Of a stretch of 64,000 nucleotides of DNA, positions 1-64,000 are shown piece by piece. The stretch is from an uncultured Nostoc sp. Its GTDB lineage: Bacteria; Cyanobacteriota; Cyanobacteriia; Cyanobacteriales; Nostocaceae. A program made the translations under genes and the position numbers. The DNA is taken from assembly GCF_937863485.1 (NCBI RefSeq), contig NZ_CALMFY010000113.1:67860-131859 (forward strand), read 5' to 3'. Under the pieces are notes generated by a model. The model was not told the origin of the DNA and made no database searches. It worked only from the letters and a program-made list of their open reading frames with translations. How positions within the stretch are numbered: position 1 is the stretch's first letter; every line of letters starts with the position of its first letter.

Positions 1-2
1 CT

Positions 3-1217
3 CTATCAGGTACTGCTACCTTCTTTACCTCGGGCGATGCTTCCAGCGTCAACTTCCTTGACGGCGGACTTGGGACTGGCATCGCCAACAGTGGCAGTCT
101 GAATACAGGGGACGGAGAAGACGCGCTCACCGGCACAGGGAAGGGTGGCAACGGCAGCGGTGGGACTGGGACAGGCATTAGCAACAATGGCAATCTGAAT
201 GCAGGCGACGGAGAAGATACAATCACTGGCATCGGTACTGGCAGCATCCGCAATGTCCGCTTCTTCACCGCTAATGGTGGCATCGCTAACAGTCGCAATC
301 TGGATGCAGGGGACGGAAAAGACACCATCGCTGGCACTGGTACTGGGGGCAACGGCGGCGATGTTGACAGCGGCAGTTCCGGCATCTCGGGCGGATCTGG
401 GATTGGTATCAGCAACAGTGGCCAACTGAATGTAGGGAATGGAGAAGACACGATCATCGGCACAGGGAAGGGCGGTAACGGCGGAGATGTTAACAGAATC
501 GCCAATAATATTCAGGGCATCGGAGTCAAGGGCGGAGTTGGGATCGGTATCAGCAACAGTAACAAACTGGATACTGGCGACGGAGAAGACACTATCTTCG
601 GCATCGGTAGTGGCGGCAACGGCGGTATCGGCGACAGCGGTGCTGGGACTGGCATCCAGAACACTAAAAATTACACCATCACTACAGGGTCAGACAACGA
701 CACAATTACTGGTTATGGCAACAGTTCTGGAGAAAACGCCACCGCCTATGGCATCTTCAACGATGGAATAATTGATACTGGCAATGGTTCTGACAAGCTT
801 ACCGGACAGGCTACAGCAACAATTGGTGGTACTGCCTATGGCATTTATGGACAAGGAATAATTGATACTGGCAATGGCAATGACGAAATTATTGCCACCA
901 GTATCCTAAATGGAGTTCAACAGAAAGTCACTATCGGTGGCGGCATCAAGATTGCTCTAGGCACTGATGATGACTACTTCAAAGGATTCGGTGCTGCGAA
1001 GGTTGATGGTGGGAACGGTTTTGACACCCTTGATCTGAAAGCTTTCAATCGCTCTCAACTGAGCGTATCTGGTGTTATTTCTGGCAATCCCCTTAAAAGT
1101 GCCAACATCACTTTTAATAACAATGGGAACTCCATTAGCTTATTTACCACTGGCTTTGAGAAATTTATCTTTGCAGATAGCTCTTTCTGCTACAGTACTT
1201 TGGTAAACGGGGCATAG
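3..1217 (+). CDS. RTX-like glycine/aspartate-rich repeat protein, 3' part
   Basis: Open from the left edge of the window to a TAG stop, 404 residues, so the N-terminus lies outside. It consists of degenerate repeats of about 32-42 residues: a GIxNSGxLNTGDGED core, then a TITGTG segment and glycine/asparagine-rich linkers (GGNGG). The GDGEDTITG pattern resembles RTX/hemolysin-type calcium-binding nonapeptides, which fold as Ca2+-loaded beta-rolls in secreted proteins. The last 90 residues drop the repeats and read VDGGNGFDTLDLKAFN and then GFEKFIFADSS, a common C-terminal pattern in cyanobacterial RTX proteins. RTX proteins usually leave by type I secretion; such a system lies at 53.6-61.6 kb, but a link is inference. 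The repeat structure is seen directly; function is unknown. Confidence 0.75.
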   Translation, partial: LSGTATFFTSGDASSVNFLDGGLGTGIANSGSLNTGDGEDALTGTGKGGNGSGGTGTGISNNGNLNAGDGEDTITGIGTGSIRNVRFFTANGGIANSRNLDAGDGKDTIAGTGTGGNGGDVDSGSSGISGGSGIGISNSGQLNVGNGEDTIIGTGKGGNGGDVNRIANNIQGIGVKGGVGIGISNSNKLDTGDGEDTIFGIGSGGNGGIGDSGAGTGIQNTKNYTITTGSDNDTITGYGNSSGENATAYGIFNDGIIDTGNGSDKLTGQATATIGGTAYGIYGQGIIDTGNGNDEIIATSILNGVQQKVTIGGGIKIALGTDDDYFKGFGAAKVDGGNGFDTLDLKAFNRSQLSVSGVISGNPLKSANITFNNNGNSISLFTTGFEKFIFADSSFCYSTLVNGA

Positions 1218-1257
1218 ATTTGTTAACTATCTCGCCTTATATCCCTGTATGGAAAAT

Positions 1258-1361
1258 GTCAGCCCCTTCCCTACGGGACGCTCTTGCGTTCGGGGAAGTC
1301 AAAAGTCAAAAGTCAAAAGTCAAACATTTTGAACCCCATAAATAAATTTAGGGGCTTGTAC
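1258..1361 (+). repeat. Interspersed element with AAAAGTC heptamers and inverted ends (copy 1)
   Basis: Begins with GTCAGCCCCTT and ends with AGGGGCTTGTA, so the ends form short inverted repeats (AGCCCCT/AGGGGCT). Inside are GGGGAAGTC, four tandem AAAAGTC heptamers, and CCCCATAAATAAATTTA. A second copy with the same ends and core lies inverted at 30335-30415. Copy 1 carries about 24 extra bases near its left end (CCCTACGGGACGCTCTTGCG). Confidence 0.75.
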
Positions 1362-1656
1362 CTTTTTGTTTCTGGTCACTTCCTCTATCTCGTGTTTTAA
1401 CCCCTGAGTGTCTAATAGGTGTAATTTGCTCTTAATCTGAAAAAGCATCTACCAGCGTATATATTCTTAGCTCCAAACTTGCATAGATTTACTGTAACTC
1501 AGGGATTACTCGCCTATATGCAGTTTAGCTGTAACAATAAAGTGACGAAAATCACACGGATCTATGATTAGGATCGTCTCCCTGCACTTATGAAGTAGGC
1601 ATAATTAATGACAACTGAACTCTAGCCGAGTCATTAATAGGGAACACACTTAATTG

Positions 1657-1690
1657 CCGACAGCCTTAATCAAAGACTGTCGGTTTTTTA
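1657..1690 (+). terminator. Orphan rho-independent terminator
   Basis: CCGACAG (1657-1663) pairs with CTGTCGG (1677-1683) around a 13-base loop and is followed by six T. The nearest upstream coding sequence on this strand stops 440 bases earlier, so the terminator may end a small non-coding RNA starting somewhere in about 1450-1600. The hairpin and T-run are seen directly; the RNA is inference. Confidence 0.6.
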
Positions 1691-2065
1691 TGTCCGTATA
1701 TCCTTCATCCTTTGAGAAATGCCCCATAAATATACTTATTGAACAAGAATTCACCTATTCTGAATACAAGAGCAAAGCCGGAGACTCCGAAAGCTGCGGT
1801 CAGAATCAAAATGCCAAGGGACTTGCTACCGCTGCGGTATCCGCTTTTTCGGTCAGAATTCATCGCTTTATTCTGACTCCTGAATTCTTTATTGATAAAA
1901 TTTCCCCACAACTGGTTGGTAACTTGACAAAGATTTTGCCAAAGCCACTACCAAATGTGGGGACGGGATGATCAAATTGCGGATCTTATGCCTATCGAGT
2001 GCTAATATCTTGCACTCACTTTAGTAGACCAGAAGTATACTCCTAGAACCAGCACACACTTTGTA

Positions 2066-2551
2066 TTAAGACATCGCTTGAATGATGTAATCAAAGTAGG
2101 GTGCTGCTTGGGCAGTGTCTTCCGCACTCAGTAAGCTAAGGGAGGCTGTTTTGAGAGAATTGATCGCTTCTACCATTCCAGGCACGGGAACGCCCAATGA
2201 ATTGTACATTTCCCGCACGCCTATCAAACCGATTTTTTCAATTGGCTCTTTGTCGCCGGCAAGCACACCATAAGTAATTAGACGTAAGTACCAACCAAAA
2301 TCACGGATACATAGAGAGCGCTGGCGTTCTCCGTAAGCATTACCTCCGGGGGAGATAAAGTCAGGACGCTTCTGCCAAAGTTGTTTGGTTGCTTCCTGAA
2401 CTATCTTTTTTTCGTTTTCGGCTAAGGTAGCCGCAATCCGCGTCCGTTGTACGCCGGTTTGCAAAAAGTCTTTGATATTTTTAAGTTCGCCACTGCTGGG
2501 ATAACGCAGTTCGTCGTCGGCTTTGAGAATAACTTGGCTAATTACAGTCAT
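2066..2551 (-). CDS. apcD: Allophycocyanin alpha-B chain ApcD
   Basis: A 161-residue phycobiliprotein of the phycobilisome core. ApcD is a minor allophycocyanin alpha subunit that acts as a red-shifted terminal emitter passing energy to the photosystems. The full globin-like sequence is present, with the chromophore cysteine at residue 81 ([14 protein letters not shown]), where phycocyanobilin attaches by thioether. The ending [11 protein letters not shown] and the [10 protein letters not shown] start are typical of ApcD. The frame extends five residues upstream, but the ATG at 2551 gives the family length and has a GGTGA-type ribosome site about ten bases upstream. It stands alone, as apcD often does in cyanobacteria. 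Confidence 0.95.
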
Positions 2552-2739
2552 GATTATTGAAATCACCTGAAATATTATCTGTTAGTTTAACGAGTCGGAG
2601 GTACACAAGTGAAGGGATAGGAGCTACTTATGTATTGAATTTATCTATTTGGGAAGATAAAAGAGAAATGAAGTGCCCAGTGCTGAGTGCGGAATCTCAC
2701 TTCTTTACTCATAACTCGGAACTCAAAACTGTTTTGCGC

Positions 2740-2797
2740 CATGCCCCATACCCCATACCCCATGCCCAATGCCCAATGCCCAATAACTAATAACTAA
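2740..2797. repeat. Heptanucleotide tandem repeat block (CCCCATA / CCCAATG)
   Basis: Tandem CCCCATA units pass into CCCAATG units and then TAACTAA units directly upstream of the rlmD start. This is the short tandemly repeated repetitive class common in heterocystous cyanobacteria. It may lie within the rlmD leader, but no regulatory role is visible. Confidence 0.75.
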
Positions 2798-4203
2798 TGA
2801 CTAAAATAATTTGGCAACAGGGTGAATTAATTGAAGTGACGATCGCTAACCTGAGTGATACAGGCGATGGTGTGGGACGCGCTGATGAGCGTGTTGTGTT
2901 TGTCCCAGATACTGTACCAGGCGATCGCGCCATTGTCCGCTTAGTACACGTTAAACCCAAATTCGCCCACGGCAAGCTCCAGCAGCTATTGGAGCCATCC
3001 CCTGAGCGTATCCGACCCAATTGTATTGTGGCGGATAAGTGCGGTGGTTGCCAGTGGCAGCATATTAATTATGATTACCAGCTAGTAGCCAAGCAAAATC
3101 AAGTTATCCAAGCTTTGGAACGCATTGGCGGTTTTCTCCAACCACTGGTAGATCCGGTACTTGCCGCCCCTTCTGCTTTAAGCTACCGTAATAAATCTAC
3201 ATATCCTCTGGGTAAATCGGCAACAGGACAGGTACAAGCTGGTTACTACCAAAAAGGTAGTCACCAATTAATTAATTTAAATCAATGTCCAGTCCAAGAT
3301 GCGCGATTAAATCCCTTACTTGCCGAAGCTAAGCAGGATATCCAACAACGGGGTTGGCAAATTTATGACGAACAGCGCCACCTTGGACAAATTCGCCATC
3401 TTGGTTTACGCATTGGCCGACACACAGGAGAAATGTTGCTGACTTTGGTCGTGAAGAACTGGAATTTATCAGGAATTGAAACCCAAGCCCAGGAATGGTT
3501 AAAGCGCTATCCCCAGTTAGTCGGAGTGTCGCTCAATCGCAACTCTGATCGCACAAATGCTATCTTTGGATCAGAAACCCGTTGCATCGCTGGAGTCCCA
3601 CACCTGCGTGAAAATTTTGCTGGATTGGAATTTCAAGTGCGCCCAGATACATTTTTCCAAGTTTATACAGAAACAGCAGAGGCACTATTGCAGGTAATTC
3701 AATCAGAACTCAATCTTCAAGGGCATGAGTTGCTAGTTGATGCCTACTGTGGTATTGGCACTTTAACTTTACCCCTCGCCAAAAAAGTCCGTATTGCTAC
3801 AGGATTAGAAGTGCAACCAGCAGCAGTGGAACAAGCTATTTTGAATGCCCAGCGTAACGGAATTGATAATGTAACATTCCAAGTCGGGGCAGTAGAGAAA
3901 TTGCTGCCAAAAATGGGCACAATACCAGAAGTAATAATACTCGATCCACCACGTAAGGGGTGCGATCGGGCTGTCATCGACACTTTACGGCAACTGAAAC
4001 CATCTCGGATCGTTTACGTCAGCTGTAAAGTAGCCACCCTCGCCCGCGACCTAAAATTACTTTGTCAAGATGGGCAATATACTATCACACGGGTACAACC
4101 TGCTGATTTTTTTCCTCAAACGGCTCATATTGAAGCTGCCGCCTTTCTTACGCTATCAAATTTGTACAAGGATAGTAATTCCTTTACAAAAACTGAAATT
4201 TGA
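2797..4203 (+). CDS. rlmD: 23S rRNA (uracil-C5)-methyltransferase, RlmD/TrmA family
   Basis: A 468-residue SAM-dependent RNA m5U methyltransferase. An N-terminal TRAM RNA-binding domain (about 5-62) is followed by the [4Fe-4S] cysteine set C76-x5-C82-x2-C85 and C164 (NQCPVQD). The C-terminal Rossmann domain carries the SAM motif DAYCGIGTLTLPLA, the catalytic-site motif DPPRKGCD, and the nucleophile cysteine in YVSCKVATLARDL. The domain order fits RlmD (RumA), which methylates U1939 of E. coli 23S rRNA; the exact target here is inferred because the family also contains RlmC and TrmA. The start ATG lies right after a heptamer repeat block. Confidence 0.88.
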   Translation: MTKIIWQQGELIEVTIANLSDTGDGVGRADERVVFVPDTVPGDRAIVRLVHVKPKFAHGKLQQLLEPSPERIRPNCIVADKCGGCQWQHINYDYQLVAKQNQVIQALERIGGFLQPLVDPVLAAPSALSYRNKSTYPLGKSATGQVQAGYYQKGSHQLINLNQCPVQDARLNPLLAEAKQDIQQRGWQIYDEQRHLGQIRHLGLRIGRHTGEMLLTLVVKNWNLSGIETQAQEWLKRYPQLVGVSLNRNSDRTNAIFGSETRCIAGVPHLRENFAGLEFQVRPDTFFQVYTETAEALLQVIQSELNLQGHELLVDAYCGIGTLTLPLAKKVRIATGLEVQPAAVEQAILNAQRNGIDNVTFQVGAVEKLLPKMGTIPEVIILDPPRKGCDRAVIDTLRQLKPSRIVYVSCKVATLARDLKLLCQDGQYTITRVQPADFFPQTAHIEAAAFLTLSNLYKDSNSFTKTEI

Positions 4204-4593
4204 AATTTTTAGTCTAGTGCATACTAAAGATGCTAAAATTGAATTAAGCTAAAAATAGAAATTCATTTTGTTTAAATAAATTCAAGTTGCATAGCCTCTT
4301 AAAAATATGAATTGGATTGTGTAAATTACAAATCGGCAATTAATTAGAGTATGCCAATACTCTGTCAAATTACTAGCATCTTTTTAGGTTGCTTAATTCA
4401 TTATCAAAACTATTGCAGCCGTTTTATATTTAAACAATCCCAACTCATACTATAGAGCTAATGCTCCCTAGCATTTTCAATATTTAGTTTTAAAGACGCA
4501 AGTTTGAAGGCAGCATGACCACCTCAAGTTTTATCAGGGTGCCTGTAATAGCAAACTGATGTCTAGCTAACTGAAAGCTATGGGGTTTCTCTT
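4204..4593. other. AT-rich intergenic spacer, nothing recognised
   Basis: 390 bases between rlmD and the anti-sigma kinase gene. No open frame, repeat or clear hairpin with a T-run stands out; it probably holds the downstream gene's promoter. Confidence 0.5.
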
Positions 4594-5043
4594 GTGATTA
4601 CTATTTCACTCCGTCCAGTTGGACGTTATTGGGGCACTATTAGTTTTGCCTCAACCCTCTACCTTTGTCCAATATTAGATTTACTATTGGCAGAAATCCC
4701 AGCAAAATTACAAGCAGAACTGCGGCTAGGACTTCAAGAAGCCTTAGTAAACGCAGCTAAACATGGCAATAATCTTGATCCAAGTAAAACAGTTGTAGTC
4801 CGTTTTTCTTTAATAGATAATCAATATTGGTGGATAATATCAGACCAGGGTAGCGGCTTTACTCCTTCATCTACTAGTGATGAGGAGCCAACAGACTATT
4901 TACCACCAGATGAATCAGAAAGTGGTCGTGGTTTATGTCTTCTGCATCAAATTTTTGATCAGGTAGAGTGGAACCGCAAAGGCACAGAATTGAGGCTTTG
5001 TAAACAAATGGAAAATCGTCCCCGTTTATCTCTGCGACGGTAG
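4594..5043 (+). CDS. Anti-sigma regulatory factor, RsbW-like Ser/Thr kinase
   Basis: A 149-residue GHKL-fold ATPase (HATPase_c_2). The N-box EALVNAAKHGN (49-59), the G1 box DQGSGF (84-89) and the G2 box GRGLCLL (111-117) are all visible. RsbW/SpoIIAB-type proteins bind sigma factors and phosphorylate anti-anti-sigma (STAS) partners in partner-switching circuits; no STAS or sigma gene is adjacent, so the partner is unknown. The start is GTG at 4594; an in-frame stop lies about nine codons upstream, and the ATG at 4580 is in another frame. The gene is single, with spacers on both sides. Confidence 0.82.
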   Translation: MITISLRPVGRYWGTISFASTLYLCPILDLLLAEIPAKLQAELRLGLQEALVNAAKHGNNLDPSKTVVVRFSLIDNQYWWIISDQGSGFTPSSTSDEEPTDYLPPDESESGRGLCLLHQIFDQVEWNRKGTELRLCKQMENRPRLSLRR

Positions 5044-5061
5044 CTTATTTAGGAGTTAGGA

Positions 5062-5089
5062 GTAGAGACGCGATTAATCGCGTCTCTAC
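5062..5089. repeat. Perfect 28-bp palindrome (GTAGAGACGCGATT and its complement)
   Basis: GTAGAGACGCGATT is followed directly by its exact reverse complement. It sits between two convergent genes and could form a 14-bp stem. A degenerate relative is at 55350-55377. This looks like a dispersed REP-type palindrome. Confidence 0.85.
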
Positions 5090-5139
5090 AGGAATTAGGA
5101 TTTAAAAATTTAAAACTTTTAACTCCTGACTGATAATTT

Positions 5140-5418
5140 TTAAGTTTTTCCGTGAGTTGGACAGGGAGGGGCAGAAATAGAGCGATCTAACCAACCAACT
5201 GCTTGTTCTAATCTGGCTTGAGCTTCTTGTGGCTGATTCTTTAAAAGATACACAATAGCTGCTGCCACTTGTTCATTAGCGCGGGAATTGCGGTTAGACT
5301 TGAGGCGATGCCAATCGTTAGGGGAAATGCTTAGTCTTTCCATCAGGGCTTGAGCTAGTTCCAAAGTACTAAGTTCATTTAGTTGACTGGTTTGAGGCAG
5401 CTGGGTAGATTGGGACAT
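5140..5418 (-). CDS. Small conserved cyanobacterial protein, function unknown
   Basis: A 92-residue soluble protein with no membrane segment. The centre (residues 14-78) reads as amphipathic helices: LSTLELAQALMERLSISPNDW, then ANEQVAAAIVYLLKNQ, then EAQARLEQAVGWLD, a compact helical bundle. The C-terminal tail is SISAPPCPTHGKT. It stands convergent to the anti-sigma gene and divergent from the coiled-coil gene at 5464. Codon use matches the neighbours. I cannot assign a function; the length and balanced composition favour a real gene. Confidence 0.65.
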   Translation of the reverse strand: MSQSTQLPQTSQLNELSTLELAQALMERLSISPNDWHRLKSNRNSRANEQVAAAIVYLLKNQPQEAQARLEQAVGWLDRSISAPPCPTHGKT

Positions 5419-5463
5419 AATCTATTGGCACATTTGCATTTACTTCTACTGTACTACTTGTAA

Positions 5464-5826
5464 ATGAAGCCGTCTAAACAATCACAGCCATCAGGGGAAA
5501 ATCCACAACCAGATTTTGAACAAGAATTGGAGGAAGTAGAGCGATCGCTCCTATCCTTAAAAGAGCGTTATGATCAAGTGCAACGCGATCGCCAACAACA
5601 GGCACAATGGCAACAGCGCCGCGATCAACTGAAGCACAATAAATCTCAGACACCAGAAATCAAAGCAGAGTTACGGCAAATTCAACAGCAGTTGGAAATG
5701 CTAGAACTAAACTTAGAAAGCCAGTTATTTTCTTGGCGTAGCCTCAAAAAACCTTTCTGGCAAGTCGTCCGCTTTGGTGGAATGGGCGTTATCATAGGCT
5801 GGATATTAAAGTCTTATGCTGGATAA
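5464..5826 (+). CDS. Coiled-coil protein with C-terminal membrane anchor
   Basis: A 120-residue protein. Residues 18-90 are rich in Glu, Gln, Arg and Leu ([20 protein letters not shown] and then [16 protein letters not shown]), predicting a long coiled coil. Residues 101-116 ([16 protein letters not shown]) form one hydrophobic segment, so the protein is probably tail-anchored with the coil in the cytoplasm. It ends two bases before the asnS start, which suggests co-transcription with asnS. No catalytic motif is visible and the function is unknown. Confidence 0.68.
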
Positions 5827-5828
5827 AT

Positions 5829-7220
5829 ATGGTAAATCGACGGATTGCAGAAATATTGCGAAGTGGTCAACCTGATGAGTCTCTCCAAATTCAAGGCTGG
5901 GTGCGGACGAAACGCGAGTCCAAAGGGTTTGCTTTTATTGAAGTCAATGACGGCTCATCACTAGCTAATTTGCAAGTCGTCATTAATCAGGATTTGCTAG
6001 ACTATGAAGCTATATTGAAAAAATTGAATACAGGTGCTGCTGTTGAGGCGACAGGGGTACTAGTGGCTTCTCTTGGTAAAGGACAACGGATTGAGTTGAA
6101 AGCCGAGACAGTAAAAGTTTACGGAGAAGCTGATCCCGATACATATCCCCTGCAAAAGAAACGCCATTCCTTTGAATTTCTGCGAACCATTGGACATTTG
6201 CGATCGCGTACCAATTCTTTTGGTGCAGTTTTCCGCGTCAGAAATGCTTGCTCTACAGCAATTCACCAATTCTTCCACGAAAGAGGCTTTTTGTGGGTAC
6301 ACACACCGATCATCACTGCTAGCGACTGCGAAGGTGCGGGTGAACTTTTTAGTGTTACCAGTTTGGATTTAAAGAATATTCCCCGCACAGAAAATCAAGC
6401 AGTAGATTACAGCCAAGACTTTTTTGCTAAACCCACATATTTAACAGTTAGCGGTCAATTGGAAGCGGAAGTGATGGCGATGGCGTTTTCTAACGTCTAC
6501 ACCTTTGGCCCTACCTTCCGTGCAGAAAATTCCAATACTTCCCGCCACTTAGCAGAATTTTGGATGGTTGAGCCAGAAATGGCTTTTTGTGACCTAGAAG
6601 GCGATATGGATTTAGCTGAGGCGTTTCTCAAACACATTTTTAAATATGTGTTGGAAACTTGTCCAGAAGACATGGAATTTTTCAATGAACGCATTGATAA
6701 ATCTGTGTTAGCAACAGCCGAAAATATTATTAATAATCAGTTTGAACGCTTAACTTATACAGAAGCCATCAAACTTTTAGAAAAAGCTGATGTCAAATTT
6801 GAATACCCTGTGAGTTGGGGTTTAGACTTACAATCAGAACACGAACGCTACTTAGCTGAACAATTATTTAAAAAGCCTGCGATCGTTACAGATTATCCAG
6901 CGCAAATCAAAGCTTTTTATATGCGTTTGAATGACGATGAAAAAACCGTCCGCGCAATGGATATTCTTGCACCTAAAATTGGCGAAATTGTCGGCGGTTC
7001 TCAGAGAGAAGAACGCCTAGAAGTATTAGAACGCCGTGTATTAGCGCAAGGATTAAACCCAGAAGATTTGTGGTGGTATCTTGATTTGCGTCGTTATGGT
7101 ACTGTTCCCCACGCAGGTTTTGGCTTGGGTTTTGAACGACTCGTGCAATTTATGACTGGTATGGGAAATATTCGTGATGTGATTCCCTTTCCCCGTACAC
7201 CGCAAAGTGCTGAGTTTTAG
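5829..7220 (+). CDS. asnS: Asparagine-tRNA ligase
   Basis: A 463-residue class IIb aminoacyl-tRNA synthetase that charges tRNA-Asn with asparagine. The N-terminal OB-fold anticodon-binding domain (about 17-100, [20 protein letters not shown]) is followed by the catalytic core. Motif 2 ([15 protein letters not shown], about 230) and motif 3 ([12 protein letters not shown], about 430) are intact. [11 protein letters not shown] and the ending [14 protein letters not shown] are characteristic of AsnRS rather than AspRS. The length is normal. It begins two bases after the coiled-coil gene. A GC-rich palindrome lies 60 bases downstream. Confidence 0.96.
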
Positions 7221-7280
7221 TTTGAGAATTTGAAACCCAGGCGATTAGAAATCGTGTCTGCACGGACTTATAAAAACTTT

Positions 7281-7302
7281 GAAACCCGCGATCGCGGGTT
7301 TC
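7281..7302. terminator. Palindrome centred on HIP1 downstream of asnS
   Basis: GAAACCCGCGA and its exact complement TCGCGGGTTTC form an 11-bp arm palindrome around a GCGATCGC octamer. It lies 60 bases after the asnS stop and could terminate or stabilise the transcript, although no T-run follows on the plus strand. Confidence 0.5.
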
Positions 7303-7343
7303 GCTTGTATAGCCTATCTTCTAGTCAGTCTATACTTTTTAAT

Positions 7344-7826
7344 ATGTTTACGACAATAATTCGTTACGCTGACAAAGGAGATATAAATAAAAGTATCAAT
7401 TTAACAGAGATTGAAGGAATTGTAATCATTGATGAAAATGATAGAGAAGGTAATGAACAATTTAAGGGATTAAATAAATCTTGCTTTGAAGATTATGATA
7501 TATCTAAAGAATCTAGAAAGCACGGTTCAAAGGATGCTTGGGGGTTTTTATTAACTATTCCAGTTTCACGTTCCAAATTTGTAACTTCAGATGATATCAC
7601 ACAAAGATATTTAGTTATTGAACATTATTTTTCGGACGATTTGCTCAAAAAGTTCAACAAATATGGTCAAAACATTCTTGGAGCAGAAGTGTTTAAAATA
7701 ATAGGAGATAAAGATAGTTTTGCCAGTAATGTAGAATCTTTTGATATTTCAGAGTTTGAAAACTTTAGACAATTATTTGAAAAGCTTAATAATTTGCTTC
7801 AATCGATACAAAACTCATATAAATAA
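7344..7826 (+). CDS. Unrecognised protein, possibly the truncated C-terminal part of a TOPRIM-like protein
   Basis: About 160 residues from the ATG at 7344. The frame stays open back to 7230, but that part runs through the palindrome after asnS, so the longer version is unlikely. GIVIIDENDREGNE resembles the acidic strand of TOPRIM-like nuclease domains, and YLVIEHYFSDDLLKKF followed by GAEVFKIIGDKDSFA recalls the C-terminal part of large TOPRIM-associated defence proteins. I infer a 5'-truncated remnant of such a gene. The sequence is clearly more A+T-rich than asnS, which suggests acquisition. This is family resemblance from memory only, and the function is not established. Confidence 0.4.
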   Translation: MFTTIIRYADKGDINKSINLTEIEGIVIIDENDREGNEQFKGLNKSCFEDYDISKESRKHGSKDAWGFLLTIPVSRSKFVTSDDITQRYLVIEHYFSDDLLKKFNKYGQNILGAEVFKIIGDKDSFASNVESFDISEFENFRQLFEKLNNLLQSIQNSYK

Positions 7827-8007
7827 AAGCTTAGTAGTATTGGTAACATTTGATTACAAATACTACTAAATAGAGGTAAAAGTTGTAAATACTTTCTTGC
7901 TTACCTACGTGGAATAAGTGACGCTAGTGTTAAAAGAAATCGTGCAAAGCAAAACTCTCATCCCAGAAGTCAAGTAGGAAGCTAGAATGGCAATTTTGAA
8001 TAAATAA

Positions 8008-8295
8008 GTAAAATCTAATACTGGTATTTTAGATAATAGACGCACCCAAACTTGTATCCAGATTCGCATTCCTAAAGACTTGCATGAGGAACCAGTCATT
8101 TCACGACTGGTTTCTCACTATAGGGTGACAATAATTATTGCTGATGCTCAGGTAAGCACAAACGTGCCACAACATAGTTGCTTCCATCTACAACTGCGAG
8201 GTACTGTTTCCCAGATTGAAAGCGCCTTAACTTACCTGGATGAGCTGGATTTAGAAGTTTTGCACCAATCCAGTCCTGAAGAAGATGGGTGGTAA
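8008..8295 (+). CDS. NIL-domain protein, start uncertain
   Basis: The frame is open from 8008 (after a TAA) to 8295. The readable product, RTQTCIQIRIPKDLHEEPVI followed by SRLVSHYRVTIIIADAQV, matches the small ferredoxin-like NIL fold, known at the C-terminus of methionine ABC transporter ATPases and as stand-alone cyanobacterial proteins. No ATG or GTG occurs before the conserved first strand; the first conventional candidate is TTG at 8080, which would remove that strand (71 residues left). A rare start (for example ATT at 8026), a lost start codon or a truncated product are all possible. It ends in acidic EEDGW. No metabolic partner is adjacent. Confidence 0.55.
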   Translation, partial: VKSNTGILDNRRTQTCIQIRIPKDLHEEPVISRLVSHYRVTIIIADAQVSTNVPQHSCFHLQLRGTVSQIESALTYLDELDLEVLHQSSPEEDGW

Positions 8296-8310
8296 TCAAT
8301 TTTTGATTTC

Positions 8311-8337
8311 GGATTTTGGATTATGAATCCAAAATCC
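8311..8337. terminator. Hairpin between convergent genes
   Basis: GGATTTTGGATT pairs perfectly with AATCCAAAATCC across a 3-base loop. It lies between the NIL-domain gene (+) and the response regulator gene (-), 16 bases from each, so it may act as a bidirectional terminator. Confidence 0.55.
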
Positions 8338-8352
8338 AAAATCTAAAATCGG

Positions 8353-9030
8353 CTATGCCATTTGATTTTCAATCGCCCACCGCGCTAGTTCAGTGCGGTT
8401 GTGTAGATTGGTTTTGCCCAACATATTGGACACATGGCTTTCAACTGTACGCTGACTAACATTAAGTTCTTCAGCAATTTCCCGGTTAGCTAAACCCCTA
8501 GCGACAAACTGGACTACTTTCAGTTCGGTTGGGGTTAACTGCACATCGAAGGGAACCTGGATGCGGGAACTGTTTTCGCCTCCTTTTGCTTGGTGTTCTT
8601 TCCAACGGATAGTTTGTTTCAGCGAGGATTCAACTTGTGCTACGAGTTCTTCTGGTTCAAAGGGTTTGACCATATAAACATCAGCACCTTTATTTAAACC
8701 CTTAACTCGGTCTGCACTTTGTCCCTTAGCTGAAAGGAAAAGAACCGGAATCCAGCTGGTGCGTTCGTTTTGCCGGACTTGTTCCACAAAAGTATATCCG
8801 TCCATTTCCGGCATCATCACGTCGCAGATAATCATGTCTGGAACATCTTGCTCTAAAATTTCCAGAGCTTCACGTCCATTTTCGGCGGTGATGACTTCGT
8901 ATCCCCGGAATTCCAAGTAATCCTTCACCAGCAAGATGAGGTTAGGGTCATCATCAATCAATAGAAGTCGTTTGTGATCTTTCATGCTGGGCTCTTTCAT
9001 AGCAGTGGCACTTGTCGCGCTTCGGTCCAT
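8353..9030 (-). CDS. NarL/FixJ-type response regulator (receiver + LuxR HTH)
   Basis: About 225 residues from the ATG at 9030; a start at 8985 (MKDHKRLLLIDDD) is equally possible. The receiver domain has the acidic pocket IDDDP, the phospho-acceptor aspartate in IICDVMMPEMDGY (about residue 70), and the conserved lysine in YMVKPFEPEEL. A LuxR-type helix-turn-helix (LTPTELKVVQFVARG, then NREIAEELNVSQRTVESHVS) fills the C-terminus. The domain layout matches the cyanobacterial/plastid Ycf29/Rre1 group as well as other NarL-type regulators; I do not assign it to one. No sensor kinase is adjacent, so the input is unknown. Confidence 0.85.
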   Translation of the reverse strand: MDRSATSATAMKEPSMKDHKRLLLIDDDPNLILLVKDYLEFRGYEVITAENGREALEILEQDVPDMIICDVMMPEMDGYTFVEQVRQNERTSWIPVLFLSAKGQSADRVKGLNKGADVYMVKPFEPEELVAQVESSLKQTIRWKEHQAKGGENSSRIQVPFDVQLTPTELKVVQFVARGLANREIAEELNVSQRTVESHVSNMLGKTNLHNRTELARWAIENQMA

Positions 9031-9357
9031 CAAAGTCTTGAATATTTATCCTCTATGGTGGGTTATTCGAGATGTTGTCCTTTTTCCTACTTAACTTGCC
9101 TTTGCTGTCTCGAAGTCTCAAAAATGCCGAGCACTTTTAATAGACTAGTAGCTCGATAGCAAAAGTCCAGCAAGGATACGTATAGCAGTAGTATCTATAA
9201 TGCGCTATTATATATCGCTTTGAAAGGGGCGGGGTAAAAAACACTGATTCAATAATAATCTTTCTGACTCACAAGTAAGTATTGGCTTAAAGATGACCCT
9301 ACCTCAAAACAACCCGCACTTTCTTAAAGCTTACTGCTATAACATATCCTTCGGTTG
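9031..9357. other. Intergenic region, no gene seen
   Basis: 327 bases upstream of the response regulator gene and downstream of the ferredoxin-like pseudogene. It probably holds the regulator's promoter. No strong repeat or hairpin was found. Confidence 0.5.
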
Positions 9358-9835
9358 TTAAGCCTCTATAAGGTGTTCACAAGAAACTAGGGGAGTTTTT
9401 GGCAAAGGATGGGTTGAAAACGCATATTCTTCTACCACCTTATTGCCTATTAAGTGTTCTCGGATGAGCCGCAGGGTAACTTCCGGGTTTGCTTGGCGAT
9501 ACCAGGCCCCATCGGCGTAAACCACCATTATGAGTCCAGAACAACAAACGCGCAAGCAGTTGGCTTTAGTTCTAAAGACAGACGCAAATGGGATAACTTT
9601 GTTGCGGCTCATCAAGTTTTAACTCTTTAAGTCGCTTTTTGAAGTATTCCCAGGATTCCAGACTAGCTCGTTTTGAGCAGCAGTTAGCAATTGTCTGGTC
9701 AGCGCAAATAAAAATGTGTCGCTGAATTTTTGCAAGTCCTAAAGTTTCTACACAATTACTCAGGGTTTGATGTTCGACAGACTTAGTGGTTTTGGGGATT
9801 TTATGGCTAGACTGGATCACTGTATTGTTACTCAT
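9358..9835 (-). pseudogene. Thioredoxin-like [2Fe-2S] ferredoxin, frameshifted
   Basis: Two overlapping minus-strand frames join into one protein. The 5' frame starts at 9835 (MSNNTVIQSSHKIPKTTKSV) and includes RHIFICADQTIANCC. The 3' frame continues FRTKANCLRVCCSGLIMVVY and ends YAFSTHPLPKTPLVS. Together they give the cysteine pairs and VVYADGAWY signature of the thioredoxin-fold (2Fe-2S) ferredoxin family. The break falls at a tandem duplication AGAC-AGAC (plus strand 9576-9583); removing one copy restores one frame of about 155 residues (SYPICVFRTKANCL). As written, the first frame stops soon after the duplication, before the second cysteine pair. Either a genuine recent pseudogene or a sequencing error. 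Confidence 0.75.
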
Positions 9836-9982
9836 TGAGCGGCTCCCTGATTACAGTTCTATAACAATTTCCAAGCTTTGCAAATAAAGTTGACCAGATA
9901 AAAATATTCGTAACTTACGGAACGGAACCTAAAAACTAGAATTAATTAGGCATTTATACTTAAGTACCCTGATGCTCTTCTA

Positions 9983-9998
9983 GTTCGGGAACCCGTAC
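9983..9998 (+). promoter_or_regulatory. K-box upstream of groESL
   Basis: GTTCGG-GAAC-CCGTAC matches the published cyanobacterial K-box consensus GTTCGG-NNAN-CCNNAC at every fixed position. The K-box was described as a light- and heat-responsive element of cyanobacterial groE promoters that works apart from HrcA/CIRCE. It lies 84 bases before the groES start. Confidence 0.75.
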
Positions 9999-10009
9999 TC
10001 AAGGAATTC

Positions 10010-10039
10010 TTGCCATTGGACGCCACTTTTCGGTAGATT
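10010..10039 (+). promoter_or_regulatory. Possible sigma70-type promoter of groESL
   Basis: TTGCCA (10010-10015) and TAGATT (10034-10039) are separated by 18 bases, with the second box touching the CIRCE element. This arrangement would let HrcA block transcription start. No other equally good pair is seen between the K-box and CIRCE. Confidence 0.5.
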
Positions 10040-10064
10040 AGCACTCAGGAGTTGAGAGTGCTAA
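10038..10064. promoter_or_regulatory. CIRCE operator (HrcA site)
   Basis: TTAGCACTC, a 9-base spacer, then GAGTGCTAA: a perfect match to CIRCE, the binding site of the heat-shock repressor HrcA. It lies directly upstream of the groES ribosome-binding site (GGAGG, 10070-10074). hrcA itself is not in the window. Confidence 0.95.
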
Positions 10065-10081
10065 ACTCTGGAGGAAATAAT

Positions 10082-10393
10082 ATGGCTGCTTTATCTTTAA
10101 GCGTTTCTACAGTTAAACCTTTGAGCGATCGCGTTTTCGTAAAAGTGAACGCCTCTGAGGAAAAGACCGCAGGTGGTTTGTATTTGCCCGATACCGCCAA
10201 GGAAAAGCCCCAGGTAGGGGAAGTAGTTGCCCTTGGTCCTGGCAAGCGTAACGATGACGGTAGCCGTCAGGAATTGGAAATTAAAGTCGGTGATAAGGTG
10301 CTGTACTCGAAGTACGCTGGCACCGACATCAAGCTCGGCACCGAAGAATATGTACTGCTTTCTGAAAAAGATATTTTAGCAGTCGTTATCTAA
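10082..10393 (+). CDS. groES: Co-chaperonin GroES
   Basis: A 103-residue GroES heptamer subunit that caps the GroEL ring during ATP-driven protein folding. [10 protein letters not shown], the mobile loop [18 protein letters not shown], and [20 protein letters not shown] are conserved. The frame is open back to 10052, but the ATG at 10082 follows an ideal GGAGGAAATAAT ribosome site and gives the family length. It is controlled by the K-box and CIRCE sites just upstream and is followed by groL after 165 bases. Confidence 0.97.
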
Positions 10394-12193
<1,800 letters not shown>

Positions 12194-12216
12194 TACTTTG
12201 TAGTTACATAATTTGT

Positions 12217-12255
12217 AAAAACAGCTGCTTCCTTTATGGAGGCGGCTGTTTTTTT
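12217..12255 (+). terminator. Intrinsic terminator of groESL
   Basis: AAAAACAGCTGCTTCC pairs, with minor mismatches, with GGAGGCGGCTGTTTTT around a short TTTAT loop, ending in a run of T. It begins 24 bases after the groL stop. Confidence 0.85.
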
Positions 12256-12280
12256 GTGTCAGGAGAAGAGGAAGAGGGTG

Positions 12281-12585
12281 AGTTACGATAACGCTTGTAA
12301 ATATTTAGCTTGGCGGGTTTGTGGTTTGAAAAGGATTTGGTTCGGCAATTTTTACGGGAGGATATTATGAAAGAATCTGTAATTTATCAAGATATCGTTC
12401 AAAAAGAAGCTTTTAAATTGATTAGTCGTCACCTGAAACGGCGCTTTGGTGATATTGATACATTATTATTTGAGCAGGTTCGGAATTTATCTGCTAAACA
12501 GTTAGATGAGTTAGGAGAAGATTTGCTTGATTTTTCTGAAGTTGCTGATTTGGTAGCTTGGTTAGAACAGCAGGAACAAGCTTAA
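12281..12585 (+). pseudogene. Remnant of a DUF4351 / Rpn-family (PD-(D/E)XK nuclease-like) protein with internal deletion
   Basis: Two pieces of one family lie in adjacent frames. 12281-12310 reads SYDNACKYLA, close to the usual N-terminus (RYDNxCKYLAE) of cyanobacterial Rpn/DUF4351 proteins. From 12310, in another frame, it reads AGLWFEKDLVRQFLREDIMK and then ESVIYQDIVQKEAFKLISRH, the junction and C-terminal DUF4351 region. The nuclease core between them is missing. A short product could still start at the ATG at 12367, which has a good GGGAGG site, giving 72 residues that contain only the DUF4351 helices. I infer a decayed gene; the residual small product may or may not be made. Confidence 0.6.
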
Positions 12586-12613
12586 TCAAAATGAATAACA
12601 ACCCCCTTTATTA

Positions 12614-12841
12614 CTAAGAGCGGTTAAGAAAATCTTCAGGTTCAATACCAGCTTGCTTTAAAATTGCACGTAATATTCCTTCTGGCATATCACCAGAATG
12701 ATTGGGAATAGTAGTGTAACGATTAGTTTCAGGATTAAACCAGATTTCATGACTCCCTGCGGCTTGACAATGAAACACAAAGCCAAAGGTTTTTAAGATT
12801 TTGATAATCTGTCTGTAGCTAAACCCAGCTAGCCGTCCCAT
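12614..12841 (-). CDS. hicA: HicA-type toxin (mRNA interferase)
   Basis: A 75-residue HicA-fold protein with a double-stranded-RNA-binding-like topology that cleaves mRNA when free of antitoxin. The start SYRQIIKILKTFGFVFHCQA and the catalytic histidine in GSHEIWFNP (residue 31) are characteristic; TTIPNHSGDMPEGILRAILK is the conserved second half. It lies seven bases downstream of the antitoxin gene and is surely co-transcribed with it. The antitoxin-first order is one of the two known hic arrangements. It sits beside a decayed DUF4351 gene. Confidence 0.88.
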   Translation of the reverse strand: MGRLAGFSYRQIIKILKTFGFVFHCQAAGSHEIWFNPETNRYTTIPNHSGDMPEGILRAILKQAGIEPEDFLNRS

Positions 12842-12848
12842 GAATTGA

Positions 12849-13079
12849 CTACTGACTTACAACTAAAGGATAGTTAAATTGTTTGGCTATTGGTTGCAAA
12901 TAATCTAGTTCTTGATCCGGAGATTGTGCTTCTAATAACTTACGTGCTACATCACGAGCAATTTCTAAAGTTTCAGCAACAGTCCGTCCTTGAGCTACTA
13001 AACCTTGAAGTTCATCAGATGTTGCTAAATAAACGCCTTCAGGTAATTTCTCAATGTGGATGTTTAGCAATCTTTCCAT
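12849..13079 (-). CDS. hicB: HicB-type antitoxin
   Basis: A 76-residue partner of HicA. The first half (MERLLNIHIEKLPEGVYLAT, then SDELQGLVAQGRTVAETLEI) is the partly degraded RNase-H-like HicB fold that binds and blocks HicA. There is no separate helix-turn-helix domain, unlike longer HicB proteins, so any autoregulation may be through the pair. It ends seven bases before hicA. Confidence 0.83.
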   Translation of the reverse strand: MERLLNIHIEKLPEGVYLATSDELQGLVAQGRTVAETLEIARDVARKLLEAQSPDQELDYLQPIAKQFNYPLVVSQ

Positions 13080-13322
13080 TTTTGTAGGCAGTTATTACGT
13101 TTTGACCACTTTCGTTTCTATCGTATCGCTTTTCAGAACTACAGCGATCGCACGATATTTTACCTTTACATAAAAACCCATGAGCCAAATTAATCCTGAA
13201 ACAGCTCCCTTACATACCTGAAACCCACTCAACCGATTTTCTGACAGAGCATTTAAAAATAAAAATGGGAATCATAAGAAGTAGGGTGTGTTAATTCACT
13301 CTCAATAAATATCAGAATTCAC

Positions 13323-14261
13323 ATGGCACAACCAAAATATGAAGGTTATTGCGAATGCACTCCTACCAAATTAGTCCGAGAAAAGTTTGGAGATGTCAAT
13401 GTTTTTGCACAAAATGCTAAATCACTCTTAACAAAAGCTACTGGTTTTATTGGTGATTATGATTTTACTCTAAATCCTTACAGGGGATGTCAATACGGTT
13501 GTAGTTATTGCTATGCTGCTGCTTTTACCCCTAATGCTCAAATGCGCGAAGATTGGGGTAAATGGGTAATTTTTAAGGAAAATTCTGCTGAAATTTTAGC
13601 GAAGGAATTAAAAAAATGGTATGAAAAGAATCCCCAGATTCCTCCTAGTATATACATGAGTAGTGTTACTGATCCTTATCAACCACTTGAGTCTAAACAT
13701 CAACTGACTCGTCGATTGTTAGATGTAATGCTTGATGTGAGAATTGACGGTTATCCAACTCCAACTTTGGTGATTCAAACTCGTAGCCCAATTATTACTA
13801 GAGATATTGATTATTTACAACGATTTAAGCGATTGCGAATTAATATGAGCATTCCCACTGGGAGTGAATTAGTGAGAAAAGATTTTGAACCGCGATCGCC
13901 CAGTATTAAAGCCAGATTAAATGCCATCACTAAAATTAAACAAAGTATTGATTATTTCAAAGGTTTTCTTCCCAAAATTTCTATCACTATTACCCCTCTA
14001 CTTCCTACTTTACCAACTGATGAAGCTACTTTTATTGACAAACTAGCCATCGCCGATAGAGTTGTAATTCAAGCTTTTCATCCAAGCCAGAGTCGTTCTC
14101 TTATGGCATCAACTCGCCAAGAAGCTGAAGAAATTAAACAAAAATACGCTTGGTGGTATGAGGATGAGAAATTAAGCTATATGAAATTTAAGGAAAAATT
14201 AGTTTCTCGGCTTCCAGGTGTAGAAATTATGGAAGGTAAAGAGGGATTTGGTTATGAATAA
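13323..14261 (+). CDS. Radical SAM protein, SPL-like family
   Basis: 312 residues. The cluster motif C56-x3-C60-x2-C63 (GCQYGCSYCYAAAF) binds the [4Fe-4S] cluster that cleaves S-adenosylmethionine. YMSSVTDPYQPLESKHQLTR and LVIQTRSPIITRDIDYL are typical of the group annotated as SPL family radical SAM proteins, related to spore photoproduct lyase, the thymine-dimer repair enzyme of spore formers; the cyanobacterial substrate is unknown. The stop overlaps the following methyltransferase gene by eight bases (ATGAATAA), so the two are translationally coupled. Catalytic type is confident; the reaction is not. Confidence 0.85.
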   Translation: MAQPKYEGYCECTPTKLVREKFGDVNVFAQNAKSLLTKATGFIGDYDFTLNPYRGCQYGCSYCYAAAFTPNAQMREDWGKWVIFKENSAEILAKELKKWYEKNPQIPPSIYMSSVTDPYQPLESKHQLTRRLLDVMLDVRIDGYPTPTLVIQTRSPIITRDIDYLQRFKRLRINMSIPTGSELVRKDFEPRSPSIKARLNAITKIKQSIDYFKGFLPKISITITPLLPTLPTDEATFIDKLAIADRVVIQAFHPSQSRSLMASTRQEAEEIKQKYAWWYEDEKLSYMKFKEKLVSRLPGVEIMEGKEGFGYE

Positions 14262-15537
14262 CCCTATCGTAAATTGGTGGCGAAGTCAGCAGTTCAAATT
14301 ATCTTTAAAACGCGGGGATATCCGGCGTGCAGTGCAACTATTGCAAGAGATTCAAAAATCAGGTGCAACATTCTCATGGTTAGAAAAACTATTTAGGGAT
14401 AAACTTCAACTTGAACGTTATTCCCAAGAATATAAACGACAAACAGAAACTTTAACTAAACAACTAACAGAAGCATCCCAGCAAAAAGATGATATCATAT
14501 TAATCCCAGATAAGGAATTTGTTAAATATATCTATAAAGTTTTTAATTTAATACAGCACGATGAATGGAAACTGCAATCTACTGGTATTGATGAACGAAT
14601 ATTTGATGATTTTGAATCAAGGCTAGTTGAATATCTCAAAGAAGAATTTAGCAAGATTCCTGACAAAAAGTTATTTATTAAACTCGAAGACGCTCTTGAG
14701 GATATTAATAACTTAAAAATTGGACAAGACCCAGACTATCGTTTTAGTCTAACTCCTCATGTCTACTTCATGAAGTATTTTTTAGAAAATGTATATTGCA
14801 TATATTTAGCTTGGTTTCTCATTTACCAAGATGCTTTACTACCAAGTAAGGTTAATATCCTTGATATTGCAGCAGGCCCAGGAACAGTTGCTTATGGTTT
14901 AGCTTTATTTCTCCAAAGTAGTAGCGGTTTTTTTCATATGCCGCAAATGCACATATCTTACTACTCTTTAGAAAAACAAGATACTTTCCAGTTTCGTGGA
15001 CTTCAGTTTTGGCGACGATATATAGAGTCGCGTCTAACCACAGTGAATGCTTACTTCCGCTTTGTTACTACTGATATTTTTACTTGGGAAACTCAATCGA
15101 ATAATCTACCCAAAGACTTTTTCGACTTTATCGTAATTTCCCACTGCTTCTTTGCAGATCCAGTCAAGAGGGTTGAAGCTAATAATACTTACAAGCAAAT
15201 ATTTGTCAGTAGTTTAAAAGATTCAGGTTATATTCTGCTAATTGTGCAAGATAAGAAGTTATTCAAAATTTACGATGTTCACCAAGTTGAAAACCAAGAG
15301 CAAGAAAAAAATGTAGTGGATAAATTTCTCGCAGAACTTGGATTAGAGTTAGTCTGGTATAAATATCTTACCTCAACAGGTTCAAGAACATCTTTGTCCG
15401 GTGCTGATTTTGCTAAGTTTGCTCAAGATAAGTTACCAAAAAAACTGTATATGAGTCCAATACTGCAACAGTTTTTTGGTCAGAAGTATCAGTCAAACTA
15501 TACATTAGATGATTATGTAATTTTGGCGAGAAAATAA
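14254..15537 (+). CDS. SAM-dependent methyltransferase-like protein
   Basis: 427 residues from the ATG at 14254, which overlaps the radical SAM stop; a TTG two codons earlier is less likely. The N-terminal third (to about residue 150) is helical and charged. A Rossmann methyltransferase domain begins with motif I ILDIAAGPGTVAYGLALF; DFFDFIVISHCFF fits motif IV. No substrate-binding signature was recognised. Coupling to a radical SAM protein suggests the two enzymes act on the same molecule, but this is inference. Base composition is A+T-richer than housekeeping genes nearby. Confidence 0.68.
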   Translation: MNNPIVNWWRSQQFKLSLKRGDIRRAVQLLQEIQKSGATFSWLEKLFRDKLQLERYSQEYKRQTETLTKQLTEASQQKDDIILIPDKEFVKYIYKVFNLIQHDEWKLQSTGIDERIFDDFESRLVEYLKEEFSKIPDKKLFIKLEDALEDINNLKIGQDPDYRFSLTPHVYFMKYFLENVYCIYLAWFLIYQDALLPSKVNILDIAAGPGTVAYGLALFLQSSSGFFHMPQMHISYYSLEKQDTFQFRGLQFWRRYIESRLTTVNAYFRFVTTDIFTWETQSNNLPKDFFDFIVISHCFFADPVKRVEANNTYKQIFVSSLKDSGYILLIVQDKKLFKIYDVHQVENQEQEKNVVDKFLAELGLELVWYKYLTSTGSRTSLSGADFAKFAQDKLPKKLYMSPILQQFFGQKYQSNYTLDDYVILARK

Positions 15538-15614
15538 TGATAAATTGCAGATAAAGTAGCAGAGAATGTATGAAATAAATATAAGGTACGTGAACTTTAA
15601 TCTTGAATTTATAA

Positions 15615-16454
15615 ATGACTTGCAACTCACAAACAGCAGAAGGTTGGCATGGCAAACTTAATTTAGTCTATGCCGATCGCCAAGGTGCAACCCAACTAAT
15701 TTATAATCACCAACAAGCGCCCCTGAAGGTACAACGCCCATTTTATCCGGAAGGGGAAAAAGTTTGTCATAGTGTCATTTTACATACAGCTGGGGGAATG
15801 GTGGGAGGCGATCGCTTATCCTCTAACATCCACCTCCAACCCCAAGCCCAAGCCTTAATCACCACAGCGGCTGCAAGCAAGATATATCGCAGCAATGGCT
15901 TACAAGCTAGACAAACCATCCAAATGCAAGCTGATGTTAATGCATGTTTAGAATGGTTGCCGCAAGAGACAATTTTATTTAACGGTGCGATTTATCGGCA
16001 AGATTTACGGGTAGAATTAGCAACCGGGGCTAGTTGGTTAGGCTGGGAAATTACCCGATTTGGTCGCAGTGCTAGAGGAGAAAAATTCTTGCAAGGGGAA
16101 TGGCGATCGCACACCGAAATTTGGCAACAAGGCGTTCCTTTATGGATTGATCGACAATGTTTACTGGGTAGTGAAGACATTTTTCACAGTCCCCACGGCT
16201 TGGCTGGAAAACCAATAGTAGGTAGTCTAGTTTGGATTGGTGGTGCAGTTTCAGCAGAAATCGCCGAAAAAACGCGAAATTTATGGTATGGGGAAGGAGA
16301 AGCGGGTGTTACCAGGTTACAACATGGATTATTGTGTCGATATCGCGGTTCTTCCACATCTGAGGTGAGAAACTGGTTTATTAATGTTTGGCAGCTGCTG
16401 CGAGTTTCTTTTTTAAATCGTGGTAATTGTATACCAAGAGTCTGGCAGGTTTAA
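15615..16454 (+). CDS. ureD: Urease accessory protein UreD
   Basis: A 279-residue UreD/UreH scaffold which, with UreF and UreG, delivers nickel to the urease apoenzyme. LNLVYADRQGATQLIYNHQQ, KVQRPFYPEGEKVCHSVILH, GGMVGGDRLS and LITTAAASKIYRSNG are strongly conserved, and it ends CIPRVWQV. It is first in the urease cluster but is separated from ureA by a 195-base repeat-rich spacer. ureE, ureF and ureG are not in the window. Confidence 0.95.
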   Translation: MTCNSQTAEGWHGKLNLVYADRQGATQLIYNHQQAPLKVQRPFYPEGEKVCHSVILHTAGGMVGGDRLSSNIHLQPQAQALITTAAASKIYRSNGLQARQTIQMQADVNACLEWLPQETILFNGAIYRQDLRVELATGASWLGWEITRFGRSARGEKFLQGEWRSHTEIWQQGVPLWIDRQCLLGSEDIFHSPHGLAGKPIVGSLVWIGGAVSAEIAEKTRNLWYGEGEAGVTRLQHGLLCRYRGSSTSEVRNWFINVWQLLRVSFLNRGNCIPRVWQV

Positions 16455-16630
16455 AACGTAGACGCGTAGCGGTGAGGGGGTCGCAGTCTTCTCTACGAGA
16501 CGCTCCGCGAAGGCGGTTCTCGTCGATTGCGTTAGCGCAAGCGGTAGCGACGAAGGAGCGTCACCCCCGAACCCGTTGGCGCAGCCTCTCCAAGAGTTGG
16601 GCTTGCCGCAGGCTACCACAGAGGCGCAGA
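16455..16630. repeat. GC-rich interspersed repeat element between ureD and ureA
   Basis: Clustered motifs typical of dispersed cyanobacterial repeats: CTCTACGAGACGCTCCGCGA, GCGTTAGCGCAAGCGGTAGC, GGAGCGTCACCCCCGAACCC and AGGCTACCACAGAGGCGCAG. Several arms are mutually complementary (GTGAGGGGGTCGC/GCGTCACCCCC; GACGCTCC/GGAGCGTC), so it can fold extensively. An open frame passes through it, but its Arg/Ser-rich product is only translated repeat. Confidence 0.75.
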
Positions 16631-16649
16631 GAACACAGAGGAGATAGGA

Positions 16650-16952
16650 ATGCAATTGACGCCGCAGGAAAAAGATAAGCTATTAATTTTTACTGCTGCT
16701 TTATTAGCAGAAAGACGTAAAGGAAGGGGTTTGAAACTGAATTATCCCGAAGCAGTTGCTTATATTTCTGCTGCCATTTTAGAAGGTGCAAGGGATGGGC
16801 AAACTGTAGCTGAATTAATGACTTATGGTACAACTCTATTGACGCGGAATGATGTCATGGAAGGGATACCTGAAATGGTGCATGAAGTACAGGTAGAAGC
16901 TACTTTTCTTGATGGCACAAAGTTAGTAACAGTACATAATCCAATTCGTTAA
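16650..16952 (+). CDS. ureA: Urease gamma subunit
   Basis: A 100-residue UreA, the smallest of the three structural subunits of urease, which hydrolyses urea to ammonia and carbamate. Start [20 protein letters not shown] and middle [20 protein letters not shown] are diagnostic, with the ending [15 protein letters not shown] ribosome site precedes the ATG. It is 21 bases from ureB. Confidence 0.97.
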
Positions 16953-16973
16953 GTTTAGAACTTTAAATTTATT

Positions 16974-17288
16974 ATGATTCCTGGGCAAATTATCACACCA
17001 GAAGGTGAAATTGAACTAAATGTTGGTCGTCCAACTATAAAATTGCAAGTGGCAAATACAGGCGATCGCCCCATACAAATCGGTTCCCATTATCACTTTT
17101 ATGAAGTTAACACTGCCTTACATTTTGACAGAGAACAAGGCCGAGGAATGCGCCTCGATATCCCCGCAGGAACCGCAGTTCGCTTTGAACCAGGCGACGA
17201 AAAAGAAGTAACTTTAGTCCCCTTAGTTGGTACTCGCCAAATCTACGGCTTCAACGCCAAAATTAACGGAAACTTGCCACTAATCTAA
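16974..17288 (+). CDS. ureB: Urease beta subunit
   Basis: A 104-residue UreB structural subunit. [53 protein letters not shown] and [12 protein letters not shown] are the conserved blocks. It lies between ureA and a Coq4-like gene (31 bases downstream) in the same orientation, so all are likely one transcript. Confidence 0.97.
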
Positions 17289-17319
17289 AATAGACTCAGA
17301 CATTGATTGAGGATTTTAT

Positions 17320-17988
17320 ATGTTAACAGCAGAACAGCGACGCATCAGCCGTGATTTTAAAACTATATTGAAATCAATGGTGTGTCTGTTTAGAGAACCA
17401 ACTAATCTAGACTATGTTTATAATCTGGAAGATGAGTTGCGTTACACTCAGGCAAGCTTATTAGCTGTTGAGTGGTTAAAAACTCAACCGCAAGTATCAC
17501 TGTTGATTCAAGAACGTTATATTGCACCATCTCCTAATATCGAAGTATTACTGCAATATCCTGAAGACTCATTAGGATATGCCTACGCATCTTATATTAA
17601 AAAATCGGGTTTTGACCCCGCTTTTTATCGTCAAATGCAAGTAGAAGACGATGTGAGTTATGTGCTGTTACGCAGCCGTCAGACTCATGATATTTGGCAT
17701 GTAGTTACAGGTTTTAAAACTGATGGACTGGGAGAACTAGGTCTTAAAGCTTTTGAATTAGCCCAAACCCGGAGAAATTTAGCTGTTTTCTTAGTAGGAG
17801 GCGGGTTATTATCCATCCTCGTAAAAGCGCCAGATGTTCTCCCTAATTTATTAGAACAGATAGCTGTCGGTTACACAATGGGTTCAAAAGCAAAACCATT
17901 ATTAGCGCAAAAGTGGGAAGAACATTGGGATAAACCTTTATTAGAATGGAGAACTGAATTAGGAATTGATTTAGATATTTTAAATTAA
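17320..17988 (+). CDS. Coq4-family protein inside the urease cluster
   Basis: 222 residues. The Coq4 metal-binding signature HDxxH-x11-E is complete: H123-D124-I-W-H127 and E139 in [20 protein letters not shown]. In eukaryotes Coq4 binds zinc and acts in the ubiquinone synthesis complex; recent work ascribes it oxidative decarboxylation of a quinone-ring precursor. Cyanobacteria make plastoquinone rather than ubiquinone, so the role here is open. It sits 31 bases after ureB and 13 before ureC, clearly within the operon. The rest is mainly helical, with a hydrophobic stretch at 160-180 ([19 protein letters not shown]). Confidence 0.82.
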
Positions 17989-18001
17989 AAGGAATGAGAT
18001 A

Positions 18002-19717
18002 ATGAGTTACAGAATGGATCGCCGCGCCTATGCCGAAACTTATGGGCCGACAGTAGGCGATCGCATCCGACTTGCAGACACAGAATTATTTATTGAAGTT
18101 GAACAAGACTTCACCACCTACGGCGATGAAGTGAAATTTGGCGGGGGTAAAGTTATCCGAGACGGGATGGGACAATCCCCAATTTCTAACGCCGATGGTG
18201 CTGTAGATTTAGTAATTACTAATGCCTTAATCCTCGATTGGTGGGGTATTGTCAAAGCGGATATTGGCATTAAAGATGGCAAGATTTTCAAAATTGGTAA
18301 AGCCGGAAATCCTTATATTCAAAATAATGTAGATATTATTATTGGCCCCGGAACTGAAGCTTTAGCAGGGGAAGGAATGATTCTCACTGCTGGTGGTATT
18401 GATGCCCATATTCATTTTATTTGCCCCCAACAGATTGAAGTGGCGATCGCTTCTGGTATTACCACCATGATCGGCGGCGGTACTGGCCCAGCTACGGGTA
18501 CAAATGCCACTACCTGCACGCCCGGCCCTTGGAACATTTACCGAATGCTGCAAGCCGCTGATGCTTTTCCCGTCAACTTAGGATTTTTGGGTAAAGGTAA
18601 CGCCAGTCAACCCCAAGGACTTGTAGAACAAGTAGCCGCCGGTGCAATGGGGTTAAAGCTGCATGAAGACTGGGGAACCACACCCGCAGCAATTGATACC
18701 TGTCTCAGCGTTGCTGATGAATATGATGTGCAAGTAGCGATTCATACTGATACCCTGAACGAAGCCGGATTTGTGGAAGATACGATCGCTGCTTTCAAGA
18801 ATCGTACCATCCACACCTACCACACTGAAGGCGCAGGCGGCGGACACGCACCAGATATTATCAAAGTTTGCAGTCAAGCCAATGTCCTGCCATCTTCCAC
18901 TAACCCTACACGCCCTTACACCCTCAACACCTTAGATGAACACCTGGATATGTTGATGGTATGCCATCACCTTGATCCAGCAATCGCCGAAGATGTGGCT
19001 TTTGCCGAGTCTCGCATCCGCCGGGAAACCATTGCTGCGGAAGATATTTTGCACGACTTAGGCGCATTTAGCATGATTTCTTCCGATTCCCAAGCAATGG
19101 GAAGGGTAGGCGAAGTGATAATTCGCACGTGGCAGACATCTCACAAAATGAAGGTGCAACGGGGAACTCTTAACCCACATGGAACAGAGCAAAGAGCAGA
19201 CAACTTTAGGGCAAAAAGATATGTTGCTAAGTATACTATTAACCCAGCGATCGCTCACGGAATTGCTCAATATGTCGGTTCCGTGGAAGAGGGAAAATTA
19301 GCAGATTTATGTTTGTGGCGATCGGCGTTTTTTGGGGTGAAGCCAGAGATAGTGATTAAAGGCGGAATGATTGCATGGTCGCAAATGGGCGATGCCAACG
19401 CCAGTATTCCCACACCGCAACCAGTGCATATGCGACCGATGTTTGGTAGTTTTGCAGGTGCTAAGAATGCCACATCATTAACTTTTGTTTCGCAAGCAGC
19501 TTTAGAGAAAGAAATTCCCAGCCAGCTAGGTTTACAAAAGGCAGCAGTTGCAGTTTCTGGGACACGCCAATTGAGTAAGCGGGATATGAAGCTGAATGAT
19601 GGACTACCCCACATTGAAGTTGATCCAGAAACCTATGAAGTCAGGGCAGATGGTGAGTTGCTGATTTGTGAACCTGCGACAGTTTTACCAATGGCACAGA
19701 GGTACTTTTTGTTTTAG
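18002..19717 (+). CDS. ureC: Urease alpha (catalytic) subunit
   Basis: A 571-residue catalytic subunit with the dinuclear nickel site. Seen are the metal-ligand region [14 protein letters not shown], the lysine to be carbamylated in [15 protein letters not shown] (about residue 220), [28 protein letters not shown], and the flap with the catalytic histidine CHHLDP (about 320). The length is normal for bacterial UreC. It follows the Coq4-like gene by 13 bases. Confidence 0.98.
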
Positions 19718-19830
19718 TTCATGACCGAGCAATTTATCGCTTTTAAGGACGAGAGTAATATTGCCCTGATAAATTTTTTCTTTTGGAGTTACGATCAAAT
19801 AGTTAAACGTTGCATCTGATGTAGAAAATC

Positions 19831-20040
19831 ATGCTACCTTTTAAGAAAAAAATTGTGACTGATGAAGCGATGTGTCCGGTAGCAGTGTTGATTGATTATC
19901 AGGAGTGGCAGCAAATTGAGATGATATTAGAAGCTCATCAATCACAACAAAAACAAGAGTTTAATTTAAACCAGTATGCTGGTGTAATTCAACTAACTCA
20001 AGACCCTTTGGAATATCAGCAGCAAATTAGGGATGAGTAG
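19831..20040 (+). CDS. Orphan antitoxin-like protein (partner of a lost VapC/PIN toxin)
   Basis: 69 residues. KKKIVTDEAMCPVAVLIDYQ, then EWQQIEMILEAHQ, then YAGVIQLTQDPLEYQQQIRD, is the layout of small cyanobacterial antitoxins that precede PIN-domain toxins: an N-terminal DNA-binding/dimer segment and an acidic C-terminal toxin-binding tail. The following toxin frame is destroyed after 12 codons, so the antitoxin is probably orphaned. Annotation as antitoxin is by pattern and context. Confidence 0.62.
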   Translation: MLPFKKKIVTDEAMCPVAVLIDYQEWQQIEMILEAHQSQQKQEFNLNQYAGVIQLTQDPLEYQQQIRDE

Positions 20041-20078
20041 TGTTGACACAACCTTTGATTTTCTTAGATACAAATTAA
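20040..20078 (+). pseudogene. Stub of a VapC-like PIN-domain toxin
   Basis: A GTG overlapping the antitoxin stop opens a frame reading VLTQPLIFLDTN and then TAA. FLDTN is the first PIN-domain strand with the first metal-binding aspartate, found at this position in VapC toxins; the rest of the domain (about 115 residues) is absent. The overlap with the antitoxin stop is the usual spacing for such pairs. Confidence 0.5.
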
Positions 20079-20114
20079 TACACAGTTATTGCAAATTGTG
20101 TGATACATAGTGTT

Positions 20115-23100
20115 CTATTCTGGCTTTGTTTTAATAAGAACATTATCGAAATATACAGCAGCCCCATCATCGCTGCTTCCTAATGAGATAACTCCAATTT
20201 TTCCAGAAGTGTAAGAGTCATCTTCAAATATCCCGACCCTTTGGCCATTAATCCATCCAATTACCTTTTTACCATTGCAAACAACTCTTAATCGATTTAT
20301 ATTATTACCTAGCTTGATGCTAGTAGAATGTTGCCAGCCCACTTTCTCTTCCCATTTGTTACTTGCTATGAGTTTTCCCATCGCAAACTCGCCATTCCCT
20401 TTAATTAGTAAGTAATAAAAATTCTGCCTTACACTAGATTTCTTGTTCTCGCTAGTTCGGGCAATTACACCGAATGCTGAATCATCAGTTCCATTAACCT
20501 TTTTAACATCAACTGAAAAATCCAAGTCTTTAAATATCTGATTTTTATTGCCCCAAATAGATAGTTTAAAATTATTATTTTTAGTTCCAGGATGGAATAA
20601 ACCTCCATTCTTTATACTTAGCAATGTATCTTTATTCCAATTTTGTGATGGATATTTAAAATCATCGACAAGTACAACATCTGGAAAAAAGTCTATATTA
20701 TGTTGAAAATTAGTGGTTATCAAGCCAGTTATGAATAGTAGGGAAGGTATGATAATAGCAATTAGATAAACTTTACCTAAATAAGAAAATTGTTCTATAC
20801 GTTTGAGAGATTGAATTAATCCTATAGCTCCACCGACAAAGCAACCCAATACTAACCACCCAATTGCTGCTTGTTCGACGCCAATTGCCTTAAGTGGATA
20901 TGTAGTTAAGTCAGTAATGAGAAGAAAGCTTGAACCAAGCCATGCTAGAAGGTTTATTATCCAATTAATGATGAATATAACTAGCCATAATAGTATTAAC
21001 AATAAAAATGTTGTTTTGATTAGCCAACCTATAATAATCATTCCTTTACTTGGAGAATATCGCAGATTATAACCCCATTGATTACTCAAACGCGAGCGAT
21101 TTTTATAGTTTTCTATTACTTGATTTATCGAATCATAAAATATTTCTACTTTTGATTTTAATTTTTCCTTGAATAAATTTAAATCTTCACGAAATATAAA
21201 CGCACAAACAAACAATACTAGACTACCAAAAATAGAACATATAATCTGCACCTCTGGTATCCCAAATATACTCAGATGCAAAAAAGGAAAAAATTCTGGT
21301 AAATAAGAAGCTCCAGTGACTTCAGGTGGGTATGACAAAACCCAATTGTCATCTAAACCTACTGATAAATAGTTTCCCAAAATGTGGCGGATTAAAAACA
21401 TGACTAATCCTACAGGGATACAAATTCTAGCAGTTAATGCGGTTATTATGTCCCAATTTAGAGATTTTTTGAAGTAAATGGGTACTTCAAATTCGCCAGT
21501 ATTTGTTTTTATAGTTATTTCAGTATTATAGTGACCAGCCTCTAGATTAGTGGTATCTATACTCAACGAAAATTCTAATGATTTTCCTTGCGAACTATGC
21601 TGTATTATTTCTATTTCATTCATCTTAGTTGAAGCAATTCCCTTAAGTCTTCCGCCAGAAGACTCACAAGTAATTATTAATGTTCTACTAAAGGAATGCC
21701 TACCATGTGAAATAACTCCCAAGTCTAATTTTTCTGGCTTCCTGATATTTAGATTTGTAATTTTGTAACTTATAGGAATTCGACAGGTATACTCAATCTG
21801 TTTTAAAAAAATGAAAATACTACCTTGATAATCACCAGGTTCAACTTCAAGAGCATCAAAATTAATATCAAATGTTGTGTCTGTAGAGGAATCAAATTGT
21901 TCGGGTACACTCAGACCTGGGAGATTAGGGTTAATTACATCTCCCCATGCAAACCCACGCCCATTGTTACTAATTTTCAAGGACAGCTTATCTTGGTATC
22001 CGATGGGGATTTCACCAAGCTCTAGCTGATTCGGTTCAAAAAAGATTTTTGGGTGTGGAGGTCTGCCTAGATGTCTACAAAGTTCCCTCACGAACATTTC
22101 TACACCTCTACGCTTTTCTTGCTTATAGCCCTCAACAATCTTTCGAGACAGATTTGCTAAATGTGTTTCACTACGCAAGAATAGCCACTCTTCAAGATAT
22201 TCGCTATTGAATAAATAATCTTTTGTTATATCTGGATACTTATCACACTTGTCAATTAAATCAGAAACTGAGAAAACTTCCTCATTTTTAAACTTTAATT
22301 TAGTTGGGCCTAAATACTCCTCTAGTTCTTTAGTACGAAGCTCTCGACTAGCATTTAAAAAATCGTTATCCTCTTTACTTAAGTTTTTTCCTGCTGCCCA
22401 TCTCTGTGCATTCTTTAACTCATCTCCACGCAAAAGCCACGATTCATCTTGATAGTTAGAAGCTAACCAAGCTGTTATTGCTTCTCTATAAAACTGTGGT
22501 CTTAGCTCGGCTAATTGCTTGTTCACCCAGCTTTTGTCAAAAACTTTCTTATAAATACGATTGTATACCTCTAAGGAAGCCTGTCGCTTAAGCACTAAAC
22601 CTGTTAGCCGTAGTTCCATTTGTTCTAGAGTGTCATCAGCTAATATCCTCTCTTGTTGCAAGATTTGCTTGTACAGTCCTAGCATCTGACCTGCTCGTTG
22701 TTCGTTCCTCAAAATGCGATCACGTATCGTCCTCAAATGCTCAGGCTCGTCTTGTGATTCCCAATTTTCAATGATGCGCGATCGCACTAATTCTTCAACT
22801 CCTGATGTCTCCATCTCATTTGGGATGAGATCACAAACTTTTTGGGTAAGAAACGGTTGTCCACCAGTCCAAACCAATACCTCATTCAGCACCGCTTGGG
22901 GTTTCTTAACTTTTCCCACCAATCCTTGCGCTAATGGTTCGGCTTCGTGTAGAAGAAAACCGTTGACTTCAATGGCACGACCAATATTAAATGGTGTGCG
23001 CTTTTTATCTTGAATCAGATCCGAGGGTGTAGCTACTCCCAACAGACAAAATGTAAGGTGTTTGTATGCTGGTTTATCAACACGCTGGTTATAGCAGAAC

Positions 23101-23597
23101 CTGAGCCAAGCAAAAAAGTCGTCAGTCGAAAAATTCAGGCTGAGAACACTATCAATTTCATCAATAAAAATCACAATAGATTGAGAAATTTCAAGCAGTA
23201 GAACTTCCTCGATAAATTCACTTAATCGCTGTACGGGAGAAAGATGATCCTGATCGCGCCACCAACTCCGTAAATTAAACTTTCTTGAAAGCTCAAAACT
23301 ACTTACTAAATTACGTACTACACCTATATACCAATTATCTGGTGTAATATTCTGGCTACCAATTCCCGTCAAGTCAATCGCAGCACAGGCAATACCCTCT
23401 ACTTTCAAGCGTTGCATAATTTGTACCCGCAAGCTAGACTTACCCATCTGCCGAGAATTTAAGACATAACAAAATTCCCCAGCCTTCAATGCCTCATACA
23501 AATCTTGGTCTGCTTGTCGCACTACATAACTGGGGGCATTAACTGGTAAACTGCCACCAACTTGATATTCATAAGCTGGGTTTTGTTTTATTTTCAT
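20115..23597 (-). CDS. AAA-like ATPase with beta-sandwich region, membrane segments and lectin-like C-terminus
   Basis: 1160 residues. An AAA-like ATPase domain (about 10-400) has a Walker-A-like [11 protein letters not shown] (47-57) and Walker [11 protein letters not shown] (141-150). A charged helical linker follows (400-530). Residues about 540-765 read as two beta-sandwich domains ([40 protein letters not shown]) of immunoglobulin/MSP-like type. About five hydrophobic segments lie between 775 and 985. The C-terminal part (about 990-1160; [10 protein letters not shown], then [10 protein letters not shown], then [10 protein letters not shown]) resembles a laminin-G/concanavalin-like domain, presumably on the other side of the membrane. 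Its ATG overlaps the stop of the trypsin-TIR-ATPase gene by one base. No exact precedent is known to me. Confidence 0.72.
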
Positions 23598-25747
23598 CAG
23601 CTAACTCTCAAGCGATCGCAAAAATATTGACGATATAAATTACAACGTGGCGTTACATCATTTCCTTGCTGTTGTAATAAGCCCATACTCAGTAATTTAA
23701 AGCATTGTATCGAATCCAACCGAACTGGGCTAGTATTGGCAACTACCTTTTTAATAGCAGCAGCTAATTCTGGACGCTGTTCTAAATTCCACAAATGCCG
23801 ACGTAAGTGGTCGCTATAAGGGCCAGCTTCTGTGGGGGCTGTTTTCAAAAGCTCATTGAGCGTAATATCCTGTCTGGCAATGTGATAAAGTGCTACTCGT
23901 ACAAGATAAGGATGTCCTCCCACCGTTGCCATTAGTTGTTCAACTTGGGTAAAACTCCAACTGAGTCCATGCCTTTGTGCCAAATCAAGAACCTGTTGAG
24001 CGTTAAACTCTGGTAACTCAATCGGCAAGCCTACATTAAACGGTGATTGATTTATATTCATCGGAATATAAACTTCTGTGGAATGCACCACTACCAACCG
24101 CAGTTTTTTCCAAATATCCCGGTTTTTAGCATCTTCATGCCAAGCGCGTAACAGCCCAAAAAAGTCTGCGGCAATTTCGGGATGTTGAAATATACGATCA
24201 ACTTCATCCAATCCCAATGCTAGGGGTTGGTTGATTTCTGACAAGAGATACTCCTCAAAATAAGCGGTGCAATTGTCCTTACTGCCATAAATCACATCCC
24301 AGTAATCTGCTAACTTGTTGGCTAGCCTCAACCTCCGTCCGACGCTGGCACAAAACCACTGAAGAAACTTATCTAAATCGGTAAAAACTTTCCCATCTGC
24401 TAATTGAAAGCTCAAAGATACAGCTAAACAACCCTGTTGTGAAGCGTGATGGAGAATCCGTGCCATAAGTGAGGTTTTACCCATCTGTCGGGGCGCTTTG
24501 ATCCGAATCAAAGATCCTGGCTTCAAAATTGCCTCGTAGCAGCGGGATTCAATCGGGGGACGTTCAATATAAAATTCCGAAACTAAATCTACTTGTCCTT
24601 CTGGCAATTCTGGTTCTGCAACTGGTAGAGGCGGACTTTCCTGAGTTTCCCAAGCAGGTGCTACAGTTGGTAATTCCTCTATAGCGGCACGATTTGGGCT
24701 GCTTCCACCATCTTCGGTCAACAATGATAAAATTTCTTGCAAAATCCTCGGAGTATCGGCAGGCGATTTCCACTCTCGCTGCTGAATCTGACTTAAATAA
24801 CCCCGTAATTCATAATTTAGTGGTGAACTTAAAGGAAAATTAACCCGAATGGGCAAAATTACTGGTTTATGCTCAGGACGCAAATCCTGTAACTGCTTTG
24901 CCCTTCTTACTTCTTCTGTAACCATCTCACTGGTTGCTGATTGTGGAGATAACAGCAGCAGAAAGTAATCACACCGTTCTAATTCTGTATCGATGCGTTG
25001 GGGCCAGTTTTCCCCCAAGCGAATACTCTCACCCGCCATAAATACTTCATGTCCAGCAGCTTTGATTGCTTCATAAAAATACTGGGCAAGGCTCAAGTCT
25101 GGATCTTGACTGCGATAGCTAATAAAAACTCTGGTGCTGTCGCTATTTGGTGGCAACAGTGGTACATTCTCATTAATATCCAGAAATAGTGACAAATTTG
25201 AGCATTTTTGCTGCACTGTAACCAGAGGTAGAGCCAATGCGCCTTCTGTATTGTCATAAGCGGCAATTATGCCAATAACTCGTTGAGTTTCCGCATCAAA
25301 TACGGGCGAACCGCTATAACCCCCTTGCACTTGTTGCGAATTCGCCTTGACTCGCAACCGCAACATTGGTAAGTTGCTAAATTCAGATTGGGGATTAATA
25401 TCAGTGATCGTGCCATCAATCGAAGCACCTTGAGGAAAATCCGTTCGCCCATAGCCAATAGACAGAAATCGATCCATCGGCTGAAAATTAAAAGCTAAGG
25501 GAACTGAAGCACCTTCATAACCGGATAATTGCAATATGGCAAAATCATCGCGGGTGCGATCGCCTAAATAAACCAACTCAACCCCTTGCCCATTGACTCG
25601 CACTTCTTCCCAACCCCCTGCCGATTCAACTACATGAGCGCAGGTGAGTAAATGTCCATTAGGTGAGATAAAAAAGCCCGTGCCTTGGATGCAACCTTCT
25701 GGGGTAGCGATCGCTACGGTACAAGCTTTAACTAATTCCCAGTTCAT
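23597..25747 (-). CDS. Trypsin-like protease - TIR - AAA-like ATPase fusion protein
   Basis: 716 residues in three parts. Residues 1-185 are a trypsin-fold protease with an apparent triad: H38 ([10 protein letters not shown]), D68 (RDDFAILQL) and S145 ([10 protein letters not shown]). Residues 205-340 are a TIR domain ([40 protein letters not shown]), a fold that in bacteria often cleaves NAD+ or makes cyclic ADP-ribose signals. Residues 385-716 are an AAA-like ATPase with [10 protein letters not shown] (Walker A, about 418) and [11 protein letters not shown] (Walker B, about 510). No signal peptide is visible, so it is probably cytoplasmic. It begins nine bases after the Trypco1-like gene and overlaps the next gene by one base. 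Protease, TIR and ATPase are the usual effector and switch modules of bacterial immune proteins; that role is inferred. Confidence 0.82.
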
Positions 25748-25756
25748 GAAAATTTA

Positions 25757-26101
25757 TTACTTGTTTTCTTCGGATGCCAATTTCCAAGTTATTTTCACCT
25801 TCAGTGATGCCTGCCCAGTGGATTCGACCACATAAACCGAGCCTTTAGCGGTAAAATTCACGCCAAACTCAACTTCTCCGCTCACGGGTTGCGATTCTTG
25901 CTGCAAGGTACGAAATGCTTTTGTAATTGGGCGACACCCACGAACAATCAATTCCTTAACTGCATCGAAGTTAGCCTCTACTTTTTCTATAGGTAACTCA
26001 CCAGTAGGCGATACACGACCTACTGATGCATCTGGTAGTTCAACTGCTACCAAAATCGTGCCTCCATCCTCTGTATTCAGTTCTAGAAGCTTACGAGCCA
26101 T
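25757..26101 (-). CDS. Trypsin-co-occurring (Trypco1-like, CU044_2847-type) small protein
   Basis: A 114-residue beta-rich protein: TILVAVELPDASVGRVS, then VEANFDAVKELIVRGCRPIT, then SGEVEFGVNFTAKGSVYVVE and a final strand. This pattern (short strands, one central helix, then GEVEFGVNFTAKG) fits the small family named for its constant association with trypsin-like proteases in bacterial conflict systems, and a trypsin-TIR-ATPase gene follows after nine bases. Function in the family is unproven; a role as sensor or protease partner/substrate is inferred. The start ATG at 26101 is the first gene of the minus-strand operon. Confidence 0.72.
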   Translation of the reverse strand: MARKLLELNTEDGGTILVAVELPDASVGRVSPTGELPIEKVEANFDAVKELIVRGCRPITKAFRTLQQESQPVSGEVEFGVNFTAKGSVYVVESTGQASLKVKITWKLASEENK

Positions 26102-26286
26102 AATTTAATTAGCTTGTGGCTATATCTAAAAAAGGTAAGTAAAGTTGTTTTGAAAGTCAATTTGTATAAATTTGTTAGATAAACAATTTTTTTGAAGAAA
26201 ATATATCTAAGGGTAATATCTAGTAAAACTATACCAATAAAGCAACTACTCTAAAAATTTACTTTTACCCCATACCTTGCATCTAT

Positions 26287-27432
26287 ATGACTTTACAATC
26301 TTCTCGCTCTGACAAAATTCTGGTTGTTGATGACTCTCCTGATAACGTGTTTTTGATCAAAACCATTTTGGAGGAAGAAGGTTACACGATTAGCACCGCA
26401 GAAAATGGGATTTCAGCCTTGGCAGAATTGAAAGCTTCTCCTTGTGATTTAGTTCTGCTGGATCTGATGATGCCAGGTATGGACGGCTACGAAGTTACTA
26501 AGCACATTCGTGGAGAGATGAAATTGCCACAATACATCCCCATATTGCTGATCACTGCCCACGATGCGCCCAACGTCGCCCACGGTTTAGACTTGGGTGC
26601 TGATGATTTTATCCGCAAACCTGTAACAGTAGATGAATTGCTGGCACGAGTGCGATCGCTCCTGCGCTTGAAGCATAGTATGGATGAACGTGATGAAATT
26701 GCCCGGCAGCGAGAAGATTTTGTCTCCCGCCTCACCCACGATTTACGCACTCCCTTAGTCGCGGCCGATCGCATGTTGATGCTATTTCAGCAAGGAGCGT
26801 TGGGAGCATTATCATCACAAATGCAGGAAGTAATCGCCATCATGGCCCGTAGCAATATCAACCTGCTTTCTATGGTCAATACCTTATTGGAAGTTTATCG
26901 TTTTGAAGCAGGTCGCAAAAGCTTGGCATTCCAACCAGTTAATCTGGGTCAATTGCTAGAAGAAGTGACTGGAGAATTGTCACCCCTAGCTCAAGACAAA
27001 GCACTATCCATTAATCTAGATTTTACTGAGGAGTCAAGCACAAACACAGTGATGGGCGATCGCTTAGAATTGCATCGTCTATTCACAAATCTTATCGGGA
27101 ATGCGATCAAATTTACCGACTCTGGGTCTGTGACTATTCGTCTTACTTCTCAACGCCAGTTCGACAAAAGTAGCCAATCTCAATTTTCTGGAAAATCCAA
27201 TTCCGTTGAATATATTAGTATTGAGATAGCGGATACTGGCCCAGGTATTCCCCCTGAAGAACAAGCCACCATATTTGAACGATTTCGCCAAGGCAACCAC
27301 AAGACTTCTGGTAGTGGCTTAGGACTATACCTTGCTCGGAGAATTGTTGAAGCACATCAAGGCATCATTCTGCTTAATTCGGAGTTAGCGAAAGGTAGTG
27401 TATTTATTGTCCTTCTACCCACCAAAGCATGA
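26287..27432 (+). CDS. Hybrid histidine kinase with N-terminal receiver
   Basis: 381 residues. The receiver domain (10-128) has the phospho-acceptor D59 (LVLLDLMMPGMDGYE) and the lysine in FIRKPVTVDEL. HisKA follows with H151 (SRLTHDLRTPL), then HATPase_c with the N-box FTNLIGNAIKFTD, G1 IADTGPGIPPEE and G2 SGSGLGLYLARRIVE. There is no membrane or PAS domain, so it is a soluble relay kinase whose signal enters through the receiver. Receiver-first hybrids are frequent in cyanobacteria. It stands divergent from the Trypco1 operon; no dedicated response regulator is adjacent. An AT-rich hairpin follows its stop. Confidence 0.88.
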   Translation: MTLQSSRSDKILVVDDSPDNVFLIKTILEEEGYTISTAENGISALAELKASPCDLVLLDLMMPGMDGYEVTKHIRGEMKLPQYIPILLITAHDAPNVAHGLDLGADDFIRKPVTVDELLARVRSLLRLKHSMDERDEIARQREDFVSRLTHDLRTPLVAADRMLMLFQQGALGALSSQMQEVIAIMARSNINLLSMVNTLLEVYRFEAGRKSLAFQPVNLGQLLEEVTGELSPLAQDKALSINLDFTEESSTNTVMGDRLELHRLFTNLIGNAIKFTDSGSVTIRLTSQRQFDKSSQSQFSGKSNSVEYISIEIADTGPGIPPEEQATIFERFRQGNHKTSGSGLGLYLARRIVEAHQGIILLNSELAKGSVFIVLLPTKA

Positions 27433-27446
27433 GAAAATTAGCAATT

Positions 27447-27493
27447 ATAAATTATGAATTATGGAATTTTTACCCTGATAATTCATAATTTAT
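27447..27493 (+). terminator. AT-rich hairpin after the hybrid kinase gene
   Basis: ATAAATTATGAATT (27447-27460) pairs exactly with AATTCATAATTTAT (27480-27493), starting 15 bases after the stop. It is a likely terminator or a member of the repeat class that yields such AT palindromes. Confidence 0.5.
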
Positions 27494-27625
27494 AACTTTA
27501 CTACTCTCTCCCAATAATTTAAATTAATTATTCCAATTAGAAATCAAATCCTAAAATCTGATGAATCAAATATGCTGAACTAGCAGCACTAACATTAAAC
27601 AAATACTTTTTGATAGGAAAAAACA

Positions 27626-29005
27626 ATGATTACCACTGAATTATCTAACGTTGGCCATATTATCCAGAGTCAGCGAGATTTTTTTCAAACTGGCAAAACT
27701 AAAGATGTCACTTTTCGCATTGAACAACTTAAAAATCTCAAGCAAGCAATTATTGAGCATGAACAGTCAATAGTCGAGGCATTACAAGCGGATTTACATA
27801 AACCAGAAGTGGAGAGTTACCTAGAAATCGGCGTAATTAAGGAAATTGATTACGCTATAAAACATCTTCAAAACTGGAGTAAACCCAAAAAAGCAGCGGT
27901 TTCCTGGGATTTTTTTTCTTACTCAGCCCGAATTTATCCAGAACCGTTAGGGGTTGTCTTAATTATCGGCCCTTGGAACTATCCATTTAACTTAATTATC
28001 TCACCGTTAATAGGTGCGATCGCAGCCGGGAATTGTGCAATTATCAAACCTTCAGAAGTTGCTTCTCATACCTCCCATATCATCACTGAAATTTTTGCCA
28101 AACATTTTGACCCAGCTTATATTGCAGTAGTTGAAGGAGGCGTTGAAGCAAGTCAAAAACTACTGGCAGAAAAGTTTGACCATATCTTTTTTACTGGTGG
28201 CACAGCCGTCGGCAAAATCATCATGGCAGCAGCGGCCAAATATCTCACACCAGTTACTTTAGAATTGGGCGGTAAAAGTCCTTGTATCGTAGATACTGAC
28301 ATTAATCTTGAACACACTGTTAGACGAATTACTTGGGGCAAATTTATTAATGCTGGACAAACTTGTATCGCCCCTGACTATCTTTTAGTTGATAAAAAAA
28401 TCAAAAAAGATTTAATAGATGGAATAGAAAAATGCTTAAAAGAATTTTATGGCGATAATCCTCTAACCAGTCCTGATTACGCCAGGATTATCAGTCAAAA
28501 ACACTTTGATAGATTGGTTAACTTTCTCAAAGATGGGGAAGTTATCATCGGTGGAGAAAATCAACCTTCAGAGCGTTATATCGCTCCCACAGTGATTGAT
28601 AATGTCTCTTTAGAAGATTCTTTAATGCAGGAAGAAATTTTTGGCCCCATTTTACCCATTATTGAATATACTGATGTTGCCGAAGCGATCGCCTTGATTA
28701 ACTCTAGACCTAAACCCTTGGCGTTATACTTATTTTCTCAAAACAAAAACCTGCAAAAGCGAGTTTTGCAGGAAACTTCATCTGGTGGAGTCTGTATCAA
28801 TGACACAATAATGCAGGTTGGTGTCTCGTCTTTACCATTTGGTGGGGTGGGAGATAGCGGTATTGGCAACTATCACGGCAAAGCTAGTTTTGACACCTTT
28901 TCTCATGACAAAAGTGTGTTGCAAAACTCATTCTGGCTAGATTTAAAATGGCGATATGCTCCCTATGAGGGCAAATTGCCGCTAATCAAGAAACTTCTGG
29001 GTTAA
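27626..29005 (+). CDS. Aldehyde dehydrogenase (class 3 / fatty-aldehyde type)
   Basis: 459 residues, NAD(P)+-dependent. The short class 3-type N-terminus, PLGVVLIIGPWNYPFNLIIS, the cofactor loop FFTGGTAVGKIIM, the general base in LELGGKSPCIV, and the catalytic cysteine in NAGQTCIAPDY (about residue 247) are all present. The C-terminal SLPFGGVGDSGIGNYHG followed by a hydrophobic tail matches fatty-aldehyde dehydrogenases; Synechocystis slr0091 is a relative. In cyanobacteria such enzymes oxidise fatty aldehydes from lipid turnover, the competing step to alkane formation. Exact substrate is inferred. It stands alone, with a ribosome site in GATAGGAAAAAAC. Confidence 0.88.
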   Translation: MITTELSNVGHIIQSQRDFFQTGKTKDVTFRIEQLKNLKQAIIEHEQSIVEALQADLHKPEVESYLEIGVIKEIDYAIKHLQNWSKPKKAAVSWDFFSYSARIYPEPLGVVLIIGPWNYPFNLIISPLIGAIAAGNCAIIKPSEVASHTSHIITEIFAKHFDPAYIAVVEGGVEASQKLLAEKFDHIFFTGGTAVGKIIMAAAAKYLTPVTLELGGKSPCIVDTDINLEHTVRRITWGKFINAGQTCIAPDYLLVDKKIKKDLIDGIEKCLKEFYGDNPLTSPDYARIISQKHFDRLVNFLKDGEVIIGGENQPSERYIAPTVIDNVSLEDSLMQEEIFGPILPIIEYTDVAEAIALINSRPKPLALYLFSQNKNLQKRVLQETSSGGVCINDTIMQVGVSSLPFGGVGDSGIGNYHGKASFDTFSHDKSVLQNSFWLDLKWRYAPYEGKLPLIKKLLG

Positions 29006-29089
29006 AAGTTATGAGTTATTTGAATTTTGGATTGAAGGAAAAATCTAAAATTTAAAATCTAAAATCCAAAATTGAATAACTCCTAACTA

Positions 29090-29695
29090 TTAAAACCCAA
29101 AAGCGTTGCTGTAACGCTCCTCAGCCCAAGGTTCACCACGGCGATGGTAGCCATTGCGCTCCCAAAAACCAAGTTCTTCACCAGCTAAAAACTCTAAACC
29201 ATTAATCCATTTAGCACTTTTCCAAGCGTAGAGGTGGGGCACAACTAGCCGCATCGGGCCACCGTGTTCAGATGGAAGGTCTTCACCAAAGACTTTAAAG
29301 GCAAAGAAGTTTTCTTCGCGCATAAAATCTTCTATAGAGATATTGGTAGTGTAACCGCCGTAGCAGTGTTCCATAATGTGGGCTACTTTCGGGTCTAGCT
29401 CAATCAGACCCATGAAATCTGTCATTTTTATGCCAGTCCATTTGACATCGAGTTTAGACCAGCGCGTTACACAGTGGAAGTCTGTTGTGAATTCGTGTTG
29501 AGGTAGCGCCATAAAATCTGACCAACTAAAAGTAGCAGATTTTGCTAAACCCCAAACTCGAAACTCCCATTCTTCAATGCTGACTTGGGGAGTTGCACCG
29601 TAAGTTAATACGGGGAAACCTTTAGCTAAGTGTTGACCTGGAGGGACGCGTTCCCCCTCTTCCTTCCCTGGTTTCTGAAAAAATTTTCCTAACAT
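29090..29695 (-). CDS. Sulfite-oxidase-like molybdopterin oxidoreductase
   Basis: 201 residues, the compact single-domain form of the SUOX/YedY fold. The Mo-coordinating cysteine is C75 in DFHCVTRWS; VKWTGIKMTDFMGL, GGYTTNISIEDFM and EHGGPMRLVVPHLYAWKSAK line the pterin site. No twin-arginine signal is visible, so it is predicted cytoplasmic, unlike MsrP (YedY). Natural substrate unknown. It is convergent with the aldehyde dehydrogenase gene, with about 85 bases of AAAATC-type repeats between. Confidence 0.85.
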   Translation of the reverse strand: MLGKFFQKPGKEEGERVPPGQHLAKGFPVLTYGATPQVSIEEWEFRVWGLAKSATFSWSDFMALPQHEFTTDFHCVTRWSKLDVKWTGIKMTDFMGLIELDPKVAHIMEHCYGGYTTNISIEDFMREENFFAFKVFGEDLPSEHGGPMRLVVPHLYAWKSAKWINGLEFLAGEELGFWERNGYHRRGEPWAEERYSNAFGF

Positions 29696-30004
29696 AGTTG
29701 GAGAAAAATAAGTTTTCTCAAGGTATTTACAAGCTTTCTTGCTGAGTTGCCAACACCACTAGATGTTTTACTCTTTATATGATTACTTGATCATTACTCA
29801 TGAATGATCGGTAATGGGTAACGGATGTTCCCAATTACTCACTACCAACTTTTCTCGATTTAATCAGCTTGTGTAGAGGATCTATGATCCGTAATGCAAT
29901 CAGAAAAGCTAAGAAAAAGCGTTTATCCAATGGTAAGAAGCTTGATTGGTATTTATTGCCAATCAAATTTATCGGTGCTGTTCATGCTTTTCCTGACTGG
30001 GGAA

Positions 30005-30178
30005 TTATGATTCTTCTTCCTCTTCTTCAGCAGTTGGATACACAAATGTAGAACGTCCAGTCAAAATCGACTTGCCCAGAGATAGGGCTTTCTGAGCTTC
30101 GATGACGGCTTTGTGCCTCCAGGTAGCTCGACGTTTATCTCGTTTTGATTTGGAAGTTTTCTTCTTAGGAACAGCCAT
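30005..30178 (-). CDS. rpmF: 50S ribosomal protein L32
   Basis: A 57-residue bL32. [20 protein letters not shown] is the family's N-terminus; the rest is short with an acidic tail, as usual in cyanobacteria. No zinc-ribbon cysteines are present, as in the zinc-free form. The ATG at 30178 gives the conserved N-terminus; the frame extends upstream without homology. It stands alone. Confidence 0.94.
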
Positions 30179-30334
30179 GTCAGCAGATATTGCGATTCTT
30201 GACAACCTTCTTATTCTAGGCCATCCATTGACGCCAAGGACAACAGGTAAGTTGAATTGAGAGGTTGAGACTGAAGTTGGACACAAGATACTGGGACAGA
30301 GGGAATTCTAAGATTGACCAAAAAAGACTCATGA

Positions 30335-30415
30335 TACAAGCCCCTAAATTTATTTATGGGGATTATTAATTTTGACTTTTGACTTCTGACTTTTGACTTC
30401 CCCAAAGGGGCTGAC
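30335..30415 (-). repeat. Interspersed element with AAAAGTC heptamers and inverted ends (copy 2)
   Basis: Read on the minus strand: GTCAGCCCCTT, GGGGAAGTC, four GTC heptamers, CCCCATAAATAAATTTA, and AGGGGCTTGTA. The same ends and core occur at 1258-1361 in the opposite orientation. Confidence 0.75.
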
Positions 30416-30447
30416 CTCTTCCTTGTCTTTGTGTCTAGCTCAACCCG

Positions 30448-30939
30448 TCATTTTTGGGTTGACACACCGCTAGCTGCTGGAACTGTATTAGAGCTATTTT
30501 CAAAGAAAAGTAATGATCGCGCTGTTTTGAAGTAAGTGGCCCAATTTTGAGCATCGGGGCGCGATCGCCATTGGGGACGACTAACTTCTAATGTCAGAAC
30601 AGGTGCGATCGCGCCATAATTTTGTACGGTCACAATGATTGAAACATCTGTCACCAAGATATCTTGGTCGAAACTCCGTTGAGCAGCTGCCCTAGCGGCT
30701 GCTTCTGCTCTGGTGAGAACGGTTTCATAGTTTTCTTCTGGCAAGCGGTCAATAGCTAGATCAACTCTAGCGGTGTAAGCTCGCACAACCTGAGGTGCGA
30801 TCGCTTCCGTTAAAAACCACGTAGGAACGGTAGATATGAGCAAAACTATTAAAGGAACTATCCGGATTCTTCTGGCAATTTGGCTAATAACTGAAAAGGG
30901 AGTGATCGATGATGGTAGGTGAGCAGAAATCTTGCTCAT
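30448..30939 (-). CDS. Cyanobacterial membrane-anchored protein, function unknown
   Basis: 163 residues. One hydrophobic segment (about 26-47, IRIVPLIVLLISTVPTWFLT) follows a basic, Ser/Ile-rich N-terminus, predicting a single-pass anchor or uncleaved signal with the rest outside the cytoplasm. The remainder (ARVDLAIDRLPEENYETVLT; DILVTDVSIIVTVQNYGAIA) looks like a small alpha/beta domain with no cysteines or catalytic signature. It is flanked by a repeat element and, divergently, the caspase-like gene. Confidence 0.65.
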   Translation of the reverse strand: MSKISAHLPSSITPFSVISQIARRIRIVPLIVLLISTVPTWFLTEAIAPQVVRAYTARVDLAIDRLPEENYETVLTRAEAAARAAAQRSFDQDILVTDVSIIVTVQNYGAIAPVLTLEVSRPQWRSRPDAQNWATYFKTARSLLFFENSSNTVPAASGVSTQK

Positions 30940-31137
30940 GACCTTCTATCTCCTTAGTGATGATCTGTTATTGAAATTATGTGAAAGTATTTTCCGGTCT
31001 ATTGACGTAATAAAAATTACATTTTAACTTAAGATTCGATCAGAATCACCTAGACATAAAACATCGGTTAGCTTTGTTTTTTTGGCAAAGCTGACCGCAA
31101 TTTTAAGACCAGCAAACAATAACTGACAAAAAGCGGG

Positions 31138-33021
31138 ATGGCAAATTACTGGGCGATCGCGATTGGCATCAATCAATATCAGTTATTTCAACCTTTAAGT
31201 TGTGCCCAAGCAGATGCTGAGGCACTAGAGGATTTTTTGGTGACAGAGGGAGGTTTTGTCCCCAAACACTGTCTAGTCATGACAGATACTTCGCCGCCCA
31301 TTCAGGATAGGTCAACTTACCCAACAAAGCAGAATATTTTGCTGCTGCTTGAGGATTTGGCAGCGACAAGTTGGCAACCAGAAGATTATCTGTGGTTATT
31401 TTTTAGCGGTTATGGGGTCAACTACAAGGGCAAAGATTACTTAATGCCAGCGGAAGGCAACCCCGAACTCGTGCAAGAGACTGGCATAGAATTGCGATCG
31501 CTAATGCAAAGTCTCCAACTTGCTGAGATGAATGTATTGTTACTGCTCGATATCAACCGTGCTTTTGGCACCCAAGCGGATGCTCCTGTTGGCGAAGAAA
31601 CAATAGAACTAGCCCAAGAACTACAACTCGCTACAATTCTTTCTTGCCAACCAGAGCAATTTTCCCATGAAAGTAGCGAACTAGGTCACGGATTCTTTAC
31701 AGCAGCTTTATTAGAAGCTTTGCGTTCTGGTAATGGCAGCAACTTGACAGATTTAGAAAGCTACCTAAGTCTGCTGATGCCAAAATTATGTCAACATCAT
31801 TGGCGTCCTGTCCAAAACCCTGCCACGATCATTCCATCAAGACCGCAGGTAATCTTGCCACAATTGGCAATGGAAAGCGACTTTGAAGTAAATCCGGTGA
31901 TTTATCCGGAAGAATCCTTTGCTGTTGCCCTTGCAGCTCCTCCCCTCGACGATTACCCTAAAACTTCAGCAGAACGAGGCAGATGGGGAGAAGCTACTGT
32001 GAATTCCTCCCAACAGGTGAAGGCTTACAAGGAAGAGAAGTCTAAGAGTCAACCAGTCCAGGAGTCAGCTACTAGCTTAGTTTCCCAGCCGATGCCGGAA
32101 ACTTCTTTAGGAGTGAATACAAGGGGAAGATTTATCCCCAATTCCTCCAAAGGTTACGTCTCTCGATTGCCATCGAATCAGCCAAGTATCCCTTTTTGGA
32201 AACAATTTATCTTGTGGGGCGGAGGCAGCCTGCTGGTAGCAGGTTTAATCGCCGTAGTTTTTCTCCGTAATCAAGAAACTTTTAGAATTAAGCAAATATC
32301 AAAAACATCACCTAATGCTACTGCTAGCGATCGCCAGGTTATCCAGAATTTACCAAACGATCGCACTCCACCAGTTAAACTCAAAAACCAATCTAGCGCC
32401 CAAATAACTTCTAGTTCCGAGTCGAAAAAGCGAAATCAAGCAGTATTAGACTTGGCGAAAATGTCGCTCAGACAAACTCAGGCTAGCGATTTGAGCTTGG
32501 CGATTGCTACAGCCCGGAAAATTCAACCCGGTGAACCACTGTACGAGCAAGCTCAGGAGAATATTAAGATTTGGAGCCGGATGATTTTAGATTTAGCAGA
32601 GGGTCGTGCTAAACAAAGACAGTATGCTAGCGCTATTGCTGCTGCACGATTAATCACCAAAGATGAAGCCCTCTATGCCAAATCACAAGCAGTAATCAAC
32701 CTGTGGCGGCTAGAGGGGAAGCAGTATGTGACTAACAAAACTCTTTTAGATGCAGCTAATGCCTTAATTAAGTCTGAACAGGCATCTACCTACAATCGGG
32801 CGATCGAAGTTGCTAAGAAAGTACCATCAGATCAACCAGGCTTCGATACTGCCCAAAAATCGATCAATAAATGGAGTGAGAAAATTTTAGACCTGGCCAA
32901 GCGTCGCGCCGCCGAAGGAGACAGCAATGCAGCAATTGCGACCGCTGCTTTAGTACCAGAGGAGACAGCCACTTACGAAGATGCTCAGGATGCCATCCAA
33001 AAATGGCAAAAAAAATTGTAG
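31138..33021 (+). CDS. Caspase-fold (C14) protein with substituted catalytic dyad, membrane segment and C-terminal repeats
   Basis: 627 residues. Residues 1-235 are a caspase/orthocaspase p20-like fold (AIAIGINQYQ; DYLWLFFSGYG; NVLLLLDINRAFG; GFFTAALLEALRSG). The catalytic histidine of the usual FSGHG is Tyr (Y92), and the catalytic cysteine of the usual LLDACHSG is Asn (N140), so it should be proteolytically inactive, matching the YN-type pseudo-orthocaspases described in cyanobacteria. One membrane segment lies at about 357-376 (FILWGGGSLLVAGLIAVVFL). The C-terminal 190 residues hold about four degenerate helical repeats (ILDLAEGRAKQRQYASAIAA; DAQDAIQKWQKK) of TPR-like type. Role unknown, perhaps scaffold or regulator of active orthocaspases. 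Confidence 0.85.
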   Translation: MANYWAIAIGINQYQLFQPLSCAQADAEALEDFLVTEGGFVPKHCLVMTDTSPPIQDRSTYPTKQNILLLLEDLAATSWQPEDYLWLFFSGYGVNYKGKDYLMPAEGNPELVQETGIELRSLMQSLQLAEMNVLLLLDINRAFGTQADAPVGEETIELAQELQLATILSCQPEQFSHESSELGHGFFTAALLEALRSGNGSNLTDLESYLSLLMPKLCQHHWRPVQNPATIIPSRPQVILPQLAMESDFEVNPVIYPEESFAVALAAPPLDDYPKTSAERGRWGEATVNSSQQVKAYKEEKSKSQPVQESATSLVSQPMPETSLGVNTRGRFIPNSSKGYVSRLPSNQPSIPFWKQFILWGGGSLLVAGLIAVVFLRNQETFRIKQISKTSPNATASDRQVIQNLPNDRTPPVKLKNQSSAQITSSSESKKRNQAVLDLAKMSLRQTQASDLSLAIATARKIQPGEPLYEQAQENIKIWSRMILDLAEGRAKQRQYASAIAAARLITKDEALYAKSQAVINLWRLEGKQYVTNKTLLDAANALIKSEQASTYNRAIEVAKKVPSDQPGFDTAQKSINKWSEKILDLAKRRAAEGDSNAAIATAALVPEETATYEDAQDAIQKWQKKL

Positions 33022-33107
33022 AAAATATAGTTAGAAGTTAGAAGTTAGAAGTTATAAGTTTTAATTCCTCACTCCTGACTCCTGACTCGTAACTTTTCCC
33101 CCAGCAT

Positions 33108-33485
33108 TCAGCAGTACTGCGACACATCTTCGCCGCATTCGTCCGCTAGATAGCACATTGCTCGGAAACGTAAACCAACCACTTCTTCATATAAGGGGTT
33201 GAGCTTGCACATGGGCGGAATGTGAAACAGGGTTTTCCCAAATAATTTGACATCTCGCTCAAATGGACACTGAGATGGAATCAGTTTGCACAAGCGGTGA
33301 GCTAGTTGCCGATCGCGGACTTGAATGCTATCTACACGCTGCCGTAGGGGTTGGAGAATATTCCAGTAAGATTTGGAAACAGAACGGTCTAGCTGGGTTG
33401 CTTTATGGTCACTAGTCTCTGCTTGATTGATTGATACCCAGCTTGCCAGAAAAATCTTTTTTGTGGTATTATCAGATACCTTCAT
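33108..33485 (-). CDS. Mo-dependent nitrogenase C-terminal (Mo_nitro_C) domain protein
   Basis: 125 residues. The conserved block runs from LLQPLRQRVDSIQV-like sequence (here NILQPLRQRVDSIQVRDRQL) through ICKLIPSQCPFERD-like sequence to LNPLYEEVVGLRFRAMCYLA and the ending DECGEDVSQYC. This is the Mo_nitro_C family, named from the C-terminus of certain nitrogenase-related proteins and common as stand-alone genes in heterocystous cyanobacteria; its biochemical role is unknown. Four to five cysteines in the conserved part could bind a metal or form disulfides (inference). Single gene. Confidence 0.8.
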   Translation of the reverse strand: MKVSDNTTKKIFLASWVSINQAETSDHKATQLDRSVSKSYWNILQPLRQRVDSIQVRDRQLAHRLCKLIPSQCPFERDVKLFGKTLFHIPPMCKLNPLYEEVVGLRFRAMCYLADECGEDVSQYC

Positions 33486-34012
33486 GGTTAATCCCCTGTA
33501 TTATTGAGGCTGTTCATCTTTTTGATGAATATATACAACGTGGCAACGAACTTTACCGGAAAAATCGCGTTCTGACTGCGATATAATGTAATACCTGATT
33601 AGCCACTTAAGTCAGAACCTAATTTATTACTACGTCAAGTTAATCGCAAATTTCTGGGGATCGGTAGTGTAATATGATCATCTTGTTCATAACTTGATAT
33701 AGTTTAGATTTTAATGAAGACATCCGTCATTGGATAGGTTTTAGTGTAACATTTACAGAACTTAATATAAGGTCTTTCTGCAAGTATTTTTGCTAAGTAT
33801 AAATATTGGTAATACCCTAATAGGCGTCTTTCGTCTGCGTATTCTCACTTCCCCACATCAGAGCGTCCTGTTCATTGCTGGCTCAATGCCGTAGAAGTAA
33901 AGAGAAGTCTGTAGACGCGGCTGCGGCTTAAATCCAGGTGGGTTGACTTTCTCAGTAGATGCAGAGCGGCTAGTCATGAAACATCAGTTGTGGCAAAGTC
34001 TCGGTAAAGAAA
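33486..34012. other. Intergenic region, no gene seen
   Basis: 527 bases between two divergently reading genes, so promoters for both are expected. A short stretch at 33910-33940 (GTCTGTAGACGCGGCTGCGG) is a fragment of the dispersed GTAGACGCG-type repeats. No open frame of interest. Confidence 0.5.
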
Positions 34013-35209
34013 GTGATTCTTCTTCAATTTGCAATCTATAGCGTCTTAGGGCTAACTTATCTGGGATTAGCATTGGGCTACATCCCTGGTTTACGCATGA
34101 ACCGCGCCACCATTGCTCTGGTCGGTTCTGCCTTTTTAATTGCTTTAGGTGTTCTGAATTTACAGGAGGCATGGCAGGCCATTGATGCCAATACCATCGT
34201 ATTTCTCTTGAGCATGATGGTAGTTAATGCCAACCTATCCTTTGCAGGGTTTTTTAGACGAGCAATCTCAATGATATTGAGTATCACTCGCAGTCCTCTA
34301 GGTTTGTTAATTGCTTTAACTTTTGGTAGTGGTATTCTCTCCGCCTTTTTTCTCAATGACACTTTGGCGTTGATTTTTACACCCTTAACCTTGAGCCTGA
34401 CTCTAGCTTTGGGCTTAAATCCAATTCCTTATTTATTAGCGATCGCAGGTGCAACTAATATAGGCTCGGTAGCAACTTTGAGCGGTAATCCTCAAAATAT
34501 CCTGATTGGCTCCTTTTCAGGCATTTCCTATCTAGATTTTTTGCGTGTATTGGCCCCAGTTGCCCTAATAGGCTTGCTAATTCAGGTAGGATTACTGTGG
34601 CTACTTTACCCAGATGTGCGCTCAGTCAAACCTTGCCAACAGTTAACAGTTGGCAACCAACGGATTTTTAAACCCTTATTTAAAAAAACATTAGTCATCA
34701 CAATTGGGCTGCTAATTGCATTTACTGTCGGCTTACCCTTAGCGGAGTCTGCTTTAGTTGCTGCTAGCTTGTTGCTAATTACTCGCCGGATTAAACCCCA
34801 GCGCATTTTGCAAAAGGTGGATTGGAACCTGCTGGTAATGTTTTCTGGATTGTTTATTCTGACGCGAGTCACGCAAAAGTTGAATTTGCTTCAGCCATTT
34901 ACCCACATGGTTAACTCTGCTGCAAGTTTTCTGGGTGTAACTGTTGTTTTATCTAACTTGATTTCTAATGTACCTGCCGTACTGCTGCTGCATCCCCTGG
35001 TTCCTCCAGGTGACACTAAGTATTGGCTATTGTTGGCAGCTGGATCAACTTTGGCAGGGAATCTAACTTTGTTTGGTTCAGTCGCTAACTTGATAGTTGT
35101 AGAAGCTGCTGCTGATTTAGGATACAAGCTAACTTTTGGGGAACATCTAAGGTTTGGAGCGCCGTTAACAGTGTGTACTTTAGTTCTAGTATACCTCTGG
35201 GTTCATTGA
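34013..35209 (+). CDS. Anion permease, ion-transporter (ArsB/SLC13-like) superfamily
   Basis: 398 residues, almost entirely membrane-embedded with about ten to eleven hydrophobic helices. SGILSAFFLNDTLALIFTPL and ATNIGSVATLSGNPQNILIG are the paired substrate-binding hairpin loops of this superfamily, with a second N-rich loop later (SNLISNVPAVLLLHPL; AGNLTLFGSVANLIVVEAAA). The NIGSxATLxGNPQN pattern fits the ArsB/NhaD/citrate branch; substrate cannot be read from the sequence. The start used is GTG at 34013; the first in-frame ATG would remove the first helix. No ars genes are adjacent. Confidence 0.82.
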   Translation: MILLQFAIYSVLGLTYLGLALGYIPGLRMNRATIALVGSAFLIALGVLNLQEAWQAIDANTIVFLLSMMVVNANLSFAGFFRRAISMILSITRSPLGLLIALTFGSGILSAFFLNDTLALIFTPLTLSLTLALGLNPIPYLLAIAGATNIGSVATLSGNPQNILIGSFSGISYLDFLRVLAPVALIGLLIQVGLLWLLYPDVRSVKPCQQLTVGNQRIFKPLFKKTLVITIGLLIAFTVGLPLAESALVAASLLLITRRIKPQRILQKVDWNLLVMFSGLFILTRVTQKLNLLQPFTHMVNSAASFLGVTVVLSNLISNVPAVLLLHPLVPPGDTKYWLLLAAGSTLAGNLTLFGSVANLIVVEAAADLGYKLTFGEHLRFGAPLTVCTLVLVYLWVH

Positions 35210-35419
35210 GGATATGTAGCAACAACCTTAAGCTAAAAACATCTACTGGGCTGTTAGGGTAAGTTCTGCGAATGTTTGAGAAATAATCTGCTGGTTTAAT
35301 ACAAACCGCTGCGGCTTCTATAGCATGATCAGAAACTGTATCTCATCCCAAAGCGCAAAGACGTTAGAAAAACTCTACGCTACGTCTGTGCGCCTATGCA
35401 TGAGATTATCTTAAATTCC

Positions 35420-37192
35420 CTATGATGCTACTTGAGCAGCAGTACGAGTGCGTCGTCTTCTGCCATCGGCAACTTTCACAGGCGGCTCATCAGGGATTTG
35501 CATCAACAAAGTCACAGATGGCTGACATTGCAATTCCCGACGGATGGAACGTTGCAATTCTCGCTCTAAAGTACCTTGCAATCCACCCCAATCTATATCT
35601 GCTGCTTCACCTTCCCCAGCAGCAAATTCTGACCAGCGCACAGTGAGGATTTCTTCAATCCGTTGTTTTACCCAGGTTTGTAGCAGCGATCGCTCTACAC
35701 TTGTGACTACACCCCGTAAGTGAATTTCTGGTTTTGCCAACAGTTTACCATTCCAATCAATGGCAGCTGCGATCGTGATAATGCCTTCTGAAGCCATGCG
35801 TTGCCGTTCTTGTAAAACTTTGGCACTTACCATGCCTGAACTAGTAGTATCCACCAATTCGATACCAGATGGCACTTTACCAGCGACGCGAATGGCATCT
35901 TCGGTCAGTTCGACAATATCACCATTCTGAATAATAATCATGTTTTCGGCGGGAATGCCCATACTCTGAGCCGTTTCTGCGTGCTTCACTAGCATCCGAT
36001 GTTCGCCGTGAAATGGCACAAAAAACTTGGGTCGAGTTAAGGCAATCATCAGCTTTTGTTCTTCCTGACAGCCGTGACCGGAGACGTGAATCCCTTTATC
36101 CCGCCCATAGACCACTTTTGCACCCTGAATCATTAATTTATCAATGGTGTTGACTACTGCGATCGTATTTCCGGGAATTGGGTTAGCAGAGAATACTACC
36201 GTATCTCCTTGGCGGATTTTAATGTGAGGATGTTCTTTGTTAGCAATGCGGGTCATTGCTGCCATCAATTCACCTTGAGAACCTGTAGTTAAAATTAGTA
36301 CTCTCTCATCAGGTAGATTGCGGACTGCGTGCAATGGTTGCAGCAGATTATCGTCACACTTGATGTAACCTAAATTGCGGGCATGAGCAATCAAGTTCAG
36401 CATGGAACGCCCCACAATCGTCACTACACGGTTTTGCTTCTTGGCGATATCCAAAATCATGTTGATGCGATGCACGCTAGAAGCAAAAGTGGTGACAAAT
36501 AATCGTCCAGTGGCTTGACTAAATACTCTCTCCAGATTGGGATAGACGGAACGTTCAGAAGGTGTAAATCCTGGTATCTCGGCGTTAGTGGAATCACTTA
36601 GCAAGCAAAGAACGCCTTTTTCACCATGTTCTGCTAGCCTCTGTAAATCAAACTTTTCACCATCTACTGGAGTATGGTCAATTTTAAAATCCCCTGTGTG
36701 AATGACTACACCGAGAGGAGTATGAATGGCAACAGTGAAACTATCAGCGATGGAGTGGGTGTTACGGATATATTCCACTAAAAAGTTTTTGCCAATCCGC
36801 ACCACATCACGTGGTAGAACTGTTCTGATTTCTGTGCGATCGCGCACTCCTGCTTCTTCTAATTTACCCTCTAGCATTGCCATTGCTAGTCTGGGCCCAT
36901 AAATCATGGGGATATCAAATTGCTTGAGATGAAAAGCAATCCCGCCGATATGGTCTTCATGACCATGAGTAACGATCATCCCTTTAATTTTGTGGCGATT
37001 TTCCCGCAGATAGGTCGTATCTGGCAAAACAATATTTACTCCATGCATCGCCTCAGTAGGAAAAGCCAATCCTGCATCTAACAGGACAATTTCATCGTCA
37101 TACTCAAAAAGACAGGTATTTTTCCCAATTTCATGTAAACCGCCCAAAGGAATAATTTTCAAGGCGGAATTATTAGCTTCGTTTTTAGCCAT
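35420..37192 (-). CDS. rnj: Ribonuclease J
   Basis: 590-residue metallo-beta-lactamase/beta-CASP RNase with 5'-3' exo- and endonuclease activity in mRNA turnover and rRNA processing. The metal motif HGHEDHIGG (H76, H78, D80, H81), IRNTHSIADSFTVAIHTPLG, HTGDFKIDHTPVDG, the beta-CASP core and VSGHGCQEEQKLMIALTRPK are present. Beyond the usual length, the C-terminus ends in a basic tail (DGRRRRTRTAAQVAS). The ribosome site AAGGAGAAA sets the ATG. It follows dapA by 232 bases on the same strand, a common cyanobacterial order (asd-dapA-rnj). Confidence 0.96.
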   Translation of the reverse strand: MAKNEANNSALKIIPLGGLHEIGKNTCLFEYDDEIVLLDAGLAFPTEAMHGVNIVLPDTTYLRENRHKIKGMIVTHGHEDHIGGIAFHLKQFDIPMIYGPRLAMAMLEGKLEEAGVRDRTEIRTVLPRDVVRIGKNFLVEYIRNTHSIADSFTVAIHTPLGVVIHTGDFKIDHTPVDGEKFDLQRLAEHGEKGVLCLLSDSTNAEIPGFTPSERSVYPNLERVFSQATGRLFVTTFASSVHRINMILDIAKKQNRVVTIVGRSMLNLIAHARNLGYIKCDDNLLQPLHAVRNLPDERVLILTTGSQGELMAAMTRIANKEHPHIKIRQGDTVVFSANPIPGNTIAVVNTIDKLMIQGAKVVYGRDKGIHVSGHGCQEEQKLMIALTRPKFFVPFHGEHRMLVKHAETAQSMGIPAENMIIIQNGDIVELTEDAIRVAGKVPSGIELVDTTSSGMVSAKVLQERQRMASEGIITIAAAIDWNGKLLAKPEIHLRGVVTSVERSLLQTWVKQRIEEILTVRWSEFAAGEGEAADIDWGGLQGTLERELQRSIRRELQCQPSVTLLMQIPDEPPVKVADGRRRRTRTAAQVAS

Positions 37193-37424
37193 TTTCTCCT
37201 TAGATTGTTACTTGTGGTTAATTAAGTTGATAGTTAAGTTTCTTTGTATTTAAGACAACATCATCTGTCTCTTAAGTTAGTCCCAAAGTAATCAAGTTTT
37301 AATTGAAATCTTCAATTTTTTATTCAATAAAATGGATTTAAATTGCAACTTATGAACAATTATGGTCATTGTTTATATGTATCTTAAGAAAGCAGCAGAT
37401 TATCAGCGCTTAACCAGATGGTGG

Positions 37425-38309
37425 CTAGATTAAACTAAGTTCTTTCAGAACCGCTTCTAACTTTTGACTTACTTCTAAGTCAGCTTCACATAGCGGTGGA
37501 CGAGTTGAACCAACCTCCCAACCTTGAAGTTTCAGTGCTTTTTTCACTGGAATGGGATTTGAAGTGAGAAAAAGAGCTTTAAACAACGGGAAGAGTTGGA
37601 GATGAATTTCGCTGGCTACCTCTATTTTTCCCGCACTAAAAGCTTGGATCATCTGCTGTAGTTGGTTTCCTACCAGATGAGAAGCCACACTTACCACACC
37701 CTTTGCCCCGATCGCTAACAAGGGCAAAGTCATGTAATCATCACCAGAGTAGATGTGGAATTCTTTTGGCGTCAAGCGACGAATTTCGCTTGCCTGATCT
37801 ATGCTACCAGTGGATTCTTTAATCCCGACAATATTGCTAACCTTAGCTAACCGGGCAACTGTTTCTGGCTGAAGGTTTTGTCCGGTACGACCTGGGACAT
37901 TGTATAACAATAATGGTAGGTCGGGACAGGCTTGTGCTATTGCCTGAAAGTGCGCTTCCAATCCCGCTTGTGGCGGTTTGTTGTAATAAGGAACAACTTG
38001 TAAGGAACCATGTACTCCTATTTTAGACGCTTTTTGGGTGGCAGCGATCGCTTCTTTGGTGGAATTTGAACCACAACCTGCGATCACTTTGGCTTTTCCT
38101 GCCACGGACTGCAACACCTCGACAAACAACTGGTATTCCTCATCCCAACTTAGAGTAGGAGATTCTCCTGTTGTGCCGCACATTACCAATGTATCTGTAC
38201 CGTTATTAGCTAGATGTGCAGCTAGTTCTGCCGCTAGATCATAATTTACACTACCATCTGCTTTAAACGGCGTAATCATAGCGGTTAAAACATTGCCAAA
38301 ATCTCCCAC
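37425..38309 (-). CDS. dapA: 4-hydroxy-tetrahydrodipicolinate synthase
   Basis: 294 residues. DapA condenses pyruvate with aspartate semialdehyde, the first committed step of lysine/diaminopimelate synthesis. The Schiff-base lysine is K164 (VGIKESTG), the catalytic tyrosine Y136 is in [10 protein letters not shown], and [10 protein letters not shown] and [10 protein letters not shown] are conserved. Its substrate is made by the enzyme encoded just upstream, asd (132 bases away). Confidence 0.97.
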
Positions 38310-38441
38310 CCTGTTTTCACTCCTGATTACCCATGTTTTTGTATCTTGGTGGTTTTCTATTGTAATAACTTACCTGCATATTGCTTTCAACAGTGATTCG
38401 CACATTTGCTCTTTGTCATTAGTTTTTATTTTTACTAATGA

Positions 38442-39485
38442 CTAGCTTGAAACGTAAGCCTTAGCAGGTTTTAGTAGATTTTTTTCTACCAACAATTCGG
38501 CGATTTGTACTGCATTCAATGCTGCGCCTTTGCGGATTTGGTCGCCACACAACCATAATTCCAAGCCACACGGATGAGAAATATCCTGACGAATTCTTCC
38601 CACTAAAACTTCATCTCGACCAGTTGCTTCAATTGGCATCGGAAAATGATTAGTTTCCCAATCTTCTACCAATTTCACTCCAGGGGAGCAATTTAAAATT
38701 TCTCTGGCTTCCTCTGCACTAAAGGGAGTCTCAAATTCTAAATTAATGGCTTCTGAATGGGCGCGGAGTACGGGAACCCGTATACAGGTTGCAGTGATTC
38801 TGATTTGCTGCGTACCAAATATTTTTCGGGTTTCGTTGACCATTTTCATCTCTTCCTCACAGTAACCCAAATCGTTTAATGGTGAGTTATGGGGGAATAA
38901 ATTAAATGCCAGTGGGTAAGGCAATACCTCAGCAACTGGCGGCTGTCCTTGTAGTATAGCGCTTGTTTGGGTTTTGACTTCTGCCATTGCTCGAGCACCA
39001 GCACCACTAGCAGATTGGTAGGTTGAGGCTACGATGCGTTGCACTGGTTTAACCTTATGCAATGGCCATACTGCCAAAGTCATTAAAATTGTTGTGCAGT
39101 TGGGGTTGGCAATAATACCTTGGTGATTAGCTGCTGCTAGTGGATTTACCTCTGGTACTACTAAGGGAACTTCCGGGTTCATCCGAAAGGCACTGGAGTT
39201 ATCAATTACCACTGCGCCCTTTTCAACAGCAATTCCTGCCCAAGTTTTGGATATGGAACCACCTGCACTAGCCAGTACTATATCCACATTTTCAAAAGCG
39301 CGATCACGAACTTGCTCTACTAGTATATTTTCCCCTTTAAACCGCAGCGATCGCCCAACACTCCGCTCTGATGCCAATAACTTCAAGTCAGCAATCGGAA
39401 AATTACGGCTTTCTAATAATTCCAGCAACTCTGTGCCAACAGCACCAGTTGCTCCCAAAATAGCTAAACGATAGGATTTAGACAA
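38442..39485 (-). CDS. asd: Aspartate-semialdehyde dehydrogenase
   Basis: 347 residues from a TTG start. Asd reduces aspartyl phosphate to aspartate semialdehyde with NADPH, feeding dapA next door and threonine/methionine synthesis. The Rossmann motif ILGATGAVGTELLELL and the catalytic cysteine in ANPNCTTILMTLAVWPL are present. The frame is open to an ATG at 39518 (358 residues), but the sequence AAGGAGG sits eight bases before TTG at 39485, and that start yields MSKSYRLAILGATG, the usual N-terminus. The ATG remains an alternative. Confidence 0.93.
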   Translation of the reverse strand: MSKSYRLAILGATGAVGTELLELLESRNFPIADLKLLASERSVGRSLRFKGENILVEQVRDRAFENVDIVLASAGGSISKTWAGIAVEKGAVVIDNSSAFRMNPEVPLVVPEVNPLAAANHQGIIANPNCTTILMTLAVWPLHKVKPVQRIVASTYQSASGAGARAMAEVKTQTSAILQGQPPVAEVLPYPLAFNLFPHNSPLNDLGYCEEEMKMVNETRKIFGTQQIRITATCIRVPVLRAHSEAINLEFETPFSAEEAREILNCSPGVKLVEDWETNHFPMPIEATGRDEVLVGRIRQDISHPCGLELWLCGDQIRKGAALNAVQIAELLVEKNLLKPAKAYVSS

Positions 39486-39518
39486 ACTCACTTCCTCCTT
39501 TAAGAGGTTTATTTGCAA

Positions 39519-40352
39519 TTTCTTGGAACAATTGAAAATTTACTTATATTTAAATGGCGATCGCAATTAATCTTAAAATACATTTTGAATATATTTAGAT
39601 TTTTCTCTAATTTAGTCGATCTCTATAGAGCTAATACATTTATTTTCTTGGCTATTTAATAAGTTAAGTAATGTTGCATTTTACAACAATGGCTATCCAA
39701 TTTTTACATTTATTTAAACTATATATTATTATACAACAAACCGCCATTTAGTAGAAAAATGGAGATATCTGCACTTAGACGTTTAATAGGCATCCCACCA
39801 GTAATCCTAACAAATTTCTTGGTTGCAAAGTTGCTTACCAAGAGGATGAATATATTAAGATTGAAGTGCATAAAATCAGCACAGCATAAAACTGAGCTAT
39901 GCAACTAGGTAATAGATACACTCTCGGACTACAACTTAATAATAGCTAGACTTAATACTATAACTTTAACTTGGGAGTACTAACCACTCACCCAGAACCA
40001 GGATATCACAGCATTAGTCTGCTAAATAATTAATTCCTAAGTTCAGAGTGACTGGAAACTGGGGAACTCGGGGCCCCCTCTGGGGATAAGGGGCAATGGG
40101 GACTGGAGAAGAGTTTTCCAATGTCCAATGCCCTGATTAACTAATTGTTATGAAGGTAAAATGTCAAGTCTTTGGTCATTGGCAGTAAACTGGATATTTG
40201 CCCCAGGACAAATATCCATCGTTGGATGTCATAAAGCCTTGTGGCAACATCCCACTACCCCTAAGAGACATCAAGCCATAAACGCAAACAATTATTTTAT
40301 TGCGTCTTGTGTGTACTCCGAGTTTAAAATATCAGCAAACTAGAGACGAAGC
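39519..40352. other. Intergenic region between divergent asd and tig
   Basis: About 830 bases. AT-rich in the asd half, where its promoter is expected. The tig half carries heptamer-type repeats at about 40040-40140 (ACTGGAAACTGGGGAACTCG; GGGGATAAGGGGCAATGGGG; CAATGTCCAATGCC). Short frames at 39719-39904 (-) and 40161-40343 (+) have no recognisable features. Confidence 0.55.
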
Positions 40353-41789
40353 ATGAAAGTTACCCAGGAAAGACTCCCCGCCAGCCAAATTGGTCTGGAA
40401 ATAGAGATTACGCCGGAAATTACCAAGCAAACTTACGAACAGGTGATTAAAAACTTAGCGAGTACTGCCAATATTCCTGGGTTTCGTAAAGGCAAAGTGC
40501 CTCGACCGATATTGCTACAACGGTTGGGTACAACTCGAATCAAGGTAGCAGCGCTGGAAGAACTAATTCAAGATGGCATTGAGCAAGCAGTCAAACAAGA
40601 AGCTATCCCGGCAATAGGTCAGCCACAATTGCGCTCCTCCTTTGAGGATTTGATTAAGAATTATGAACCTGGAAAACCCCTGACGATTTCGGCTGCTGTC
40701 GATGTAGAACCAGAAGTGAATCTAGTGCAGTACACTGATTTGCTTTTCCAAGCTGAAGAAGTCAAGTACGATCCAGAACAAGTGGACAGTAGCCTCGACA
40801 AGGAACGTGAAGAATTGGCGACATTGATTCCTGTGGAAGGACGTGCAGCCCAAATCGGCGATATTGCCGTAGTCGATTTTAAAGGTGTATTCTCCAAAGC
40901 GGAGGGCGAAGACGAAACAGCCGAACCAGAAGTGATTCCCGGAGCCGAAGCAACTGATTTTCAAGTTGAATTGCAGGAAGATAAGTTTATTCCAGGTTTT
41001 ATTTCTGGAATAGTGGGGATGAATCCGGAAGAAACCAAAGAAATTGCGGCGCAGTTCCCAGATCCATACGCTAATGAAGATTTAGCTGGAAAAGCGGCAA
41101 CTTTCACAGTAACGCTCAAAGAACTGAAGGAAAAAGAGCTACCAGAATTAAATGACGACTTAGCCCAGGAAATCAGTGATTTTGAAACCTTAGAGGAGTT
41201 ACGTGCTTCCTTGGTAGAGCAATATCAAAAAGAGGCGGACGAGAAAACAGAAACAAATAAGCAGGAAGCCTTATTAAAGGAACTGCTCAAGCACGTAGAA
41301 GTTGACTTACCAGCAACGTTGATTGAGCAAGAAGTGGATGCAATGCTAACGCAAACAGCAATCCGCCTGTCTCAGCAGGGATTAGATGTGAAGAAGTTGT
41401 TTACTCAAGATATTATTGTTCAGTTGCGGGAGCGATCGCGCACTGAGGCAATTGAACGCATCAAACGCTCCTTGTCCTTGCGAGAAATCAGTAAACGCGA
41501 ATCTATCGAGGTAACACCAGAAGAAATTGCATCCAGAGTCACAGAACTTTTGGAACAGTACCCGGAGGAACAAGAGGTTGATGAAGATAAACTGCGCTCA
41601 ATCGTGCAAAACGAACTATTAACCGAAAAAATCATCGATTGGCTCTTAGAACACTCCTCAGTTGAACTTGTACCCGAAGGCTCCTTGAGTCCCACAGAGG
41701 AAACGGAAGCCGCAGAATTAGATGCTGATGCTGATGCACCTCAGACACAGGAAGAAAGCAGCGATTCCACAGAAGTCACAGAAGGATAA
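40353..41789 (+). CDS. tig: Trigger factor
   Basis: 478-residue ribosome-bound chaperone and peptidyl-prolyl isomerase. The ribosome-docking signature GFRKGKVPR is at about residues 44-52. The FKBP-like domain (about 165-250; GDIAVVDFKGVF; FIPGFISGIVGMNPEETKEI) and the helical C-terminal arms follow, with an acidic tail (EAAELDADADAPQTQEESSD). It precedes clpP and clpX, the widespread tig-clpP-clpX order, though 337 bases separate it from clpP. Confidence 0.97.
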   Translation: MKVTQERLPASQIGLEIEITPEITKQTYEQVIKNLASTANIPGFRKGKVPRPILLQRLGTTRIKVAALEELIQDGIEQAVKQEAIPAIGQPQLRSSFEDLIKNYEPGKPLTISAAVDVEPEVNLVQYTDLLFQAEEVKYDPEQVDSSLDKEREELATLIPVEGRAAQIGDIAVVDFKGVFSKAEGEDETAEPEVIPGAEATDFQVELQEDKFIPGFISGIVGMNPEETKEIAAQFPDPYANEDLAGKAATFTVTLKELKEKELPELNDDLAQEISDFETLEELRASLVEQYQKEADEKTETNKQEALLKELLKHVEVDLPATLIEQEVDAMLTQTAIRLSQQGLDVKKLFTQDIIVQLRERSRTEAIERIKRSLSLREISKRESIEVTPEEIASRVTELLEQYPEEQEVDEDKLRSIVQNELLTEKIIDWLLEHSSVELVPEGSLSPTEETEAAELDADADAPQTQEESSDSTEVTEG

Positions 41790-42126
41790 TAAAAAATTCC
41801 ACAGCCATGAGTTCACCAGTTCTGAGTTAAAGTACTGGTGAAATGGGTAAGGTAAGGGAGATGAGGGAGCAGGAGGAGATAGAAGGACCACTGCCTCCTA
41901 ACTCTTGGCTCCTCAAAACTCAGCGATCAAGTCAGAATAATTAAAGAATTAATGAATTTTCGGCAAATAGTGACACCTGTTATCGCCTGAGCTTGATACT
42001 GTGTTACACGAGAAGAAATTATATGAGGCATAATGGTTAACACGTAGCTAATAAAAATTTCATTCGTCGAAAAGGCAGCACATGCTGCGGAAACATTTGT
42101 CCTAAATTATCGTCAAATTTGATTGT
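41790..42126. other. tig-clpP spacer with a hairpin
   Basis: 337 bases. TTCACCAGT (41812-41820) pairs with ACTGGTGAA (41834-41842) just after tig; no T-run follows, so it may stabilise rather than terminate. G-rich heptamer-like repeats follow (GGTAAGGGAGATGAGGGAGC). A clpP promoter probably lies in 42000-42100. Confidence 0.5.
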
Positions 42127-42825
42127 ATGCTTGGATCGCAATCGGGAAATTACCCCATCAGCAACTTAAGTCGAATAAAGATTAACTCCCAGTTGAGCAG
42201 CCCTAGCAACATCGTGCCGATGGTGGTAGAACAATCTGGAATGGGAGAAAGGGCTTTCGACATCTACTCCCGCCTGCTGCGAGAGCGGATTATCTTTTTG
42301 GGAACGCCAATAGACGATGCTGTTGCCAACTCAATTGTGGCTCAGTTATTATTCCTAGACGCCGAAGACTCAGAAAAGGATATCCAACTGTATGTTAATT
42401 CTCCTGGTGGCTCGGTCTACGCAGGGATGGCAATCTATGATACAATACAACAAATTCGCCCTGATGTTGTTACCATCTGTTTTGGATTAGCCGCGAGCAT
42501 GGGGGCGTTTTTGTTGACAGCAGGAGCTGCTGGGAAGCGAATGTCTCTGCCCGACTCCCGGATTATGATTCACCAACCACTTGGTGGCGCTCAAGGTCAA
42601 GCCATTGACATTGAAATTCAAGCCAGAGAAATTCTTTACGTTAAGGCTAAGTTGAATCAGTTAATGGCTCACCATACTGGTCAACCCTTAGAAAGACTTG
42701 AAGCAGATACGGAGCGCGACTTTTTTATGTCGGCAGAAGAAGCGAAAAACTACGGTTTGATTGATCAAGTCATTTCCAGGCAAAATCTTCCCGTAGCAGG
42801 GGAAAACGTCACCATTCTGAAATAA
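42127..42825 (+). CDS. clpP: ATP-dependent Clp protease proteolytic subunit
   Basis: 232-residue ClpP serine protease. Catalytic Ser124 ([11 protein letters not shown]) and His149 ([14 protein letters not shown]) are in place, with the aspartate about 50 residues on. Cyanobacteria have several ClpP/ClpR; this one has an intact site and sits with clpX, so it probably pairs with ClpX. The first 31 residues exceed the usual family N-terminus; an ATG at 42220 ([20 protein letters not shown]) would give about 201 residues and may be the mature start. It ends nine bases before clpX. Confidence 0.95.
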
Positions 42826-42834
42826 GAGGCTGGT

Positions 42835-44175
42835 ATGTCTAAGTACGACTCCCATTTGAAGTGTTCATTTTGTGGCAAGTCTCAAGAGCAGGTGCGTAAA
42901 TTAATCGCGGGGCCGGGAGTCTACATCTGCGATGAATGCGTTGACTTGTGTAATGAAATACTAGACGAAGAGTTACTAGATACAAATGGTGCGGCAGCAC
43001 AACCAGCACCAAGAGCAGAACCACCTCAAAAACGGCGTACCCGATCTTCTAGTATTTCGTTTAATCAAATACCCAAGCCAAGAGAGATTAAAAAGTATCT
43101 AGACGAACACGTCATTGGTCAAGACGAAGCCAAGAAAGTGCTGTCAGTAGCCGTTTACAATCACTACAAGCGACTGGCGGTTATTCAGTCTAAAGCTAGT
43201 GGTAAACCTGGGGCGGATGATGCTGTAGAACTGCAAAAGTCCAACATTTTGTTAATCGGCCCGACTGGTTGCGGCAAAACTCTCTTAGCGCAAACCCTAG
43301 CGAAAATCCTGGATGTACCATTTGCCGTCGCCGATGCTACGACGCTGACGGAAGCGGGGTATGTGGGAGAAGATGTGGAAAATATCTTGCTGCGACTCTT
43401 GCAGGTGGCAGATTTGGATATAGAAGAAGCGCAGCGGGGAATTATCTACATTGATGAAATTGATAAAATCGCTCGCAAGAGCGAGAACCCGTCAATTACC
43501 CGCGATGTTTCTGGCGAAGGCGTACAGCAAGCCTTGCTGAAAATGTTAGAGGGAACGATCGCCAATGTACCACCCCAAGGAGGGCGCAAGCATCCATATC
43601 AAGACTGCATCCAGATTGATACAAGTAATATTTTGTTCGTCTGTGGTGGTGCTTTCGTAGGTTTGGAAAAGGTTGTAGATCAAAGAGTTGGCAAAAAAGC
43701 AATCGGCTTTGTGCAACCGGGAGAAGGCCAATCTAAGGAAAAACGGGCAGCAGATACTCTCCGCAATCTAGCACCGGATGATTTAGTAAAATTTGGCATG
43801 ATTCCAGAATTTATTGGGCGCGTGCCAATGGTAGCAGTAGTAGATCCGCTAGATGAAGAAGCGCTAATGGCGATTCTCACCCAACCACGCAGCGCCTTAG
43901 TGAAGCAGTACCAAAAGCTGCTGAAGATGGATAATGTCCAGTTAGATTTTAAACCAGATGCTTTGCGAGCGATCGCTCAAGAAGCCTACCGCCGTAAAAC
44001 TGGTGCAAGAGCGCTGCGGGGCATTGTCGAAGAATTGATGCTGGATGTAATGTACGAATTACCGTCGCGTAAGGATGTAACTCGCTGCACAGTCACACGG
44101 GAGATGGTCGAGAAGCGATCAACTGCCGAACTCATAATACATCCATCTTCACTACCGAAACCAGAATCAGCGTAA
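42835..44175 (+). CDS. clpX: ATP-dependent Clp protease ATP-binding subunit ClpX
   Basis: 446-residue AAA+ unfoldase that feeds substrates to ClpP. N-terminal zinc finger C10/C13/C32/C35 ([18 protein letters not shown]), Walker [16 protein letters not shown], Walker [16 protein letters not shown], sensor and ClpP-binding loop region ([19 protein letters not shown]), and [15 protein letters not shown] are intact. A Pro/Arg-rich linker (about 55-75) follows the zinc finger. Nine bases from clpP: one operon. Confidence 0.97.
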
Positions 44176-44314
44176 ATCAATGCTGTTAGCTGATAAGCTA
44201 TGGTTTAGCCCGTAAAGTTAGGAGTTAAGAGTGGAGAATGAGTAATTAACTCAAAACTCCGAATTCAAAATTAAAAACTTCTAACTCCTAACTCTTAACT
44301 CCTAACTCTCAAAA

Positions 44315-45235
44315 ATGCCTTATATTAATATTCGTGGCGTTGAGCATTACTACGAATGGCTGAAAAAACCATCTGGTTCTTTGGTAAAACCAGTGATGAT
44401 TTTCATGCACGGTTGGGCTGGTTCTGCTAGGTATTGGCAAAATACCGCCAATGTTTTATCAGAGCAATTTGATTGTTTACTCTACGATATGCGGGGATTT
44501 GGCCGTTCTGGTGGGAAGCCAACCATAGCTGAAGCAAGTGAAGCTGTTGCTGAGTCTGAGTCCCCTCAGGAAGAATCAGAGGCAATCAGAGAGTTAACCT
44601 ATGAATTAGAGGAATACGCTGATGATTTGGCAGCTTTGTTAGATGGGTTGCATCTTCAGCGTGTTTATATTAATGCTCACTCAATGGGCGCGTCTGTTGC
44701 TACTTTATTTTTTAACCGCTACCCCCAACGAGTGGAACGAGGAATTTTAACCTGTAGCGGCGTTTTTGAGTACGACGAAAAATCCTTTAGTGCTTTTCAT
44801 AAATTTGGTGGCTATGTAGTTAAATTCCGTCCCAAGTGGTTAAGCAAAATTCCATTTGTTGACCGGATGTTTATGGCCAGATTTCTGCATACTTCCATAC
44901 CAAATTCTGAGCGTCAAGCTTTTTTGCAAGATTTTCTCGAAGCAGATTACGATGCGGCTTTAGGGACAATTTTTACTTCAGTTAGCAAGGCTCAATCTGA
45001 AGTAATGCCGCAAGAGTTTGCCAAGCTTACAGTGCCGACTCTGCTGATCGCGGGGGAGTATGACAAGATTATTCCAGCTGAGATGGGGCGTCAAGCAGCT
45101 GCATTGAGTGACAAAGTGGAATTTGTGATGATTCCTAACACAGCGCATTTCCCGATGTTGGAAGATGCGCCAACTTATTTGCAACGAGTACAAGAGTTTT
45201 TACAAATTAACACCCCAAAACCAGAAGTGGGATAA
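44315..45235 (+). CDS. Alpha/beta-hydrolase
   Basis: 306 residues. Nucleophile S123 in NAHSMGASVAT, oxyanion/HG motif FMHGWAGSARYW, acid in AGEYDKIIPAE, and histidine in NTAHFPMLEDAP form a complete triad. Residues 74-97 are an acidic insertion (EASEAVAESESPQEESEAIR) before the nucleophile strand, not typical for the fold. Substrate is unknown. It is convergent with the flavin monooxygenase gene (14 bases between stops) and follows clpX with a heptamer-type repeat block in between. Confidence 0.82.
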   Translation: MPYINIRGVEHYYEWLKKPSGSLVKPVMIFMHGWAGSARYWQNTANVLSEQFDCLLYDMRGFGRSGGKPTIAEASEAVAESESPQEESEAIRELTYELEEYADDLAALLDGLHLQRVYINAHSMGASVATLFFNRYPQRVERGILTCSGVFEYDEKSFSAFHKFGGYVVKFRPKWLSKIPFVDRMFMARFLHTSIPNSERQAFLQDFLEADYDAALGTIFTSVSKAQSEVMPQEFAKLTVPTLLIAGEYDKIIPAEMGRQAAALSDKVEFVMIPNTAHFPMLEDAPTYLQRVQEFLQINTPKPEVG

Positions 45236-45249
45236 ATGATAGGGGTTTT

Positions 45250-46449
45250 TTAAACAGTTAAGTGTACTTGTGTGATACGTTGACGCATTTTATACTGTCG
45301 CTTTAACCAAGACTTTTTAATTGTTTTACGGAGCAAGGGAGTAAATTGAATCAACAGCGAACGCAGCAGTGCATTTTTTCGCAATAGTTCACCTTGTTTA
45401 GCTTCTTCTAACTGGAGTTGCTGGGCGCGGATAATTTCTGGCTCACGTTCTGCTTGGATGTGCGATAGTGCCATATCAATATCCTGGTGTCCAGTTTTTT
45501 TGTGCAACAGTGGCACAAGATGATTAGCAGTGACAATCACATCACGCAATGCGAGATTAATTCCTTGAACGCGGACAGGAGACATTGGGTGTGCAGCGTC
45601 ACCTAGAAGTAGTACCCCTGGTGCGTGCCATTGTGGACAATAACCAACCACAACAGAAAGCCGAATGGGGGATTCGATGGTTTCTGCATGATTACGGAAA
45701 TGCTCTGCTAGCCATGAGGGTGATAGTGAGGCAAAAATCTCTGCCCAGTTAGCTTGCTTGAAGTCGGTGTTTTCGGTTGCGGACATTACCCAAGCCAGAT
45801 GCAGTTTTCCTGACTCTGCTCCGTGAAAGATGGTAAATACGCGATCGCCATTTACAATAGTACGAAATACATTATCGGCTGCAAACTCAGGACTGGCAGC
45901 AAGTTTAAACCAGAGAATATCAATATTTTTGGGCTGGCGTACCAATTCCAATCCTATACGTTGTCGCACAAGAGAATTTCGACCATCTGCCCCAATCACT
46001 AAGTCAGTAGTTAGTTCTCTCCCATCGCTTAGTACTACACCTGCGACACGTTGATTACTCCAGCGTAAATCTTTGACTGGAATACCCTGAATAAATTCAA
46101 ACCCATCATTGGTTTGAGCTTCAGAAATCAGTGCATTGAGTAACGGTGGTTGTAAAACCAGTGTACAGGGTCGGGTTGCTCCCATTGGTTCATCAACTCG
46201 AAACAACTGCTTATCCCCCAGAATGAATTCCCATGCGTCGAGTTGTCGATGGGGAATATGCTCCAACAACGCCGATAAACCCATTTGCTCTAGTGCATCT
46301 AAGCCACTAGGCATTAATCCTTCGCCGCGAAAAACACGATGAAAGTCTTTTGCTGCTTCAATTAACGTTACAGCAATACCACGTTTTACAAGGAGCAGGG
46401 CAAGTGTTACACCTGTTGGACCTGCGCCCACAATCACAATCTGCACCAT
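45250..46449 (-). CDS. FAD-dependent monooxygenase (p-hydroxybenzoate hydroxylase fold)
   Basis: 399 residues. FAD motifs: IVIVGAGPTGVTLALLLVKR (GxGxxG, 7-14), the DG motif DLVIGADGRNSLVR, and LLLGDAAHPMSPVRVQGINL (GD motif). Such enzymes hydroxylate aromatic or polycyclic substrates with NAD(P)H and O2. The C-terminal 60 residues are basic and helical (LLRSLLIQFTPLLRKTIKKS). It follows the PlmA-type regulator by 54 bases on the same strand, so the two are probably co-transcribed. Substrate unknown. Confidence 0.84.
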   Translation of the reverse strand: MVQIVIVGAGPTGVTLALLLVKRGIAVTLIEAAKDFHRVFRGEGLMPSGLDALEQMGLSALLEHIPHRQLDAWEFILGDKQLFRVDEPMGATRPCTLVLQPPLLNALISEAQTNDGFEFIQGIPVKDLRWSNQRVAGVVLSDGRELTTDLVIGADGRNSLVRQRIGLELVRQPKNIDILWFKLAASPEFAADNVFRTIVNGDRVFTIFHGAESGKLHLAWVMSATENTDFKQANWAEIFASLSPSWLAEHFRNHAETIESPIRLSVVVGYCPQWHAPGVLLLGDAAHPMSPVRVQGINLALRDVIVTANHLVPLLHKKTGHQDIDMALSHIQAEREPEIIRAQQLQLEEAKQGELLRKNALLRSLLIQFTPLLRKTIKKSWLKRQYKMRQRITQVHLTV

Positions 46450-46503
46450 CTCATCCCTCGTGTATTAGTTGCTCTCAAAGATGTTGGTCGAATTATCTTG
46501 AGA

Positions 46504-47487
46504 TTAACCTAAACCCAGTTCTCGTTTTAGCAAGTTAATCGAGTTTGTCCCGATATAATTTTCAACCTTAATCAGCTTCGGTGGACGAATAATATCTTCA
46601 TCAAATGCTTGCACGGCTGCTTGCACTGCCGCAAAACTGGCTTGATCACTTATAATTACCTCAGCCCGCTTAACCATTGCCTGAAGTTTATAGGCATCTT
46701 TTGGTTGCGAAGTCATCACCAGTAGTTCATCCCCACGTAGACCGTGCAGGATGACTTCTGCTGCTCGTGCAATCCCGGAACTGAGGCTAACTATGCCTAC
46801 ACAGTTTTGTTTTGGCAGGGTTTTCAATAAGTTGAGTTCTTTGGTGTAGTCGTAGATATCCAAAGGAATCACCCGTGCAGCTTTAGGAGCAGCGATCGCT
46901 TCCACATTACTGATAAAATACCGACTTGTGACTACTGTCGCAGAGGTAGTTTTATCTAACGCAACTGTTAATTCTTCCATTGCTACCAACTGGACTGGTA
47001 TTTTCAAAGCTCGCTCTAATTCATACACCATCAACTCACCAGCACCCATGTCATAAGATGGAACGGCAACCAGTACCCGCGCACTACAACGCAAGCGCCA
47101 GTCAACTTCCGCTAAAAATAGCTCTCTAGCTTGATTGAGTGAACATCCTTGAGAGAGCAGCTCGTCAAGTGCTTGCTGGACAACTTGATATGCATCAGGA
47201 TGTTGTTTAAGAATTGGTGATTGCAGCCTGCTACCGCCCTCATGACCTTGGGCACGAACATAAATTCCCGAACCAGCCATACTTTCAACAAATCCGTCTT
47301 CCTCCAGTTGACGGTAAACTTTGCTGATAGTGTTACGGTGTAACCCAGTTTGCATTGCCAGCGCCCGTGTACTTGGCAATTTGTAAGCAGGTGGATATTG
47401 CCGAGAAGCGATCGCAAACCGGATTTGATTAAACAGCTGGGTTGATGCGGGAATTTCGCTGTCTGACTGAATACGGAATTGAATCAT
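46504..47487 (-). CDS. plmA: GntR-family regulator of the PlmA type
   Basis: 327 residues from the ATG at 47487, which follows AGGAGG at seven bases; two upstream codons (TTG, GTG) are also open. An N-terminal winged helix (about 10-75, STQLFNQIRFAIASRQYPPA; STRALAMQTGLHRNTISKVY) is followed by a long ligand-binding-like domain ending ENYIGTNSINLLKRELGLG, the ending I recall for cyanobacterial PlmA. PlmA was named for plasmid maintenance in Anabaena and is reported to bind the PII-PipX complex. Nostocales may have paralogues, so this could be a PlmA-like copy. It precedes the flavin monooxygenase gene. Confidence 0.72.
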   Translation of the reverse strand: MIQFRIQSDSEIPASTQLFNQIRFAIASRQYPPAYKLPSTRALAMQTGLHRNTISKVYRQLEEDGFVESMAGSGIYVRAQGHEGGSRLQSPILKQHPDAYQVVQQALDELLSQGCSLNQARELFLAEVDWRLRCSARVLVAVPSYDMGAGELMVYELERALKIPVQLVAMEELTVALDKTTSATVVTSRYFISNVEAIAAPKAARVIPLDIYDYTKELNLLKTLPKQNCVGIVSLSSGIARAAEVILHGLRGDELLVMTSQPKDAYKLQAMVKRAEVIISDQASFAAVQAAVQAFDEDIIRPPKLIKVENYIGTNSINLLKRELGLG

Positions 47488-47784
47488 CACCAAACCTCCT
47501 GAATACTAAGTGCTGTTAGCGATAGCGGGGCGTTTAGCCCGTGCTGAGTGCTGAGTGTTGCTTTCCTACTCAGGACTCAGCCCTTTTAACTCAGCACTCC
47601 TTTAGTGACCAGCTGCATTTGCTACATGTCAAATATTTTATTTACATATGAAGTTTTTCTAGGAGAAATTTCTAATGCGCTCCTTATTAGTAATTGATAA
47701 TTTAATTACAAAAAACCTAGTCATACTGGCATAGTTATATCAAATAAACACATGGCTAATCACATAGCACTGGTAAAAATTATT

Positions 47785-48525
47785 ATGACAGAGCAAGCAA
47801 TAATTACCACAACGATTAATCTTTTGCAAGATAATATTCAAGTGGCTGCAAATCTTGCAGAGCCAAAAGAATCTGGATTTTACCCAGGAATTGTGGTCTT
47901 GCAGGAGATTTTTGGTGTCAACGTTCACATTCGGGATGTTACAGAACGGATTGCAAAACTTGGGTATGTAGCGATCGCACCTGCACTTTTCCAACGGACT
48001 GCTCCTGGCTTGGAAATCGGATACACACCCGAAGATATTGAAACGGGCAGAGGCTACGCCATGCAAACTCAAGCATCAGAGTTATTGAGCGATATTCAAC
48101 TAGCAATTGACTACCTCAAAAGCCTGCCCCAAGTGAAAAAAGATGGCTTTGGCTGTATTGGCTTCTGCTTTGGGGGTCATGTCGCATATCTTGCAGCCAC
48201 CTTACTAGATATTAAAGCTACAGCTTCCTTCTACGGTGCTGGAATTACCACCCGCACACCAGGGGGTGGCGCTCCCACTGTTACCCGCACCAGAGAAATT
48301 CCAGGTACTCTCTATGCCTTCTTTGGCACAGAAGATACTAGCATCCCACCCGAACAAGTAGATGAGATTGAAGCAGAGTTAGAAAAATATAAAATTCCTC
48401 ATCGTCTGTTTCGCTACGATGGAGCTGATCACGGATTTTTCTGTGACCTTCGTGCCAGTTATAATCCTAAAGCTGCTGCTGATGCTTGGGAGCAAGTGAA
48501 ACAACTCTTTAGTCAACTGAACTGA
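47785..48525 (+). CDS. Dienelactone hydrolase family protein
   Basis: 246 residues from the ATG at 47785; an ATG 11 codons upstream is also open. Catalytic cysteine in CIGFCFGGHVAYLAA, aspartate in FFGTEDTSIPPEQVDE, and histidine in YDGADHGFFCD match the Cys-Asp-His triad of dienelactone hydrolases, which open lactone rings in aromatic breakdown; many bacterial members act on other esters. It is divergent from the PlmA-type regulator, with repeats in between, and may be under its control (inference). Confidence 0.85.
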   Translation: MTEQAIITTTINLLQDNIQVAANLAEPKESGFYPGIVVLQEIFGVNVHIRDVTERIAKLGYVAIAPALFQRTAPGLEIGYTPEDIETGRGYAMQTQASELLSDIQLAIDYLKSLPQVKKDGFGCIGFCFGGHVAYLAATLLDIKATASFYGAGITTRTPGGGAPTVTRTREIPGTLYAFFGTEDTSIPPEQVDEIEAELEKYKIPHRLFRYDGADHGFFCDLRASYNPKAAADAWEQVKQLFSQLN

Positions 48526-48717
48526 AGTCTATACAGCCAAGTTCGTTTTTTGTCATTTGTCATTGGTCATTAGTAAGAACCAAAGACACGCTAGAAGTCT
48601 GAGCGCTGGATAAAGGTGATGGCTTTGCCAACGCTAAGGACAAACAGAACTTTGAGGACAAATGACAATCTAAACTCCAGTGGAACCATCTCAAATAACA
48701 ATTAATCTTCAAAAGTC

Positions 48718-49620
48718 ATGAATTCCGAATCGAAACTTTCTCAAACAGCCAATTCGTCGTTTACGATGGACGATTTTGCCAAAGCACTAGAAAAACACGA
48801 CTACCAGTTTCAAAAAGGACAGGTTGTACATGGCAAAGTGTTCCAACTTGACCATGATGGAGCTTATGTCGATATTGGTGGCAAGTCGTCAGCTTTTCTG
48901 CCGCGCGATGAGGCTTCTTTGAGAGCAGTGACCGATTTATCGGAGGTGCTGCCATTGCAAGAGGAAATGCAGTTTTTGATTATCCGAGATCAGGATGCAG
49001 AAGGTCAAGTCACCCTTTCTCGAAAGCAGTTGGAAATTCAGCACATCTGGGAACGACTGGCCGAAATGCAGGAAAATGCCCAGACTGTGCAAGTACGGGT
49101 TATGGGTGTAAATAAAGGTGGTGTCACCGTCGATATTCTCTCCTTGCGGGGATTTATTCCGCGATCGCACCTGGCAGAGCGTGATAATTTAGAAGCACTC
49201 AAAGGTCAAAATCTGACTGTGGGTTTTTTGGAAATTAATCGTAACACCAACAAACTTATCCTTTCCCAACGATTAGCAACTCGTTCTAGCAATTTCAGCT
49301 TGTTAGAACTAGGTCAACTGGTGGAAGGTAAAGTTACTGGCATCAAACCTTTTGGTGTATTTGTCGATTTAAACGGTATGGGTGCCTTGCTTCATATCAA
49401 GCAAGTAAGCCAAAAATTCATCGAATCTCTAGACAAGGTATTTCAAGTTGGGCAGCCAATTAAAGCTGTAATTATTGACTTGGATGAGGGTAAAGGGCGG
49501 GTTGCTCTTTCTACCAGAGTTTTAGAAAACTTCCCTGGCGAAGTGCTAGAGAATATGGATGAGGTGATGGCTTCGGCTGAGGCGCGTGCTAATAGGGCTA
49601 ATAACAAAGCTTCTGAATAG
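48718..49620 (+). CDS. S1 RNA-binding domain protein (ribosomal S1 homologue)
   Basis: 300 residues with three S1 (OB-fold) domains: about 33-105 (QVVHGKVFQLDHDGAYVDIG), 120-187 (VRVMGVNKGGVTVDILSLRG) and 201-273 (LVEGKVTGIKPFGVFVDLNG). Three domains is the length of cyanobacterial/plastid S1-type proteins rather than the six of E. coli. Cyanobacteria have two such genes (rps1a and rps1b); the ALLHIKQVSQKFIESL third domain and this length fit the second type, but I do not fix the symbol. It helps mRNA binding to the 30S subunit. A GC-rich terminator-like hairpin follows at 49689. Confidence 0.86.
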   Translation: MNSESKLSQTANSSFTMDDFAKALEKHDYQFQKGQVVHGKVFQLDHDGAYVDIGGKSSAFLPRDEASLRAVTDLSEVLPLQEEMQFLIIRDQDAEGQVTLSRKQLEIQHIWERLAEMQENAQTVQVRVMGVNKGGVTVDILSLRGFIPRSHLAERDNLEALKGQNLTVGFLEINRNTNKLILSQRLATRSSNFSLLELGQLVEGKVTGIKPFGVFVDLNGMGALLHIKQVSQKFIESLDKVFQVGQPIKAVIIDLDEGKGRVALSTRVLENFPGEVLENMDEVMASAEARANRANNKASE

Positions 49621-49688
49621 TTTTGAAATGGGCTGCTTGCACAAAGCGTTTAAATCCCCATGTGAAACAATTTTGAATTGTTAATACT

Positions 49689-49721
49689 CCCCCTGCATCT
49701 ACAAAGATGTGGGGGGATTTT
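49689..49721 (+). terminator. GC-rich hairpin (copy 1 of a repeated element)
   Basis: CCCCCTGCATC, loop TACAAA, GATGTGGGGGG, then ATTTT. It lies 68 bases after the S1-protein stop and would work as an intrinsic terminator. Nineteen bases (CCCCTGCATCTACAAAGAT) recur exactly at 52375-52393, in the same orientation, with the same right arm. Confidence 0.75.
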
Positions 49722-50147
49722 AAATTGGGAAAACTTTTCCCAGACTTCTTTCTAGCCTCTGGCTGGAAATGCGGGTAAAACAAGAATTTCAGTCAGCTTT
49801 AGATGACTTTCGCTATGAGCCGCAGAATTTATTCTGAGGCGGACGTGTGGGCAATGCCAACATTCTACAATGATGCAAATACCCTGAGTTCACAATCTCA
49901 CATTTGAACCCATCACCCGCCATAGGTTAGAAACCTACGGCTAATAGCCAAAGTCCTCTCAACAGGACTAAACAAGAACTTATCTCACTTCATGACTCGC
50001 TCACCCCGAAATTTTCAACCTGGATTTTGCTATCACATCAAAAACTAATTGCTATCAGCCCCCAGTGCCAGGTATCGGATCTCTAAAATGTTGATAAACT
50101 CGTAGAAAACAACCTTATTACAAAGTATTTATAAAAGTCTGAAGTGC
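49722..50147. other. Intergenic region with hairpins, no gene
   Basis: About 425 bases. Two imperfect or short hairpins: CCGCAGAATTTATTCTGAGG around 49821-49840 and AGTCCTCTCAACAGGACT around 49951-49968, next to TAGGTTAGAAACCTA. Such hairpins recur near transposon ends in cyanobacteria and may be remnants of a transposable element, but no transposase frame is present. Confidence 0.45.
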
Positions 50148-51083
50148 TTATATGTTACACTTCACAAGTTTCAGCCCGACAAAAGAGAAACTACCCTCCA
50201 CTGAGAAAGCTGAGTATAATAAAATCGGGATGTGTCCCTCTGGTGCTGAAGTGTTAAAAGCTACCTCACTCTCTTCTTTAATCCAGTTTCCTTTCACTCT
50301 CCATCCTACGCGATCACCAAATTCTTCCCAGGCTTCTTCATCATATTCACCATATTCACCGTCAGCCTTCTCACCAACGCTCAGATAAATTTTCTTCTGA
50401 ATACTAAAGCCAAAGCGCCCATTGCTGTATTTTACCCAGAGTTGGTTAATGGTGCGTAAGTCAGTACAGGGAAAATTATTGATGGATTCAGTATTAAACT
50501 GGCCTTCCTCTTCCCTGCTAGATGCCTTGAGCATCACAGCTAAAGTTTCCTCATCCGCTTCTTTCCACTTGCCTGCTGCTAGTAAATCTCGCAATCGCGT
50601 GTAGTTTACTCCCTTCTCAGAACTGAGGTCGTCGGCTTGAATTACTGGCTGTAGCTTTGGTTTTCGCTCTGGCGGTTTTCCAGTAATACCCCAAATTAAG
50701 TTCTCCATAGCCTCAGTATCTGTCCGAAAGTCAACCCACGTATGACCCCTAAGAAAAATTGAGAGTTTAGGCTGCTGTGGTGTATTTCCAAGCAAAACGG
50801 GAATCACGGGGCAGTTTCTCTCTACAAATTCGTTTAAAAAAGCTCTCATCTCTTGACTTTGCCAAGGGCCAAGTCCACTACTACCGACAAAAACTGCTGC
50901 TGATTTAATATTTTCTATTTGTTCTTCTAGTAAAGACTGCCATGCTAAACCAGGACGAAGTGCCCACTTATCTAGCCAAGGTTTAATTCCTTGTCTTGTT
51001 AATTCATGAGCAATTTCTATAACTTCAGGCTTGTCTTTGCTATTGTGACAAAGGAAGACATCATACTGATCTTCGTCACTCAT
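50148..51083 (-). CDS. TIR - GUN4 fusion protein
   Basis: 311 residues. Residues 1-135 are a TIR domain (YDVFLCHNSKDKPEVIEIAH; AAVFVGSSGLGPWQSQEMRA), with E78 a candidate for the catalytic glutamate of TIR NADases. A linker of about 25 residues leads to a GUN4 domain (about 160-290: NYTRLRDLLAAGKWKEADEE; DLRTINQLWVKYSNGRFGFS; NWIKEESEVAFNTSAPEGHI). GUN4 binds porphyrins (protoporphyrin IX, Mg-protoporphyrin) and activates Mg-chelatase in chlorophyll synthesis; fusions to signalling domains are known in cyanobacteria. Here it may sense tetrapyrroles and switch the TIR module (inference). The gene stands alone. Confidence 0.82.
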   Translation of the reverse strand: MSDEDQYDVFLCHNSKDKPEVIEIAHELTRQGIKPWLDKWALRPGLAWQSLLEEQIENIKSAAVFVGSSGLGPWQSQEMRAFLNEFVERNCPVIPVLLGNTPQQPKLSIFLRGHTWVDFRTDTEAMENLIWGITGKPPERKPKLQPVIQADDLSSEKGVNYTRLRDLLAAGKWKEADEETLAVMLKASSREEEGQFNTESINNFPCTDLRTINQLWVKYSNGRFGFSIQKKIYLSVGEKADGEYGEYDEEAWEEFGDRVGWRVKGNWIKEESEVAFNTSAPEGHIPILLYSAFSVEGSFSFVGLKLVKCNI

Positions 51084-51218
51084 CTATAAGTCTCCTGACA
51101 TCCACTTTTCTATACCAGCAATACTTGCCAAGGCATTATACTTACTGCTCTAAATCCTTCTTCAACGATTCTAACTCAACCCAATACTGCGTACGTTTTG
51201 CCTAAAAAATAACTCCAA

Positions 51219-51294
51219 TGTAGGTTGGGTTGAGGAACGAAACCCAACATTTTCACGGCTTTGTTGGGTTTCACTCCGTTCAACCCAACCTACA
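51219..51294. repeat. Nested inverted repeat (TGTAGGTTGGGTTGA type)
   Basis: Outer arms TGTAGGTTGGGTTGA (51219-51233) and TCAACCCAACCTACA (51280-51294) match exactly; inner arms AAACCCAACA (51240-51249) and TGTTGGGTTT (51262-51271) also pair. This is the layout of dispersed palindromic (MITE-like) repeats frequent in cyanobacteria. It has no coding capacity. Confidence 0.85.
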
Positions 51295-51376
51295 AATCTT
51301 CTTAACGTAATTACTTAAGTTACTAGTTAATGCATCGAAAAAATGGATCAAGTCGAATTTAATAAGCAAAATGGCA

Positions 51377-51583
51377 TTTGACTTACTCAAAATACCATTT
51401 GACTTACTCAAAAGCTGTGTTTGCTTTCTAATTTCGGTGTTTTCCGCAAGCAAAAGCTGTGTTTACTTTCTCAAACCCCAGTTTGCTTTCTCATTTCGGT
51501 ATATTCCGCAAGCAAAATGAGCTTTTACTTTCTCAAACCCCAGTTTGCTTTCTCATTTTGGTGTATTCCGCAAGCAATCAAGC
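51377..51583 (+). repeat. Phased motif array with 62-bp tandem repeats
   Basis: Two TTTGACTTACTCAAAA motifs start at 51377 and 51398. Then GTTTGCTTTC starts at 51419, 51481 and 51543 (exact 62-bp period), and TTTACTTTCTCAAAC starts at 51462 and 51524 (again 62 bp). Successive related motifs (RCTTWCTCA) are thus spaced 21, 21, 42, 20, 42 and 20 bp, close to whole turns of the helix. The position skipped at 51440 holds an inverted relative (TTTTCCGCAAGCAAAA). The array ends in a 12-bp inverted repeat (51575-51610). This arrangement resembles plasmid iterons or ParR-type centromeres. Confidence 0.85.
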
Positions 51584-51610
51584 ATAGTGCTATCTCAATA
51601 TGCTTGATTG
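51575..51610. repeat. 12-bp inverted repeat at the end of the array
   Basis: CAATCAAGCATA (51575-51586) and TATGCTTGATTG (51599-51610) are exact complements separated by 12 bases. It lies between the motif array and the stop of the ribbon-helix-helix gene and could be a hairpin or a dimer-binding site. Confidence 0.75.
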
Positions 51611-51659
51611 CTGACTCATTCCAGTAATTCACACACTCGTGACAACTATCCCTTTGAGA

Positions 51660-51848
51660 TTACTTCTCTTTATCTTTATCTAATGCTTCCTCGATCGCAC
51701 GACGGCAAAATTCTGGAGGATCATCCTTGCTGGATAGTTCTTCCTTCATAGTCTTGGTAATACGTAGGTTAATCCTTTCTGTTAATGATTCTTCTCTATT
51801 TGATTTAATTGGTTGTAAATTTTGTGGGTTCCCTTTAGGATTAGGCAT
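51660..51848 (-). CDS. Ribbon-helix-helix-type small DNA-binding protein
   Basis: 62 residues. The core ERINLRITKTMKEELSSKDD plus PPEFCRRAIEEALDK has the RHH pattern: a short strand (RINLRI), then helix, turn and second helix. The N-terminus is basic and Asn/Pro-rich (MPNPKGNPQNLQPIKSNREE), like the flexible arms of plasmid partition and copy-control RHH proteins. Its stop is 77 bases from the phased array, which could be its binding site; its promoter faces the SAP-like gene. Function inferred from fold and context. Confidence 0.62.
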   Translation of the reverse strand: MPNPKGNPQNLQPIKSNREESLTERINLRITKTMKEELSSKDDPPEFCRRAIEEALDKDKEK

Positions 51849-51976
51849 TATTGAGAAATATAAACAAGGCTTGATTTACTTGGTGCCAAAACAATAGATT
51901 GTTTTTTGGTGGTTGCTACAACTTGCCGGAAGTACAACCACCAATATCCAATTTCAAAAATGGACACTACTATTTT

Positions 51977-52354
51977 ATGTTCACGCGTTCTGAACTTGAA
52001 ATCAAGACTATTAAAGAATTACGCGACTTGTGTCGTAGATACGGCATCAAACCAACCGGGAATGCAGGATACAAAACCTCGTACATCGTAACTCTGATGG
52101 CATTTCCATTTTTAGCGCTGCAACAAATGAAGCAAGGTAAAGGGTTAAAATTCCCTAACTTTAACGCTATCCAGATAATCAGTTCTGCTATTGAAGAGAT
52201 GAATTCACCCACAGATGAGCAAGCAGCACTAATTCGGATAACTTTAGAGGGTAGGAAAATGAGCTATCCTGACCGCTACGACCAGGAGAACCTGCTGAAC
52301 TTGCACAAGGCTAAGATGTCGCTTGAACAAGCTATTGACTTGTTGAGCCAGTAA
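51977..52354 (+). CDS. Small protein with SAP-like N-terminus
   Basis: 125 residues from the ATG at 51977; the frame is open to a TTG near 51899, but that extension has no clear origin. Residues 5-40 (SELEIKTIKELRDLCRRYGI; KPTGNAGYKTSYIV) resemble a SAP helix-extension-helix DNA/RNA-binding motif. The rest is helical (FNAIQIISSAIEEMNSPTDE; LLNLHKAKMSLEQAIDLLSQ). Divergent from the ribbon-helix-helix gene. A GC-rich hairpin follows 20 bases after the stop. Not matched to a named family. Confidence 0.58.
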   Translation: MFTRSELEIKTIKELRDLCRRYGIKPTGNAGYKTSYIVTLMAFPFLALQQMKQGKGLKFPNFNAIQIISSAIEEMNSPTDEQAALIRITLEGRKMSYPDRYDQENLLNLHKAKMSLEQAIDLLSQ

Positions 52355-52374
52355 AACTAATCCCATTACCCTAT

Positions 52375-52402
52375 CCCCTGCATCTACAAAGATATGGGGG
52401 AT
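52375..52402 (+). terminator. GC-rich hairpin (copy 2 of a repeated element)
   Basis: CCCCTGCATC, loop TACAAA, GATATGGGGG. It is almost identical to the hairpin at 49689-49721. It serves as probable terminator of the SAP-like gene. Confidence 0.72.
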
Positions 52403-52463
52403 CATTTGTAGAGTATTAAGATAAATAAGGTGTGACCTATTGGCTTAGTTGGCGTGAGGATAT

Positions 52464-52546
52464 CTTGAGCATAGTAACAAAGTATAAAGATATGCTCATG
52501 TTGTTTAAGTATTGCTCAACGGGTTTTGAGCATATATCGAGCATTT
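52464..52546. promoter_or_regulatory. Clustered GAGCAT/ATGCTC motifs upstream of an NmrA-like gene
   Basis: TTGAGCATA (52466-52474), TATGCTCAT (52492-52500), TTGCTCAA (52513-52520), TTGAGCATA (52527-52535) and CGAGCAT (52539-52545) fall within 80 bases directly upstream of the start at 52589. The opposed orientations could be a multi-site operator. This is a pattern observation; no protein is known to me for it. Confidence 0.45.
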
Positions 52547-52588
52547 CAAGAACTATAAACGCTGAAAGTATTCAATTTAGGTATTTAT

Positions 52589-53464
52589 ATGTTTCTAGTA
52601 ACTGGAGCAACGGGAGGAATTGGTCGCAGAGTTGTGCGACTCCTACGGCAACGAGAGCAGTCTGTGCGGGCATTTGTCCGCCTTAACTCACGCTACAGCG
52701 AGTTAGAACACCGGGGTGCAGAAATTTTCATCGGTGACTTACTAGAGGAAAAAGATATCCAAAAAGCTAGTCGGCATATCCAGTATGTTATCAGCGCCCA
52801 CGGTTCTGATAGCGATGCCCTATCTTTAGATTACCGCGCCAATATTGAACTGATTGACCAAGCAAAAGCCAATGGCGTAGAGCATTTTGTCTTCATTTCT
52901 GTATTGGGAGCCGATCGCGGATATGAAGACGCTCCTGTGTTCAAAGCCAAACGAGCAGTAGAGCGATATTTGGCAGCTAGTGGCTTGAATTACACAATTT
53001 TACGCCCAGCTGGATTAGCATCTAACTTGTTGCCACTAGTAGAACGATTTCGGGAAACGGGATTGTATTTGCTGATTGGCGATCGCAAAAATCGTACCTC
53101 AATTGTCAGTACCGATGATTTGGCAAGGATAGTGGTGGATTCTGTGACAGTTGAAGGTGCTCGCAACCAGATTTTACCAGTGGGAGGGCCAGAGATTTTA
53201 TTACGAGAAGATATTCCCCGAATTTTTGGTCGGATCTTCACCAAAGAGCCAGTAATAATTAACTCACCACTATTTCTCATTGATGGGTTACAAGGTGGAT
53301 TGGGTTTATTTAATCCCCAAATCCAGAAAGCTTTGGGAACCTATCGCACATTGCTAGCAAATGAATTTTTCTGTACAAAAGATGAAATTGCCAATTTAGA
53401 GGCGATTTTTAACTTCCAGTTGGAGACATTAGAAAACTTTTTGCGGCGCTATCTAGCTGTTTGA
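52589..53464 (+). CDS. NAD(P)-binding (NmrA/Ycf39-like) atypical short-chain dehydrogenase
   Basis: 291 residues. The nucleotide motif VTGATGGIGRRVVRLLRQR (GxxGxxG, 6-12) and ILRPAGLASNLLPLV, typical for NmrA-like and Ycf39-like proteins, are present; the YxxxK pair of classical SDRs is not clear. Ycf39-type members assist photosystem II assembly or quinone binding, others are sensors or reductases; none can be fixed here. It has a cluster of GAGCAT motifs upstream. Confidence 0.78.
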   Translation: MFLVTGATGGIGRRVVRLLRQREQSVRAFVRLNSRYSELEHRGAEIFIGDLLEEKDIQKASRHIQYVISAHGSDSDALSLDYRANIELIDQAKANGVEHFVFISVLGADRGYEDAPVFKAKRAVERYLAASGLNYTILRPAGLASNLLPLVERFRETGLYLLIGDRKNRTSIVSTDDLARIVVDSVTVEGARNQILPVGGPEILLREDIPRIFGRIFTKEPVIINSPLFLIDGLQGGLGLFNPQIQKALGTYRTLLANEFFCTKDEIANLEAIFNFQLETLENFLRRYLAV

Positions 53465-53604
53465 ATTAAGTAATGGGGCATGGAGCATGGAGCATGAGCA
53501 GAAAAACTAATACCCAATGCCCAATACTTCGACGCCGCTCAGTACAAGTGCCCGATGCCCAATGCCCAATGCCCAATGCCCAATGCCCAATAATCAAAAA
53601 TTCT
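53462..53604. repeat. Heptanucleotide block (CCCAATG) before the HlyD gene
   Basis: Tandem CCCAATG units (53558-53590) and related ones nearby. Translating through it gives the low-complexity run VPDAQCPMPNAQCPI in frame with the HlyD-family gene, which shows the longer start at 53473 is an artefact of repeat sequence rather than protein. Confidence 0.75.
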
Positions 53605-55101
53605 ATGAAATCTTCCCTATCTGCAAAAGCTGCTCAAGCACGTAAGACAAAAGAGCGATTCCCTCAACCAGAGGAACAACTCACCTATGAATTGGGGAAG
53701 GCGGTACAGGAATTGCCACCCCTGTACACTAGATTATTAGCGGGAACGATGAGCGTCATCGTATTTGGGGCGATCGCCTGGGCGCACTTCTCACAAATAG
53801 ATGAAGTAGCAACAGCACAAGGGGAATTAATTGCTTCCACACAGGTAAGACCGGTGACATCCTTGGGTGGGGGGTCAATTGTCGCCGTCAAAGTGCAAGA
53901 AGGCGATCACGTTACCAAAGGTGAAGTTCTGATTCAAAAAGATCCAGACTTGCAAATAACCGATGTTTCCCGCCTAGCCAAATCTACTAGATTGATTCAA
54001 GACGATTTGCAACGTTTGGATGCAGAACGCACCGGAGGCAAAACTACTGGGACGAAAGTGCAAGATGAACTTTTAAATTCCCGCCTGCAAGATTTCCAAG
54101 CTCGTCAAGCAGCGGCGGAAGCAGAAGCAAATCGCCAAATAGCACTGATCAATCAAGCCAAAGTCCGCTTGACTAGATTGCAAGACAACTTAGTTAATGC
54201 CAAAAGCAGCGTTGGCAATGCCAAAACCAACCTTGTGAACGCAGATAGCATCAGAATTAAAATTGAAAGTAATTTGACGCTCGCTCAACAAAGGGAAAAA
54301 AGCCTACGCACCTTAATTACTCCTGGTGCTGTACCTCGTGTCGATTACTTGGATGCCCAAGAAAGATTAACTCGGGCAAAAACAGAAATCACTAAAGCAC
54401 AAGATGATGTTACCAATAGCCAGAATAAAATCACAGAGGCTCAAGATAAAGTCACATCATTAGAAAAAGATATTGCTGCCCAAGTCCAAGAAATTCGACA
54501 AGCAGAACAAGCTTACAACGCTGCACGCAGTCAGACCGAGCGTGTATCATCAGAACGCCAAAGTGAAATTTTGACCCAGTTCAATAAGCGTAAAGAAGAA
54601 CTGACAACTGCTCAAGGTCAATTAGAGCAGGCAAGGAAGCAGCAAGCTTTAGAAACGATTGAGGCTCCCGTTGCCGGTACGATTTACAGAGTTAAAGCCA
54701 CTAAGGGCCCAGTGCAATCTGGTGAAGAATTGCTGTCAATTTTGCCGGAAGGGGAAGAAATGCTCCTAGAGGTGAAAGTTCTCAATCGTGATATTGGGTT
54801 TATTCGTCAAGGAATGAAAGCAAAAGTGAAAATGGCGACTTTCCCCTTCCAGGAATTTGGCATTGTAGATGGCGAAGTCATACAAGTCAGTCCGAATGCA
54901 ATTGTTGATAAAGAATTGGGGTTAGTTTTCCCCACCAGAATTAAGGTAAATAAACACTCAGTGAACGTGCGGGGTCAAGAAGTAGAATTTACACCAGGAA
55001 TGGCTGCTACAGGTGAAATTGTTACTCGTAAAAAGTCAATTTTGACATTCATTACTGAACCTGTGACACGACGATTCAGTGAGGCATTTTCTGTTAGGTA
55101 G
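53605..55101 (+). CDS. HlyD-family membrane-fusion (periplasmic adaptor) protein
   Basis: 498 residues from the ATG at 53605; upstream codons are heptamer repeats. One N-terminal membrane helix (about 46-66, RLLAGTMSVIVFGAIAWAHF), a lipoyl half-motif (GGGSIVAVKVQEGDHVTKGE), a long coiled-coil hairpin rich in Gln/Ala/Lys (about 120-330), the second lipoyl half (IEAPVAGTIYRVKATKGPVQ), and a beta-barrel domain follow. HlyD proteins link an inner-membrane ABC transporter to an outer-membrane channel in type I secretion. A likely ABC partner lies 3 kb away on the other strand (58115-60862); TolC-type partner is outside the window. Confidence 0.9.
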   Translation: MKSSLSAKAAQARKTKERFPQPEEQLTYELGKAVQELPPLYTRLLAGTMSVIVFGAIAWAHFSQIDEVATAQGELIASTQVRPVTSLGGGSIVAVKVQEGDHVTKGEVLIQKDPDLQITDVSRLAKSTRLIQDDLQRLDAERTGGKTTGTKVQDELLNSRLQDFQARQAAAEAEANRQIALINQAKVRLTRLQDNLVNAKSSVGNAKTNLVNADSIRIKIESNLTLAQQREKSLRTLITPGAVPRVDYLDAQERLTRAKTEITKAQDDVTNSQNKITEAQDKVTSLEKDIAAQVQEIRQAEQAYNAARSQTERVSSERQSEILTQFNKRKEELTTAQGQLEQARKQQALETIEAPVAGTIYRVKATKGPVQSGEELLSILPEGEEMLLEVKVLNRDIGFIRQGMKAKVKMATFPFQEFGIVDGEVIQVSPNAIVDKELGLVFPTRIKVNKHSVNVRGQEVEFTPGMAATGEIVTRKKSILTFITEPVTRRFSEAFSVR

Positions 55102-55446
55102 GTTTGTATCTCCTGTTTGAACAAAATGTTCCCTCTCATTTCAGACAACCTACAAAAGAGCGATCGCACTCTATTATTCCAAGCAATAGAAAGGCGATCG
55201 CTGCCAATTAACTTCTGTAAAAAAGAGCGCTCGCCTATTTTCTCTCATCCTGTGATAGCTTTTTACCAAATATATTCTATCTGAAATATATGTTTTTTTC
55301 GCCTGGTATACTTATCGGGTAAAGATTGTTAGCAATAATTATAAAAATGTAGAGACGCGAAATTTCACATCTCTACAAACTTTTTCAGTTGGTTGATTTT
55401 CTTAAGCGAGCAGTATTAAACTCAACTGCAAATCGCTATATAATTT
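55102..55446. other. Intergenic region with HIP1 sites and a palindromic repeat
   Basis: 345 bases between convergent genes. It contains two GCGATCGC-type sites and the imperfect GTAGAGACGCGA palindrome at 55350-55377. No open frame of note. Confidence 0.55.
55350..55377. repeat. Degenerate copy of the GTAGAGACGCGA palindrome
   Basis: GTAGAGACGCGAAAT is followed by TTCACATCTCTAC: the outer arms (GTAGAGA/TCTCTAC) are exact, the inner ones have changed. It is related to the perfect palindrome at 5062-5089. Confidence 0.7.
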
Positions 55447-57153
55447 TCAAGCGATACCCAAGTATTTTTTAGACTGCTCTATTTGTTTTTGGATTCCCTC
55501 TAGTAATTTGCCAAAATCAGGATTATCTTGATCATCATTATCATCATTGCTATCCACATTGATGCTGCTCATAATCTTCTCAGAGTTTTGGAATTGCGAC
55601 CATAATTCTGGATTGGCTAATCCGTTATTACCTTCGGTTGGTGTCTGATATTTTCTCGTCTCTGTAATTGCCTGACCTGTTAGAGAACTGACATCAGAAT
55701 TATTAAAACTAGAAATTGTCTCTGGTGTCAAATATTTTGCCGTTTCTGTAATTGCCTGACCCGTTAGAGAACCGACATGAGAACTATTAAAACTAGAAAT
55801 TGTCTGTGATGTCAGATAATTTGCTGTTTGTGCGTTGATGTGTAGCAGGTTGTCGTCAGACATCGCCTGCCTTGGCAGAGAATTGACATTGGAAAGATTA
55901 AAACTAGAGCTTGTAGTTTGTGTACTATTTATTGCTGTGCTTGCAATCACCTGATTTGCTAGAGAACTGACATTAGAAAGATTAAAACTAGAGCTTGTAG
56001 TTTGTGTGCTATTTCCTGCCGTTTCTGTGACAATCTGACGGACTTGGGCATCAGTCAGGTTGTGGTTAGCACTAAGCATCAGAGCAACTACGCCAGCAAC
56101 GTGGGGAGCAGCCATAGACGTGCCGCTATAAGTGGCATACTGATTATTCGGAACTGATGAGTAGACCTTGACTCCTGGGGCTGTGACGTAAGCGATTTCA
56201 TTCGTTCCAGAGCGATTAGAGAAGTCGGGCATATTATTATTTCTATCTACTGCCCCAACGGCAATTCCCGACTTGTATGCATGGCGAGCGGGATAGTCTG
56301 GTAATGAGTCACCATCATTACCTGCTGCCATGACGACAATCACTCCTTTGCTGCTGGCATAGTCAATGGCTGACTCTAAAGTCTGATTGGTAGATGGCCC
56401 TCCTAAACTGAGGTTAATCACGTTAGCTCCATTATCCACGGCGTAGCGAATACCTTTAGATATGGCATTATAAGAACCGGAGCCAGATTCATCCAAAACT
56501 TTGACGGGCATAATCTTGGCATCATAGGCAATACCAGTGACACCATAGTTATTATTTTCTCCTGCGATCGTGCCGGAAACATGAGTACCATGACCATTAT
56601 TATCTAGGGTGTTGTTGTTTTGATCAGCGAAGTTCCAGCCGTAATTATCATCAACATAACCATTGCCATCATCATCTATACCGTTACCTGCAATTTCCTT
56701 GGTATTCGTCCAGATATTATTTTTTAAATCCTCGTGGTTATAGTCAACCCCAGTATCTACAACAGCGACAACAACACCTTTACCTGTGTATCCATGTGCC
56801 CAGACTTCCGGTGCTTTAACCAAGTCTGCTCCCCAATTATTGCCACCAAGATCAGGAACATCAGCAAAGGTATTCTGACCAGCAGCTTTAGCCACTGCTG
56901 CTGCTGCATTAATCAAGCCATAGCCATTGGTGGAGTTATAATTCGCAGTATTAAAAGCAGTAGCGTTACTGCTATTTTTAGAGTCACCCCTATTTTGCAA
57001 CTGCACATCAGCATCGGCTGAGTTGTAGCTACTACGTCCGATTGAGTTGAGGCTGTAGTCATCCTTCGTATTAAAGCTATCTAATGAGGAGATTGAAGTG
57101 ACATTGAGCCGTTTATTTGACAACACATTGTTATTAACATGATCAATGTTCAT
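55447..57153 (-). CDS. Subtilisin-like serine protease (S8) with C-terminal repeats
   Basis: 568 residues. Catalytic D133 (VAVVDTGVDYNHEDL), H188 (NNGHGTHVSGTIAGE) and S346 (YSGTSMAAPHVAGVVALML) are intact, with the calcium-like loop DDDGNGYVDDN at 160-170. There is no N-terminal signal peptide. After the catalytic domain (about 100-380), residues 380-500 hold about four degenerate repeats of 30-35 residues sharing SSFNxSxVxSLxxQAI. The C-terminus is acidic (SNDDNDDQDNPDFG). Lack of a signal sequence and the neighbouring type I secretion genes suggest export through that route (inference). Asn/Ser-rich N-terminus. Confidence 0.92.
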   Translation of the reverse strand: MNIDHVNNNVLSNKRLNVTSISSLDSFNTKDDYSLNSIGRSSYNSADADVQLQNRGDSKNSSNATAFNTANYNSTNGYGLINAAAAVAKAAGQNTFADVPDLGGNNWGADLVKAPEVWAHGYTGKGVVVAVVDTGVDYNHEDLKNNIWTNTKEIAGNGIDDDGNGYVDDNYGWNFADQNNNTLDNNGHGTHVSGTIAGENNNYGVTGIAYDAKIMPVKVLDESGSGSYNAISKGIRYAVDNGANVINLSLGGPSTNQTLESAIDYASSKGVIVVMAAGNDGDSLPDYPARHAYKSGIAVGAVDRNNNMPDFSNRSGTNEIAYVTAPGVKVYSSVPNNQYATYSGTSMAAPHVAGVVALMLSANHNLTDAQVRQIVTETAGNSTQTTSSSFNLSNVSSLANQVIASTAINSTQTTSSSFNLSNVNSLPRQAMSDDNLLHINAQTANYLTSQTISSFNSSHVGSLTGQAITETAKYLTPETISSFNNSDVSSLTGQAITETRKYQTPTEGNNGLANPELWSQFQNSEKIMSSINVDSNDDNDDQDNPDFGKLLEGIQKQIEQSKKYLGIA

Positions 57154-57464
57154 AAGTATTTTTTCTCAAAGATAGCAATCTTTTTTTGACAGCTTGAAGC
57201 GTTAAAACCTTTGACAAAAGGTTTTAATGTGTGAATAAACTCCATTGTCAATAATTACTATGGAATTTCAGAAAAAATTGCTAAATTTACTACCAAAAAA
57301 AGTTCTAAAAATAGTGCTTTTTCTGAATAATCAATTTATCAAGTCAATTTTAAATTATTAATAGTTAACTAATCGAAATTAGTACCATAGAAAAATTGCA
57401 CTATATTTCTAAAATTAAAGTTTGCAGAGATTTTTAATGCACTACCTTAACTGTGTCATGCCAG

Positions 57465-57495
57465 TAGGGTGCGTTACACTCCGTTAACGCACCTA
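57465..57495. repeat. Inverted repeat (GGTGCGTTA type)
   Basis: GGTGCGTTA (57468-57476) and TAACGCACC (57485-57493) flank CACTCCGT. Such GTGCGTTACACTCCGTTAAC elements are dispersed in cyanobacteria. A distant relative (GTTAGGTGG/CCACCTAAC) is at 63064-63099. Confidence 0.75.
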
Positions 57496-57604
57496 TTTTT
57501 ATACCTTAAAAATAATTGTTCCTAATTCTCTTTCCAGTGATGTAAGACTAAGACGACAAATACCTGATTTAAAAGCACACCATTCTGATCACACCTGATC
57601 TGTC

Positions 57605-57632
57605 GTAGGGGCGCAAGGCCTTGCGCCCCTAC
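57605..57632. repeat. Perfect 28-bp palindrome (GTAGGGGCGCAAGG and its complement)
   Basis: GTAGGGGCGCAAGG followed directly by CCTTGCGCCCCTAC, two exact 14-bp arms. GC-rich dispersed palindrome of the REP class, different in sequence from the one at 5062. Confidence 0.85.
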
Positions 57633-57989
57633 CGCGTGGTCTATTTACCTGAAAATAGCTGTAAGTAGGGGCTGGCTGCTTATCCAACAGTCGTTTTAGA
57701 AGCCGAAATAGGAAAGGTGGTGTTAAATTTAGACTTGGGATCACCGAATTTACGATGTTTAAATTTTGAAAAATAGAATTGTTGGCGGAGCCTCTCGTAG
57801 AGGAGATTCAAAATCCAAAATTTAATGCATGTTTGTCCCTTGCGCGTCTGGTAGAGTTGCCCCCGAATTAGAACGCGAGAATAATTCTATTATCCAAAAT
57901 CCTTGCATTAATTGACTTTTCAAGTGACTTGATTGCTGGGGTCAATCTAAAATCTAAAATCGTTCGACTGAGCGACTTGTGCCGAGTTT

Positions 57990-58080
57990 AGCTTGAGCGG
58001 CGTCGTAAAGCCTGCGGCATAGCTACGCTTAGGGCGCAGCCTCTCGTAGAGAAGAGTTGGGCGAAACCGAGGTAAGCTGA
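57990..58080. repeat. GC-rich dispersed repeat fragment
   Basis: GAGCGGCGTCGTAAAGCCTG followed by CGGCATAGCTACGC and GGGCGCAGCCTCTCGTAGAG. It shares GCGCAGCCTCTC with the element between ureD and ureA (16455-16630) and lies just downstream of the ABC transporter stop. Confidence 0.6.
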
Positions 58081-58114
58081 AAGGAGCCGAAGTCCAAAAT
58101 TCAAAATTGCTTGA

Positions 58115-60862
58115 CTAGATATTTGCCTGCTGCCGTTGATATAGTGACCAGTACAAACCCTTTTGTTGCAACAACTCGGAGTGAGTACCACGTTCGGCAA
58201 TCACGCCTTGCTCCAATACCAAAATCAAATCAGCACGTTTGAGGGGGGCAAAGCGGTGAGCAATGAGGAACACGGTACGATTAGCGGAAATTTTTTGTAG
58301 GTTATGCAGTACCTGCTGTTCAGTTTCACTATCCAAAGCGCTGGTAGCTTCATCCAAAACTAAAATCGGCGCTTGGGAAAGAAATAGCCTTGCTAGGGCA
58401 ATACGTTGTCTCTGTCCACCAGATAAAGCTGTACCGCGTTCACCAACATTGGTTTCGTAACCGTAGGGTAATTGACTGATAAAGTCGTGGGCCACTGCTA
58501 ATCTTGCCGCCTCTACTACTTTCTCTGCGGTAATGTCAGGACTACCGAGAGTGATATTTTCCAAAATGGAACCGTTGAATAAAAAGTCTTCTTGGAGAAC
58601 TACACTAACTTGTTGCCGCAGTGAAGCTAAATCGGCACTTTTAATATCAAAACCATCAATCAGGATGCGTCCTGATTCAATTTGATAGAGGCGTTGCAAT
58701 AGCTTAGACACCGTACTTTTACCAGAACCGCTGCGTCCGACAATGCCAACAAATTGCCCTGGTTCGACATTGAAAGATATTCCCCGCAGAATTGCTTCAA
58801 AGTTTGGCCGGTAGCGGAAAAATACTTGCTCGAAGGTGACTTGACCTTTCAGGGATGGTAAAACTAAGCCAGTTCCTAGTTCAGCTTCTGGAGAGACGTT
58901 AAGAATATCACCAATGCGATCTACAGAAAGTAGCACTTGTTGGAGATTTTGCCACAACTGTACTAAGCGCAGAAGCGGTCCTGTGACTCTGCCAGACAGC
59001 ATTTGAAAGGCAACTAGCTGTCCGATTGTGAGCTTTTGTTCGATGACTAACTTGGCTCCAAACCAGAGAATCAGCATGGTGGAAAAATTGGTGAGAAAGT
59101 CACCGATATTGCTGCTGATATTGGAGGTGGTAGAAGCTTTGAAACCTGTGCGAATGAAGCGAGCAAACAAGCCTTCCCAGCGATCGCGGGCTACTGGTTC
59201 TGCTGCATGAGCTTTAACGGAGTGAATTCCTGTGATTGTCTCTACTAGAAACGATTGACTATCGGCACTGCGGTTAAAAGTTTCGTTGAGCCAGTTACGC
59301 AGAATTGGTGTTGCAACTATCGTCAAAGTTGCAAATAGCGGCAGTACTGCTAAGGCGACAAAGGTGAGTGGAATATTATAGTAAAACATCAATGCCAGGT
59401 ACACCACAGCAAAGATGCTATCCAAAATCACAGTTAATGCTGTACCTGTGAGAAACTGACGAATTTGTTCGAGTTCCTGGACTCGTGCTATTGTGTCTCC
59501 GACGCGCCGCGATTCAAAATAAGCCAAAGGCAGACGCATTAGGTGGCGAAATAGCTGTGCTGATAAACTCAAATCCAGACGACGAGCTGTATGAGTAAAG
59601 ATGAATAGGCGCAGAATACCAAGTATGGACTCAAATATGGCTACGAACAAAAGTGCGATCGCCATCACATCGAGAGTCGGCAAACTCCCCTGCACCATCA
59701 CTTTATCAATGACAACTTGCGTAATTAGTGGTGTTGTTAACCCTAAAAGCTGCAAGGTAAAAGATGCTAACAACACTTCTGTTAGCAATCCCTTATACTT
59801 CCAAACTGCTGGGGTGAACCAACTGAGGTTAAATTTTTCTTGCTGAGATATTAGTTCTACTTGCCACAATTGTCGATCCCAAGACGCCTCAACTATCGAC
59901 TGCGGCAAGCTTTCGCAAATCCGATCGGGATTTAGAGGGTTAGCGATAATTAGGCGATCGTTCTTAACTCCATAGGCTACCACCCAAGATGGACTTTGGG
60001 GTGAGTCAGAATTCCACAGCAGTAAGGCTGGAAATGACAGCTGTCGCAACTCACCCCAATTCACTTGTAACCGCCGCACCACTAACCCTAACTTTTCTGC
60101 TGCTTCTACAACCTGTTTTGGGCGTTGTCCTCTGAGTTGGCGCTGCACCCATTCCAGCTGCACAGAATTTTCTAACTGTTGCGCCACCATTGTTAAACAA
60201 GCAGCAGCGGTGTTCCAGCTGGCAACAAACGGATAACTTGAGACGATTAGATTGGCGGCTGGGAGTCCTCTTTGGGGTTGGAGGCTGTGGGGGCTGGAAG
60301 TTCCCTCTGAGGCTGGCGCTAGTGAACGAGTGGAAGAGAAGGAAAATGTCTCCTTTTCTCTCTCCATGCCCACTGGTAATACTTGCCAGAACTCCTGAAT
60401 TTGTGGGTTAGAAAATTCTGCCCACAACGCTGTATCCCAATACACTACTACCACTTCTTTACTAGCAGCTACAGCTTTAAAATCCCCAGACAGCTTTTGT
60501 AAGTCACCAAACCAATCCCCTACATCTAGGGCGGCTATTGGTTTGCCAACGCCCTCTTGAGACAGCGCGTTGGGCAGCTTTGCCGACTTGTCGCGACTGT
60601 CGTCTCGCAAGCGAACTTTTCCAGCCACAATTAAGAATTGGTAACCGCCGACATCGTTTGACCAGATTTTTTCTCCAAGACGATACTGACGGGTTTGGGA
60701 CTGATTTTCCAATCGGGATTTTTGTTCGGGAGTCAACCAGCATAGCGGTGGCTGATTCCAAGGCAAAGAAGCTAGCACTTTTAATCGTAAAGATTCATTA
60801 TCCAGAATATTTAACTCACTTGTAATTTGACTGTCAGTTTTTGAATTTTCTCTGCTAGCCAT
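58115..60862 (-). CDS. Peptidase-domain-type ABC exporter with cNMP-binding-like and degenerate C39-like domains
   Basis: 915 residues. Residues about 30-165 resemble a cyclic-nucleotide-binding-type domain (YRLGEKIWSNDVGGYQFLIV). About 205-335 is a C39-like peptidase domain whose usual catalytic DCGAAC is NTAAAC (SWNTAAACLTMVAQQ), so the cysteine is lost, as in the HlyB-type CLD. A six-helix transmembrane domain (about 360-640) follows, then the ATPase with Walker A GIVGRSGSGKSTVSKL, signature LSGGQRQRIALARLFL and Walker B PILVLDEATSALD. Such transporters export unprocessed proteins with C-terminal signals, e.g. RTX proteins or the subtilase nearby. It overlaps the PpiC gene by 52 bases. Confidence 0.9.
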   Translation of the reverse strand: MASRENSKTDSQITSELNILDNESLRLKVLASLPWNQPPLCWLTPEQKSRLENQSQTRQYRLGEKIWSNDVGGYQFLIVAGKVRLRDDSRDKSAKLPNALSQEGVGKPIAALDVGDWFGDLQKLSGDFKAVAASKEVVVVYWDTALWAEFSNPQIQEFWQVLPVGMEREKETFSFSSTRSLAPASEGTSSPHSLQPQRGLPAANLIVSSYPFVASWNTAAACLTMVAQQLENSVQLEWVQRQLRGQRPKQVVEAAEKLGLVVRRLQVNWGELRQLSFPALLLWNSDSPQSPSWVVAYGVKNDRLIIANPLNPDRICESLPQSIVEASWDRQLWQVELISQQEKFNLSWFTPAVWKYKGLLTEVLLASFTLQLLGLTTPLITQVVIDKVMVQGSLPTLDVMAIALLFVAIFESILGILRLFIFTHTARRLDLSLSAQLFRHLMRLPLAYFESRRVGDTIARVQELEQIRQFLTGTALTVILDSIFAVVYLALMFYYNIPLTFVALAVLPLFATLTIVATPILRNWLNETFNRSADSQSFLVETITGIHSVKAHAAEPVARDRWEGLFARFIRTGFKASTTSNISSNIGDFLTNFSTMLILWFGAKLVIEQKLTIGQLVAFQMLSGRVTGPLLRLVQLWQNLQQVLLSVDRIGDILNVSPEAELGTGLVLPSLKGQVTFEQVFFRYRPNFEAILRGISFNVEPGQFVGIVGRSGSGKSTVSKLLQRLYQIESGRILIDGFDIKSADLASLRQQVSVVLQEDFLFNGSILENITLGSPDITAEKVVEAARLAVAHDFISQLPYGYETNVGERGTALSGGQRQRIALARLFLSQAPILVLDEATSALDSETEQQVLHNLQKISANRTVFLIAHRFAPLKRADLILVLEQGVIAERGTHSELLQQKGLYWSLYQRQQANI

Positions 60863-61593
60863 TTCTCAAATAACTCATTTTGTAGTGCTTGCTTTAGTTG
60901 AGTATCTTCTAAAGACGCTGGCAGAAATTGTTCTACTCGAAACAAACCATAAGGTCCTTCTCCTGGGGGAGAGTCTTTGCCAACGATTTCTATTGGTCCT
61001 ACTAATTGTCCAGGACTCGCTACATCAATAGCTGCCCGTAATATATCCGGCATACTTCCTCGGCTGACTATTCCCATCATGCCGTTCACAATTCGGTCAT
61101 CTGAAAGTGAATACTCTTTAGCTAATTGCTCAAAGCTACCTCCTTCTTCAATTTGGGTTTGTAGTTCGTCTGCCAGTTCTTGATTATCAACAACGATCCG
61201 GGAAAGTACTACCCGATCCAAAAAAATTTTGCGTTCAATAAAATATTCTTGGAGTTTTGGTTGGGTCACTACAGCTTTTAGCTTTTCTAACTTGTAACCA
61301 AAAGCAACCGATGTGTGAAAGGTAGCGTAATCTGTGTTATTGGTCTTTAACCATTCTTGAAAACTTTCGGGGTCAGTCAGTTCATTTTTCAGCCTAAAGT
61401 CAATAATTGCCTGTTCAGTTATTGCTGTACCAATCTCAACATCGTCTCGGGTTCGGATTTCTTCTTCAATTACGTACTGGCGAAGAATATCCCCAATGAA
61501 GTGTCCCAATTTTCCAGAGGCTTGCAGGTACTTTATTGCTTCCTCAAGAGAAATTATTTGGTCATTGATTGTCAAAAATGATAAAGGTTCCAT
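60811..61593 (-). CDS. Parvulin-type (PpiC/SurA-like) peptidylprolyl isomerase
   Basis: 260 residues. The helical N-terminal part (about 1-130; IIDFRLKNELTDPESFQEWL) resembles the chaperone region of SurA/PrsA-like proteins; the parvulin domain is about 130-235 (LDRVVLSRIVVDNQELADEL; GGSFEQLAKEYSLSDDRIVN; GSMPDILRAAIDVASPGQLV). No signal peptide or lipobox is visible, unlike SurA and PrsA, so it may act in the cytoplasm. It overlaps the ABC exporter gene by 52 bases; parvulins are regularly linked to peptidase-containing ABC exporters in cyanobacteria and may keep substrates unfolded (inference). Confidence 0.86.
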   Translation of the reverse strand: MEPLSFLTINDQIISLEEAIKYLQASGKLGHFIGDILRQYVIEEEIRTRDDVEIGTAITEQAIIDFRLKNELTDPESFQEWLKTNNTDYATFHTSVAFGYKLEKLKAVVTQPKLQEYFIERKIFLDRVVLSRIVVDNQELADELQTQIEEGGSFEQLAKEYSLSDDRIVNGMMGIVSRGSMPDILRAAIDVASPGQLVGPIEIVGKDSPPGEGPYGLFRVEQFLPASLEDTQLKQALQNELFEKWLAEKIQKLTVKLQVS

Positions 61594-62033
61594 GAATTAA
61601 TTATGTTAATATGGTTAAACACTTATAGGACTTTTAAATTAAATCATATAGAAATTATCTTGTGATTGATGGATCAATCTGATAAATATTCCATGAACTA
61701 ATTACATCTAAATGGTCAAAAAATTATATACCTAGTAAATAAAATAATTTCCCATAATTACTTTTACGGTCTAGTGGGGACAAAACAGGATTGAAAATAT
61801 CAGTTGTAAAGCAAAGCAAGTTGTGTAACCAAATCTTTATAGATTTAAATAAATGCTCAGGTAGGTAGGCGAAAATAAAGCAAAACATATTAAGAATTGT
61901 TTATTGCCAGTTTTCTATCCTAGTTGCTAAAAGTCGAGCCACTGCGTTGCTCAGGTGACCAAAGTTGTCGCAAGTGGTGCAAAAAACCCATACTATACCC
62001 GATATTAACGAGTAATTGTTTATTCTCACCGAG
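61594..62033. other. Intergenic region, nothing recognised
   Basis: 440 bases, A+T-rich, upstream of the PpiC gene and downstream of the DUF92 gene. It should contain the promoter of the ppiC-exporter operon. No hairpin, repeat or open frame of interest was found. Confidence 0.5.
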
Positions 62034-62831
62034 CTACTTAATGATGCTTATCCATGTCCAGGCAAGTAGCACTGCGGCGATCGCACCAATTAAAGTATTA
62101 AAAATATTAACTACTTCATTAGTCAGCCAAGTATACTTAGATTGCAGTGTTGCCCCAATCACACTTTCTAAGTTGGTGGCAATAAATGCTGCCAGGACAC
62201 ACCAAGCTACTCCCAATAGATCAATTAAACCAACTCCCCAACCAACAAATGCGATCGCTACAGAAGCCACAATACCAGCTAAAGTTCCTTCCAAGCTTAC
62301 CGCCCCTTCAGTACCGCGAGGTACTGGTTGGAGTGTGGTAATTAGAAAGGTGCTTTTACCATACGCTTTACCGACTTCGCTAGCAGTGGTGTCAGCCAGC
62401 TTGGTACTGAAACTCGCTACATAGCCTAACAAAAGTAAGGACTGGAAATTGGGGACTAGAAATTGGGAACTAGGTACAATAAATCCCGAATTTATTATCC
62501 CTACTCCCAAAGCACACAGCGCCCCAGTCAAAGCCGAACCCCAAACATTTTCTGGGCCTCTTGCCCCAGAACGCTTTTCAGCAATTCCCTCTGCCTCCTT
62601 CTGCGCCATACCAATGCGGGTAACCCCAGAACCAACCAGAAAATAGAACATTACTACTGCGTATCCTTGCCAGCCTAGAGTTACCCAAATTAAGATAGCC
62701 AGAAACCAGGCGTGGAATAACCCTGCTGGAGTAAGCAGCTTTTTCGGCGCAATCCAAGCTAAACCCAATATAATTGTGTTTAATCCTACCGCCACCAACC
62801 AGGGATTAACAGAATCAATTAAGGATGACAT
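62034..62831 (-). CDS. DUF92 / TIGR00297 membrane protein (VTE6-like phytyl-phosphate kinase candidate)
   Basis: 265 residues from the ATG at 62831. About six to seven hydrophobic segments; the family motifs FSTKLADTTASEVGKAYGKS and PRGTEGAVSLEGTLAGIVAS are clear. Plant VTE6 and its Synechocystis homologue (sll0875) belong to this family and phosphorylate phytyl phosphate in phytol salvage for tocopherol and chlorophyll; this gene is a likely orthologue. Residues around SSQFLVPNFQS are encoded by heptamer-like repeats (62445-62475), a short insertion inside the gene that keeps the frame. Confidence 0.83.
   Translation of the reverse strand: MSSLIDSVNPWLVAVGLNTIILGLAWIAPKKLLTPAGLFHAWFLAILIWVTLGWQGYAVVMFYFLVGSGVTRIGMAQKEAEGIAEKRSGARGPENVWGSALTGALCALGVGIINSGFIVPSSQFLVPNFQSLLLLGYVASFSTKLADTTASEVGKAYGKSTFLITTLQPVPRGTEGAVSLEGTLAGIVASVAIAFVGWGVGLIDLLGVAWCVLAAFIATNLESVIGATLQSKYTWLTNEVVNIFNTLIGAIAAVLLAWTWISIIK
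62445..62475. repeat. Heptamer-type repeat inside the DUF92 coding sequence
   Basis: AAATTGGGGACTAG and AAATTGGGAACTAG are imperfect tandem units of the intergenic class that elsewhere in this window falls between genes. Here they code for SSQFLVPNFQ in frame. Confidence 0.65.
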
Positions 62832-63337
62832 CAGCAATTAATCATGAGTAATTTTGTCTGAATATCAACAGAATAACGAATTTATCACCCTTATTGCTTA
62901 ATTTCTGACACCTCCCTATTTTAAGTAATATGTTTGTATTGTTACCTAGATTGCGTAGATATCCCTCTGAACGTTGAGTGTAAAACTACAAACAATGTCT
63001 TAGATATACACTGCAATATTGACTAAAGAACCTGGATTAAACAAAATGCAAAACTTCTGTTTAGTTAGGTGGACACTTTGAGTGCGTAACCCACCTAACA
63101 CATCCTAAGAAAGTTTTAAGTTATTAAATCTACGTTCCTAAGTGTGTGCTCATGCAAACCTAAATTAGTATAGGTGCATGGTGCAGCGGCTGAAGTGGTA
63201 TTCAGTCCGCAATCTTAGTCATCACGATAAAGAATATAAGTTAATGTCAATTAAAACTGTGTTCAAGTTGACCACAATCAAGACTTAACAGCATAAATTG
63301 TAGATAGCATCAACTACTAGTTTTTTCCACACAAGCT
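62832..63337. other. Intergenic region with one inverted repeat
   Basis: 506 bases between divergent genes. GTTAGGTGG (63064-63072) and CCACCTAAC (63091-63099) form an inverted repeat of the dispersed type. No open frame was recognised. Promoters of both flanking genes are expected. Confidence 0.55.
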
Positions 63338-63769
63338 ATGAGCCAAACTTTATTCCATCTTGCTTTCCCTGTGACTGACGTTGCCCAAACAAAAGCATAT
63401 TACGTGGATGGCTTGGGCTGTATTCCTGGTCGGGAAAACCAGCACGCCCTGATTCTCAATCTCTACAGTCATCAACTAGTGGCTCACGTCACCAAAGAAC
63501 CCTTGGCACCGCAACGCACTATCTATCCCAGACACTTTGGGCTAATTTTTACTCAAGAACGTGACTGGCAGGATTTACTAGAAAGGGCACAACAGCAACA
63601 GCTACTTTTTCGCGAATCAACCAAAAACCGCTTTGTTGGTTCTCCTCTTGAGCATCGCACTTTCTTTTTAGAAGATCCTTTTTATAACCTAATGGAGTTC
63701 AAATATTATCGTCACCCAGAAGCAATTTTTGGGAGTTACGAACATACACAAATTGGCGATAGCACTTAA
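63338..63769 (+). CDS. VOC (glyoxalase/bleomycin-resistance fold) protein
   Basis: 143 residues with two betaalphabeta modules. Metal-ligand candidates H7 (FHLAFPVTDV), H66 (YPRHFGLIF) and E120 (NLMEFKYYRHPE) match a metal-dependent VOC site. LEDPFYNLMEFKYY is the conserved ending. Family members include glyoxalases, dioxygenases and resistance proteins; function unknown. Single gene; the start ATG at 63338 lacks a strong ribosome site. Confidence 0.85.
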   Translation: MSQTLFHLAFPVTDVAQTKAYYVDGLGCIPGRENQHALILNLYSHQLVAHVTKEPLAPQRTIYPRHFGLIFTQERDWQDLLERAQQQQLLFRESTKNRFVGSPLEHRTFFLEDPFYNLMEFKYYRHPEAIFGSYEHTQIGDST

Positions 63770-63901
63770 GTAATTCAAAATTAAAAATAAAAGAATGCAA
63801 GTGTAACAAGTATCCTGGCTACTAACTGGATGCTTTCTTAAGGAAGAGCAGTTTAATCCGCTCTCAATCCGCTTGGGTTAAGCTGCACAATCTTTAAACA
63901 T

Positions 63902-63928
63902 CCCCCTTAATCCTCCTTAAAAAGGGGG
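63902..63928. repeat. Imperfect hairpin CCCCCTT / AAGGGGG
   Basis: CCCCCTT (63902-63908) and AAGGGGG (63922-63928) pair around AATCCTCCTTAAA. A dispersed motif of this group and possible terminator of the VOC gene, 133 bases after its stop. Confidence 0.55.
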
Positions 63929-64000
63929 AAATAGAGCCATTCTGAGCAAGCTTTTTTAACACGGGTTGAGGGGATCGAGCCTTATGCGAACCGGATTGAA

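Follow-up and report, generated by a model that had tools for sequence, protein, structure and literature searches.

Trypco1, trypsin-like, and TIR domains are components of reported conflict systems (PMC7159879 and PMC10907252, in the portions available). The MoxR-vWA systems, as presented in the accessible part of PMC7159879, resemble the locus described here in carrying Trypco1 beside trypsin, in having one core component with heads such as trypsin, caspase, TIR, and cyclase and another component with variable C-terminal modules, and in occurring in multicellular bacteria. In Avs proteins, the effector, STAND NTPase, and sensor repeats lie in one chain, and bacterial NACHT proteins act in phage defense (PMC12169576, in the part available). 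Among plant receptors, the TIR-NLR RPP1 joins a TIR domain and a STAND-type NTPase in one chain, as gene 2 does here, and rice RGA4/RGA5, like genes 2 and 3, comprises two NTPases, one with an extra domain (the HMA domain of RGA5; accessible part of PMC9366066), which here is the variable tail. The operon presented in this study lies in a 64,000-nucleotide stretch of DNA from an uncultured Nostoc sp. (the window), and it probably represents one of many alleles of an NLR-like conflict (immune) switch that is split over two proteins, with an architecture resembling that of plant and animal immune receptors.

The window contains three minus-strand genes (Table 1), and the ORF check bears out their tight packing: the gap is 9 nt between genes 1 and 2 and -1 nt between genes 2 and 3, where the ATG and TGA share one base. 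They are the only ORFs of at least 80 amino acids in the ureC-site interval. The assignment of gene 1 to the Trypco1 family, made in the preliminary description from the sequence alone, is confirmed by a PF19493 score of 65.1 bits (cut-off, 24.6), and the proposed fusion of trypsin, TIR, and ATPase in gene 2 is upheld by Pfam matches and predicted folds, including those of trypsin and TIR. The serine-protease triad is complete as claimed, with His, Asp, and Ser intact in the alignment. The ATPase of gene 3 is indeed related to that of gene 2, and RQMGK(S/T)SL occurs in both. The tail of gene 3 contains the anticipated β-sandwich (Ig-like) domains and membrane helices, whereas the lectin is a Pfam match barely over the cut-off (27.7 versus 26.8 bits), in a region with a model pLDDT of <50 and hence with a fold that the model does not support. 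The extracytoplasmic placement of this lectin, also claimed, is not fixed, since hydropathy allows 5 or 6 helices.

Table 1. Features of the operon, in positions of the window
Feature	Position	Strand	Evidence
Gene 1, Trypco1 protein, 114 aa, accessory to trypsin head	25757..26101	-	PF19493 8.9e-18
Gene 2, trypsin-TIR-AAA_35, 716 aa, proposed executor NTPase (AAAa)	23597..25747	-	Pfam, models, Foldseek
Gene 2 trypsin-like domain, residues 22-160, triad intact	25268..25684	-	Trypsin_2 1.3e-17
Gene 2 TIR domain, residues 207-314	24806..25129	-	PF13676 (TIR_2) 2.9e-19
Gene 2 AAAa, strong AAA_35, residues 381-710, predicted STAND-like fold	23618..24607	-	AAA_35 6.2e-158
Gene 3, AAA_35 - Ig-like - TM - lectin-like, 1160 aa, proposed sensor NTPase	20115..23597	-	Pfam, models
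Gene 3 AAAb, weak AAA_35, residues 15-354, predicted STAND-like fold	22536..23555	-	AAA_35 1.2e-32
Gene 3 exchangeable tail, residues 401-1160	20118..22397	-	GC shift and breakpoints of DNA similarity
Gene 3, two Ig-like/PapD-like (HYDIN-like) domains, residues ~515-712	21462..22055	-	Structure models
Gene 3 transmembrane helices, 5 or 6, residues ~715-963	20709..21455	-	Hydropathy
Gene 3 lectin-like domain (3keto-disac_hyd), residues 987-1156	20130..20639	-	PF06439 3.4e-6

The AAA_35 domain forms the C-terminal part of gene 2 (AAAa) and the N-terminal part of gene 3 (AAAb). In the models, both take the NB-ARC/NACHT/Orc-Cdc6 ATPase fold and match archaeal STAND-like ATPases, plant NLRs, and Orc/Cdc6; a family missing from the follow-up PDB structure listings for the models is not thereby excluded. 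The best Foldseek match of gene 2 in the PDB is RPP1 (4.3e-12), with an aligned range that starts at residue 205; the RMSD across the TIR domain and NTPase is approximately 20 Å, and the domains therefore match singly, not in their arrangement. A sequence search of solved structures gave weak HhoA protease matches only for gene 2 and none for genes 1 and 3. In the alignments, the Walker Lys and the Walker B Asp of AAAa are present in 55 of 55 rows and the next residue is Glu in 46 of 55, while Lys, Asp, and Glu of AAAb are each found in 46 of 46 rows. The NTPase core is followed by a GxP motif, as in STAND NTPases, with the proline conserved in 53 of 55 AAAa rows (GGHP) and in all 46 AAAb rows (GGQP). 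By their P-loop, Walker B, predicted fold, and GxP motif, both are thus putative STAND-class NTPases; no NACHT family match was found with Pfam in genes 2 and 3 up to an E value of 1. The trypsin triad is well preserved among 12 trypsin rows (His, 12/12; Asp, 11/12; Ser, 12/12). Glu279, presumably the catalytic residue as placed by TIR alignments, is present in 29 of 34 TIR rows, including that of the window, and by this residue the TIR domain appears to fit the NAD+-cleaving type.

The relatives of gene 2 were compared in the best 80 of 94 loci from one scan; some of these recur among the genus loci considered below (e.g., L016/L169, L023/L175, and L024/L187), so the counts are not to be summed. 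Of the 77 AAAa homologues with 1,500 nt of room downstream, 54 have AAAb on the same strand within this distance, and the gap is at most 150 nt in 37 of these pairs; in the upstream control, for which 3,000 nt of room was required, AAAb was found in 1 of 69. No AAAb was detected near AAAa in the remaining 23 of 77 by the profile search, which more diverged partners would escape. In locus L093, AAAb and AAAa are fused into one chain. AAAa carries heads that include trypsin+TIR, trypsin, cyclase+TIR, TIR, kinase, and CHAT, and those that could be identified are mostly enzymes. AAAb carries at least 10 kinds of tail, including WD40, peptidoglycan-binding, histidine kinase, periplasmic-binding, TPR, GAF, and the Ig/TM/lectin tail of gene 3. 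Among the 28 tails identified in a Pfam scan of 31 of the 61 tail references (L023 included), binding modules account for 20, and 8 are no obvious sensor (4 histidine kinase, 2 trypsin, 1 CHAT, and 1 dynamin-like). A trypsin+TIR+AAAa gene, present in 11 of these best 80 loci, is in every case preceded by Trypco1 and followed by an AAAb gene, so the three genes adjoin in other genomes too. Trypco1 accompanies 11 of 11 trypsin heads; the profile search, which more diverged copies would escape, detected it in none of the other 69 loci, and Trypco1 relics persist in some alleles that lost trypsin. Thus, Trypco1 belongs to the trypsin head and not to the whole system; a fixed three-gene system was dropped in view of the many otherwise matching loci that have neither Trypco1 nor trypsin. 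The operon is better read as a conserved core, the AAAa-AAAb NTPase pair, with two exchangeable ends than as the three-gene unit first proposed.

The heads are the ones given for VMAP/iSTAND N-termini in the available part of PMC7159879 (Trypco1-associated trypsin, caspase-like, TIR, and cyclase), and the operon could on this ground be the third component, with neighbors, of a MoxR-vWA (VMAP/iSTAND-type) ternary conflict system. This is highly improbable, because the genome has three MoxR-type (PF07726) matches, located on contigs C43, C32, and C24, and none falls on C113, the contig of the operon. The core here consists of two STAND-like NTPases. VMAP-C (PF20028) gave no match in the genome of the window, as in the controls.

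The ends differ between close relatives at one site. The window and its near sibling L156 share 96 to 99% protein identity in the flanks, Trypco1, heads, and AAAa, whereas the tail of L156 is a histidine kinase in place of Ig/TM/lectin. Membrane detection through the lectin, which is weakly suggested, would accordingly be limited to the allele of the window. Between these two loci, dS is 0.08 to 0.20 in the flanks and 0.10 in AAAa but 0.86 in AAAb, a rise that fits allele replacement; faster evolution of the AAAb protein alone was dropped for the same reason. The window+L156 clade has 100/100 support in the flank and AAAa trees, is rejected by the AAAb tree (p-AU = 0.0018), and is neither recovered nor rejected by the TIR tree (p = 0.22). 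Conversely, L016+L024 has 100/100 support for AAAb and is rejected by the flanks (1e-6) and TIR (2e-24). The GC content is 32 to 35% in the gene 3 tail versus 41% in AAAb, and differently tailed alleles lose their DNA similarity to the window at 22339-22441 (L017, L018, L023, and L025) or at 22600 (L026). The gene trees show that the head, and AAAb with its tail, were exchanged around a steadier AAAa and flanks. AAAa itself may also be exchanged on occasion, since L016+L024 passes in its tree (p-AU = 0.06) and the TIR-only group is rejected only weakly (0.035). Displaced "orphan" tails kept downstream, as in Rhs/CDI loci, were also considered and dropped: a tblastn search with the tails in the downstream stretches of 12 loci (the window and 11 others) found none at an E value of 1e-3.

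In the genus of the window, the site lies between ureC and a response-regulator kinase. Among 39 genomes, 12 were unscorable because the flanks are apart or at contig ends, although three of them (L192, L194, and L195) have pieces of the system next to the kinase. Of the other 27, 15 contain AAA_35 genes, 9 have NACHT, either as a gene or as what is left of one, and 3 have neither; in none do AAA_35 and NACHT occur together. The AAAa that L167 and L188 have at this site is much different, with identities of 53% and 49%, and both empty and decayed sites occur. The immediate neighbors of the operon (urease, response-regulator kinase, and dehydrogenase) include no known defense gene. Alternative occupancy of the ureC site by NACHT genes links the operon to defense by association, through putative defense proteins of which 4 of 5 scanned have no PADLOC match. 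Non-immune environmental or cell-surface signaling, in which the tails would respond to nutrients, wall state, or light and the heads would alter physiology or filament differentiation, would suit the histidine kinase, periplasmic-binding, GAF, and peptidoglycan-binding tails, the cyclase and kinase heads, and a chromosomal position common even to the Oscillatoriales locus L029. We consider it unlikely in view of the replacement or loss of alleles between close relatives, the decayed copies, the NACHT alternatives, and the Trypco1-trypsin and TIR heads. Many alleles at one site with reassorting ends could also reflect allorecognition or kin discrimination, in which tails and heads mark strains and incompatible contact leads to cell death, similar to fungal het NLRs; this is quite improbable, since delivery genes and a separate immunity gene are missing from the three-ORF interval, and empty and decayed sites exist. 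End swapping between close relatives at a fixed site is as expected of a defense system in an arms race.

For an NLR-like immune switch, the tail at the C terminus of the AAAb protein, which in this allele is Ig/TM/lectin, would sense the invader or its damage, and NTP exchange on AAAb would activate AAAa or co-assemble with it. The assembly would gather the AAAa heads, the TIR heads would use up NAD+ or produce a nucleotide signal, trypsin would cut a target, and the infected cell would go dormant or die. Trypco1 may act for trypsin as an inhibitor, adaptor, or substrate. The initially proposed layout, from sensor through NTP switch to protease or NADase, is still the best reading, with the AAAa-AAAb core as its unit. 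If so, a two-chain switch with independently exchangeable ends at one site would illustrate the natural rebuilding of immune receptors; its alleles supply a natural swap, loss, and deletion series on the division of labor between sensor and effector, and a clean system for the role of Trypco1, which is retained with trypsin and is a relic or absent where trypsin is missing. More tentatively, and with somewhat less than even confidence, the locus may be a cyanobacterial sensor/helper NLR-like pair, with a conserved AAAa helper armed with TIR or protease, an AAAb sensor NTPase whose integrated detector is strain-swapped at a fixed site, and single-gene NACHT receptors as alternatives. Such a pair would parallel in bacteria the plant NLR pairs that carry integrated decoys, with recombination as the source of its diversity; it differs from plant NLRs in being bacterial, in having no LRR match and a headless sensor-like chain, and in a functional pairing that is presumed.

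Unlike Avs and bNACHT, the operon divides its effector and proposed sensor between two chains, each with an AAA_35 NTPase. Only two segments of gene 2, trypsin and TIR, match PADLOC models, with no Avs match and no model in gene 1 or 3, and bNACHT differs further in the NACHT match that genes 2 and 3 lack. The Thoeris model ThcB4 covers only the TIR segment of gene 2 (41.8 bits; cut-off, 220), with no full-length ThsB/ThcB, and no Thoeris model matches genes 1 and 3. Leipe et al. (2004) reportedly described an MNS-clade STAND family, "Npun2340/2341", which we take to be consecutive gene numbers of Nostoc punctiforme; since the name joins two such numbers, this family is possibly that of the AAA_35 pair. 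In the literature search, the names Npun2340 and Npun2341 occurred only in PMC8195603, the available part of which names this MNS-clade family and does not contain "PF14516"; neither "PF14516" nor "AAA-like" is in the available text of PMC7159879. The separate parts are already known, and no description of the AAA_35 pair was found in the searched literature, with subscription papers outside its reach. Carriage by phages was dropped, as 50,697 phage records gave no match. Relatives of gene 2 occur in 36 plasmid records, one of which covers at least 80% of the gene.

The three minus-strand open reading frames of the operon described in the preliminary account were borne out, with intergenic gaps of 9 and -1 nt, and Pfam matches agree with its reading of gene 1 as Trypco1 and of gene 2 as a trypsin-TIR-ATPase fusion (trypsin, TIR, and AAA_35 domains). 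Gene 3 contains AAA_35, followed by Ig-like and membrane parts and a lectin-like 3keto-disac_hyd domain, again as proposed. In alignments, the serine-protease triad of the window's trypsin is intact, as claimed, and so are the TIR glutamate, both P-loops, and both Walker B motifs. Within gene 2, matches to PADLOC models are confined to the trypsin and TIR domains; genes 1 and 3 match no PADLOC model.

The core of the system is the pair formed by the strong AAA_35 domain that ends gene 2 (AAAa) and the weak one that starts gene 3 (AAAb). Among the best 80 of 94 related loci, 81 AAAa genes were recognized (named records); AAAb follows on the same strand within 1,500 nt in 54 of the 77 that have at least 1,500 nt of downstream sequence, and the gap is 150 nt or less in 37 of these 54 pairs. 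As a control, AAAb was upstream of AAAa in 1 of 69. Grouped by head (the N-terminal part before AAAa), AAAb is downstream in 11 of 11 trypsin+TIR genes, 16 of 27 with TIR without trypsin, and 27 of 39 others. The window's genome has six strong AAA_35 genes: three directly precede a weak one, and for two others the contig breaks off on the downstream side. A single ORF of L093 carries AAAb and then AAAa. At an E-value of 1e-40, 88 of the 292 genomes sampled in the phylum carry relatives of gene 2, matched mostly through AAA_35.

The AAAa heads with TIR are trypsin+TIR, class III cyclase+TIR, sigma70-region-4-like+TIR, and TIR alone, and those without TIR are Ser/Thr kinase and CHAT/caspase-like (Pfam, 10 examples); other heads are short N-termini, HTH-like by eye, with no family match. 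The 34 scanned tails (the C-terminal part after AAAb) comprise WD40 (14), histidine kinase (4), peptidoglycan-binding (3), trypsin (2), and one each of TPR, CHAT, GAF, dynamin-like, and Ig/TM/lectin; six have no family above the cut-off, including three (L016, L022, and L024) similar to the Ig/TM part of the window's tail. Beyond the 34, one further peptidoglycan-binding tail and two periplasmic-binding-protein tails were observed, the latter with a trypsin head in L167 and a TIR head in L188. The dynamin-like tail of L070 is possibly a membrane-acting module.

The operon is best read as a split NLR-like switch, in which the tail would sense, AAAb and AAAa would switch and assemble, and the heads would carry out the output. 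The tail is taken as sensor and the head as effector because the identified heads are mostly enzymes of immune or signaling outputs and binding modules (WD40, peptidoglycan-binding, TPR, GAF, and lectin) make up 20 of the 28 tails identified; the exceptions are the other 8, which are enzymatic or GTPase. Kaur et al. 2020 (PMC7159879) assign the effector role to the variable C-terminal ends of their systems. For related loci, a 2024 PNAS study (PMC10907252) instead proposes that sensors are C-terminal and effectors N-terminal, and the same dispute extends to the AAAa-AAAb system. We infer that the proteins form a complex, have NADase and protease activity, and serve an antiviral function.

Trypco1 travels with trypsin. 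In profile searches of the best 80 of 94 loci, it is upstream in 11 of 11 trypsin-headed loci and was not found in the other 69. At the same site (between ureC and a response-regulator kinase) in the genus of the window, a full-length Trypco1 match is present in 6 of 6 trypsin-headed loci and in 0 of 9 having TIR without trypsin. Four of these nine keep a short 5' Trypco1 relic. Stop codons lie inside the relics of L024, L027, and L046; therefore, at least the alleles with relics descend from Trypco1-bearing ones. Of two other Trypco1 genes in the window's genome, one is divergent from a caspase-nSTAND1 gene and one adjoins a trypsin-EAD9 gene, an arrangement matching the description of such systems by Kaur et al. 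2020 (PMC7159879).

The alleles differ through exchange beyond mere divergence, the case of AAAa being less clear. For eight close same-site alleles (28 pairs), median identity and dS are 93.9% and 0.35 for the kinase flank, 93.7% and 0.27 for AAAa, 80.6% and 0.63 for TIR, and 76.9% and 0.94 for AAAb. Between the window and its near sibling L156, the tail of which is a histidine kinase, dS is 0.08-0.20 in the flanks, 0.10 in AAAa, and 0.86 in AAAb. L016 and L024 are 98% identical in AAAb and 92% in the tail, and their TIR heads, of different classes, are 79% identical. In the trees, for which clades were chosen after the identity table was seen and p-values are descriptive, window+L156 (100/100 for flanks and AAAa) is rejected for AAAb (p-AU 0.0018); L016+L024 (100/100 for AAAb) is rejected by the flanks (1e-6) and TIR (2e-24); the TIR-only group of L024, L025, L026, and L046 (100/100 for TIR) is rejected by the flanks (0.005) and AAAb; and the AAAa tree does not reject L016+L024 (0.06) and rejects the TIR-only group weakly (0.035). 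At the DNA level, the window and alleles with other tails cease to be similar close to the border between AAAb and tail; GC content is 32-35% in the tail of the window versus 41% in its AAAb.

The site between ureC and the kinase, where the operon sits, is also occupied in other Nostocales (e.g., L017, L019, and L028) and, with a cyclase+TIR head, in the Oscillatoriales locus L029 (Argonema); L037 (Phormidium) has the kinase side in common. Both ureC and the kinase-side block were matched in 39 of 39 genus genomes, of which 27 were scorable on one stretch. AAA_35 genes occupy the site in 15 of the 27; 10 of these loci appear intact by ORF length, and the genes are shortened or broken in L166, L171, L176, L181, and L190. 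A NACHT gene or remnants occupy it in nine (five ORFs of 768-824 aa and four decayed, L182 being reduced to a relic), with NACHT+NCH2 found by Pfam in three scanned and the remainder assigned by similarity to these. Three have neither (in two the interval is 427 or 873 bp long, and the third has unrelated genes), and none of the 27 has both. Bacterial NACHT proteins protect against phages (PMC12169576); the site's alternative occupant is therefore a member of a class in which defense has been tested, and is itself a candidate defense gene. Four of the five site NACHT proteins match no PADLOC model. Those of L170, L172, L177, L179, and L184 are 77-97% identical over the first 180 residues, and identity past residue 480 falls to 45% in some pairs; thus, the NACHT C-terminal part also varies. 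At the same site, L167 (Trypco1+trypsin without TIR) and L188 (TIR without trypsin) carry divergent AAAa domains that share 53% and 49% identity, respectively, with that of the window.

Trypco1, trypsin, TIR, and STAND NTPases are already known conflict-system parts. The literature searched, subscription papers being outside it, contains no description of an AAA_35 pair whose ends are exchangeable, of the site it occupies, or of its alternation with NACHT genes. The pair is possibly the "Npun2340/2341" STAND family named in PMC8195603, and we file it among STAND/NLR-like conflict systems as a variant thereof.

About 5 kb from the operon, on the far side of the kinase and dehydrogenase that flank it, is a caspase-domain ORF. 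In the interval separating gene 3 from ureC, a PIN-like frame meets an early stop after an antitoxin-like ORF, and the two are therefore perhaps a decayed toxin-antitoxin pair.

Coordinates of the operon and of additional features in the window and compared loci
Sequence	Position	Strand	Feature
Window	20115-26101	-	Three-gene operon
Window	19831-20040	+	69-aa ORF, antitoxin-like by eye
Window	20037 onward	+	Frame starting, by eye, like the PIN-like 123-124 aa ORFs of L170, L173, and L179
Window	31138-33021	+	627-aa caspase-domain ORF (Peptidase_C14, 3.1e-16)
L012	1477-2718		Other Trypco1 gene of the window's genome
L014	1480-3273		Other Trypco1 gene of the window's genome
L070	1-4305	-	AAAa gene, then AAAb gene with dynamin-like GTPase tail
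L093	6279-10106		1275-aa ORF: N-terminus vWA/SAV_2336-looking by impression (no Pfam match), AAAb, AAAa
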